Shown here in pieces: positions 1 through 35,586 of a stretch of 35,586 nucleotides of DNA. The stretch lies in the NCBI GenBank assembly GCA_022361395.1, contig JAKSAX010000606.1, positions 1-35,586 on the forward strand, written 5' to 3'. This DNA is from Desulfobacterales bacterium (lineage in GTDB: Bacteria > Desulfobacterota > Desulfobacteria > Desulfobacterales > Desulfobacteraceae). Made by a program: the position numbers and the translations under genes. The notes below the pieces were generated by a model. It was not told the origin of the DNA. It ran no database searches and was given only the letters and a program-made list of their open reading frames with translations. The first letter of the stretch is position 1. Each line of letters opens with the position of its first letter.

Positions 1-138
1 GATACCATGGGTATTCAGGGAATTCATGATATCAGGCGGGGCTTCCGCCAGCAGCCGGCCGTCAACAAGAAATGCATTGTGGGGCAATCCTTTGTTCAGG
101 CACCCGCCGTTTCCTAAAATTTTAATCTCTAAGCCCAT
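1..138 (-). CDS. Partial CDS, probable MBL-fold metallo-hydrolase (N-terminus only)
   Basis: Only the first 46 codons are inside the window; the gene runs off the left edge. Reading the minus strand from the ATG at 138 gives an uninterrupted frame starting MGLEIKILGNGGCLNKGLP, then NAFLVDGRLL and PPDIMNSL. A first beta strand followed by GNGG, a substrate-loop stretch and a second strand ending in a D/E-xPPDIM segment is typical of metallo-beta-lactamase-fold hydrolases, but the metal-binding HxHxDH motif would lie outside the window, so the family is likely rather than shown. It follows mqnB after about 150 bases that contain a hairpin. The ribosome-binding site is weak (GAGAGGG lies rather far upstream). 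Confidence 0.5.
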   Translation of the reverse strand, partial: MGLEIKILGNGGCLNKGLPHNAFLVDGRLLAEAPPDIMNSLNTHGI

Positions 139-170
139 TGCTTCTGTTTTTTCCCTCTCTTCCCAGATGG

Positions 171-192
171 TACTGCCGTCGCAAGGGCAGTA
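171..192 (-). other. Hairpin in the leader of the partial MBL gene
   Basis: Perfect inverted repeat with 7-base arms, TACTGCC and GGCAGTA, and an 8-base loop. It lies 33 bases upstream of the ATG at 138. A second, shorter inverted pair (ATCCC/GGGAT, 220-237) lies just upstream. Neither is followed by a T-run on the minus strand, so this looks like leader structure and not an intrinsic terminator. I did not recognise a riboswitch class. Confidence 0.4.
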
Positions 193-287
193 TCTTCACC
201 AATTACCCATTGATTCTTAATCCCGCTCATCAGGGATAAAAATACTCTCTTTTAATTTTTACTGCAATGATACATCGATAATCGGAA

Positions 288-998
288 TCAGCCAAGAAGC
301 GACCTGCAAATTCCGGTAACCCGGCTGCAGGCCAGAGGAAAATCCCACCTGGACTTATCCCTTTCCCCGGCCATATTGGATGCGGCCCGGATCTCTATCA
401 GCGGTATCCTATAACATTGGCATACATGGGCGGCGGCAGCGCCTTCCATGGCCTCCATTACCGGTAAAAACTTCTGATGGATCCTGTCGGCCTGAACCAG
501 GCCTTTTGTAAGGGCTGAAACCGTAAGAAAGGGACCTTTGAAAACGCTGCCGGGTGACGGGGATTTATCCAGGCGCTTAGCCCATGCGTCCGTCAGGATC
601 GGGTCAAACCCGTATATCCCCTCCCGCGTGCCCGCCTGTCCCGGAATAAGTTCAAAGGGTAGCGGGGACAGGGACAAAGGCCCGTTGCCGATTCCCGTGT
701 GCAGATAGTGTTCCCGGGTGGCAACGGCAATATCCCCCACTGAAAGGCCGGAACCTTCATAAGCACCTGCAATGCCGGTATTCAAAATCAGATCCGGTGT
801 ATGGTGTTCAAGGTATGACCCAAGGCCCATGGCAGTATTGAATACACCCGGTCCTGTGATCAGGCAGGTCCAGGTTGAATCCAGAGCCGTATACACAAGC
901 TGCCCGGATCTCAGTTTTTCTTTACTTGCATCCGGGTAAAGCGCCAGAAATCCCGCCATCTCAAACTCCGTGGCACAGAGTATCAGAATCCCGGACAC
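288..998 (-). CDS. mqnB: Futalosine hydrolase MqnB
   Basis: Removes the base from futalosine or aminodeoxyfutalosine in the alternative (futalosine) menaquinone pathway in the cytoplasm. The 236-residue product belongs to the nucleoside phosphorylase/MTA-SAH nucleosidase fold. It opens with ILILCATEFEM, has the glycine-rich NTGIAGAY segment, the EAMEGAAAAHVC substrate-binding stretch, and EIRAASNMAGERD, where the Asp acts as general acid in the family. Length is normal. The start is GTG at 998, six bases after the aroQ stop, with no strong ribosome-binding site, so translation may be coupled. Its place next to aroQ fits supply of chorismate-derived menaquinone. A generic nucleosidase is the only real alternative; the C-terminal motif favours MqnB. 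Confidence 0.87.
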   Translation of the reverse strand: MSGILILCATEFEMAGFLALYPDASKEKLRSGQLVYTALDSTWTCLITGPGVFNTAMGLGSYLEHHTPDLILNTGIAGAYEGSGLSVGDIAVATREHYLHTGIGNGPLSLSPLPFELIPGQAGTREGIYGFDPILTDAWAKRLDKSPSPGSVFKGPFLTVSALTKGLVQADRIHQKFLPVMEAMEGAAAAHVCQCYRIPLIEIRAASNMAGERDKSRWDFPLACSRVTGICRSLLG

Positions 999-1004
999 GG
1001 ATGG

Positions 1005-1451
1005 CTACCCGGCAAGGCTGTTATGGATGGACCGGAGGGCCATATGATAGCCGAAATGCCCGAACCCGGTCAGCTGCCCCCTGGCAATATCCGCAATCAT
1101 GGATTTGTGACGAAAGGGCTCCCGTTTATGAATATTGGACAGGTGAACCTCGATAATGGGGCAGGAAAGGAGCAGAAGGGCGTCCCTGAGGGCCACTGAT
1201 GTATGGGTGAATGCTCCGGGATTGATGATGACACCGGCCGGTGACTGCTCAAAAATCCCGTGGATGTAATCCAGGAGTTCACCTTCATGGTTGGACTGGA
1301 AAAAGGAGAGCTTTATACCCAACTCATCGGCCAGGACATCAAGCCCCTGGTTGATATCCTCAAGACTGAGACTGCCGTAAACTTCCGGCTCACGTTTTCC
1401 CAGCATGTTCAGGTTGGGGCCATTGATCACATGAACCACATCACTGCTCAC
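1005..1451 (-). CDS. aroQ: Type II 3-dehydroquinate dehydratase AroQ
   Basis: Third step of the shikimate pathway: 3-dehydroquinate to 3-dehydroshikimate; the family forms dodecamers in the cytoplasm. Signatures are HVINGPNLNMLGKREPEVYG near the N-terminus with the catalytic Tyr of the lid loop, FFQSNHEGELLD, INPGAFTHTSVALRDAL, and the HLSNIHKREPFRH segment with the catalytic His. The frame is open up to 1511, but I chose the GTG at 1451. It has AAGGAG seven bases upstream and gives 148 residues, the usual length, starting just ahead of the first beta strand. The longer version would add 20 unconserved residues translated from the intercistronic hairpin. It lies between iorB and mqnB in one transcription unit. 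Confidence 0.92.
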   Translation of the reverse strand: MSSDVVHVINGPNLNMLGKREPEVYGSLSLEDINQGLDVLADELGIKLSFFQSNHEGELLDYIHGIFEQSPAGVIINPGAFTHTSVALRDALLLLSCPIIEVHLSNIHKREPFRHKSMIADIARGQLTGFGHFGYHMALRSIHNSLAG

Positions 1452-1471
1452 AATACACTCCTTATTTATCC

Positions 1472-1501
1472 TTTCCCTGACCGGCAGGCCGGCCAGGGAA
1501 A
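1472..1501 (-). other. Intercistronic hairpin between iorB and aroQ
   Basis: TTTCCCTG-CCGG arms on either side of a four-base loop. On the transcribed minus strand the one mismatch becomes a G-U pair, giving a stem of about 13 base pairs. It starts 10 bases after the iorB stop and ends just before the AAGGAG of aroQ. There is no T-run, so it may protect mRNA or mark a processing site and need not terminate. Confidence 0.45.
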
Positions 1502-1511
1502 GGGTAATCAA

Positions 1512-2111
1512 TTAAACAACGCCTGCGGCAGCTGCCTCAAACCCGAGTTCAAAGGCTTTGAGGTTTTTGTCCAGGAAGGCGGGTTTTGTTCTCCGTTTAA
1601 TGGCTTCAATGACATTTTCCTTGGAAAACCCGAGGGCCCCGGTCTGAATCAGCGCCCCGAGCAGAACGATGTTCACACTCATGGGGCTGCCCGCTTCTTT
1701 GGCCAATGTCATGGCATCCAGTGCCACGAGGCCGCCTGTTTTCTCTTTGAGCACCTGTTTGATGGTATCCACCTCAGGATAGGCACCGATACCGATCCCC
1801 ACGGTAAAGGGCGGCAGGGTGGCCGTATTGGTGATCACCCGGGTATTGGCGGAGCACCTGCCGATAGCCCGGAGGGTTTCAGCCGGTTCAAATCCCAAAA
1901 GGATATCAGCCTCTCCGTCGGAGATAATGGAACTTTTGGCATCCCCGAAAACAATGGCGGATTCCACAACACCGCCCCGCTGGGCCATACCGTGGATCTC
2001 ACTCATCCTCACCTCAACACCTTCAATCAGAGCGGCCTCCCCCAAAACCTTGGAAGCCAGAAGATTGCCCTGCCCGCCGACAGCTACGATTATTAGTCTG
2101 GTTGTTTCCAT
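1512..2111 (-). CDS. iorB: Indolepyruvate:ferredoxin oxidoreductase, beta subunit
   Basis: Small subunit of the oxygen-sensitive enzyme that converts aryl-2-oxoacids such as indolepyruvate and phenylpyruvate to aryl-acetyl-CoA, reducing ferredoxin. It can run in reverse in anaerobes. The 199 residues form the gamma-type domain of 2-oxoacid oxidoreductases: IIVAVGGQGNLLASKVLGEAA at the N-terminus, then EVRMSEIHGMAQRGGVVES, and SVNIVLLGALIQTGALGF. The start ATG has GAAGGGA upstream and lies 17 bases after the iorA stop, so the two subunits are co-transcribed. Length and motifs are complete. Confidence 0.9.
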   Translation of the reverse strand: METTRLIIVAVGGQGNLLASKVLGEAALIEGVEVRMSEIHGMAQRGGVVESAIVFGDAKSSIISDGEADILLGFEPAETLRAIGRCSANTRVITNTATLPPFTVGIGIGAYPEVDTIKQVLKEKTGGLVALDAMTLAKEAGSPMSVNIVLLGALIQTGALGFSKENVIEAIKRRTKPAFLDKNLKAFELGFEAAAAGVV

Positions 2112-2128
2112 ATTATATTTTCCCTTCG

Positions 2129-3982
2129 CTATTTGTTTTTCAGGGGCCTGATGGCATTGTCAGGACAGATCTGGGCGCATAGTGCACAGCCCACACAGGT
2201 ATTGGCATCAATTTTCACCCTGCCCTCTTCAATGAAAAATGAGGGACAGGCAATCCCGTTGATGCACTCCTTATGATCCGTGCATTTGCTGGTCACCTCA
2301 AAGGGCCTGGCCTTTTTCAGCTTAATGCTTCTGGCAAAGAGAATACAGGGTTCCTTGGCAATGACCACGGATACCCCTTTAAACTCAAGGGCCTCTTTAA
2401 TGGTGTCAACGCTCTTTTTCACCTTAAAGGGTTTGATCACGGATACATGCTCCACCCCCAGGGCCCGGACAAGCTCTTCAATATTGACCCTGCCGTAGCC
2501 GGAAAGACCGAGGCGCTCCATATCCACGCCCGGATGGGGCTGGTGGCCGGTCATGGCCGTGATATCGTTTTCAAGGATGACCAGGGTAAAATTATGGTTG
2601 TTGAACACGGCATTGACAAGGCCGGTGATCCCTGAGTGGAAAAAGGTGGAATCACCGATAAAGGAGATCACTTTCTGGTCCGTTGCCTGGCCGAATCCGC
2701 AGGCAGAACTCACGGAGGAGCCCATGCAGATGACAAAGTCGCCTGTGCTCAGGGGGGGCATGAATCCCAGGGTATAGCAGCCGATGTCATTAGGGCAGAC
2801 AATGTCCATCCCCTCGGCAGCCTTCTGGACCGCGTAAAAGGTTGCCCTGTGGGAACAGCCGGAACAGAGGTTGGGCGGACGGTTGGCAATCTCCGGGACA
2901 TCCGAGAGATCCAGTTTCGGAGACGGGGTGTAATCAATGCCGAAACAGGCAGCCACTTTTTCCCTGACCATGGCCGGATCATATTCGGACAACCTGGAAA
3001 AGAGTTCGGCAGATTTGCCCCGGATGGGAATGGTAATCCCCTCTTCCTGGGCAAAGGATTTAACGACCTCTTCCATGAACGGTTCGCCTTCCTCAACAAC
3101 AAGCACCTTTTCACAGCCCGCAAGAAACTTCTTGATCAGGCCTGACGGCATGGGATTGGAAAATCCGAGCCTCAGGATCCGGGTTTTGTCCTCTATGCCC
3201 AGGTCCTTTACCGCGTCTTCCGCATAGTGGAAACTGACCCCGTTGGCAATGATACCCAGGGGCCCGTCACCCTGCACATAGTTGAGTGCAGAGGTTTCAG
3301 CCATGGACTGGGCCTGGTCCAGCCTCTCCAGAAGTTTGACATGCAGTCCCCTGGACACCACCGGAACGGTGACACAGCGCATAGGATCCCTGTCAAACCG
3401 GCCTTTGGTTATCCGCTCTTTCATCTCTCCCATGGTGACAAAGGCATTGGAATGGTTGATCCGGGTGGTGGTACGCAGCAGCACGGGCTGCTTTAAGGTT
3501 TCGGACAGTTCAAAGGCGTCTTTGATCATATCCTTGGCTTCGGCAACCGAAGAGGGCTCCATCATGGGGAACCCGCCGAATTTTGCATAGTAGCGGTTGT
3601 CCTGCTCATTCTGACTGGAAAACATGGCCGGATCATCAGCCGTAAGGATAACCATGCCTGCGGTAACCCCGACATAGGAAAGGGTCATCAAAGGATCTGC
3701 CGCCACGTTCAGGCCCACATGCTTCATCATGCAGAAGGTCCGCAACCCGGAGTTGGCTGCAGCGGCTGCCACTTCCAGGGCCACCTTTTCATTTGTGCTG
3801 TACTCAAAGTAGAGATCTGATTCCTGGGACATCTGGAACAGTTTCAGGGAAATTTCAGATGAGGGGGTTCCGGGGTAAGTGGTGGCAAAGGCCACACCAG
3901 CTTCAATGGCGCCCCTTGCGATGGCTTCATTGCCCAGAAGCATGATTTTTTCGCCCGGGCTGTCCTTTAACAGTTTATGCAT
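2129..3982 (-). CDS. iorA: Indolepyruvate:ferredoxin oxidoreductase, alpha subunit
   Basis: Large, thiamine-pyrophosphate and iron-sulfur subunit. The N-terminal pyrimidine-binding region has GNEAIARGAIEAGVAFATTYPGTPSSE; the middle has CSGCSHRATFYAV; the TPP/Mg motif is GDSTFFHSGITGLVNA followed by ENDITAMTGHQPHPG. The C-terminal 60 residues hold two ferredoxin-like cysteine sets, the second being CVGCALCAQICP. I chose the ATG at 3982, which has AAAAGGAG five bases ahead; a GTG at 3988 would overlap the ribosome-binding site. The protein is 617 residues, normal for the family. Upstream lie 131 bases containing a hairpin and short tandem repeats, so it may have its own promoter as well as read-through from the His-rich gene. 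Confidence 0.93.
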   Translation of the reverse strand: MHKLLKDSPGEKIMLLGNEAIARGAIEAGVAFATTYPGTPSSEISLKLFQMSQESDLYFEYSTNEKVALEVAAAAANSGLRTFCMMKHVGLNVAADPLMTLSYVGVTAGMVILTADDPAMFSSQNEQDNRYYAKFGGFPMMEPSSVAEAKDMIKDAFELSETLKQPVLLRTTTRINHSNAFVTMGEMKERITKGRFDRDPMRCVTVPVVSRGLHVKLLERLDQAQSMAETSALNYVQGDGPLGIIANGVSFHYAEDAVKDLGIEDKTRILRLGFSNPMPSGLIKKFLAGCEKVLVVEEGEPFMEEVVKSFAQEEGITIPIRGKSAELFSRLSEYDPAMVREKVAACFGIDYTPSPKLDLSDVPEIANRPPNLCSGCSHRATFYAVQKAAEGMDIVCPNDIGCYTLGFMPPLSTGDFVICMGSSVSSACGFGQATDQKVISFIGDSTFFHSGITGLVNAVFNNHNFTLVILENDITAMTGHQPHPGVDMERLGLSGYGRVNIEELVRALGVEHVSVIKPFKVKKSVDTIKEALEFKGVSVVIAKEPCILFARSIKLKKARPFEVTSKCTDHKECINGIACPSFFIEEGRVKIDANTCVGCALCAQICPDNAIRPLKNK

Positions 3983-4025
3983 GCGCACTCCTTTTGGTTC
4001 TGATACGGCGGTTATATTAATTAAC

Positions 4026-4046
4026 CTGCCGGAAACCCACCGGCAG
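4026..4046 (-). other. Short hairpin between the His-rich gene and iorA
   Basis: CTGCCGG and CCGGCAG arms (7 bases, perfect) around a 7-base loop. It comes after the tandem repeats in the direction of transcription. On the minus strand it is followed by GTTAATTAATA, which has too few consecutive T for a convincing intrinsic terminator. Confidence 0.35.
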
Positions 4047-4060
4047 ATTCACGATTTATT

Positions 4061-4118
4061 CAGCCTGAATTTCAGGCAGCCTGTTTTAGGCAGCTTGTTT
4101 CAAGCAGCCTATTTCAGG
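4061..4118. repeat. Four tandem copies of a degenerate 14-base unit
   Basis: Units read CAGCCTGaatTTCAGG (16), CAGCCTGTTTTAGG, CAGCTTGTTTCAAG and CAGCCTATTTCAGG, end to end. The last copy on the plus strand overlaps the stop codon of the His-rich gene (4114-4116). Each unit has weak internal dyad symmetry (CCTG...CAGG). This looks like local slippage expansion. The repeats have no spacers, so this is not a CRISPR. Confidence 0.6.
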
Positions 4119-4422
4119 CGTACAATTTTTCAGCATGGGCCAGTGACGAGGCATAGCCCTTGAAGCCCTCGGTCTCCTCACAGGAATTGATGGCGCTGGA
4201 GGCAAAAAACCCTTCCACCATGGTTTTTTCCCCGAGGCGGATCAATCCCATGAATAGAACCGGTACGATACTGATGCCGTCCTTTCCGGTTTCCACGCTG
4301 AAATCCAGTGGTGACTCGGTCTGATACACGGCAAAAAGATTATTCTGAACCGGCATGAGCTGGACGATTTCAGGGTGGTCGTGATGGTGGTGGTGGGAAT
4401 GATCATTACAATGGTTACACAT
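4114..4422 (-). CDS. Small His-rich protein of unknown function
   Basis: A 102-residue protein I do not recognise. The N-terminus is MCNHCNDHSHHHHHDH, a CxxC followed by a run of histidines and acidic residues, which looks like a divalent-metal (Ni, Zn, Cu or Co) binding tail. The remainder (VQLMPVQNNLFAVYQ onward) looks like a small folded beta-rich domain with one later Cys (NSCEE). There is no signal peptide or membrane segment. The ATG has AAGGATC directly upstream, and the gene starts 21 bases after the metallophosphoesterase stop, so it belongs to the Hsp33-phosphoesterase transcription unit. A metal store or chaperone for a neighbouring metalloenzyme is a guess. Confidence 0.75.
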   Translation of the reverse strand: MCNHCNDHSHHHHHDHPEIVQLMPVQNNLFAVYQTESPLDFSVETGKDGISIVPVLFMGLIRLGEKTMVEGFFASSAINSCEETEGFKGYASSLAHAEKLYA

Positions 4423-4443
4423 GATCCTTGGCCTTTCTTTTCA

Positions 4444-5199
4444 TTAGGGGTTGGGCTGACACCATAAGTTACCCGGTTTCAGCAACTCGGCGTACATATC
4501 CGGGATGCCTGCAGCCTTTATCAGCCGTATGGTTCTTAGGGTATCATAGGGGACAGCCCTGGATTCAACAACACCTTTGCCAGAATCCCAGATCACATAT
4601 GTAGCTTCATTGTGACTGTCACGTGGCTGTCCGACACTACCGGAATTTATAATATATTTAAAATTTTTTGCAAGAGAAACTCTTGTTTGCCAGAATTTTT
4701 TACGGACAACCCCGTTGGGACCGGACTCATATATTGCAAGATCGTGGGTGTGCCCCACAAAGACCACCTGCTCCGGGTTGGCATCCAGAATATGGCCCAG
4801 CCGGGTAAGGGATTGTTTGCTTACATATTGTGAGATCACATCAGGGGGGACGCCGTGGACAAACCTGCCGTTGCTGGAGAGGATAAAGGTGGTAAACCCG
4901 GATATCCGTCTCATTGATTCCATGGAGAGCAGGGCCTTATTGATCTTTAACGCCTTCTTTGCCTTGGGGTTGAATCCGTTCAGCACATCGTTGTCCAGCA
5001 GCGCCTGCTCATGGTTACCCATGACAGAGGGAATATCCTTATCCGCCAGAGTCCGGATAACCGCTTCCGGCTCAGGCCCGTATCCGATATTATCCCCAAG
5101 AGAAATAATCTTATCCACCCCAAGGGTCCCGATATCTGCCAGAACAGCCTCCAGGGCCGAATAATTACTGTGGATATCGGAGAGAACCGCAATACGCAT
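4444..5199 (-). CDS. Metallophosphoesterase (calcineurin-like, YfcE/MJ0936 type)
   Basis: A two-metal phosphoesterase of 251 residues. All family motifs are present in order: DIHSN at residues 8-12, GDNIGYGPEP near 35-44, GNHE near 61-64, a late His in FVHG, and GHTH near 150, followed by INSGSVGQPRD. This is the small soluble phosphodiesterase group whose natural substrate is mostly unknown; a cyclic-nucleotide or general phosphodiester substrate is possible. The ATG at 5199 begins one base after the TAA of hslO, so translation is likely coupled to Hsp33. Next comes the His-rich gene. Confidence 0.85.
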   Translation of the reverse strand: MRIAVLSDIHSNYSALEAVLADIGTLGVDKIISLGDNIGYGPEPEAVIRTLADKDIPSVMGNHEQALLDNDVLNGFNPKAKKALKINKALLSMESMRRISGFTTFILSSNGRFVHGVPPDVISQYVSKQSLTRLGHILDANPEQVVFVGHTHDLAIYESGPNGVVRKKFWQTRVSLAKNFKYIINSGSVGQPRDSHNEATYVIWDSGKGVVESRAVPYDTLRTIRLIKAAGIPDMYAELLKPGNLWCQPNP

Positions 5200-5200
5200 C

Positions 5201-6121
5201 TTATAAAAGGGACTCCAGTTCCGCCTTGGTAAACCGGTAGGACGAATTACAATGATGACAGGTTATCTCCAGGGGGAAAGGACCGTTTTCACGGATATCG
5301 GACCGGTCTTCCGGGGAGAGCCCCTTAAGGTAACCTTCCATTCTCTCCCTTGCACATCTGCAGAAAAACTCCACCCGGGAACTGTCCAAAAACCTGGGAG
5401 TTAACTCTGAAAATGCCTGGTTGATGACTGCCTCGGGAGATTCTCCTCCGGCAAAGGACTCGCCCAGGGAGTCGATCTCCTGAATCAACTGTTCCGCCCG
5501 GGCCACCTTTTCAGGATCTACTCCGGGAAGGGCCTGGAGAAAGATCCCGCCGGCGCCGGCAACCTTTTCCTCTTCATCAAAAAAGATACTGAGTTTGAAT
5601 CCCGTGGGAATCTGCTCGGACTTTAAAAAATACTCAGCCAGATCCTCGGCAATGGACCCGTGGGCCAGGGCAATCTGCCCCGAGTAAGGCAGGTTTGCAT
5701 CCTCCAGGTATTTGGTTACGGACAAAAAACCTGCTCCGTAGAGGGTGGACAGCCGTTTTATCTGGTCCGGATCCTCGATCTCAATGGGATTTGCCTTTAA
5801 ATACCCCCTTACCTCACCAAATACATTTGCCTCCACATCCAACCCCTGAACAGGGCCGGAGCACCGGACATTCATGCTGATCCTGTCCTTGCCCTTGAGC
5901 CCGGAGCAGATCAGCGAGGAGGCTATATAGGCCTGGCCGAGAATAAGGGTTTCCAGGGGGCCCAGGTCATGGTTGGCCCGCATCTCATTTACCATGCGGG
6001 TGGAATGTACAACAGCGCCTTTGATCTGGTCGTCCGCCATCATAAACCGGTAAAGCCTGTCCTTTGCAGATGCCTTGAACTGGGCCTTTACATCGTGGTC
6101 AAAAATATCTTTCTTGATCAT
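5201..6121 (-). CDS. hslO: Hsp33 redox-regulated chaperone
   Basis: Cytoplasmic holdase switched on by oxidation. At 306 residues it has the N-terminal Hsp33 fold (VHSTRMVNEMRANHDLGPLE, then SGPVQGLDVEANVFGEVRGYL) and the C-terminal zinc/redox switch. The four cysteines are C254 and C256 (CRC) and C288 and C291 (CHHC), giving the CxC-x31-CxxC pattern needed for the disulfide switch, so it should be fully regulated. The ATG at 6121 has TAAGGT upstream and a good promoter about 60 bases further up. It heads a minus-strand unit with the metallophosphoesterase. In an anaerobe this fits protection during oxygen or oxidant exposure. Confidence 0.93.
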   Translation of the reverse strand: MIKKDIFDHDVKAQFKASAKDRLYRFMMADDQIKGAVVHSTRMVNEMRANHDLGPLETLILGQAYIASSLICSGLKGKDRISMNVRCSGPVQGLDVEANVFGEVRGYLKANPIEIEDPDQIKRLSTLYGAGFLSVTKYLEDANLPYSGQIALAHGSIAEDLAEYFLKSEQIPTGFKLSIFFDEEEKVAGAGGIFLQALPGVDPEKVARAEQLIQEIDSLGESFAGGESPEAVINQAFSELTPRFLDSSRVEFFCRCARERMEGYLKGLSPEDRSDIRENGPFPLEITCHHCNSSYRFTKAELESLL

Positions 6122-6176
6122 TTTACCTTACTTTTTATTTTCGGTATGCAACATTGGGTTTTCTTCAGGTACAGGT

Positions 6177-6204
6177 ATTATAAGGGCTTTCGTCTAAATG
6201 TAAA
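6177..6204 (-). promoter_or_regulatory. Sigma-70-type promoter for hslO and downstream genes
   Basis: On the minus strand, TTTACA (6199-6204), 16-base spacer, TATAAT (6177-6182). That is five of six and six of six matches to consensus. The predicted start would lie near 6170, giving a leader of about 50 bases before the hslO ATG. Confidence 0.6.
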
Positions 6205-6255
6205 CCTTACAATAGTTAACAATGATGGGAAGTATTAAGAGGAGGGGCTTAAAAG

Positions 6256-6393
6256 CCGGGATTGAACAAAAACCTGCCCATATGCAAGGCGCAAAAAATT
6301 TAAAACCGGAGTGTAATGTAGTACATGAGGCCTGATTCTATAATTTGGTAAACTTTTGTAGCAACACGGAAGTGAGGTTTCGTTCAAATCCCG
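6256..6393. repeat. Palindromic intergenic repeat element (MITE/REP-like) with terminal inverted repeats
   Basis: The ends are near-perfect inverted copies: CCGGGATTGAACAAAAACCT (6256-6275) against the complement of AGGTTTCGTTCAAATCCCG (6375-6393). The centre contains ATGTAGTACAT, itself a palindrome, and the left arm (GCAAGGCGCAAAAAATTTAAAACC) resembles intergenic repeats that I associate with Desulfobacteraceae genomes. The right arm is more decayed. The element is about 138 bases, has no coding capacity, and its right end reaches into comM and supplies that gene's stop codon. No second copy was seen in this window. Confidence 0.55.
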
Positions 6394-7919
6394 TCTTCCC
6401 GGTCAAGGGCCTTGTACTGTACAGCTTCCAGAATGTGTACCCGCTCCACCTGCACCTCGCCTTCAAGGTCTGCAATGGTCCTTGCAACCTTTAATATACT
6501 GGTATAGGCCCTGGCCGACAATTTAAGGGTTTCCATGGCCTGCCTGAGCGTATTCCCGGCATCACTATCCAGTGCGCAGTGCATCCTGACCATATCCGGT
6601 CCCATATCAGCATTGGCAAAGCAGGTATTTTTCCCGAACCTGGCCTGTTGAATTTTCCGGGCCGAGGCAACCCTTGCCCGGATCTGTCCGGAGCTTTCCT
6701 CTTTTATATCAGAGGAGAGATCTTCATACTTGACCTGGGGGACCTCCACCTGGATATCCATCCGGTCCATGAGGGGGCCGGAAATTTTTGACCTGTACTG
6801 CCGGATCCTGGCCAGGGTACAGCTGCACTCCCTTGCAGGATTGTTCAGGTTGCCGCAGGGGCAGGGATTCATTGCCCCCACAAGCATGAACCGGCAGGGA
6901 TAGGTGGCTTTGCTGTCTGCCCTGGCCAGGGTGATGTTCCCGTCCTCAAGGGGCTGACGCAGTACTTCCAGCACATTACGCTTGAATTCGGGCAGCTCAT
7001 CCAGGAACAACACCCCGTGATGGGCCAGGCTGATCTCACCGGGCATGGGCCTGGGGCCGCCGCCCACAAGGCCTGCATCGGAAATGGAATGGTGGGGAGA
7101 CCTGAAAGGGCGTTTTCCCAAAACATGGCCCGGCTCAAAGGTCTTGCCCACGATGGAGTACAGCCGGGCGATCTCCATGGATTCCTCAAAGGCCGGCCGG
7201 GGCAGGATTCCAGGGAATCTTCTGGCCATCATGCTTTTTCCGCTGCCAGGGGGGCCGCTCATCAGGATATGATGCGATCCTGCCGCTGCGATTTCAAGCG
7301 CCCTTTTCACGTGGGCCTGTCCCCGGACCTGGGAAAAATCCGGATCTCCGGGATTAATCAGCTCCTTTTTTAAGGATTCCGGATCAACCATGGTCGGCGG
7401 GATCTCTCTATTTCCTGAAAAGAACTCCACCACCTGGGAAAGATGTGACACACCAAGTACATCAATACCCCGGACCAGGGCGGCTTCATTCCCGTTTTCC
7501 TTAGGAAGGATTATCCCTTTTAAACCGGCATCCTTTGCGGCAATCGCAAAGGGAAGCGCAGCCTTGACAGGTTTGAGCCGCCCGTCAAGGGAAAGCTCTC
7601 CTGCAATCAGCCAGTGCGAGGCTGCCTCGCCAGGGAAAAGCCCTGATGCGCAAAGAATACCCAGTGCCACGGGAAGATCCAGCCCTGTTCCCTCTTTTTT
7701 AATATCTGCCGGTGCCAGGTTCACTACCACCCGGTCCATGGGAAAGGTATATCCGGCATTCTGAATGGCAGACCGCACCCGCTCTTTGCTTTCACGCACC
7801 GCTGCCTCCGGAAGCCCCACGATATTGAACACAGGCAGGCCAAAGGAGATATCCACCTCCACGTCCAGAACAATGGCGTCAATCCCCCGGACCGCACATG
7901 AGTACATTTTTGAGATCAT
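6384..7919 (-). CDS. comM: YifB/ComM-family Mg-chelatase-like AAA+ ATPase
   Basis: A 511-residue member of the YifB/ComM family. ComM is a hexameric branch-migration helicase that helps integrate incoming DNA during natural transformation. The N-terminal ChlI-like domain (residues 1-170) opens with YSCAVRGIDAIVLDVEVDIS. Then come Walker A GPPGSGKS at about 220, SISDAGLVGGG, Walker B VLFLDELPEF, and the C-terminal Mg-chelatase domain with four Cys (PCPCGNLNNPARECSC). AGGTGG lies directly upstream of the ATG. Length is normal. The last codons (DGI, stop) lie inside the inverted repeat element, so the C-terminus may have been changed by its insertion. It is transcribed away from lpxC. Confidence 0.9.
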   Translation of the reverse strand: MISKMYSCAVRGIDAIVLDVEVDISFGLPVFNIVGLPEAAVRESKERVRSAIQNAGYTFPMDRVVVNLAPADIKKEGTGLDLPVALGILCASGLFPGEAASHWLIAGELSLDGRLKPVKAALPFAIAAKDAGLKGIILPKENGNEAALVRGIDVLGVSHLSQVVEFFSGNREIPPTMVDPESLKKELINPGDPDFSQVRGQAHVKRALEIAAAGSHHILMSGPPGSGKSMMARRFPGILPRPAFEESMEIARLYSIVGKTFEPGHVLGKRPFRSPHHSISDAGLVGGGPRPMPGEISLAHHGVLFLDELPEFKRNVLEVLRQPLEDGNITLARADSKATYPCRFMLVGAMNPCPCGNLNNPARECSCTLARIRQYRSKISGPLMDRMDIQVEVPQVKYEDLSSDIKEESSGQIRARVASARKIQQARFGKNTCFANADMGPDMVRMHCALDSDAGNTLRQAMETLKLSARAYTSILKVARTIADLEGEVQVERVHILEAVQYKALDREDGI

Positions 7920-8003
7920 GTTCCACCTATGGATTTAGAAGATAAGGGACCTGTTTTTTTCTACCAGAAAACCGCGGTGAACCAAAGATTTTTCTCATTT
8001 GTT

Positions 8004-8032
8004 TTGCTTTGTATATAAAAATCAGATATATA
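8004..8032 (+). promoter_or_regulatory. Candidate promoter of the lpxC cluster
   Basis: TTGCTT (8004-8009), 17-base spacer, TATATA (8027-8032), with a start expected near 8040 and a leader of about 40 bases. The -35 match is only three of six. It lies in the 159-base divergent gap between comM and lpxC. Confidence 0.35.
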
Positions 8033-8078
8033 TAGCTCACTTTTTTTGATTACGCCTTTGTGAAACAATATTGCATAT

Positions 8079-8948
8079 ATGACTAAATCCTATAACCAAC
8101 GCACCATAGCAAGGAATGTGGCCCTCTCCGGAACAGGGGTTCATTCCGGTAAAAGAACCAACCTCACCATCCGTCCGGCACGGGAAAACCACGGTATTAA
8201 ATTCAGGCGGGTGGACCTGCCCGGCACCCAGGATATTGCCGCCCTGTTTAAAATGGTGGTGGATACCAGCCTTGCAACCGTCCTTGGCACCAACGGGGCC
8301 ATTGTTTCCACCATTGAACATCTTATGGCCAGTTTTGCAGGGCTTGGCATTGACAATGCCCTGGTGGAAGTGGATGACTATGAGATGCCCATCATGGACG
8401 GCTCCGCAGTGGAGTTTGCAAGCGCCCTTACAGCCGCCGGGGTTAAGGAGCAAACCCTGCCCAAACATTTTATTATTGTAAAAAAGCCCATAGAAGTCAC
8501 AGACGGGGATAAATTTGTCCGGGTTCTGCCTGAACCCTGTTTTAAAATCTCCTGTTCAATTGATTTTGACCACCCCCTGATCGGTGTTCAGAAACTGACC
8601 TATGACCGGGCTGAAAACGATTTCCAGCAGGAAATAAGCCGCGCAAGAACCTTTGGATTTACAAAAGACCTTGAACTTTTGAAAAAATTTAGCCTGGGAA
8701 AAGGCGGAAGCCTTGACAACGCCATTGTTATTGATAATGATAAAATCCTGAATGAAGGGGGGCTGAGGTATCCGGATGAGTTTGTACGGCACAAAATCCT
8801 GGACAGCCTGGGTGATTTCTCCCTTCTGGGCATGCCCATCCAGGGTCATATCATTACCCATAAATCCGGGCACACCCTGAACCATTTGTTTATAAAGAAG
8901 TTTCTTGATGAAAAGGATGCCTGGGAGACCGGACCGGCAAAAATCTAA
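8079..8948 (+). CDS. lpxC: UDP-3-O-acyl-N-acetylglucosamine deacetylase LpxC
   Basis: Zinc deacetylase for the committed step of lipid A synthesis; shows that the organism is Gram-negative and makes lipopolysaccharide. The protein is 289 residues, close to the family's roughly 300. Zinc ligands are visible: H81 in TIEHLMA, H238 and D242 in HKILDSLGD; the catalytic His is H265 in GHTLNHLF. The N-terminal SGTGVHSG motif and EMPIMDGSA are intact. The ATG has no clear Shine-Dalgarno sequence. It is the first of seven closely spaced plus-strand genes. Confidence 0.95.
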   Translation: MTKSYNQRTIARNVALSGTGVHSGKRTNLTIRPARENHGIKFRRVDLPGTQDIAALFKMVVDTSLATVLGTNGAIVSTIEHLMASFAGLGIDNALVEVDDYEMPIMDGSAVEFASALTAAGVKEQTLPKHFIIVKKPIEVTDGDKFVRVLPEPCFKISCSIDFDHPLIGVQKLTYDRAENDFQQEISRARTFGFTKDLELLKKFSLGKGGSLDNAIVIDNDKILNEGGLRYPDEFVRHKILDSLGDFSLLGMPIQGHIITHKSGHTLNHLFIKKFLDEKDAWETGPAKI

Positions 8949-8963
8949 GCTGAACCGAGAATA

Positions 8964-9548
8964 ATGAAACAAAAGGGTGCTTTTAAAACATACTATACCA
9001 TTCTCATACTCATCATCTGTTTTAATCTGCTGGTGCCGACCCATATTTTTGCAGATATCAATGCGGTATTGACCAATATCAAGCTGGCCAATACCCGGGA
9101 TGACCTGCTTACCTATTTTGAGGTAAAAAACGCCTTTAAGGACAAGACGGTTCAGGCGGTGCAGAACGGCATCCCGACCACTTTTTCCTTTTATGTATCC
9201 CTTTATAAGACCACCAGCAATCTCTTTGACAAAAAGATTGCCGATATCCAGATCAAATCCACGGTAAAGTACAACTCCTTAACCAAGGAATATACGGTCT
9301 CCAGGCCCTGGAAAGACGACAAGCCCGCTGTGACCAAATCTTTTGAGAAGGCCCAGGCCTGGATGACGGAGGTGGACAATCTGAAGGTTATCCCCCTGGA
9401 CCAGCTGATCAAAGGGGACAAATACCAGATACGTATCAAAGCGGAACTGGAAAAAGTGACCCTGCCCCTCTCCCTCCACTACATCTTCTTTTTTGTCTCT
9501 TTTTGGGATTTTGAAACAGACTGGTATGTGATTAATTTTACCTATTAA
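8964..9548 (+). CDS. DUF4390 exported protein
   Basis: A 194-residue protein with an uncleaved or cleaved signal segment (TILILIICFNLLVPTHIFA, about residues 12-30) and a beta-rich exported domain. The middle has FEVKNAF and YNSLTKEYTVSRPW; the tail is FFFVSFWDFETDWYVINFTY, with the DWYVINF-type ending typical of DUF4390 proteins. These are regularly found just upstream of an NtrY-like kinase in proteobacteria, as here (gap 39 bases). Function is unknown; a periplasmic partner or ligand-sensing accessory of the kinase is plausible from the fixed gene order. It starts 15 bases after lpxC. Confidence 0.8.
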   Translation: MKQKGAFKTYYTILILIICFNLLVPTHIFADINAVLTNIKLANTRDDLLTYFEVKNAFKDKTVQAVQNGIPTTFSFYVSLYKTTSNLFDKKIADIQIKSTVKYNSLTKEYTVSRPWKDDKPAVTKSFEKAQAWMTEVDNLKVIPLDQLIKGDKYQIRIKAELEKVTLPLSLHYIFFFVSFWDFETDWYVINFTY

Positions 9549-9587
9549 ACGGTTAACCGTCTTAAAAGACAGCCTTAGTTTCACACC

Positions 9588-11795
9588 ATGACAGAAGACA
9601 TTCAACAGACCGAAAAATCCAAGCGGAAAAAGGAAGGCATATTTATCCTGGTCATCCTTCTGCTTGTGGCGGGACTGACGGTGGTTGAAACCCGGATTAC
9701 CCCCTTTGGTACGGATTTCCCGCTCTCATCCACGGTATTGATGTTTATTCTGATCAATATCAACCTGCTGCTGCTCCTGACACTTCTCCTCCTGGTATTC
9801 CGCAACCTGGCCAAGCTGTACTATGAAAAAAAGAAGAATATCCTGGGCTCCAAGATCAAGACCCGCCTGACCATTGCCTTTATTATCCTGGCCCTGCTGC
9901 CCACCACAGTGCTGTTCTTTTTTTCCATCCAGTTTATCTCAACCTCCATTGCCTTCTGGTTTAATGCACCTGTTGAAAAAACCCTGGATTCCTCCCTGGC
10001 CGTGGGTCAGAAACTCTATGACTATATTGAAGAAAAAAATGCCTTTTTTGCCAAAAGAGGGGCATTCCAGATTGATTCCCGTGCATTGCTGAAAACTGAA
10101 AACCAGGAGAAACTCACCCGGTACACCCAGGTGATCCAAAGGGCGTTCAACCGCCATGCCGTGGAAATCTACACCCCGGACGCCAAGCGGGTCAGCCTTT
10201 CCCTGGCAAATGAACTGGAACCGCTGTACTTCGGTCTTTTAACCACAACCGACCTGACGAGAATCACCGGGGGCAAGACCAGCCATACCGTTTACCAGAC
10301 CATTGAGGCAGGAGAGTTTTTAAGAACCGTCTCCACAATCCCCTTTGGCAGCCCCCCGTCAAAGGCAAGGGGATTCATCGTCATCACCACCCTGGTCTCT
10401 CCCGAGCTTTCCGAAAACCTGAAATCCATTCTCAAGGGAGTGGAAGAGTACCAGCAGCTGAAACTGACCAAAAAACCGGCCCAGATCTCCTATTACATTG
10501 CCCTGACCATTGTAGCCCTGCTGGTGATCTTCTGTGCCATCTGGTTCGGGTTCCAGATTGCAAAATCCATTACCATTCCCATCATGAAATTTGCCGAGGG
10601 AACCCAGCGCATCACGGACGGGGATCTTAATTACCAGATTGACTTCCAGACAGATGATGAGATCGGCACCCTGATAAAGAGTTTCAACTCAATGACCAAA
10701 CAGCTGGCAGCCGGGCGGGAACAGATCGCCCTTTCCGGGGAAATGCTCAAACAGCAGAACACGGAGCTGGAAAAGAGCCGCCAATACATTGAAATTGTTC
10801 TGAAAAACATCTCGGCCGGGGTGGTGTCCATTGACAATACCGGCAGAATTACAACCATAAACAAAGCCGCGGAATCCATGCTGGCCGTTAACGGCGCGGA
10901 TATTCTGGATAAAAGCTTCAGAAAGATCCTGACAAGCGACTACCTTCAGATGGCTGAAAAAATTTATGACCAGGCCGCCCAGGGCGCCCAGCATATAGAA
11001 GTGCCCATATCCGCATCTGTTTCAGGCAGTCCCAAACACTTTTCACTCCATTACTCCACCCTTAAGGATGATGCAAACCGGAATTTAGGCGCGGTCCTGG
11101 TATTTGACGATGTCACCGAGCTGGAAAAGGCCCAGCGTATGGTGGCCTGGCGGGAGGTGGCCAGGAGAATCGCCCATGAGGTGAAGAATCCCCTTACCCC
11201 GATCAAACTCTCTGCCCAGCGGCTCAAACGGAAATACGGGAAAGAGATCAACGATGATATTTTCACCGGCTGCGCAGACACCATTGTTGAACACGTGGAC
11301 CTGATCCGGAACCTGGTGAACCAGTTCTCCACCTTTGCCAAATTCCCGGATACCAATTTTTCATCGGGCCGGATCGACAATATCATCCTTGAGACCATTG
11401 CCCTGTACAGGGAAGGACTGGAACAGGTGGATATCCGGACCAATTTCAGTGACAGTATTCCCACACTGAAACTGGATCACCAGCACATGAAACAGGCATT
11501 TATCAACCTTGTGGACAATGCTGTCTATGCCATGAATAAAAACGGCACCATTGTGATCGACCTCTCCTATGATGCCATCCTGAAAATTGTACGTATTGAA
11601 ATTGCCGATACCGGCAGGGGAATATCAGACAAGGAAAAAACAAAATTATTTGAACCCTATTTTTCAACTAAAAAATCAGGTATGGGATTGGGACTTGCCA
11701 TTGTAAACTCCATTATATCAAACCACAAAGGCGTCATCCGGGTGCAGGACAACCAGCCCCGGGGGGCCAAGTTTATTATTGAACTGCCTGCATGA
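9588..11795 (+). CDS. NtrY-like membrane sensor histidine kinase
   Basis: A 735-residue kinase. Transmembrane helices lie at about 18-36, 45-72, 95-118 and 303-325, with a periplasmic stretch of about 180 residues between the last two. A HAMP domain follows (IPIMKFAEGTQRITDGDL), then a PAS domain (about 395-500), the HisKA H-box ARRIAHEVKNPL with H530, and the GHKL domain: NLVDNAVYAM, DTGRGI, and GMGLGLAIV. All catalytic boxes are intact. The next gene is its likely partner regulator. NtrY kinases respond to nitrogen, redox or envelope signals in different bacteria; the presence of lpxC and DUF4390 upstream suggests an envelope-related input here, as inference. Confidence 0.9.
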   Translation: MTEDIQQTEKSKRKKEGIFILVILLLVAGLTVVETRITPFGTDFPLSSTVLMFILININLLLLLTLLLLVFRNLAKLYYEKKKNILGSKIKTRLTIAFIILALLPTTVLFFFSIQFISTSIAFWFNAPVEKTLDSSLAVGQKLYDYIEEKNAFFAKRGAFQIDSRALLKTENQEKLTRYTQVIQRAFNRHAVEIYTPDAKRVSLSLANELEPLYFGLLTTTDLTRITGGKTSHTVYQTIEAGEFLRTVSTIPFGSPPSKARGFIVITTLVSPELSENLKSILKGVEEYQQLKLTKKPAQISYYIALTIVALLVIFCAIWFGFQIAKSITIPIMKFAEGTQRITDGDLNYQIDFQTDDEIGTLIKSFNSMTKQLAAGREQIALSGEMLKQQNTELEKSRQYIEIVLKNISAGVVSIDNTGRITTINKAAESMLAVNGADILDKSFRKILTSDYLQMAEKIYDQAAQGAQHIEVPISASVSGSPKHFSLHYSTLKDDANRNLGAVLVFDDVTELEKAQRMVAWREVARRIAHEVKNPLTPIKLSAQRLKRKYGKEINDDIFTGCADTIVEHVDLIRNLVNQFSTFAKFPDTNFSSGRIDNIILETIALYREGLEQVDIRTNFSDSIPTLKLDHQHMKQAFINLVDNAVYAMNKNGTIVIDLSYDAILKIVRIEIADTGRGISDKEKTKLFEPYFSTKKSGMGLGLAIVNSIISNHKGVIRVQDNQPRGAKFIIELPA

Positions 11796-11845
11796 TCCGC
11801 CTTATAGTTTAGTACCAGCCCACCACTTATGAAAGGATATTGCTT

Positions 11846-13192
11846 ATGTACCCGTCTGTATTAATCGTTGATGACGAAGCCACAATCATTGACTCCCTGA
11901 AAGGGATTCTTTCCGATGACGGGTTTGAAGTCATCCATGCCTATAACGGATACGAGGCCTTGAAAAAAATTGAAACCCACTCTCCTGACATTGTGCTGCT
12001 GGATATCTGGATGCCGGGGATGGACGGCATTGACACCCTCAAGGAGATCAAAAAGACCAGCCCCAGCCTGCCCGTGGTCATGATCACGGGCCACGGTTCC
12101 ATTGAGTCTGCCGTGGATTCCACCAAATCCGGGGCCTTTGACTTCCTTGAAAAGCCCTTGTCCATTGATAAGGTCATGGTGACCATCAACAATGCCCTGA
12201 ACTTTCGAAAACTGGAAGAAGAGAATATCTACCTGAGAAAAAAGGCCATTGAGAAGAACTCCATTACCGGTGCCAGCCCGGCGGTTCAAAAGCTTTACGG
12301 AGAGGTGATGGCGGCAGCCCCCTCAGATGCCTCCATCCTGATTTCCGGTGAAAACGGCACAGGCAAGGAGATGGTGGCAAGGACCATTCACCAGTTCAGC
12401 TCCCGGCCTGAAGGCCCGTTTATTATTATCAACTGCGCCGCCATCCCTGAAGAACACCTGGAATCCGAACTCTTCGGCCATGAAAAAGGCGCCTTTGACC
12501 AGGCCACATCAAAGAACAAGGGCAAATTTGAACTGGCATCCGGCGGTACCCTGTTTCTGGATGAGATCGGGGATATGAATATCAAGACCCAGGCAAAAAT
12601 GCTCAGGGCGCTGGAGTCAAAAACCTTCCAGCGTATCGGCAGTTCAAGAACCCTTGAGATGGATGTACGGCTGATCACCTCTTCCAATAAAGACCTGGAA
12701 GAGGAGATCCAAGAGGGCAACTTCCGTGAAGACCTGTTCTTCCGCCTCAACGTTATCCCCATCCACGTTCCTCCCCTCAGGGAACGGAAGGCTGATATCC
12801 CCATGCTGGTGGACACCTTTATGGATAAGCTGTCCAAACAGTCCTCGGATCCCAAAAAATCACTGTCCAAAGAGGCCCTTGACCTGCTGGGCCATTACCA
12901 TTGGCAGGGCAATGTCAGGGAGCTGAAGAACCTGGTGGAAAGGCTCTGCATCATGGTTAAAGGGGAGATAATTGAAAAAGAGGACATCCCCCAGCCCTAT
13001 AACCCGGATTTTTCAAAAGAGACGCGGTCTGAGCGGCGATGGCTGTTCTCCCTGGATAACCTGGAAGAGGCAAGGATCGCATTTGAGCAGGAATTTCTCC
13101 GCCTCAGGGTGGAACAGGCTGGCGGGGATCTGAAGGCTGTGGCCAAAAAAATCGGAACCACGGTAAATTACATCAAAAAAAGAATATCCTGA
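11846..13192 (+). CDS. NtrX/NtrC-family response regulator with degenerate GAFTGA loop
   Basis: A 448-residue protein with receiver, AAA+ and HTH domains. Phospho-acceptor is D53 in LLDIWMPGMDG, with VDDE near the start, T in MITGHG and K in FLEKP. The AAA+ core has Walker A GENGTGKE (168-175) and LFLDEIGDM. The loop that normally reads GAFTGA is GAFDQA (215-220), losing the Thr and second Gly that contact sigma-54. A short Fis-type HTH (DLKAVAKKIGTTVNYIKKRIS) ends the protein. I chose the ATG at 11846, with AAGGA eight bases ahead, over a TTG at 11840. It is probably phosphorylated by the kinase just upstream. Confidence 0.9.
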   Translation: MYPSVLIVDDEATIIDSLKGILSDDGFEVIHAYNGYEALKKIETHSPDIVLLDIWMPGMDGIDTLKEIKKTSPSLPVVMITGHGSIESAVDSTKSGAFDFLEKPLSIDKVMVTINNALNFRKLEEENIYLRKKAIEKNSITGASPAVQKLYGEVMAAAPSDASILISGENGTGKEMVARTIHQFSSRPEGPFIIINCAAIPEEHLESELFGHEKGAFDQATSKNKGKFELASGGTLFLDEIGDMNIKTQAKMLRALESKTFQRIGSSRTLEMDVRLITSSNKDLEEEIQEGNFREDLFFRLNVIPIHVPPLRERKADIPMLVDTFMDKLSKQSSDPKKSLSKEALDLLGHYHWQGNVRELKNLVERLCIMVKGEIIEKEDIPQPYNPDFSKETRSERRWLFSLDNLEEARIAFEQEFLRLRVEQAGGDLKAVAKKIGTTVNYIKKRIS

Positions 13193-13197
13193 TATCC

Positions 13198-13746
13198 ATG
13201 AGAATCATCAGCGGAGAATGCAGGGGCAGAAAACTGGTTCAGATCCAGGGCCGGGATATCCGGCCCACTTCGGACAGGGTGAGAGAGGCCCTGTTTAACA
13301 TCATCGGCCCGGCCATCAGGGGCTGGCGGGTACTGGACCTCTTTGCAGGCACAGGCGCCTTCGGCCTGGAGGCATTAAGCCGGGGTGCCGATGCTGCCGT
13401 GTTTGTTGAACTGGCACAGAGTTCCTGCACCGTTATTAATAAAAATATAGACCTGTGCCGGATGAAAGAGCGCACGACCCTGGTCCGCCATGACCTGGTC
13501 ACCCGCCCGCTGCCCCGGTCCCTTGGCAGCTTTGACCTGGTCTTCATGGACCCGCCCTATGAAAAGGGGCATGCGGAAACCGTGCTGGCTAAAGAGGGGT
13601 TTATTGATCTTTTAAACCCCGGTGCCATCGTCATCGTGGAGCAGTCTTTCAAGGAATCCCTTGCCAATCCCCTGAACAGGCTTGACATTTACCGTCAAAA
13701 AAAATACTCAAAGACATTTGTTTCCTTTTTGCGTGAATCTGCCTAA
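13198..13746 (+). CDS. rsmD: 16S rRNA (guanine966-N2)-methyltransferase RsmD
   Basis: SAM-dependent methylation of G966 in 16S rRNA. The 182-residue protein has the RsmD start MRIISGECRGRKL, RPTSDRVREALFNII, the SAM-binding VLDLFAGTGAFGLEALSRG, and the N-methylation motif DPPY at 118-121. Length is usual. It starts 5 bases after the regulator's stop and is followed closely by coaD, the common rsmD-coaD pair of many bacteria. Confidence 0.94.
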   Translation: MRIISGECRGRKLVQIQGRDIRPTSDRVREALFNIIGPAIRGWRVLDLFAGTGAFGLEALSRGADAAVFVELAQSSCTVINKNIDLCRMKERTTLVRHDLVTRPLPRSLGSFDLVFMDPPYEKGHAETVLAKEGFIDLLNPGAIVIVEQSFKESLANPLNRLDIYRQKKYSKTFVSFLRESA

Positions 13747-13762
13747 TGGATAAAGGATGAGT

Positions 13763-14266
13763 ATGACTGAGACTAAAGAGAGAATCGCGATCTACCCCGG
13801 CTCCTTTGACCCCCTGACAAACGGCCACCTTGATGTACTCAAACGGGCTCAGGACATCTTTGACCGCGTTATTCTGGCTGTACTGCATAATCCGGCAAAA
13901 AAGTCCCTGTTTTCCCCTGAAGAACGGGTAAACATGATAAAAGACAGCATTAACGGTGATCCGCGGATTGAAGTGGACACCTTTGACGGGCTCCTGGTGG
14001 AATATGCCCGGATCAAAAAGGCCGTTGCCGTTATCAGGGGCATGCGGGCCATTTCAGATTTTGAAAGTGAGTTCCAGATGGCCCTGATGAACCGGAAACT
14101 GAATAAGGATGTTCAGTCTGTATTTCTCATGACCGGCCTGAGGTGGATATTTACCTCCTCTTCCATTATCAAGGAGGCGGCCCAGTTCGGGGGTGACATA
14201 TCAGATATGGTGCCCGAACCCGTGAAAATCAAACTCATGGAAAAATTCCCCAAGCTCGACTGCTGA
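13763..14266 (+). CDS. coaD: Phosphopantetheine adenylyltransferase CoaD
   Basis: Fourth step of coenzyme A synthesis: 4'-phosphopantetheine plus ATP to dephospho-CoA. Signatures are YPGSFDPLTNGHLD (with the nucleotidyl-transferase TxGH-type motif), VIRGMRAISDFESEFQMA, and SSSIIKEAAQFGGD. There are two possible ATG codons, 13757 and 13763. AAAGG lies six bases before the second and touches the first, so I use 13763 (167 residues). It follows rsmD by 16 bases. Confidence 0.94.
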   Translation: MTETKERIAIYPGSFDPLTNGHLDVLKRAQDIFDRVILAVLHNPAKKSLFSPEERVNMIKDSINGDPRIEVDTFDGLLVEYARIKKAVAVIRGMRAISDFESEFQMALMNRKLNKDVQSVFLMTGLRWIFTSSSIIKEAAQFGGDISDMVPEPVKIKLMEKFPKLDC

Positions 14267-14276
14267 GGAGGCTTTT

Positions 14277-15173
14277 ATGGCTATGGACCTGTGGCAGCTT
14301 CATATCTTTGTATCTGTGGTTGAAAAGAAGAGTTTTTCAAAGGCATCAGAGACCATTAATCTGTCCCAGCCCACGGTTTCCACCCATATCAAAGAGCTGG
14401 AAGAGCATTTCCAGTGCCGACTTCTGGACCGCCTGGGCAAAGTTACCGAGCCCACCCGGGCAGGTCTTATTCTCTATGATTATGCCAGGCGCCTGCTGGC
14501 GCTCAGGGATGAAACCCAGAGCGCCATGCTGGATTTTCTAGGTCACACCAAGGGCAGCCTGGTTATGGGCGGAAGTACCATTCCTGCCGGTTATATCTTC
14601 CCGAGGCTCATGGGGGCGTTTAAAAAAGCCTACCCGGATGTTTCCATTTCACTGTCCGCAGGGGATACCAGCCAGATTACCGAGGCAGTGAAAGACGGCA
14701 GCCTGGAGCTGGGTGTGGTAGGGGCGCGCATTGATGATCCGGCCATTGGCCAGGAAAAACTGGTCAGGGATGAAATGAAACTGATTGTGCCGCAAAACCA
14801 CGAATGGGCGGGCCTCTCTTCCGTTTCCTGTGACAAATTATTCGACCAGCCCTTTATTGCAAGGGAAAAGGGGTCAGGCACCTGGCAGTCTATTCTGAAG
14901 AGCATGGACGAGGCAGGGTTCAACTCCCAGGACCTTGTCCCCAATGTAACCATGGGCAACTCCATTTCAGTTATCCAGGGAATTCTCAACGGGGCGGGCA
15001 TATCCATTCTCTCCACCATGGCTGTGGCAGAGGAACTTCGCACCAAAAGACTGTTTGCCCTGCCTGTGGAAGGACTGGACCTTACCCGGTACTTTTACCT
15101 GACCCTGTCAAAGAAGCGGAGCCAGTCTCCCATCTGCCGGAAATTCATCGATTTTGCAAAAAACAATATCTGA
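14277..15173 (+). CDS. LysR-type regulator, selenium-metabolism-associated type
   Basis: A 298-residue LysR regulator: winged HTH in the first 65 residues (SFSKASETINLSQPTVSTHIKELEEHF, which places the recognition helix around SQPTVSTHI), then a periplasmic-binding-like effector domain starting GSLVMGGSTIPAGYIFPRL. The MDLWQLHIFVSVVE opening and GGSTIPAGYI stretch match what I recall for the LysR group that accompanies selenium metabolism in Deltaproteobacteria and Clostridia. GAGGAGG lies five bases before the ATG. It ends the housekeeping cluster and lies just before the AT-rich island. The effector and target genes cannot be read here. Confidence 0.83.
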   Translation: MAMDLWQLHIFVSVVEKKSFSKASETINLSQPTVSTHIKELEEHFQCRLLDRLGKVTEPTRAGLILYDYARRLLALRDETQSAMLDFLGHTKGSLVMGGSTIPAGYIFPRLMGAFKKAYPDVSISLSAGDTSQITEAVKDGSLELGVVGARIDDPAIGQEKLVRDEMKLIVPQNHEWAGLSSVSCDKLFDQPFIAREKGSGTWQSILKSMDEAGFNSQDLVPNVTMGNSISVIQGILNGAGISILSTMAVAEELRTKRLFALPVEGLDLTRYFYLTLSKKRSQSPICRKFIDFAKNNI

Positions 15174-15311
15174 AGTCTGCAGCTATATATTTGGCGTAGA
15201 AAACTCCAAACTAACTTAAATCTCTATGATAAAAGAAGTAGTGAATGGCAACACTTTGCATTTCCAACTATTTCTTTTTAAGAACCATAAATTAGAGCAA
15301 AGCAACTCTTG

Positions 15312-15383
15312 ATAGCTATATATTTTGTTGACGCTAACTTCAATCAAAGGTAAAAACTAATCATATTTGGAATGCATAGCTAT
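15312..15383 (+). promoter_or_regulatory. Promoter and repeated ATAGCTAT palindromes upstream of the methyltransferase cassette
   Basis: ATAGCTAT occurs at 15312-15319 and 15376-15383, and a related AGCTATATATTT occurs at 15181-15192 and 15314-15325. Between the two palindromes lies TTGACG (15328-15333), 17 bases, TAAAAA (15351-15356), a plausible promoter. The second palindrome would lie in the leader just before the TTG start at 15400. This arrangement suggests autoregulation of the cassette, but no controller gene is apparent. Confidence 0.35.
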
Positions 15384-15399
15384 AAGGTAAAGTTTAATT

Positions 15400-16461
15400 T
15401 TGATAAAAGTATTTGATTTTTTCTCAGGCTGTGGTGGAACAAGTAAAGGGTTTAAAAATGCTGGATTAGACCTTATCTGTGCTATTGACAATGATTCTGA
15501 TGCGGCAGCGACATATGAACATAATTTCCCCGATACAACTTTTATTAATCAGGATATCACCCAAATTGATACCGAAGAAATATCAAGTCATATTAAATCC
15601 TGTCAGAATGCCCCCATTTTGTTTAGCGGATGTGCTCCATGCCAGCCGTTCTCAAAACAAAAAACACAAAAGAAAGATCAAGACCATAGAATATATCTTC
15701 TTAATGAATTTAAGCGCTTTGTTGCAAAGTATCTACCTCAATATATTTTTATTGAAAATGTCCCAGGTTTACAAAAACTATTTAAAAAAGATAGCCCTTT
15801 TGAAACATTCCTTACTTTATTAAAGAAGCTGGGTTATTTTTATGATTACTCTGTTATCACCTCACAATCCTTTGGAGTTCCCCAACGAAGAAAGAGACTT
15901 GTTTTGGTCGCAAGTTCCTTAGGGGAAATAAGCATTCCGAAACCAGCCTGTGACCCGGAAAATGGCCTCGGTGATTATTCAACTGTGAGGGATTGGATAG
16001 AGGATCTACCAGCGATAAATGCAGGAGAAGAACATGCACTCATTGCAAATCATAGGTCTGCTGCATTATCAAATAAAAATCTTGAACGAATTCGAAGAAC
16101 TCCTGAGGGAGGGAACAGACTCAATTGGCCTAAACATCTATGGTTGAAATGCCATCTAAACGGGTATAAAGGGCATACAGATGTATACGGTCGAATGAAG
16201 TGGGATGAGCCAGCTACAGGTTTGACGACAAGATGCATAAGTCTATCCAATGGAAGGTTCGGGCATCCAGATCAAAACAGGGCGATCAGTATCCGTGAAG
16301 CAGCATGTTTACAAACATTTCCAATGGATTTTATATTCAAAGGCAACCTAAATTCCATGGCAAGACAAATAGGGAATGCCGTTCCGGTAAAATTAGCTGA
16401 AGTTTTTGGCACTCACATTCTAAAGCACTATAGTGATATTCATGGCAAGATTCAAAACTAG
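15400..16461 (+). CDS. DNA (cytosine-5)-methyltransferase
   Basis: A 353-residue C5 methyltransferase with the canonical motif order: I, FDFFSGCGGTSKGF (5-18); IV, GCAPCQPFS with catalytic C81; VI, ENVPG from E119; VIII, QRRKR from Q162; a target-recognition region between about 190 and 290; X, RQIGNAVPVKLAEVFG near the end. It should methylate a specific double-stranded site; the site cannot be read from sequence. The start is TTG, since a stop lies four codons upstream in frame and the N-terminus matches the family at this codon; AAGG is 12 bases away, so translation may be weak. Its 3' end overlaps the next gene by 20 bases. Codon use and AT content differ clearly from the flanks. Confidence 0.93.
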   Translation: MIKVFDFFSGCGGTSKGFKNAGLDLICAIDNDSDAAATYEHNFPDTTFINQDITQIDTEEISSHIKSCQNAPILFSGCAPCQPFSKQKTQKKDQDHRIYLLNEFKRFVAKYLPQYIFIENVPGLQKLFKKDSPFETFLTLLKKLGYFYDYSVITSQSFGVPQRRKRLVLVASSLGEISIPKPACDPENGLGDYSTVRDWIEDLPAINAGEEHALIANHRSAALSNKNLERIRRTPEGGNRLNWPKHLWLKCHLNGYKGHTDVYGRMKWDEPATGLTTRCISLSNGRFGHPDQNRAISIREAACLQTFPMDFIFKGNLNSMARQIGNAVPVKLAEVFGTHILKHYSDIHGKIQN

Positions 16462-19405
16462 AGCAAGGACAATAGATCTATTAGGTCGCCAGCAAATTGC
16501 TGGAATCCCTACAGCAATTAGTGAGCTATTTAAAAACGCTCACGATGCTTATGCTGATAATGCACAAGTGGATTACTTTCGCTCTGATGGACTTTTCGTC
16601 CTTAGAGATGACGGCGTCGGAATGACAAGAGAAGACTTTGAAACACGTTGGCTTACCATTGGAACAGAAAGTAAAGTTCAAGGACTGTCAGGAATAACTG
16701 CTCCCTATGCCCCACCCAATAAACCTCCAAGAGTCACAATGGGAGAAAAAGGAATAGGGCGTCTTGCAATAGGAGTTATTGGTCGCCAAGTTCTTGTTCT
16801 TACACGTGCAATCAGAGAAGATGGACTTAAGGATGTTGTTGCAGCATTTGTAAACTGGGGTTTCTTTGAACTTCCTGGAATTGATATTGAAGATATTGAA
16901 ATTCCAATTAAAATTTTCCCAGGAGGAACCTTACCCAATATAGACGACGTAAACTCGTTAGTCGATATTGCGAGAGCTAACTTGGAAAATCTATCATCTC
17001 ATATTAGTGAAAGTTCTTTTCAAAAAATCCAAACTGAGCTTGATGAATTTATTGCAGATCCTGAAGATTTAGAATCATTTACAGATGGACCACAACTGTC
17101 TGGTAACGGTCATGGAACTCATTTTTACATATTACCGTCAAATGAAACAATACCTTTAGATATTGATGAAGAAAACAGCCATGATGACAATCCCCTTTTT
17201 ACAAAGTTTCTTTTAGGTTTTTCCAATACTATGACAACAGAGCATACCGCTCTGCTGAGAACTGAGTTTAGGGATTGGAAAACAGATGCTCCTGATGATT
17301 TTAAAGAATTAATAGGTCCTTCTGAATTTTTCACTCGCGAAGAATTTGATAATGCAGATCATCATTTTCAAGGCTGGTTCGACGAATATGGACAATTTTC
17401 AGGAACCATAGGGATTTATGGACAAAACCCTGTCAGTCATGTTGTCCCTTGGGGAAAGGCCGCTGGTCGAAAAACACTTTGTGGTCCCTTTAACTTGAAT
17501 TTAGCTACAGTTCAAGGAGCCTTTCGGGAAAGTAGTCTATCTCCAGAAGATTATGCGAGAATAAGGAAAAAGTTAAAAAAAATCGGAGGGCTCTACATAT
17601 ACCGAGATGGTATTCGAGTCTTACCATATGGAAACCACGATGTCGATTTTTTGGAGATCGAAAAGCGCCGAACCAAAAGTGCAGCCTACTATTTTTTCTC
17701 ACACAGAAATATGGCAGGTGCAATAGAAATCACAAATAAAACCAATAAGAGGTTAGTTGAAAAAGCAGGTAGAGAGGGATTTCAACATAATAAAGCATAC
17801 AGACAATTTTGTGATATACTATCAAATTTTTTCATTCAAATTGCTGCTGATTTTTTCCGAGCAGATGGTCTCAAATCAAATGATTTCATTGATAAAAGAG
17901 AAGAGTTGAATAAAATGGATGCCGCACGAAAAAAAGCGGCAAGACAGTCGAAAACCAAAAGAGATAATTTTGCATCATCACTTGATAAAATTTTTATAAA
18001 AATTGAGCAAAATAATCCCCAGGTTCAGGTCCAGAAATTAATTCGTAAAATTGAGAATTCTATTCAAAAAGCAACTAAACAAAAAAATCCAGATTCTGCA
18101 GCTGCGATCTTAATTCGAGCAGAGAATAATGCTAAAAAGGGGTTGGATTTAATAAAAAATGAGTACAAAATTTCACGCCCTCGTGGTGTAGGACTAACAA
18201 AACAACTCGTCAGAGATTGGGATGCCTATAACGGAGAATACAATAGGCTTTGTCGTGAAACATTTGAGCCAGCTGAAATCAATGTAGCTGAGATAATTGG
18301 TGAGTCTGCGAAACAAGCACGTTTATATGTAGATCAACGTAAACGACTTGAAATTTTGTTGAAACAAACTTCAGAAAGATCCGTGAATAAAGTAAAGTCA
18401 AAGGCAAATGAAACAAAATCTTCTTTGGAAAAGACACAAACAAATGTACAGAGCCTATTAAGATCAAGTCTTGCAGAAATACAAAACCTTATTAGCAAAA
18501 CCGAAATTGATTTTCAAAAAACAAATTTAGACGACATGACTTTGGATGATATTGAACAATTACGCATAGATATAGAGCAGAGAATCAATAACGCCGCAAT
18601 GAATCATGAAGACACTCTGGAAAGCGTAAAAAATCAACTAGATATCATTCAATTTTCCAGAGATAGCAATGGATTACTTATATCTCAAACAGACATGCTC
18701 GCGGCCCAAGAAGATGAACTACTTGCGATTAGAGAGAATATAGAAACAGATCTTGAACTGACACAACTGGGTATGGCCGTCGACATTATCAACCATGAGT
18801 TTAGTAGCTCAATTAAAACGATTCGAGCGAATATACGAAAGCTAAAAGGCTGGGCTGATATAAATGAAGATCTTACTCCGTTATATAAAAATATAAGAAG
18901 CAGTTTTGAACACTTGGATGGTTACCTATCTCTTTTCACTCCTCTTCAGAGGCGACTTTACCGTAACAAAAGTAATATTACCGGTGCGAATATCGCAAAC
19001 TTCGTTGCAGATCTTTTTAAAGAACGACTTAAAAGACACAATGTTAAATTAATTGTTTCTACAGACTTCAAGAAAGTATTAATTAAAGGCTACCCTTCAA
19101 CATTTTATCCAGTTTTCGTTAACCTTATTGATAATGCGATCTTTTGGATAAAGAATAATTCTGAATCAAAAAAAATCACCTTAGCCTCTACAGGAGGGTC
19201 ATTTTTAATTCAAGATAATGGTCCGGGGATTCCAATAAGAGACAAAAATGCTGTATTTGAAAAAGGTTTTACGCGGAAGCCCGGTGGACGAGGCTTAGGT
19301 CTATTTATTTCAAAAGACGTATTGCAAAAATCAGGTTTCGATCTATCGATCGATAGCTCCTATTCCAACGGCACTAAATTTATTATTGGGCCAATCGACA
19401 ATTAA
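16442..19405 (+). CDS. Double-GHKL ATPase: Hsp90/MORC-like N-domain plus C-terminal histidine-kinase domain
   Basis: A 987-residue cytoplasmic protein with two separate GHKL ATP sites. The first is near the N-terminus: N-box E28-x3-N32-A-x-D35 in SELFKNAHDAYAD, G1 DDGVGM (56-61), G2 GEKGIGRLA (101-109), as in HATPase_c_3 proteins related to MORC, Hsp90 and MutL. Residues about 470-760 are charged and largely helical, probably coiled coil. The C-terminus is kinase-like: H785 in IINHEFSSSI (an H-box without the usual Pro), N-box NLIDNA (894-899), DNGPGI (925-930), and GGRGLGLF (948-955). No nuclease motif or membrane segment is seen. The ATG at 16442 is preferred over GTG at 16433. It is followed after 18 bases by a receiver protein, its likely phosphorelay partner. 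Confidence 0.85.
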   Translation: MARFKTRARTIDLLGRQQIAGIPTAISELFKNAHDAYADNAQVDYFRSDGLFVLRDDGVGMTREDFETRWLTIGTESKVQGLSGITAPYAPPNKPPRVTMGEKGIGRLAIGVIGRQVLVLTRAIREDGLKDVVAAFVNWGFFELPGIDIEDIEIPIKIFPGGTLPNIDDVNSLVDIARANLENLSSHISESSFQKIQTELDEFIADPEDLESFTDGPQLSGNGHGTHFYILPSNETIPLDIDEENSHDDNPLFTKFLLGFSNTMTTEHTALLRTEFRDWKTDAPDDFKELIGPSEFFTREEFDNADHHFQGWFDEYGQFSGTIGIYGQNPVSHVVPWGKAAGRKTLCGPFNLNLATVQGAFRESSLSPEDYARIRKKLKKIGGLYIYRDGIRVLPYGNHDVDFLEIEKRRTKSAAYYFFSHRNMAGAIEITNKTNKRLVEKAGREGFQHNKAYRQFCDILSNFFIQIAADFFRADGLKSNDFIDKREELNKMDAARKKAARQSKTKRDNFASSLDKIFIKIEQNNPQVQVQKLIRKIENSIQKATKQKNPDSAAAILIRAENNAKKGLDLIKNEYKISRPRGVGLTKQLVRDWDAYNGEYNRLCRETFEPAEINVAEIIGESAKQARLYVDQRKRLEILLKQTSERSVNKVKSKANETKSSLEKTQTNVQSLLRSSLAEIQNLISKTEIDFQKTNLDDMTLDDIEQLRIDIEQRINNAAMNHEDTLESVKNQLDIIQFSRDSNGLLISQTDMLAAQEDELLAIRENIETDLELTQLGMAVDIINHEFSSSIKTIRANIRKLKGWADINEDLTPLYKNIRSSFEHLDGYLSLFTPLQRRLYRNKSNITGANIANFVADLFKERLKRHNVKLIVSTDFKKVLIKGYPSTFYPVFVNLIDNAIFWIKNNSESKKITLASTGGSFLIQDNGPGIPIRDKNAVFEKGFTRKPGGRGLGLFISKDVLQKSGFDLSIDSSYSNGTKFIIGPIDN

Positions 19406-19423
19406 TCAAATCTGGGACAAACA

Positions 19424-21145
19424 ATGAACCAAACAACTCAATATGAAAATTTCTTTGACCACTCAAAATCAATCGTTCAAAATTTTTTAACGACAGCTGT
19501 TGTTATCGATGATCGTGCTATGTTCGGACCTCGGGAAACAAAAGGCATGAATATGGCTCACCAACACAAAAAAGAACAGCCACCAATCGTTTTACAAAAA
19601 ACCAAAACTCGCAAAAGAGGAAAAACGAGAGCATCTTATGATGAGACGATAGAGAAGGAGCCTTCCCGACAAGAGGATGGAGATGATGTATTTGAATTCT
19701 CACATGATTTAAATGCTAAAGAAATAATTCAAAATTTTGCCGAAAAAAAAATCATTTGCTCCGTATTAAAGCCGGAGGAACAAGATTTAGAACGTTTAAA
19801 TGAGACCGTTCAACTGGTTGGACAAACCGCAGATTTAATAGTACTCGATTGGCAGCTGTTCCATGAATCAGGTGATAAAACGCTTGAATTAATAAGGGAA
19901 ATAGTGACCCATAGTCTCTCGGGAACCCCTAAACAATTGCGATTAATTAGCGTATATACCGGTAGCCGACGTATAGATGAAATTTTTGATAAAATTGCAA
20001 AAGTTCTGAAATCTTTTGCCCCTTTTAAGCTTAACTCAAACACAGATAAATTGATTCATACAATAGGATCTTGTCGGATCATAGTTCTGGTTAAGGAGGG
20101 TATTGATGTTTTAGAATTTCATAGCGACAAAATAGTTCCATTTTCTAAATTAGCAGATAGATTAATAGAAGAATTTACAAAAATGACTTCTGGTCTACTG
20201 TCGAATGTAGCTATGGACAGTTTTTCCGTCATTCGACAAAATACACATAAAATTCTTACAAAGTTCTCCCCAGATTTGGATGCTCCTTACCTAAACCATC
20301 GTTCCTGCCTGGACTATCCACCAGACTCCAAAAGACACATCGAACAAATAGTTTCATATGAATTAGAATCTCTCTTGGAGGAACATTCCGTTGGAGAGAA
20401 AGCGCAACTGTCTAAAATCAAATTGTGGCTAAAAGACCAGATAATCAAAAATGGAGAATTTTGCACCTTAATTGAGCCCAAAAAATCAAACCCTGATTGC
20501 CAAGAAATTCAACTCGATGATATAATTGATATTCTTAGTAAAGGTATTGATAATATTAAATCGCCGAAAATAGGGAAAAAAAATGCGTTTAATAAATTAA
20601 CCTGTGTCTATGCTGACCCTACACTTAAAAATGATTATTTGGATCACAAATATGCAGCCTTAACAACTCTAAAATCGTATTACTCCGATATCTCACCTAA
20701 ATTAGCTCTAGGCTCAATACTATCATCTTCTAATAATGGAGATGTGCGTTACTGGCTATGCTTACAGCCAAGATGTGATAGTGTCCGCCTACAAGGGAAA
20801 CAGAGAGGTTTTCCCCTTTTACCTTTGCTGGAGACGGGTAAAGGTATAAAACTAATACTACCCATTGAAAAGGATGAGTATAAAATATTTACCGTCTCCT
20901 TACGACCTCATATGTGTAAAGTTATAGAATTTGTCCCAACAAATGAAGATGATGAGATTGAAGCAATAAAAATAGAAAAAGATACTTTTATATTTTTAGA
21001 TAATTTAAATTCAAAATACAAATGGATTGCAGAACTAAAATTTGAGTTTGCTCAAAGAATAGCAAATAAATTTGCTACCGAAATATCAAGGGTTGGAACA
21101 GATAATTCGGAGTTTTTAAGACGTTGGGAAAAGAAAAGTGGATAG
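19424..21145 (+). CDS. Receiver-domain protein with unknown C-terminal domain (Response_reg_2-like)
   Basis: A 573-residue soluble protein. The N-terminal 230 residues keep every receiver catalytic position: acidic pair D29-D30 (VVIDDR), phospho-acceptor D142 (LIVLDWQLF), T179 (SVYTGS) and K224 (VLVKEG). Between the first strand and the rest there is an insertion of about 80 residues with a basic patch (KTRKRGKTR). Residues 230-573 match no domain I know; a conserved-looking stretch is YWLCLQPRCDSVRL followed by FPLLPL. I recall receiver families of this build next to GHKL ATPases in conflict systems, but could not check. No HTH or nuclease motif is evident. It is probably phosphorylated by the upstream kinase and acts as the switch or effector. 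Confidence 0.75.
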   Translation: MNQTTQYENFFDHSKSIVQNFLTTAVVIDDRAMFGPRETKGMNMAHQHKKEQPPIVLQKTKTRKRGKTRASYDETIEKEPSRQEDGDDVFEFSHDLNAKEIIQNFAEKKIICSVLKPEEQDLERLNETVQLVGQTADLIVLDWQLFHESGDKTLELIREIVTHSLSGTPKQLRLISVYTGSRRIDEIFDKIAKVLKSFAPFKLNSNTDKLIHTIGSCRIIVLVKEGIDVLEFHSDKIVPFSKLADRLIEEFTKMTSGLLSNVAMDSFSVIRQNTHKILTKFSPDLDAPYLNHRSCLDYPPDSKRHIEQIVSYELESLLEEHSVGEKAQLSKIKLWLKDQIIKNGEFCTLIEPKKSNPDCQEIQLDDIIDILSKGIDNIKSPKIGKKNAFNKLTCVYADPTLKNDYLDHKYAALTTLKSYYSDISPKLALGSILSSSNNGDVRYWLCLQPRCDSVRLQGKQRGFPLLPLLETGKGIKLILPIEKDEYKIFTVSLRPHMCKVIEFVPTNEDDEIEAIKIEKDTFIFLDNLNSKYKWIAELKFEFAQRIANKFATEISRVGTDNSEFLRRWEKKSG

Positions 21146-21159
21146 TTTTGCCTGATTTT

Positions 21160-21615
21160 ATGTCTCAAGAGCAACGGAGTCGGGCTATGTCAAAAGTCCG
21201 AGGCAGTAACACTAAACCCGAAAAGGCGATCCGGTCATATTTACACGCTAAAGGTTTTCGTTTTAGACTTCATTGCGCAAATCTTCCAGGTAAACCAGAT
21301 ATTGTTTTAAAAAAATACAATGCTGTTATTTTTGTGCATGGATGTTTTTGGCATAATCACAGAGGCTGTAAAAAAGCGACTTTCCCTGAAACACGGAAAG
21401 AATTCTGGAAACAAAAAATTGGCAACACTGTTCTAAGGGACCGAACGAACATTCAGCATCTCACGGATTCCAACTGGAGAATTGCAATAATATGGGAATG
21501 CACTACGAAAAATAAACTTGTCCTTAAAAACGCGTTAGAGAATTTAACGTCGTGGCTTTTAGGAGATTCAAAATTCTTTGAATGCTCGAACCCCAATTAC
21601 CAAATAGAACTATAA
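21160..21615 (+). CDS. Vsr-type very-short-patch endonuclease
   Basis: Nicks DNA next to T:G mismatches that arise when 5-methylcytosine deaminates, or may act as a restriction nuclease in such loci. Motifs: RSRAMSKVRGSNTKPE, catalytic D47 in PGKPDIVL, and HGCFWHNHRGC with zinc-site residues C62, H67 and C70; a later Cys in IIWEC completes the site. At 151 residues it is of normal length. The frame is open back to a TTG at 21124 overlapping the receiver gene; I chose the ATG at 21160, 14 bases after that gene's stop, because it matches the family's N-terminus. Neither has a strong ribosome-binding site. It ends the AT-rich cassette. Confidence 0.9.
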   Translation: MSQEQRSRAMSKVRGSNTKPEKAIRSYLHAKGFRFRLHCANLPGKPDIVLKKYNAVIFVHGCFWHNHRGCKKATFPETRKEFWKQKIGNTVLRDRTNIQHLTDSNWRIAIIWECTTKNKLVLKNALENLTSWLLGDSKFFECSNPNYQIEL

Positions 21616-21672
21616 AACTTAGCTCTCAGATAAATCATTTTATGTGAAGATTAGAGAAATTTCCCAAAAGAA

Positions 21673-22521
21673 TCAATTCATAATCTGCCGTTGCTTCAGC
21701 ACAGGACCGGGATCTATTAGATGCCGCTTCAGCCAATCCCTGGGTGCTGATCCCTCCACGGCCAGTGACAGCAGTTCCGAAAAGTGAAACACCGGAATCC
21801 TGTTTTCAGGACGGCTCCGGATCTCCAGGTTCAGGTGGCACATGGCACAGGCGGTAACAATGCATTCAGCACCGGCATCAATGGCGCCGCTCATAATCCG
21901 GTTCACCAGTGTACCGGCAATTTCCGGACGGCTTACGGATAAAAAAGTCCCGCAGCATCTTGAATAAAACGGCCACTGAAGGGATTCCCCTCCCAGGGCA
22001 GCCATGTTTCTTTCAATGAGCCCGAAAAAATTTTTCTCCTTTTTCATCCGGGGCGGTCTTGCCAGCATACATCCGTAATAGGGGGCGATTTTCAAACCGT
22101 TCAGCCGGTCACCCAATCCCCTGAACGCCCCTGTTTCATCCATCTGCACCAGGAGTTCAAAAAAATGGAGCAATTCAAGATCCGGATTAAACGCCCGTCC
22201 GAACAAATCTTCATAGACCTTACGTTTTTCAGGGTGTTCATCCAGCTCGATTTTTGCCTGGTTCAGCCGCAGGAAACAGCCGGGGCAGGCTATCAGCAGC
22301 GGCCTGTCAGCCGGGGCAAGAAAAAGGTTCCGGGCGGCAAGGGAGAGCGCCAGGTCCGAGTTGATCATGTGGGTGGAGGACGATCCGCAGCAGTTCCAGT
22401 CCTCTATCTCCCTGAGGCGGATGTCAAACCGGTTTAAAAAGCGGTTTAACGAGGCGTTGTTTTCCTTGGCAGTGGTGGCAAGGGAACATCCGGGAAAGTA
22501 GCTCAACTCCAAATTACTCAT
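21673..22521 (-). CDS. hdrB: Heterodisulfide reductase subunit B-like protein (two CCG domains)
   Basis: A 282-residue HdrB-type protein. The first CCG domain has FPGCSLATTAKEN, NCCGSSS and ACPGC; the second has YYGCMLARPPR, SRCCGTFLS and TACAMC. These cysteines bind the noncubane iron-sulfur clusters at the disulfide site in HdrB. Its ATG overlaps the hdrC stop by four bases, so the two are translated together. In sulfate reducers HdrBC pairs take part in electron transfer to or from unknown thiol/disulfide carriers, often in electron bifurcation. No HdrA is seen in this window. It converges on the AT-rich cassette, with no clear terminator between. Confidence 0.85.
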   Translation of the reverse strand: MSNLELSYFPGCSLATTAKENNASLNRFLNRFDIRLREIEDWNCCGSSSTHMINSDLALSLAARNLFLAPADRPLLIACPGCFLRLNQAKIELDEHPEKRKVYEDLFGRAFNPDLELLHFFELLVQMDETGAFRGLGDRLNGLKIAPYYGCMLARPPRMKKEKNFFGLIERNMAALGGESLQWPFYSRCCGTFLSVSRPEIAGTLVNRIMSGAIDAGAECIVTACAMCHLNLEIRSRPENRIPVFHFSELLSLAVEGSAPRDWLKRHLIDPGPVLKQRQIMN

Positions 22522-23072
22522 ATTGCCTCCTTAGGAATACTGAACAGGGATTTTATCGATTTCCTGTCCTTCACCTTTGAGGGAAGCAGGTCAAGCTTTC
22601 GTCTGGACAGCATCTTCAGGCCCAGGTCTATATCTGAGAACAACTCTTTTTCAGAGAGCTTGTACCGCATCATTATTTCAAGTTTATGGGTGCGGCCATA
22701 CCGGCCAATGGAATCCACCACTGCATTGTGAAAGGCCAGAATACCGGGCTCTGCGATTTCCGCATTTTCACGAAGCGCCACCTGGCGCAGGGCATCCATA
22801 ACCCCTGCAATGTCAACGGCATTGGGACATTCCATGGAGCAGGTATTGCATCCGACACAGAGCCAGATTGTGGATGTCTTCAAGACCTCTTCCCTTAAGC
22901 CGAACTGGACCATCCGCAATACCGCATTGGGCATCACATCCATTTCCCGGGACAGGGGACAGCCGCCGCTGCAGGCCATGCAATGCCAGCACCGGCTTAA
23001 ATTCGCCCGGCTCATTTGCTCGATCCGTTCTAAAAATCCAAGATCTGTCTTTTCCGTCTCAATACACCCCAT
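22518..23072 (-). CDS. hdrC: Heterodisulfide reductase subunit C-like ferredoxin protein
   Basis: A 184-residue protein with two [4Fe-4S] motifs, CWHCMACSGGCP near residue 28 and CVGCNTCSMECPN near residue 72, as in HdrC. The C-terminal half is helical and charged without further motifs. It should pass electrons to HdrB, with which it overlaps by four bases. The ATG at 23072 has only GGGGC upstream. A perfect FNR-type palindrome lies 87 bases upstream, suggesting redox control of the pair. Confidence 0.85.
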   Translation of the reverse strand: MGCIETEKTDLGFLERIEQMSRANLSRCWHCMACSGGCPLSREMDVMPNAVLRMVQFGLREEVLKTSTIWLCVGCNTCSMECPNAVDIAGVMDALRQVALRENAEIAEPGILAFHNAVVDSIGRYGRTHKLEIMMRYKLSEKELFSDIDLGLKMLSRRKLDLLPSKVKDRKSIKSLFSIPKEAI

Positions 23073-23158
23073 ATTGCCCCGCTCTCTGTTTTGGTTTTCC
23101 GAAATGTACTTTTACCGGCCATACCCCGTCAGACTAAAAGATTCAGGCCCTTTGTTCA

Positions 23159-23172
23159 TTGATATAGATCAA
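23159..23172 (-). promoter_or_regulatory. FNR/CRP-family binding site upstream of hdrCB
   Basis: TTGAT-ATAG-ATCAA, an exact match to the FNR consensus TTGAT-N4-ATCAA. It is centred about 94 bases from the hdrC start codon. If it works at -41.5, transcription would begin near 23124. The site is the only such box I noticed in the window. Confidence 0.55.
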
Positions 23173-23260
23173 GAAAGGGATAATTCACTACCATATAAAT
23201 AAGCCGGTTCAGCGGGAATTCATTTAAAGTGCAGGCAACGGGGGGAAAAGGGGGTACGGA

Positions 23261-23283
23261 CAAAGAGGCAGGCCGCCTCTTTG
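23261..23283 (-). terminator. Terminator-like hairpin after the crotonase gene
   Basis: CAAAGAGGC and GCCTCTTTG (9 bases, perfect) around a 5-base loop, 28 bases after the stop codon of the minus-strand crotonase. It is followed by C-rich and not T-rich sequence, so termination efficiency is uncertain. Confidence 0.45.
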
Positions 23284-23311
23284 CCCGGCGAAAATATGTT
23301 CAGCCTGAAGA

Positions 23312-24034
23312 TCAGTCTGCCACAAACAGGTTCAGCGCATCTATGTACTCGGGGTCTTCTTCGTCAATGACACGGATAAGCTCCTTGTGCATCCGTTTTT
23401 TAAGCTCCTGGAAAATCCCCCGCTTTTTAGCAAAAGACCCGGCAAAGGCCAGTGCATCCGCCATCAGTTCTTCCTTGTTTTCACTGGCTTTGACAATAAC
23501 GTTGGCAGCGGCCAGTTCATCCGCAGTGACCCGCTGGCCGGACAGCAGCATCTGGTTGAAGCGGTATTCGGGAATGGCCTTGCGGACAAAGGCGAGCATG
23601 CCCGGCAGGAAGGGAATGCTCACATCCACCTCGGGAAAACAGAAAAAGCCCCTATCCTTTTTCATGAACCTGAAATCACAGGCACAGGAGAGAATGGCCC
23701 CGTTGCCGAATGCATGGCCGTTGATGGCGGCGATCACCGGTACCGGGAAGAGGATCAGGCGCTTGAAAATATTGTTCATCCCGTACATGAAATCAATGAC
23801 AGTCTGGTTTTCCCCGGTATGAAGCTTGCCGCCGATCCACTCCACATCAATGCCCTGGGAAAAGTTTTTCTCATCCGTGGATGTGAGGATAACCGCCTGC
23901 ACATCGGTGTCTTCAATCACCTGGTCCAGGCAAAGGTTCATATCTTTGGCAAAGGTTTTATTCATCCGGTTGGGACCGTTGCACATCTCCACGATTGCAA
24001 TATTTTCCTGCTTTCTCCATGTAATGACCGCCAT
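23312..24034 (-). CDS. Enoyl-CoA hydratase/isomerase family protein, isomerase-like
   Basis: A 240-residue crotonase-fold protein. The oxyanion-hole segment is INGHAFGNGAILSCACDFRF and the second active-site segment is FPEVDVSIPFLPGM. Of the two catalytic glutamates of enoyl-CoA hydratase, the first position is I114 and only the second, E135, remains. One Glu in this place is typical of delta3,delta2-enoyl-CoA isomerases, so I favour isomerisation over hydration. AAAGGAG lies six bases before the ATG. It is transcribed alone, divergently from hyuA, with a hairpin after its stop. Likely role: fatty-acid or related acyl-CoA breakdown. Confidence 0.8.
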   Translation of the reverse strand: MAVITWRKQENIAIVEMCNGPNRMNKTFAKDMNLCLDQVIEDTDVQAVILTSTDEKNFSQGIDVEWIGGKLHTGENQTVIDFMYGMNNIFKRLILFPVPVIAAINGHAFGNGAILSCACDFRFMKKDRGFFCFPEVDVSIPFLPGMLAFVRKAIPEYRFNQMLLSGQRVTADELAAANVIVKASENKEELMADALAFAGSFAKKRGIFQELKKRMHKELIRVIDEEDPEYIDALNLFVAD

Positions 24035-24069
24035 TGTTTACTCCTTTAAATGTCAGCAATAAATATCAA

Positions 24070-24155
24070 TTGACAAAGTTAACGTTGTTATCGAAAGATA
24101 AATTAAATCCCGGCACATTTCAAGTGCCTAAAACTTCATTGACAACCTTATCGTT
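24070..24155. promoter_or_regulatory. Repeated operator-like motif in the crotonase/hyuA divergent gap
   Basis: TTGACAA-NN-TTA-N-CGTT occurs at 24070-24086 and again at 24139-24155, 69 bases apart in the same orientation. A third element, GATACC-CT-GGTATC (24181-24194), is a perfect short palindrome 45 bases before hyuA. These may be regulator sites or duplicated promoter parts; neither TTGACA has a good -10 at normal spacing. Confidence 0.35.
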
Positions 24156-24239
24156 TTCTGACAAGCTCCGCTTTATTACAGATACCCTGGTATCACCTGA
24201 TTTCAACTAAAGTTCAATCATTATGCCAAGGAAGAGGAC

Positions 24240-25922
24240 ATGATTTTAGGATTAGATGTCGGCGGCACCCACACTGATGCTGTTCTGCTCAGCAGTACAG
24301 GAATCCAGGAGCGCGTAAAAGTCTCCACTGACCCTGACAACCTTTTCAACAGCGTACTCACGGGATTTTCAAAACTCCTGGAAAATACCGACCCCAAGCA
24401 GATTGATAGGGTCGTTATTTCCACCACCCTGACCACCAACGCCATTATCCAGCAGACCATGACGCCGGTGGCAATGATTGTATCGGCAGGCCCGGGTATT
24501 GATCCTGAAAACTTTCGAACGGGAAAACACTACTATACGGTATCGGGATCCATCAACCACAGGGGCAGGGAAAAGGCCCCGGTCAATGAGATGCAGATCC
24601 AGGATATTGCAAAGGAGATAAAAAAAGCCGGTATTGAGTATGTGGGTGTGGTGAGCAAATTCTGCGTGAGAAACCCCTCCCATGAAATACTGATTAAACG
24701 GATCCTCAATAAATATGTAAAAAAGGTTTTTCTCGGCCACCATGTGTCGGGAAACCTGAATTTCCCAAGACGTATCGCCACCACCCATCTGAATGCTGCG
24801 GTGTTCTCCCTTCACAAGGATTTTTTTGAGGCGGTCCAGCAGTCCCTGGAAGAAAAGGGACTGACCATCCCTATCCAGATTCTCAAGGCTGACGGCGGCA
24901 CCATGACCCTGGAATCTTCAATGCACTTTCCGGCCCAGACCGTGCTGTCAGGCCCGGCAGCCAGTATCATGGGCGCCATTCCCCACGCCCCGGCCGGGCA
25001 GGATGCCATTGTTCTCGATATCGGCGGCACCACAACGGATATTGCCTTTCTGGTTGATAAAACCCCGCTGCTTGAACCGGTGGGTATAAGGCGGGGACAG
25101 TACCGGAGCCTGATCCGGTCTCTGCGGACCGACTCCAAAGGCATCGGCGGGGATTCAGCCCTTAGAATCGTGGACGGAGAACTCACTATCGGGCCGGACA
25201 GACAGGGACCGGCCATGGCATTCGGCGGCCCCTGCCCCACCCCCACGGATGCTTTGGTGGTGCTGGGACTCATGGATGAAGGCGACAGGGAAAAGGCGGC
25301 ACAGGGGATACAAGGAATCGCAAGGGAACTGTCCATGGAAGATGAGGAGGCGGCCGACCATATTTTCAGGACCTGCTGCTCCGTTATCCTGAAAAAAACC
25401 TTTGAGATGATTGACCAGCTCAACTCCCAGCCGGTGTATACTGTCCATGATTTTCTCGAAGGGTATAAACTCAGCCCGAGAAAAATCCTGATGCTGGGCG
25501 GACCGGCCCGTTTCTTTGCCGAAAAGATCCAGGACATGTATAAGATAGAGACCATTGCCGTCCCGGAATCATCCGTGGCCAATGCCATAGGCGCGGCCCT
25601 GGCCCGGACCACCTGTGAGGTGACGGTGAATGCCGACACGGAACAGGGCATTGTCACGGCCCATGAAGAGGATTTTGCAGAACCGGTTTCCAAATCCTTT
25701 TCAGAGGATAATATTGTTGAAACGGCCTATACCCTGCTCAGGGAAAAAGCCGAAAATGCCGGGGCAGATCCGGACAACCTGGATGAAGTAGAGGTGGTTG
25801 AATTCCAGGAGTTTAACATTGTCCGCAATTTTTCACCCAGGGGCAAGATTTTCAGAACAAAAATGCAGCTGAAACCCGGTCTGATCAAAGGTTATGAATC
25901 GGTTCTCAGCGAGAACGCATAA
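24240..25922 (+). CDS. Hydantoinase/oxoprolinase family protein (HyuA-like)
   Basis: A 560-residue ASKHA-fold ATPase. The first phosphate motif is GLDVGGTHTDAVL at the N-terminus, the second is VLDIGGTTTDIAFL around residue 260, and the adenosine-side motif is MLGGPARFFAEKI near 418. Family members hydrolyse cyclic amides (N-methylhydantoin, 5-oxoproline) or, with partners, activate ketones for carboxylation. No HyuB-type subunit is adjacent, so the substrate is open. GAAGAGGAC lies before the ATG. It is the first gene of a three-gene unit with an HDAC-family enzyme (20-base gap) and EpmA. Confidence 0.82.
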   Translation: MILGLDVGGTHTDAVLLSSTGIQERVKVSTDPDNLFNSVLTGFSKLLENTDPKQIDRVVISTTLTTNAIIQQTMTPVAMIVSAGPGIDPENFRTGKHYYTVSGSINHRGREKAPVNEMQIQDIAKEIKKAGIEYVGVVSKFCVRNPSHEILIKRILNKYVKKVFLGHHVSGNLNFPRRIATTHLNAAVFSLHKDFFEAVQQSLEEKGLTIPIQILKADGGTMTLESSMHFPAQTVLSGPAASIMGAIPHAPAGQDAIVLDIGGTTTDIAFLVDKTPLLEPVGIRRGQYRSLIRSLRTDSKGIGGDSALRIVDGELTIGPDRQGPAMAFGGPCPTPTDALVVLGLMDEGDREKAAQGIQGIARELSMEDEEAADHIFRTCCSVILKKTFEMIDQLNSQPVYTVHDFLEGYKLSPRKILMLGGPARFFAEKIQDMYKIETIAVPESSVANAIGAALARTTCEVTVNADTEQGIVTAHEEDFAEPVSKSFSEDNIVETAYTLLREKAENAGADPDNLDEVEVVEFQEFNIVRNFSPRGKIFRTKMQLKPGLIKGYESVLSENA

Positions 25923-25942
25923 GCGCATTGAGGAAGTAAACC

Positions 25943-27256
25943 ATGTTAAAAGCATCTCATAAAACCGGGCTGGTATTTTTTCCTGCATTTGACTGGGCCA
26001 TTGACCCCACCCATCCGGAACGGGAGGAAAGACTTCTTTACACCCAGGACCAGGTCACGGAAGAGGGGGTCTTCGATATCCAGGGCATTGTGGAGTACAA
26101 ACCTGAACTGGTATCCAATGAGGATATCCGCCGGACCCACTTCTGTGTGCCCGACGAAAAGACCGTGACCACGGAATCCCACCTGATCTCTGCCGGCGGC
26201 GCCAAGGCAATCGCAGACGCGGTGCTGACCAAAGAAGTCAAAAACGGGTTTGCCCTGGTCCGCCCCCCAGGTCACCATGCCATGCGGGTTTCCCACGGCG
26301 GCAGAGGATTCTGCCATATCAACGTCGAAGCGGTCATGGTGGAGTATATAAGGTCCCGGTACGGGTTAAAGAGAATCGCCATCATTGACACGGACTGCCA
26401 CCACGGGGACGGCACCAATGATATATTCTGGCACGACCCCGACGTATTGTTCATCTCCCTTCACCAGGACGGCAGGACCATGTACCCGGGCACGGGGTTC
26501 CCGGGCGAACTGGGCGGCCCCAATGCCAAAGGCTCAAACCTGAACATTCCCCTGCCCCCGGGCACGTCCACCGAAGGATATCTCTACGTTATCCGGAACT
26601 GCGTACTGCCGGTGCTTGAAGAGTTCAAGCCGGACATTATCGTCAATTCCGCAGGCCAGGACAACCATTATACCGATCCCCTGACCAATATGAATTTCTC
26701 AGCCCAGGGATATGCCCAGCTCACCTCATTGCTGAAACCCGACATTGCCGTCCTGGAAGGCGGGTACGCCATTGAAGGGGCCCTGCCCTATGTCAACCTG
26801 GGGATAATCCTGGCCATGGCCGGCCTGGACTACTCAGGAGTGGTGGAGCCGGATTACAACCCGGAGCAGCTCAAACAATCGGTCAGCATCACGGATAAGA
26901 TAAAAAAGACCACCGACCAGATCAACACCTTCTGGTCCCAGCGGCATCAGATGAGGGAAGAGGCCGGAACCCCGGGTGACATCATGGTTCGTCACAGGGA
27001 GGTCTTTTACGATACCGACAATATTTTTGAGCGGCAGAAAGAGAAGATCCGGATTTGCAGGGACTGCGGCGGCAGTTTTGAGGTGGATTCAAAGGCCACA
27101 CCAGGCAATCACATTTTAGGAATTCATATCCCCGTCAATGCCTGTGATGCCTGTAAGGAGAAGGCCTATGAGTTCTACGACAAGGCTGATACAGCCAAGT
27201 ACGGGCGGGTCTATCTCCAGGACAGGCCCAAGGATCTCTATGAAATCAAAACCTGA
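25943..27256 (+). CDS. Histone-deacetylase-family amidohydrolase with C-terminal Cys-rich extension
   Basis: A 437-residue arginase/deacetylase-fold enzyme. The catalytic His pair is H111-H112 in RPPGHHAM; zinc ligands are in IDTDCHHGDG (D151 and H153) and SAGQDNHYTDPL; the transition-state Tyr is in LEGGYAIEG. All are intact, so it should remove acyl groups from lysine, polyamines or similar amides. The last 110 residues form an extension with CRDCGG and CDACKE, two CxxC pairs about 30 apart, a likely zinc ribbon that ordinary bacterial members lack. GAGGAAG precedes the ATG. It is followed after 15 bases by epmA. Confidence 0.88.
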   Translation: MLKASHKTGLVFFPAFDWAIDPTHPEREERLLYTQDQVTEEGVFDIQGIVEYKPELVSNEDIRRTHFCVPDEKTVTTESHLISAGGAKAIADAVLTKEVKNGFALVRPPGHHAMRVSHGGRGFCHINVEAVMVEYIRSRYGLKRIAIIDTDCHHGDGTNDIFWHDPDVLFISLHQDGRTMYPGTGFPGELGGPNAKGSNLNIPLPPGTSTEGYLYVIRNCVLPVLEEFKPDIIVNSAGQDNHYTDPLTNMNFSAQGYAQLTSLLKPDIAVLEGGYAIEGALPYVNLGIILAMAGLDYSGVVEPDYNPEQLKQSVSITDKIKKTTDQINTFWSQRHQMREEAGTPGDIMVRHREVFYDTDNIFERQKEKIRICRDCGGSFEVDSKATPGNHILGIHIPVNACDACKEKAYEFYDKADTAKYGRVYLQDRPKDLYEIKT

Positions 27257-27271
27257 TCCCGGAGGGCAACT

Positions 27272-28180
27272 TTGAATACCGCCCATCTTGAAAACCTTAA
27301 AAAAAGATCCCTTGTGATGCAGTTAACAAGGGATTTTTTCATTACCAGGGGTTATCTGGAGGTGGACACCCCGGTCCGCTGCCCGGCAATCATTCCCGAA
27401 GCCCATATTGATCCGGTCATGTCCGGCAGCCACTATCTCCAGGCATCACCGGAACTCTGCATGAAACGCCTGCTGTCCATGGGGGCGGACAAGCTTTTCC
27501 AGATCTGCAAAAGTTTCCGGAAAGAGGAGCGGGGAGACCGCCACCTGCCGGAACTGACGCTTCTGGAGTGGTACGGCGCCAACCAGACCTATCAGGACCT
27601 CATGGCCCAGTGCCAGGGCCTGCTCAGGCATATTGCCAGGGGCACAGGGGCCGGATCCCGAATCAGGTTCCAGGATCGGTCCATTGACCTTGAATCCCCC
27701 TTTGAACGGATTACAGTGGCGGATGCCTTTAACAGATTTGCGGCTATCTCTGTTGAAACAGCCCTTGAAAAAAACCTGTTTGACGAAATCTTAAGCTTTG
27801 ATATTGAACCCCAACTCGGCATAAACCAGCCCTGTTTTCTCTACGATTACCCGGCGCCCCTTGCCTCTTTGGCCAAACTCCACCCTGAGAACAAAAACCT
27901 TGCCCAGCGGTTTGAACTCTATGTAGCCGGTATTGAGCTGGCAAACGGCTTTACCGAACTCACCGATGCCGGGATTCAAAAACAACGGTTTAACCTTGAA
28001 AACCAGATCCGCATCAACAGGGGACAGGATGCCCTGCCCCTGCCCGTAAAATTCCTCTCCGACCTTGAGGCCATGCCGGAAGCAGCCGGTATTGCAATGG
28101 GAATGGACCGCCTGGTGATGCTGTTCTGCGATACCCTGTCCATTGACCAGGTGGTTGCGTTTACCCCTGAAATGCTCTGA
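27272..28180 (+). CDS. epmA: EF-P lysyl-lysine ligase EpmA (PoxA/GenX)
   Basis: Class II lysyl-tRNA-synthetase paralogue that attaches (R)-beta-lysine to a lysine of elongation factor P. The 302-residue protein consists of the catalytic domain only, without an anticodon-binding domain. Motif 2 is FRKEERGDRHLPELTLLEW, followed by ELANGFTELTD, and motif 3 is GIAMGMDRLVML. The start is TTG at 27272, with GGAGGG seven bases ahead; no ATG is near, and the N-terminus fits the family. Neither EF-P nor the aminomutase EpmB is in the window. It ends the hyuA-HDAC-epmA unit. Confidence 0.9.
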   Translation: MNTAHLENLKKRSLVMQLTRDFFITRGYLEVDTPVRCPAIIPEAHIDPVMSGSHYLQASPELCMKRLLSMGADKLFQICKSFRKEERGDRHLPELTLLEWYGANQTYQDLMAQCQGLLRHIARGTGAGSRIRFQDRSIDLESPFERITVADAFNRFAAISVETALEKNLFDEILSFDIEPQLGINQPCFLYDYPAPLASLAKLHPENKNLAQRFELYVAGIELANGFTELTDAGIQKQRFNLENQIRINRGQDALPLPVKFLSDLEAMPEAAGIAMGMDRLVMLFCDTLSIDQVVAFTPEML

Positions 28181-28244
28181 TCCTGCCTATTCATCACATT
28201 CAGGATACAGGCTGACTATATACTCAGCTCATCAGCACCGGCGG

Positions 28245-28259
28245 TTTTATACTATAAAA
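28245..28259. promoter_or_regulatory. AT-rich palindrome upstream of the PAS/HD-GYP gene
   Basis: TTTTATA-C-TATAAAA, perfect 7-base arms around one base, about 150 bases before the gene. It could be an operator or part of a promoter. The remaining intergenic stretch (28181-28408) shows no gene. Confidence 0.3.
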
Positions 28260-28408
28260 ACAATCGCAAATCGCGCTTTTCTTTATTACATTCCCTAAAA
28301 AATCTGACTGTCCGTCATCTTTGTATTGTAGCCGTCCCCCATGCTGTGATAACGTCCGGATAAACTCTGAAAACTGCTTTGAAACGCTGAATTTTAAGGA
28401 TATTGACC

Positions 28409-30490
28409 ATGCAATATGCCATAGCCCGGGAACAGATGAAGAGCTTTTTTACTAATTCGCCCATCGGGACCTATGTGGTTCAGGATCATCAATTCTGCTT
28501 TACCAATACCAAATTCCAGGAAATCATCGGGTATTCGGAAGAAGAACTGCTTGGAAAAAATCCCCTGGACATCGTCCTTCCGGCAGACCGGGAGCAGTTG
28601 AAAGAGAATGCCGTGGCCATGTTAAAAGCCCGGCGGAAAGACCCCTATGAATTTAAGGTATTGACCGCCTCCGGCGATATTCGCTGGATCATGGAGAGTG
28701 TCGATCCGATCCTGTTTGAAAACCGCCCGGCAGTCATGGGGCATTTCATGGATGTAACAGACACCAAACAGATAGAAAATGCCCTCAGGATCTCCGAGCA
28801 GAAATACCGGTCCATCTTCGAACTGGCCAGGGAAGGCATTATCATTGTGGATTATACCAATGGAAAGATCATTGATGCCAACCTGGAATTCCAGCGGCAG
28901 ACAGGATACACCCTGCCTGAACTGCGCACCCGGAAAGTATGGGAGCTCCAGCCCGGGGACCTGCAAAAAGAGGCTGAAAAAACCTTTTTCCGATTTAAAG
29001 AGAACCGCGGCGGGTTGAGTTCACGGAAATTGTGCCAGAACACGGAAGGAAAAATCCTGCCCGTTGAAATCATTGCCCAGCCCATGCACATGGGCGGCCT
29101 GGACGTCATCATCTGCATGGTCCGGGATATCAGCGAACGGGAGGCCATGATCCGCGCCCTGTCCCTGGCATCGGAAGAGTGGCGGAAATCCTTTGACGCA
29201 CTGGATGACGCCGTTATGCTGATCGATCCTGATTTCAGTATACGGCGGGCCAACATGGCCACATCCAGGCTTTTGGATATTGAAGTCAGTAAACTCATCG
29301 GGCTGAAATGCCATCACCTTTTCCACGGAACAGATGCCCCGCCTAAATTCTGCCCCCATATGAAGGCCCAGCAAAAGGGGATTTATTGTGAGGCTGAGGA
29401 AACAGAGGGCCACCTTGATAAGATTCTCCACTTCTGTGCCTCTCCCATCAAGGACACCAAAGGAAATATCACCCACACGGTTGAGGTGATCAGCGATGTC
29501 ACCGGCCGCCGCAAAAATGAAAAGGAATCCATCCGGCTCAGCAAGAACCTGGCAGACAGCTTTAAGGGAATTACCCAGGCGCTGAGCGAATTGGTTGAAA
29601 GCCGGGATCCGTATACGGCAGGCCATTCCAAACATGTGGCCGAACTGGCCTTAAAAACGGGTAAAGAGATGGGACTCTGCCAGGAGGATCTTGACGGACT
29701 GCGGGTCTGCGCCCTGCTCCATGACATCGGCAAGGCCATCATCCCGGCTGGCATTCTCAACAAACCCGGCAAACTCTCCACCCATGAGTGGGGATTCATT
29801 CACGAACACCCCTCCACGGCCTATGAAACCCTGAGACGGATTCCCTTTCCCTGGCCTGTGGCAGATGTGGTACACCAGCACCATGAGCGCCTGGACGGTT
29901 CCGGATATCCCATGGGGCTCTCAGGGGACAGCATCCATCTCTGGGCCAGGATTATTGCAGTGGCGGATATCTTTGATGCCATGACCAGTCACAGGCCCTA
30001 CCGGCCGGGCCTGCCGCTGAGGGAGGCCATTGAAGAGCTGAGCTCAGGTCTGGAAACAAAGTACGACCCCGAGGTGGTGGAGGCTATCAACCGTGTGCTC
30101 CGGCTGGACGATAAACGTATTATGGTGGTGGATTACGACGCGGAACAGGTTAAAGGGCTCTGTGCGGAACTCAAACACCAGGGACTGGAACCCATAGGGT
30201 TTACAAGTTCGACTGCCGCCTTGAACGAAATAGAGGTGAAGGCGATCCCCCTTGTGATTACAGAGCTGGACATGCCTCAGATCAACGGTGTCCAGCTTAC
30301 CCGGACCATAAAACACCTCTACCCGGAAAGCCAGGTCATCCTCACGGCCAAATGCGATAACAGGGAAGGCTCCCTAAGGGCACTCCGTGCCGGGGCTTCG
30401 GACTTCCTGGAAAAACCCGTTAACACCACCCTGTTCCGGAAAACCATCAGCCGTGCCCTGCAAAGATACGCAGGCAGGCGCCAGCGCTGA
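28409..30490 (+). CDS. PAS-PAS-PAS / HD-GYP / receiver signalling protein
   Basis: A 693-residue cytoplasmic protein. Three PAS modules lie at about 10-115, 125-245 and 255-365. The HD-GYP domain has HD at 438-439 (LLHDIGKA), HHERLDGSGYP with GYP at 499-501, and VADIFDAMTSHRPYR, so it looks competent as a cyclic-di-GMP phosphodiesterase. The C-terminal receiver begins VVDYDAE and has E619 where the phospho-Asp should be (VITELDMP), with T646 and the late Lys (FLEKP) kept. I chose ATG 28409, with AAGGA eight bases ahead, over TTG 28403. No kinase domain is present. It is transcribed alone. Confidence 0.9.
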   Translation: MQYAIAREQMKSFFTNSPIGTYVVQDHQFCFTNTKFQEIIGYSEEELLGKNPLDIVLPADREQLKENAVAMLKARRKDPYEFKVLTASGDIRWIMESVDPILFENRPAVMGHFMDVTDTKQIENALRISEQKYRSIFELAREGIIIVDYTNGKIIDANLEFQRQTGYTLPELRTRKVWELQPGDLQKEAEKTFFRFKENRGGLSSRKLCQNTEGKILPVEIIAQPMHMGGLDVIICMVRDISEREAMIRALSLASEEWRKSFDALDDAVMLIDPDFSIRRANMATSRLLDIEVSKLIGLKCHHLFHGTDAPPKFCPHMKAQQKGIYCEAEETEGHLDKILHFCASPIKDTKGNITHTVEVISDVTGRRKNEKESIRLSKNLADSFKGITQALSELVESRDPYTAGHSKHVAELALKTGKEMGLCQEDLDGLRVCALLHDIGKAIIPAGILNKPGKLSTHEWGFIHEHPSTAYETLRRIPFPWPVADVVHQHHERLDGSGYPMGLSGDSIHLWARIIAVADIFDAMTSHRPYRPGLPLREAIEELSSGLETKYDPEVVEAINRVLRLDDKRIMVVDYDAEQVKGLCAELKHQGLEPIGFTSSTAALNEIEVKAIPLVITELDMPQINGVQLTRTIKHLYPESQVILTAKCDNREGSLRALRAGASDFLEKPVNTTLFRKTISRALQRYAGRRQR

Positions 30491-30844
30491 ATTTCATCTC
30501 CCGGCGTATTGAAACCAATCCCATTGCAGCCTGCCTGCTGCAATAACCGAACAATTATTTTCCCATCCCGGATTCCCCTGTAATACCTATTTCGAACAAT
30601 TAGACTTGTATCCGTCATCTGTCCAATGAAAGGAATTTATTAACCGATTCTAATTTTTTACTTGACAACTATTCAAACAAAACATATTTCTGTTTGATAA
30701 TTTGAAACACCGTTCCCAAATAGTACCAGCAATGTCATCTGACAGGCCCGTAACCCCTGTCAGTATAGAATAAATGTGTCGGCAAAAGGGCACATTGTAT
30801 CAGTGTAAGGATGATTATTTACCTATCTTAAGGAGGAAACATTG
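30491..30844 (+). promoter_or_regulatory. Intergenic region upstream of fadL-like gene with operator-like palindrome
   Basis: This 354-base gap holds no gene. After the HD-GYP stop there is a weak hairpin (ATTGCAG/CTGCAAT, 30523-30544) without a T-run. At 30662 lies TTGACA, overlapped by TCAAACA-N11-TGTTTGA (30673-30697), a 25-base inverted repeat of the size bound by TetR-family dimers. A TetR-family gene follows fadL. No good -10 is seen at the right spacing, so the promoter itself is uncertain. AGGAGG (30831-30836) serves the next gene. Confidence 0.45.
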
Positions 30845-32176
30845 ATGAAAGCATGGCTAAAGTTCTTGTGTATTGCGGTACTGACCTGGGGGCTGGCAAC
30901 CCCTGCATTTGGCGGCGGTGTGGACAACAAGCAAAACTTCAGTGCGGCCTATGCCGGCAGTTTAAGCAGGAATGCCGCCACTGACGGTGCAGATGCAGCA
31001 GCCTACAACCCGGCCGGCATTATGTATCTTAAAAACGGACTGACCCTGAGTGTAGATGCCCAGCCCTTTACATTCGACTATGACCATACCTTTAACGGTG
31101 AGACCCGTACGGCAAGTCCCTGGCTTGTGACCCCAACGGGATTTGGAATTTATAAATCCGACAGATGGGCGGTTTTCAGCGGTTTTACCATCAACGGCGG
31201 CGGCGGTGAAACCGAATATGATAACGGTAATATTATTACGGAAAACATCGGGAATGCCGCGGCACGGGGAACTTTCACCGATGCCGGTTATTCCCAGTAC
31301 GAGGCTGCCACGGGAACCACCCGTCCCAACAACAACCAGCTTGCACCCAACGGAACGCTTTCCAATGAGTATGCCTATGCAAAGAGCTTTGACTACACCT
31401 TTACAACCGGGGTTTCCTACAAAGTGAACGCCATACTCTCCCTTTCCGCAGGCGCCCGGTATGTGTGGACGGACAAAGAGGTCGATATCCACGGCACATA
31501 TACCTCAGGGGGAACAGATACGTCTGTCTTAGGCAAATATGACCAGGAAGCAGACGGCTTCGGCGGTGTCTTCGGTGTAAACATCCGGCCCGCGGAGACA
31601 CTGAACATCGGTATCAGGTATGAGACAAAGGTCAAGCTTGACTGGGAGACCACCGTGGACCCCGGCAGCCGCGGAACTGTGGGTGAAAACATCCTCTGGA
31701 TGAACGGAAGGGTACATGGGGAAAGCTATGCCAGGGACCTGCCGGCGGTTTTTGGCATCGGCCTTGAATGGCAGGTACTGCCCAAACTTTCCATCAATCC
31801 CTCCTACACCCATTATTTTGAAAAAGACGCAGACTGGGGCAGCCAGAACGATGTCGTGGATAAAAACTCCTACGACCTGGCCCTGGGGCTTCAGTATGAT
31901 GTCACTGATAACTGGGCCCTTACCGCAGGTTATATGTATATCGGTATCGGAATGAGCCCTGATGATTACGGAATCATTGAGCAGATGAGCCCTCCCCTGG
32001 ACTGCCATGCCTTTGCCCTGGGCACCAAGTACCGGATGACGGAACGGCTGCTCCTGACATTCGGACTGACCGGATATTTCTACCAGGCTGATACAGACTT
32101 CAGCAACGACCCCGATGTCACCTATGACAAAGAGCTTTACAGCGGCGCCATCGGAATTCAGTACCGGTTCCTGTAA
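30845..32176 (+). CDS. FadL/OmpP1/TodX-family outer-membrane transporter
   Basis: A 443-residue outer-membrane beta-barrel for hydrophobic substrates such as long-chain fatty acids or aromatic hydrocarbons. A signal peptide (WLKFLCIAVLTWGLATPAFG) is followed by the plug/hatch region with SAAYAGSLSRNAATDGADAAAYNPAG, where the NPAG motif is diagnostic. The rest alternates strands with aromatic girdles and ends in a terminal aromatic pattern (IGIQYRFL). Its length suits a 14-strand barrel. I chose the ATG at 30845, eight bases after AGGAGG; a TTG at 30842 is possible. A strong terminator follows, and a TetR regulator lies just downstream. Confidence 0.87.
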   Translation: MKAWLKFLCIAVLTWGLATPAFGGGVDNKQNFSAAYAGSLSRNAATDGADAAAYNPAGIMYLKNGLTLSVDAQPFTFDYDHTFNGETRTASPWLVTPTGFGIYKSDRWAVFSGFTINGGGGETEYDNGNIITENIGNAAARGTFTDAGYSQYEAATGTTRPNNNQLAPNGTLSNEYAYAKSFDYTFTTGVSYKVNAILSLSAGARYVWTDKEVDIHGTYTSGGTDTSVLGKYDQEADGFGGVFGVNIRPAETLNIGIRYETKVKLDWETTVDPGSRGTVGENILWMNGRVHGESYARDLPAVFGIGLEWQVLPKLSINPSYTHYFEKDADWGSQNDVVDKNSYDLALGLQYDVTDNWALTAGYMYIGIGMSPDDYGIIEQMSPPLDCHAFALGTKYRMTERLLLTFGLTGYFYQADTDFSNDPDVTYDKELYSGAIGIQYRFL

Positions 32177-32189
32177 CCCCCCCCCTTCT

Positions 32190-32228
32190 GCCGGCCGGGT
32201 TCCCCCCGGCCGGCGGGTTCCGTTTTTT
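32190..32228 (+). terminator. Rho-independent terminator after fadL-like gene
   Basis: GCCGGCCGGG and CCCGGCCGGC (10 bases, perfect) around a 5-base loop (32190-32214), then six T at 32223-32228. A run of nine C directly follows the fadL stop codon. Confidence 0.8.
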
Positions 32229-32250
32229 ATACGAGATTCAGCATTACCCC

Positions 32251-32279
32251 TTGACAGGGCTCCCGGCAGAAAATATGGT
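32251..32279 (+). promoter_or_regulatory. Promoter of the tetR-family gene
   Basis: TTGACA (32251-32256), 17-base spacer, TATGGT (32274-32279), about 30 bases before the start codon. TTGACAGGG occurs again at 32296-32304, where its AGGGA doubles as the ribosome-binding site. Confidence 0.5.
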
Positions 32280-32308
32280 GTGGCAAATCATTTTATTGAC
32301 AGGGAAAT

Positions 32309-32920
32309 ATGCCGGATTCAGACAAGAGAAAAGAGATACGTAAAGCAGCCAGCCAGAGTTTCGCCCATTACGGTTTTTCCAAAACCACCATGGATGATAT
32401 CGGCAGGCAGGTCGGACTGAACAAGGCCTCTTTGTACTATTATTACAAAAACAAGGAAGCCATTTTCTGCGAAATCATTGAAACCGAAGGCGCGGCTTTT
32501 CTGGCCGGCCTGAAAGAAAAAACAGACAAGATCCCTTCCTGGAATGAAAAAATCCAGGCCTATCTCCTTGAGCGCCAGCGCTATTTTCAACAGACTGTAA
32601 ACCTTCATAAGTTGTCTGTCAAAAGTGCGGAGCAGCTCCAGTTCCAGCCCATGTTCCGGGAACTGGCCGGCAGGTTTGCCGCCCAGGAGGCGGACCTGAT
32701 CCGGGATATCCTGGACCTGGCCTTTGAAAAGGGGCAGATCCGGAAAACAGATACGGCAAGAACCGCCAGGATTATTCTCTCCGTGGCCAACAGCCTGAAG
32801 CAGGAACATATGGGTATTCAGCAGGGAAACCTGATACTGGAAAAAACCGATTTTAAAACCATTGAAGAAGATACCCGGTTTGCCGTTGAACTGATTTTAG
32901 ACGGGCTCACCCTGCAATAA
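32309..32920 (+). CDS. TetR/AcrR-family transcriptional regulator
   Basis: A 203-residue regulator. The N-terminal HTH is clear: KEIRKAASQSFAHYGFSKTTMDDIGRQVG then LNKASLYYYYKNKEAIF, the last part being the recognition helix and the Y-Y-Y-F turn typical of TetR. The C-terminal ligand/dimer domain is all helical and not assignable to a ligand. AGGGA lies four bases from the ATG. It lies 130 bases after the fadL-like gene with its own promoter. The palindrome upstream of fadL is a candidate target, which would make it a fatty-acid or hydrocarbon-responsive repressor; this is inference. Confidence 0.88.
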   Translation: MPDSDKRKEIRKAASQSFAHYGFSKTTMDDIGRQVGLNKASLYYYYKNKEAIFCEIIETEGAAFLAGLKEKTDKIPSWNEKIQAYLLERQRYFQQTVNLHKLSVKSAEQLQFQPMFRELAGRFAAQEADLIRDILDLAFEKGQIRKTDTARTARIILSVANSLKQEHMGIQQGNLILEKTDFKTIEEDTRFAVELILDGLTLQ

Positions 32921-32948
32921 CCGCTCTTACGGGGGGCGGCCACAACGT

Positions 32949-34061
32949 TTAACCGGATTTACCGGATTCCGCCCGCACAAACCCCATCATGATTATCCCT
33001 CCCAGGACAAAGAATACAAGGGCAGTGGACAGGGGGTCTTCGCTTCCGGGCAGCATGTTGATATTGGTCTGGACAGGCACATTCTCCAGAACCCTGATCA
33101 GCCCGTCCTGCTTTACGTATTGCCTGGCCATGACTATGGTCTTCTTAAAGGGCCACAGCGCATAAAGGGACCCGATCATCAATCCGATCAGAAACCCCAT
33201 GGTTGCATTGTAGTACCTTTCCAGGACAAAGCTCACCAGCCTGGCAAACATCAGTCCTCCCAGAAGAACACCCAAGGCAAATACACCTAAAAAGGCAAAG
33301 GTGTCCAGGTTCAGGGTTTTCAGGGCCGAGATGGCGGAAATCACATCAAAGTAGGATCCCATGAGAATCATGACAAGGGACCCTGAAATTCCGGGCAGCA
33401 CGGTGGCGGAAATGGCCAGAGCACCGCACATCCCGATATACAGGTATTCATCCACAGAGTACCTTCCGGTAAAGGTAAATGGCTTTGCAGGCGCGCCTGA
33501 TACGGATCCGGCAGTCTCATTTGCACCGTATAGCGCAGATAAATAATCGGACTTCACCTTTATCTTGTCATATGGATTCACCATCACGGTCACGAAAATG
33601 GTCAGCCCCATGCCGAGAATGATAAAAAAGAGGGTTCCGGCCTTAAAAGACTTTATCATCCGCACGGGAATAATCACCGATACCAGGATCAGCCCCAGGA
33701 ACAGGGCATAGGTGACTGAAAAATGATGGAGCAGCAGGTACTTCATCAGGCTGGACAGGGCCAGAATGGCCACGACCGCCCCGATACCGAGTTTAAATAA
33801 GAACAAAAACCCCGTGTCCCGGAAGAATGCCACCAGGTCGGAGACAGTCCCTTTTCTGCCACAGGTTTTAACCGCCGATATTCCCAACCCGGCCAACTGA
33901 ACCAGAAAGTCCTTATTGATAAGATTTAAAATGGAAAAGACCCGCTCGTAAATACCGAAAACCAGCAAAAAGGTTCCGCCGGAAACACCGGGGATGATAT
34001 TGGCCACCCCGAGGCACAACCCGATGAGCAGCTCCCTGATCGTGGAAGAGACAGCGGTCAT
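32949..34061 (-). CDS. DUF368 membrane protein (PopT-type polyprenyl-phosphate translocase family)
   Basis: An inner-membrane protein of 370 residues. DUF368 proteins have been implicated in flipping undecaprenyl phosphate back across the membrane for reuse in cell-wall and LPS synthesis. The signature repeat is visible twice: GVANIIPGVSGGTFLLVFGIYER near the N-terminus and TVLPGISGSLVMILMGSYF in the second half, each in a re-entrant-like segment among about eight hydrophobic helices. A hydrophilic insertion of about 40 residues (PYDKIKVKSDYL to GRYSVDEY) precedes the second repeat and makes it longer than many members. The frame is open to 34175, but I chose the ATG at 34061, just before the first helix and 25 bases after pcm; the longer form would overlap pcm. 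Confidence 0.85.
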   Translation of the reverse strand: MTAVSSTIRELLIGLCLGVANIIPGVSGGTFLLVFGIYERVFSILNLINKDFLVQLAGLGISAVKTCGRKGTVSDLVAFFRDTGFLFLFKLGIGAVVAILALSSLMKYLLLHHFSVTYALFLGLILVSVIIPVRMIKSFKAGTLFFIILGMGLTIFVTVMVNPYDKIKVKSDYLSALYGANETAGSVSGAPAKPFTFTGRYSVDEYLYIGMCGALAISATVLPGISGSLVMILMGSYFDVISAISALKTLNLDTFAFLGVFALGVLLGGLMFARLVSFVLERYYNATMGFLIGLMIGSLYALWPFKKTIVMARQYVKQDGLIRVLENVPVQTNINMLPGSEDPLSTALVFFVLGGIIMMGFVRAESGKSG

Positions 34062-34086
34062 ATCTGCGGATTCACATTGATTTGAA

Positions 34087-34815
34087 TTATTCACTCCAGC
34101 CGTGCTCTCCAATGAGCTTGACAAACCTGCATCCGCCCAGGTTGGTGGTCTTGATTCCGGTTTTTGTCTTCTCAAGCCTGAGAAGCTCCTGGGAATGATG
34201 GCCGCCCACAGGCATGACCAGCCTTCCCCCCATATCCAGCTGATCCACCAGGGGAGCCGGGATCTGGTTGCCGCCTGCTGTCACCATAATGGCATCAAAC
34301 GGGGATTCCGCCTTCCATCCCTGGGTTCCGTCCGAATACCGGGTAACGATATTATGGTATTTCATCCGGTCAAACAGACGCCTGGTCTGCATATACAGGG
34401 TATTGTTCCGCTCAATGGTATAGACCTTGTAAACAATCCTGGACAGCACCGCAGCCTGGTATCCGGAACCGGTGCCGATCTCCAGCACACGCTCCGAACC
34501 GGTCAGCCCCAGACTCTGGGTCATCTCTGCAATAATAAAGGGCTGGGAAATGGTCTGGCCCTCTCCGATGGGCAGGGGAAAATCCCCATATGCACTGTCC
34601 ACCAGGGCTTCACTTACAAACATATGCCGGGGCACCTGGGTCATGGCCTGGATCACCAGCGGATCTGTAATCCCCCTGGCCTTGATCTGGTTTTCAACCA
34701 TCTCCCTGCGCCACCGCGAAAATTTCTTGGGTTCTGCATTCATGCCACCCTTAATACCAGCAACCAACCCTACCGTCAAGCCTATAGCCGTTCTCAAAAC
34801 GCCCTTCCAATCCAT
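34087..34815 (-). CDS. pcm: Protein-L-isoaspartate O-methyltransferase
   Basis: Repairs isoaspartyl residues in damaged proteins using SAM. Motifs: MVENQIKARGI, PLPIGEGQTISQPFIIAEMT, the SAM site VLEIGTGSGYQAAVLS, and FDAIMVTAGGNQIP. The ATG at 34815 gives 242 residues with a hydrophobic N-terminus (TAIGLTVGLVAGI), which could be a signal or anchor. A second ATG at 34743 has AAGGGTGGC ahead and gives 218 residues, closer to the usual 208-220. I list the longer frame but consider the two about equally likely. It is followed by the DUF368 gene. Confidence 0.9.
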   Translation of the reverse strand: MDWKGVLRTAIGLTVGLVAGIKGGMNAEPKKFSRWRREMVENQIKARGITDPLVIQAMTQVPRHMFVSEALVDSAYGDFPLPIGEGQTISQPFIIAEMTQSLGLTGSERVLEIGTGSGYQAAVLSRIVYKVYTIERNNTLYMQTRRLFDRMKYHNIVTRYSDGTQGWKAESPFDAIMVTAGGNQIPAPLVDQLDMGGRLVMPVGGHHSQELLRLEKTKTGIKTTNLGGCRFVKLIGEHGWSE

Positions 34816-35200
34816 TTTTCACCGGTATGGCTGCCCGGCAAATCCCGCTTTGGGATCGTGCAAAAATAACTTCACCTGGTCTGTTTACAAAAGCCCTTAA
34901 AACATTGGCTACTTTGCAAACAGAATGAGAACTAATTCTTACGCGATCCCTTTGCTCATCAGCATTTTGTAATTAGGAAACGAATCTAACTGATTTTTTT
35001 CAGAACATACTTTTGTCAGTTGCTATAGATTTGAATTGTCCATTAGAAAATTAAGGTTGGTTCGATCTACCGTGACAAAATAATGAAAAAATTTATAAGA
35101 CAGAGCAGTTACCAAAAAGAATAAACAAGACAGCCACAGGCTTCTAAAATTTCCCCCTCAACCAATAAGCCCCGTAACAATCAACCGGCCTGCAATATCT
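34816..35200. other. Gene-poor, AT-rich intergenic stretch
   Basis: About 385 bases between pcm and the small secreted protein. I see no credible gene, RNA or clear terminator. There is a minor hairpin (ATCCC...GGGAT) about 40 bases upstream of pcm. Composition is lower in G+C than in the neighbouring coding DNA. Confidence 0.5.
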
Positions 35201-35449
35201 TTACTCTATCTTTTGAAAGGAAACCAATACGCCTCCACTTGGCGAAGGGCAAGTATTTACAACTTTCCATCCACTCGGAGGAGTGTATAGGACTCGACCT
35301 CCGTTGAGGACAATATTTGATCCCTGTGTAAGAGAAGGGGCTTTCGTTCCATATGGAGGAACAACCCAATTCCCAGCAATAAGATTTTGTGAAACCATAC
35401 CCAAAGCAAAGGATATGGCAAGCATTAAAACAAATATCAATTTATGCAT
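35201..35449 (-). CDS. Small exported protein of unknown function
   Basis: An 82-residue product. It begins MHKLIFVLMLAISFALGMVSQNLIA, a signal peptide or single anchor, then a short domain with WVVPPYGTKAPS and a late Cys (VVNTCPSPSGG). I chose the ATG at 35449, with GGAGA seven bases upstream; the open frame begins 16 codons earlier but that stretch runs through a hairpin and lacks a ribosome-binding site. I do not recognise a family. The gene stands alone in AT-rich DNA and could be a recent acquisition. Confidence 0.6.
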   Translation of the reverse strand: MHKLIFVLMLAISFALGMVSQNLIAGNWVVPPYGTKAPSLTQGSNIVLNGGRVLYTPPSGWKVVNTCPSPSGGVLVSFQKIE

Positions 35450-35462
35450 AAAAAATCTCCAT

Positions 35463-35492
35463 AAAAAATACAAGCAAGCGGTTGTATTTTTT
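35463..35492 (-). other. Terminator-like hairpin in the leader of the small exported protein gene
   Basis: AAAAAATACAA and TTGTATTTTTT, 11-base perfect arms around an 8-base loop. On the minus strand the stem ends in six T, three bases before GGAGA. It could end transcription coming from beyond the window, attenuate this gene, or both. Confidence 0.5.
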
Positions 35493-35518
35493 ACCAAAAC
35501 CCCACAAGCAAGTAAACC

Positions 35519-35550
35519 TCATATAAATCTTTTGACAGGGTCATATAAAT
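35519..35550. repeat. Two direct copies of TCATATAAAT, 22 bases apart
   Basis: Copies at 35519-35528 and 35541-35550. A start-to-start distance of 22 bases is about two helical turns, as for paired operator sites. They lie about 70 bases upstream of the small exported protein gene. Confidence 0.4.
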
Positions 35551-35586
35551 TTTTAGTTTTTTTGTGCCCATTACCCGGCACCGACA

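Follow-up and report, generated by a model that had tools for sequence, protein, structure and literature searches.

Analysis of a stretch of 35,586 nucleotides from a Desulfobacterales bacterium (assembly GCA_022361395.1, contig JAKSAX010000606.1, positions 1 to 35,586, forward strand; hereafter, the window) revealed a cassette of four intact genes on one strand, at positions 15400-21615, encoding a C5 cytosine methyltransferase, a GHKL/HEF_HK kinase, a receiver protein and a Vsr endonuclease. With moderate confidence, we interpret it as a horizontally acquired immune cassette akin to restriction-modification (R-M) systems, triggered by a phosphorelay, in which the signalling pair fills the slot of the restriction enzyme, the role in defence being assigned by association. 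The window copy is a further member of the HEF_HK/Response_reg_2 modules, not a new kind. The initial annotation could not confirm a name for this exact set of four genes; the set had already appeared in print in 2021, in a computational study, the available text of which names both domains, describes their linkage to C5 methyltransferases and gives the position directly downstream of the receiver gene as the commonest arrangement for Vsr (Bellieny-Rabelo et al. 2021, PMC8011034). The modules described there (PF19191 and PF19192) resemble the window copy in combining HATPase_c_3, HEF_HK and HATPase_c, with a C5 methyltransferase upstream and Vsr downstream, whereas that text, as far as available, does not describe an output domain of the receiver. 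In the window and its relatives alike, the two signalling domains have a C5 methyltransferase nearby and, often, Vsr. What is new here is the count of a three-gene core, the invariance of residues, the MORC3/SMCHD1-type model, the output domain and the distribution in Escherichia coli.

Table 1. Features of the cassette and its surroundings, in window positions.
Feature	Position	Strand	Basis
C5 cytosine DNA methyltransferase, 353 aa, TTG start, PCQ motif C81	15400..16461	+	DNA_methylase Pfam 1.4e-61; dcm superfamily 4.7e-50
Kinase (HK-like), 987 aa: MORC-type ATPase module, helical linker, HEF_HK, C-terminal HATPase_c	16442..19405	+	Pfam, predicted model
N-terminal MORC/SMCHD1-like ATPase module, residues 5-483	16454..17890	+
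HEF_HK (DHp-like) domain; candidate phospho-acceptor H785 = 18794-18796	18764..18964	+	108.4 bits
C-terminal HATPase_c, kinase catalytic domain	19100..19387	+
Receiver (RR-like) protein, 573 aa	19424..21145	+	Response_reg_2
Response_reg_2 domain; candidate phospho-acceptor D142 = 19847-19849; acidic residue D29	19484..20098	+
Receiver C-terminal output domain, about residues 425-555: G430, C446, C451-D452, R455	20696..21088	+	Conservation, no Pfam family
Vsr endonuclease, 151 aa, ATG 21160	21160..21615	+	Vsr Pfam 1e-28
LysR-type gene, left flank	14277-15173	+
Fe-S pair (CCG-domain/4Fe-4S, heterodisulfide-reductase-like), right flank	21673-23072	-
Insertion versus four sister genomes: cassette and two-gene Fe-S pair, about 8.16 kb	15158..23315	.	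Sister alignments

The genes are tightly packed (Table 1), with an overlap of 20 nt and gaps of 18 and 14 nt, given ATG starts at 16442 for the kinase and 21160 for Vsr, and lie between convergent genes, namely, a LysR-type gene on the plus strand and an Fe-S pair on the minus strand. These spacings and flanks agree with the initial annotation, as do its residue numbers H785, D142 and C81 and its hand counts of G+C (21/60 at 17041-17100 and 38/60 at 13261-13320), which are exact. Overall, the cassette has a G+C content of 36.7% versus 51.1% outside, and 300 sliding windows of equal size beyond the insertion range from 48.8 to 53.2%.

Contamination had to be weighed because the source assembly (completeness 95.68%) consists of 611 contigs with 8.89% contamination. 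Alignments to the sister genomes L124-L127 end near window positions 15109-15163 and restart near 23314-23322, leaving roughly 9 to 130 bases at the empty junction. Given that both flanks are aligned in these genomes, the cassette resides in an insertion of about 8.16 kb (about 15158-23315) within an otherwise syntenic chromosome. The LysR-type gene of the left flank is present in 18 of the 19 genomes of the genus, the source genome counted, and the Response_reg_2 receiver domain was detected in none of the 18 other genomes of the genus searched (0/18), for which reason the four-gene cassette appears to have been acquired horizontally. The Fe-S pair within the insertion displays an ordinary G+C content of 52.2%, and a relative of this minus-strand pair (21673-23072) is found on another contig in the sister genome L128. 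A fifth sister, L123, shares the identical junction but carries about 10.5 kb of other sequence there (L123:1487-12042, 42.3% G+C); among the seven ORFs scanned in this filler are those for a Mutator-family transposase and a sigma-54 activator, as well as metabolic or regulatory genes, and the notion that the insertion site is a defence hot spot is, accordingly, unsupported.

A search of 395 genomes of the phylum with Response_reg_2 yielded seven matching genomes at E 0.001, five of them above the curated cut-off, including the source. The four other genomes above the cut-off all encode the methyltransferase, kinase, receiver and Vsr; in L017, the gene order is methyltransferase-Vsr-kinase-receiver, the genes still being together, and in L020, an HNH_2 gene lies between the receiver and Vsr. 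No cassette accompanies the two weak matches, L021 and L022, which were left uncounted. A single kinase sequence used as a query against genome contigs gave no match; a profile search of genome contigs (bacteria and archaea) gave 419 relatives, of which the best 80 were analysed, and, because the best 80 of 419 were kept, the analysed relatives lean towards the cassette's own subfamily. One of these, L092, apparently duplicates the contig that the phylum search yielded as L017.

Among the best 80 of 419, 44 loci have over 3 kb of sequence ahead of the kinase and over 4 kb behind it, and in this full-flank set the receiver (44/44) and the methyltransferase (44/44) are constant, as opposed to Vsr (25/44), the last two having been located by tblastn. 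The core thus comprises three genes, the methyltransferase, kinase and receiver, with Vsr as an accessory. The check on co-occurrence proposed in the initial annotation therefore came out very strongly, and its operon-like set of four families is a real grouping, although not one in which Vsr is a constant partner. The methyltransferase is missing in five of the best 80 of 419 (L032, L064, L080, L084 and L085), all of which are cut within 1.7 kb of the kinase on one side; those of L070 and L046 were located by tblastn. Any further neighbour family is limited to at most 5 of the 80 loci (best 80 of 419). Within the same best 80 of 419, the median gap between kinase and receiver is -4 nt, with 69 of 77 falling between -100 and 40; of the 73 methyltransferases placed, 65 lie upstream in the same orientation, 7 lie downstream in the opposite one and the last is located elsewhere, and the 30 Vsr genes placed are distributed upstream (12), downstream on the same strand (10) and downstream on the opposite strand (8). 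Distance matrices of kinase and receiver are correlated (r 0.79, 74 rows including the window) well beyond the top of 2,000 permutations (0.15), and the values for kinase and methyltransferase (r 0.49, 70 rows including the window) and for kinase and Vsr (r 0.63, 30 rows including the window) were reached by none of 2,000 permutations, in a test that ignores shared host ancestry and uses rows from the best 80 of 419. Because the correlation of the kinase with the methyltransferase is only 0.49 versus 0.79 with the receiver, specificity has apparently been swapped, and we read the kinase-receiver pair as a unit onto which methyltransferases of differing specificity would be attached.

The kinase combines, in one protein and all above cut-offs, matches to HATPase_c_3 (5.5e-13), HEF_HK (3.1e-30) and HATPase_c (8.3e-18). 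Its predicted model brings together the MORC3/SMCHD1 fold and the histidine-kinase fold, with the N-terminal half modelled as a MORC3/SMCHD1-type ATPase module, and the N-terminal GHKL and S5 module with ATP motifs that typifies MORC and paraMORC proteins is present. The receiver matches Response_reg_2 (3e-35) as its sole Pfam family, and its gene, with the conserved Asp, adjoins that of the kinase at a gap of 18 nt. The alignments used for folding comprised 67 receivers and 65 kinases of the best 80 of 419, plus the window; in the wider set on which the candidate phospho-acceptors were checked, H785 is retained in 81/81 kinases and D142 in 73/73 readable receivers (best 80 of 419 searched). 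The His-Asp pair H785/D142 is, accordingly, intact-looking at the sequence level. Of the earlier proposal of a modification or defence system with a phosphorelay, the operon-like set, the acquired look and this pair stand, whereas the constancy of Vsr does not (25/44, best 80 of 419).

The C-terminal part of the receiver contains a putative output domain, which tblastn located in 75 of the 80 loci (best 80 of 419); it is missing from L047, L064 and L085, which end at a contig edge, and, without explanation, from L087 and L101. In L032 and L037, the domain lies outside the receiver's reading frame. The kinase of L029 and, likewise, the receiver of L094 are split into two ORFs, apparently through frame changes or assembly errors. 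Among the 72 receivers with the output domain in frame (best 80 of 419), G430, C446 and C451 never vary, position 452 holds Asp in 70 and Glu in 2, and position 455 holds Arg in 71; R556, just past the domain, is Arg in 67 of 71 (best 80 of 419). Scans of the C-terminal part of five receivers detected neither PemK nor any other Pfam family beyond two matches at E 0.15-0.17, and a profile of the whole receiver had no match to solved structures up to E 1. A second lineage of receivers matches the ordinary Response_reg family below the cut-off (L015, 2.6e-6; L014, 0.002) or not at all (L016), and its members L015, L016 and L168 also carry the output domain (hhalign probability 95%, E 2.5e-8, 137 columns). 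Across eight diverse receivers, the sole invariant columns are M1, D29, D142, C451, D452 and R556, C446 not being retained in the second lineage. The candidate output domain with its C-D motif is thus in no Pfam model and common to two receiver lineages and, as one output domain occurs with two kinds of receiver, a true relay is supported.

Foldseek comparison of the whole receiver model retrieved E. coli MazF (5ck9) as the best match (E 0.013, prob 1.00, TM 0.65 by target length, 132 columns) and MazF 1ub4 as the second best, and MazF-type chains account for 10 of the 50 rows listed; no match attains E 0.001 among the matches listed. Because the match spans 132 columns and other matches account for the receiver part, we assign it to the C-terminal part, which would form a barrel. 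The matches listed by a second structural aligner are receiver-domain rows only and thus have no bearing on the output domain, and a search of a viral structure library was negative up to E 0.001. Alignment with hhalign to 14 PemK proteins reached a probability of 0.2%, with nothing for the output-domain profile, the second lineage or both joined. Sequence profiles (Pfam and hhalign) do not place the domain in the MazF/PemK family and, consequently, the model suggests at most a resemblance to the MazF fold, not family membership.

Judging by its family, the C5 methyltransferase is strongly predicted to mark the cell's own DNA, its DNA_methylase match being that of a modification methyltransferase of type II R-M systems. 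No cognate restriction endonuclease was recognised in the cassette by family matching, the only matches of this kind being to Vsr and to the ATPase portion of restriction-enzyme models; restriction endonucleases often escape family models. Vsr belongs to its family with the core conserved, and a profile of six homologues matches the E. coli Vsr structure 1cw0 (6.5e-41). As the effector nuclease, Vsr was rejected: it is present in only 25 of the 44 full-flank loci, was not found near L041, the closest relative (kinase 64% identical; both best 80 of 419), and is unannotated in the surroundings of the four E. coli cassettes inspected. A role in repair, as an accessory to the methyltransferase, fits Vsr better than one in the core or as effector.

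Variation among the relatives extends to both gene content and genomic setting. The second lineage (L014, L015, L016 and L168) has shorter kinases. On plasmids, such kinases (718-756 aa), which keep both ATPase domains, have as neighbours an Eco57I/N6 methylase together with an HNH gene (L014, Deinococcus) or an N6/N4 methylase (L016, Allorhizobium); in L168, Vsr is adjacent. In E. coli, the three-gene version occurs as two alleles, both counted by sequence coverage: allele 1 is present over at least 80% of its length in 205 of 5,426 complete genomes, about 4%, which makes for an easy bench test, and with any match in 231, all at at least 99% identity, and allele 2 over at least 80% in 7 genomes and with any match in 14. 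In the three strains viewed, allele 1 is part of an element that encodes an integrase and a relaxase and sits at a tRNA-Leu gene; the next gene, annotated as a phosphorothioated-DNA-binding restriction endonuclease, matches HNH_2, and the surrounding stretches have no annotated Vsr. This element (L170:10681-22603, L171 and L188) holds the three-gene cassette, the HNH_2 restriction gene, ArdC, a MobH relaxase and the integrase. HNH_2 genes downstream of the receiver were also seen elsewhere (L020:9452-10216, L049:13609-14391, L061:6927-7685 and L068:7544-8443), and this nuclease is possibly an optional restriction enzyme in some relatives. Among 14 viral contigs with a relative of the kinase, nine carry a full-length kinase together with the receiver and methyltransferase, and five of the nine Vsr too; within L149-L158, L151 and L152 look like near copies, the receiver of L152 being in two ORFs. 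Two Pseudomonas syringae plasmids of one strain (L012 and L013) share remnants of a cassette split between them, beside IS5/IS3 transposase genes. Mobility is thus apparent from the insertion in the window, the viral contigs and the integrative element of E. coli. PADLOC applied to 129 of 364 neighbour proteins and to 125 controls from other species matched 142 versus 81 families, a tally in which distinct proteins are uncounted, and mad3 had 7 control matches versus 3 neighbour matches.

In the proposed working, the methyltransferase would mark self DNA, and the MORC-type ATPase module of the kinase would act as an ATP-driven DNA clamp responding to unmarked or otherwise abnormal DNA. The long helical linker might convey clamp closure to the HEF_HK/HATPase_c core, leading to autophosphorylation on H785, as the invariant residues suggest, and the phosphoryl group would then pass from H785 to D142 of the receiver. 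Phosphorylation of D142 could, speculatively, free the output domain, whose target would be the cell itself or the invader and whose activity may be toxic or nucleolytic. Vsr, given its patchy presence, would be an accessory repairing T:G mismatches that arise from deaminated methylated cytosines. A bolder version, which we put forward only tentatively and consider improbable as it stands, is abortive-infection restriction gated by the phosphorelay, whereby the MORC clamp-kinase reads methylation and His-Asp transfer frees a barrel resembling MazF, its C-D motif forming a new active site; if true, this would be, to our knowledge, the first restriction-type system with an effector switched by a two-component relay.

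Several known systems share parts of this design. Detocs reportedly employs a His-Asp relay in phage defence, with a different sensor and effector and with neither a methyltransferase nor a MORC module; the effector domain that reportedly marks its output side was not recognised here, the receiver matching Response_reg_2 only. Very-short-patch repair by Dcm and Vsr likewise pairs a C5 methyltransferase with Vsr nearby, but without a kinase or receiver. MORC-type GHKL ATPases have been tied to R-M operons, with the N-terminal GHKL and S5 module and the company of cytosine methylases and Vsr as points of likeness; the available text, however, gives nuclease, TIR or unknown tails for paraMORC3-5, mentions no histidine-kinase core with a receiver partner, and describes SFII helicases as common in these operons (Iyer et al. 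2008, PMC2292703); here, SFII helicases are not among recurrent neighbours, no family outside the cassette exceeding 5 of 80 loci (best 80 of 419). The MORC family proper is, according to the same work, set apart by a sequence motif of its own. In VcSduA, a fusion of GHKL and Shedu nuclease, the GHKL module is likewise thought to control an effector, which, unlike here, is a fused PD-(D/E)xK nuclease and, in the text available, works without a phosphorelay (PMC12137116). A histidine kinase-like ATPase with a receiver domain is also named among the systems predicted by DefensePredictor, in a figure legend; the likeness is by domain names alone, and that system may not be of the HEF_HK family (PMC13092281). 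We found no experiments on HEF_HK or Response_reg_2 in the open-access literature, most subscription papers lying outside its coverage.

Instead of triggering defence, the kinase-receiver pair could regulate an epigenetic switch, sensing the state of DNA or energy and controlling the methyltransferase or host genes, with no killing and no cutting. The cassette has no recognisable restriction nuclease besides Vsr, none recurs beyond 5 of 80 relatives (best 80 of 419), and the receiver could work through binding; the available text of PMC8011034, moreover, speculates that the HEF_HK/Response_reg_2 pair controls R-M systems and reports induction of the Pectobacterium relatives in potato tubers, taken there as possible stress or competition. 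We nevertheless deem such a switch unlikely, as Pfam recognised no DNA-binding output domain, and the sparse spread (7 of 395 phylum genomes), the viral contigs and the integrative element suit conflict genes better. A type II R-M system with an ATP-dependent restriction complex, in which the GHKL protein with the receiver, or with Vsr, cuts unmodified DNA and phosphotransfer is vestigial or conformational, also appears doubtful to us. Residues 13-126 of the kinase do match the BbrUII/HgiDII restriction-enzyme model (7.9e-15, 54 bits against a model cut-off of 550), and the PADLOC check suggested in the initial annotation returned two partial REase_II matches for its ATPase part (one at 8.1e-8), leaving the receiver unmatched in PADLOC-DB; further, the methyltransferase is linked in 44/44 loci (best 80 of 419), and the VcSduA fusion has been shown to protect against phage (PMC12137116, from the text available). 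Such a complex is, however, at variance with the constancy of H785 (81/81) and D142 (73/73; best 80 of 419 searched), unlike that of a vestigial relay, and Pfam detected no known nuclease family in the kinase or the receiver; nor can Vsr be the general nuclease, as it is missing in 19 of 44 full-flank loci (best 80 of 419). That a common dcm-vsr repair pair merely happens to lie next to an unrelated two-component pair is hardly credible: Vsr does accompany C5 methyltransferases elsewhere, but co-occurrence (44/44 linkage, best 80 of 419), short overlaps, correlated divergence and the L017 reordering with the genes kept together refute it.

Under the favoured reading of an R-M-like immune cassette triggered by a phosphorelay, the relay, if real, would join restriction-modification, two-component signalling and the MORC/SMCHD1 ATPases. 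How the eukaryotic MORC/SMCHD1 ATPases read DNA is not fully understood; were phosphorylation to serve as the integral read-out of a prokaryotic MORC module, its trigger could be measured directly. What gives these findings value is that the output domain allows a testable prediction and that copies exist in E. coli.
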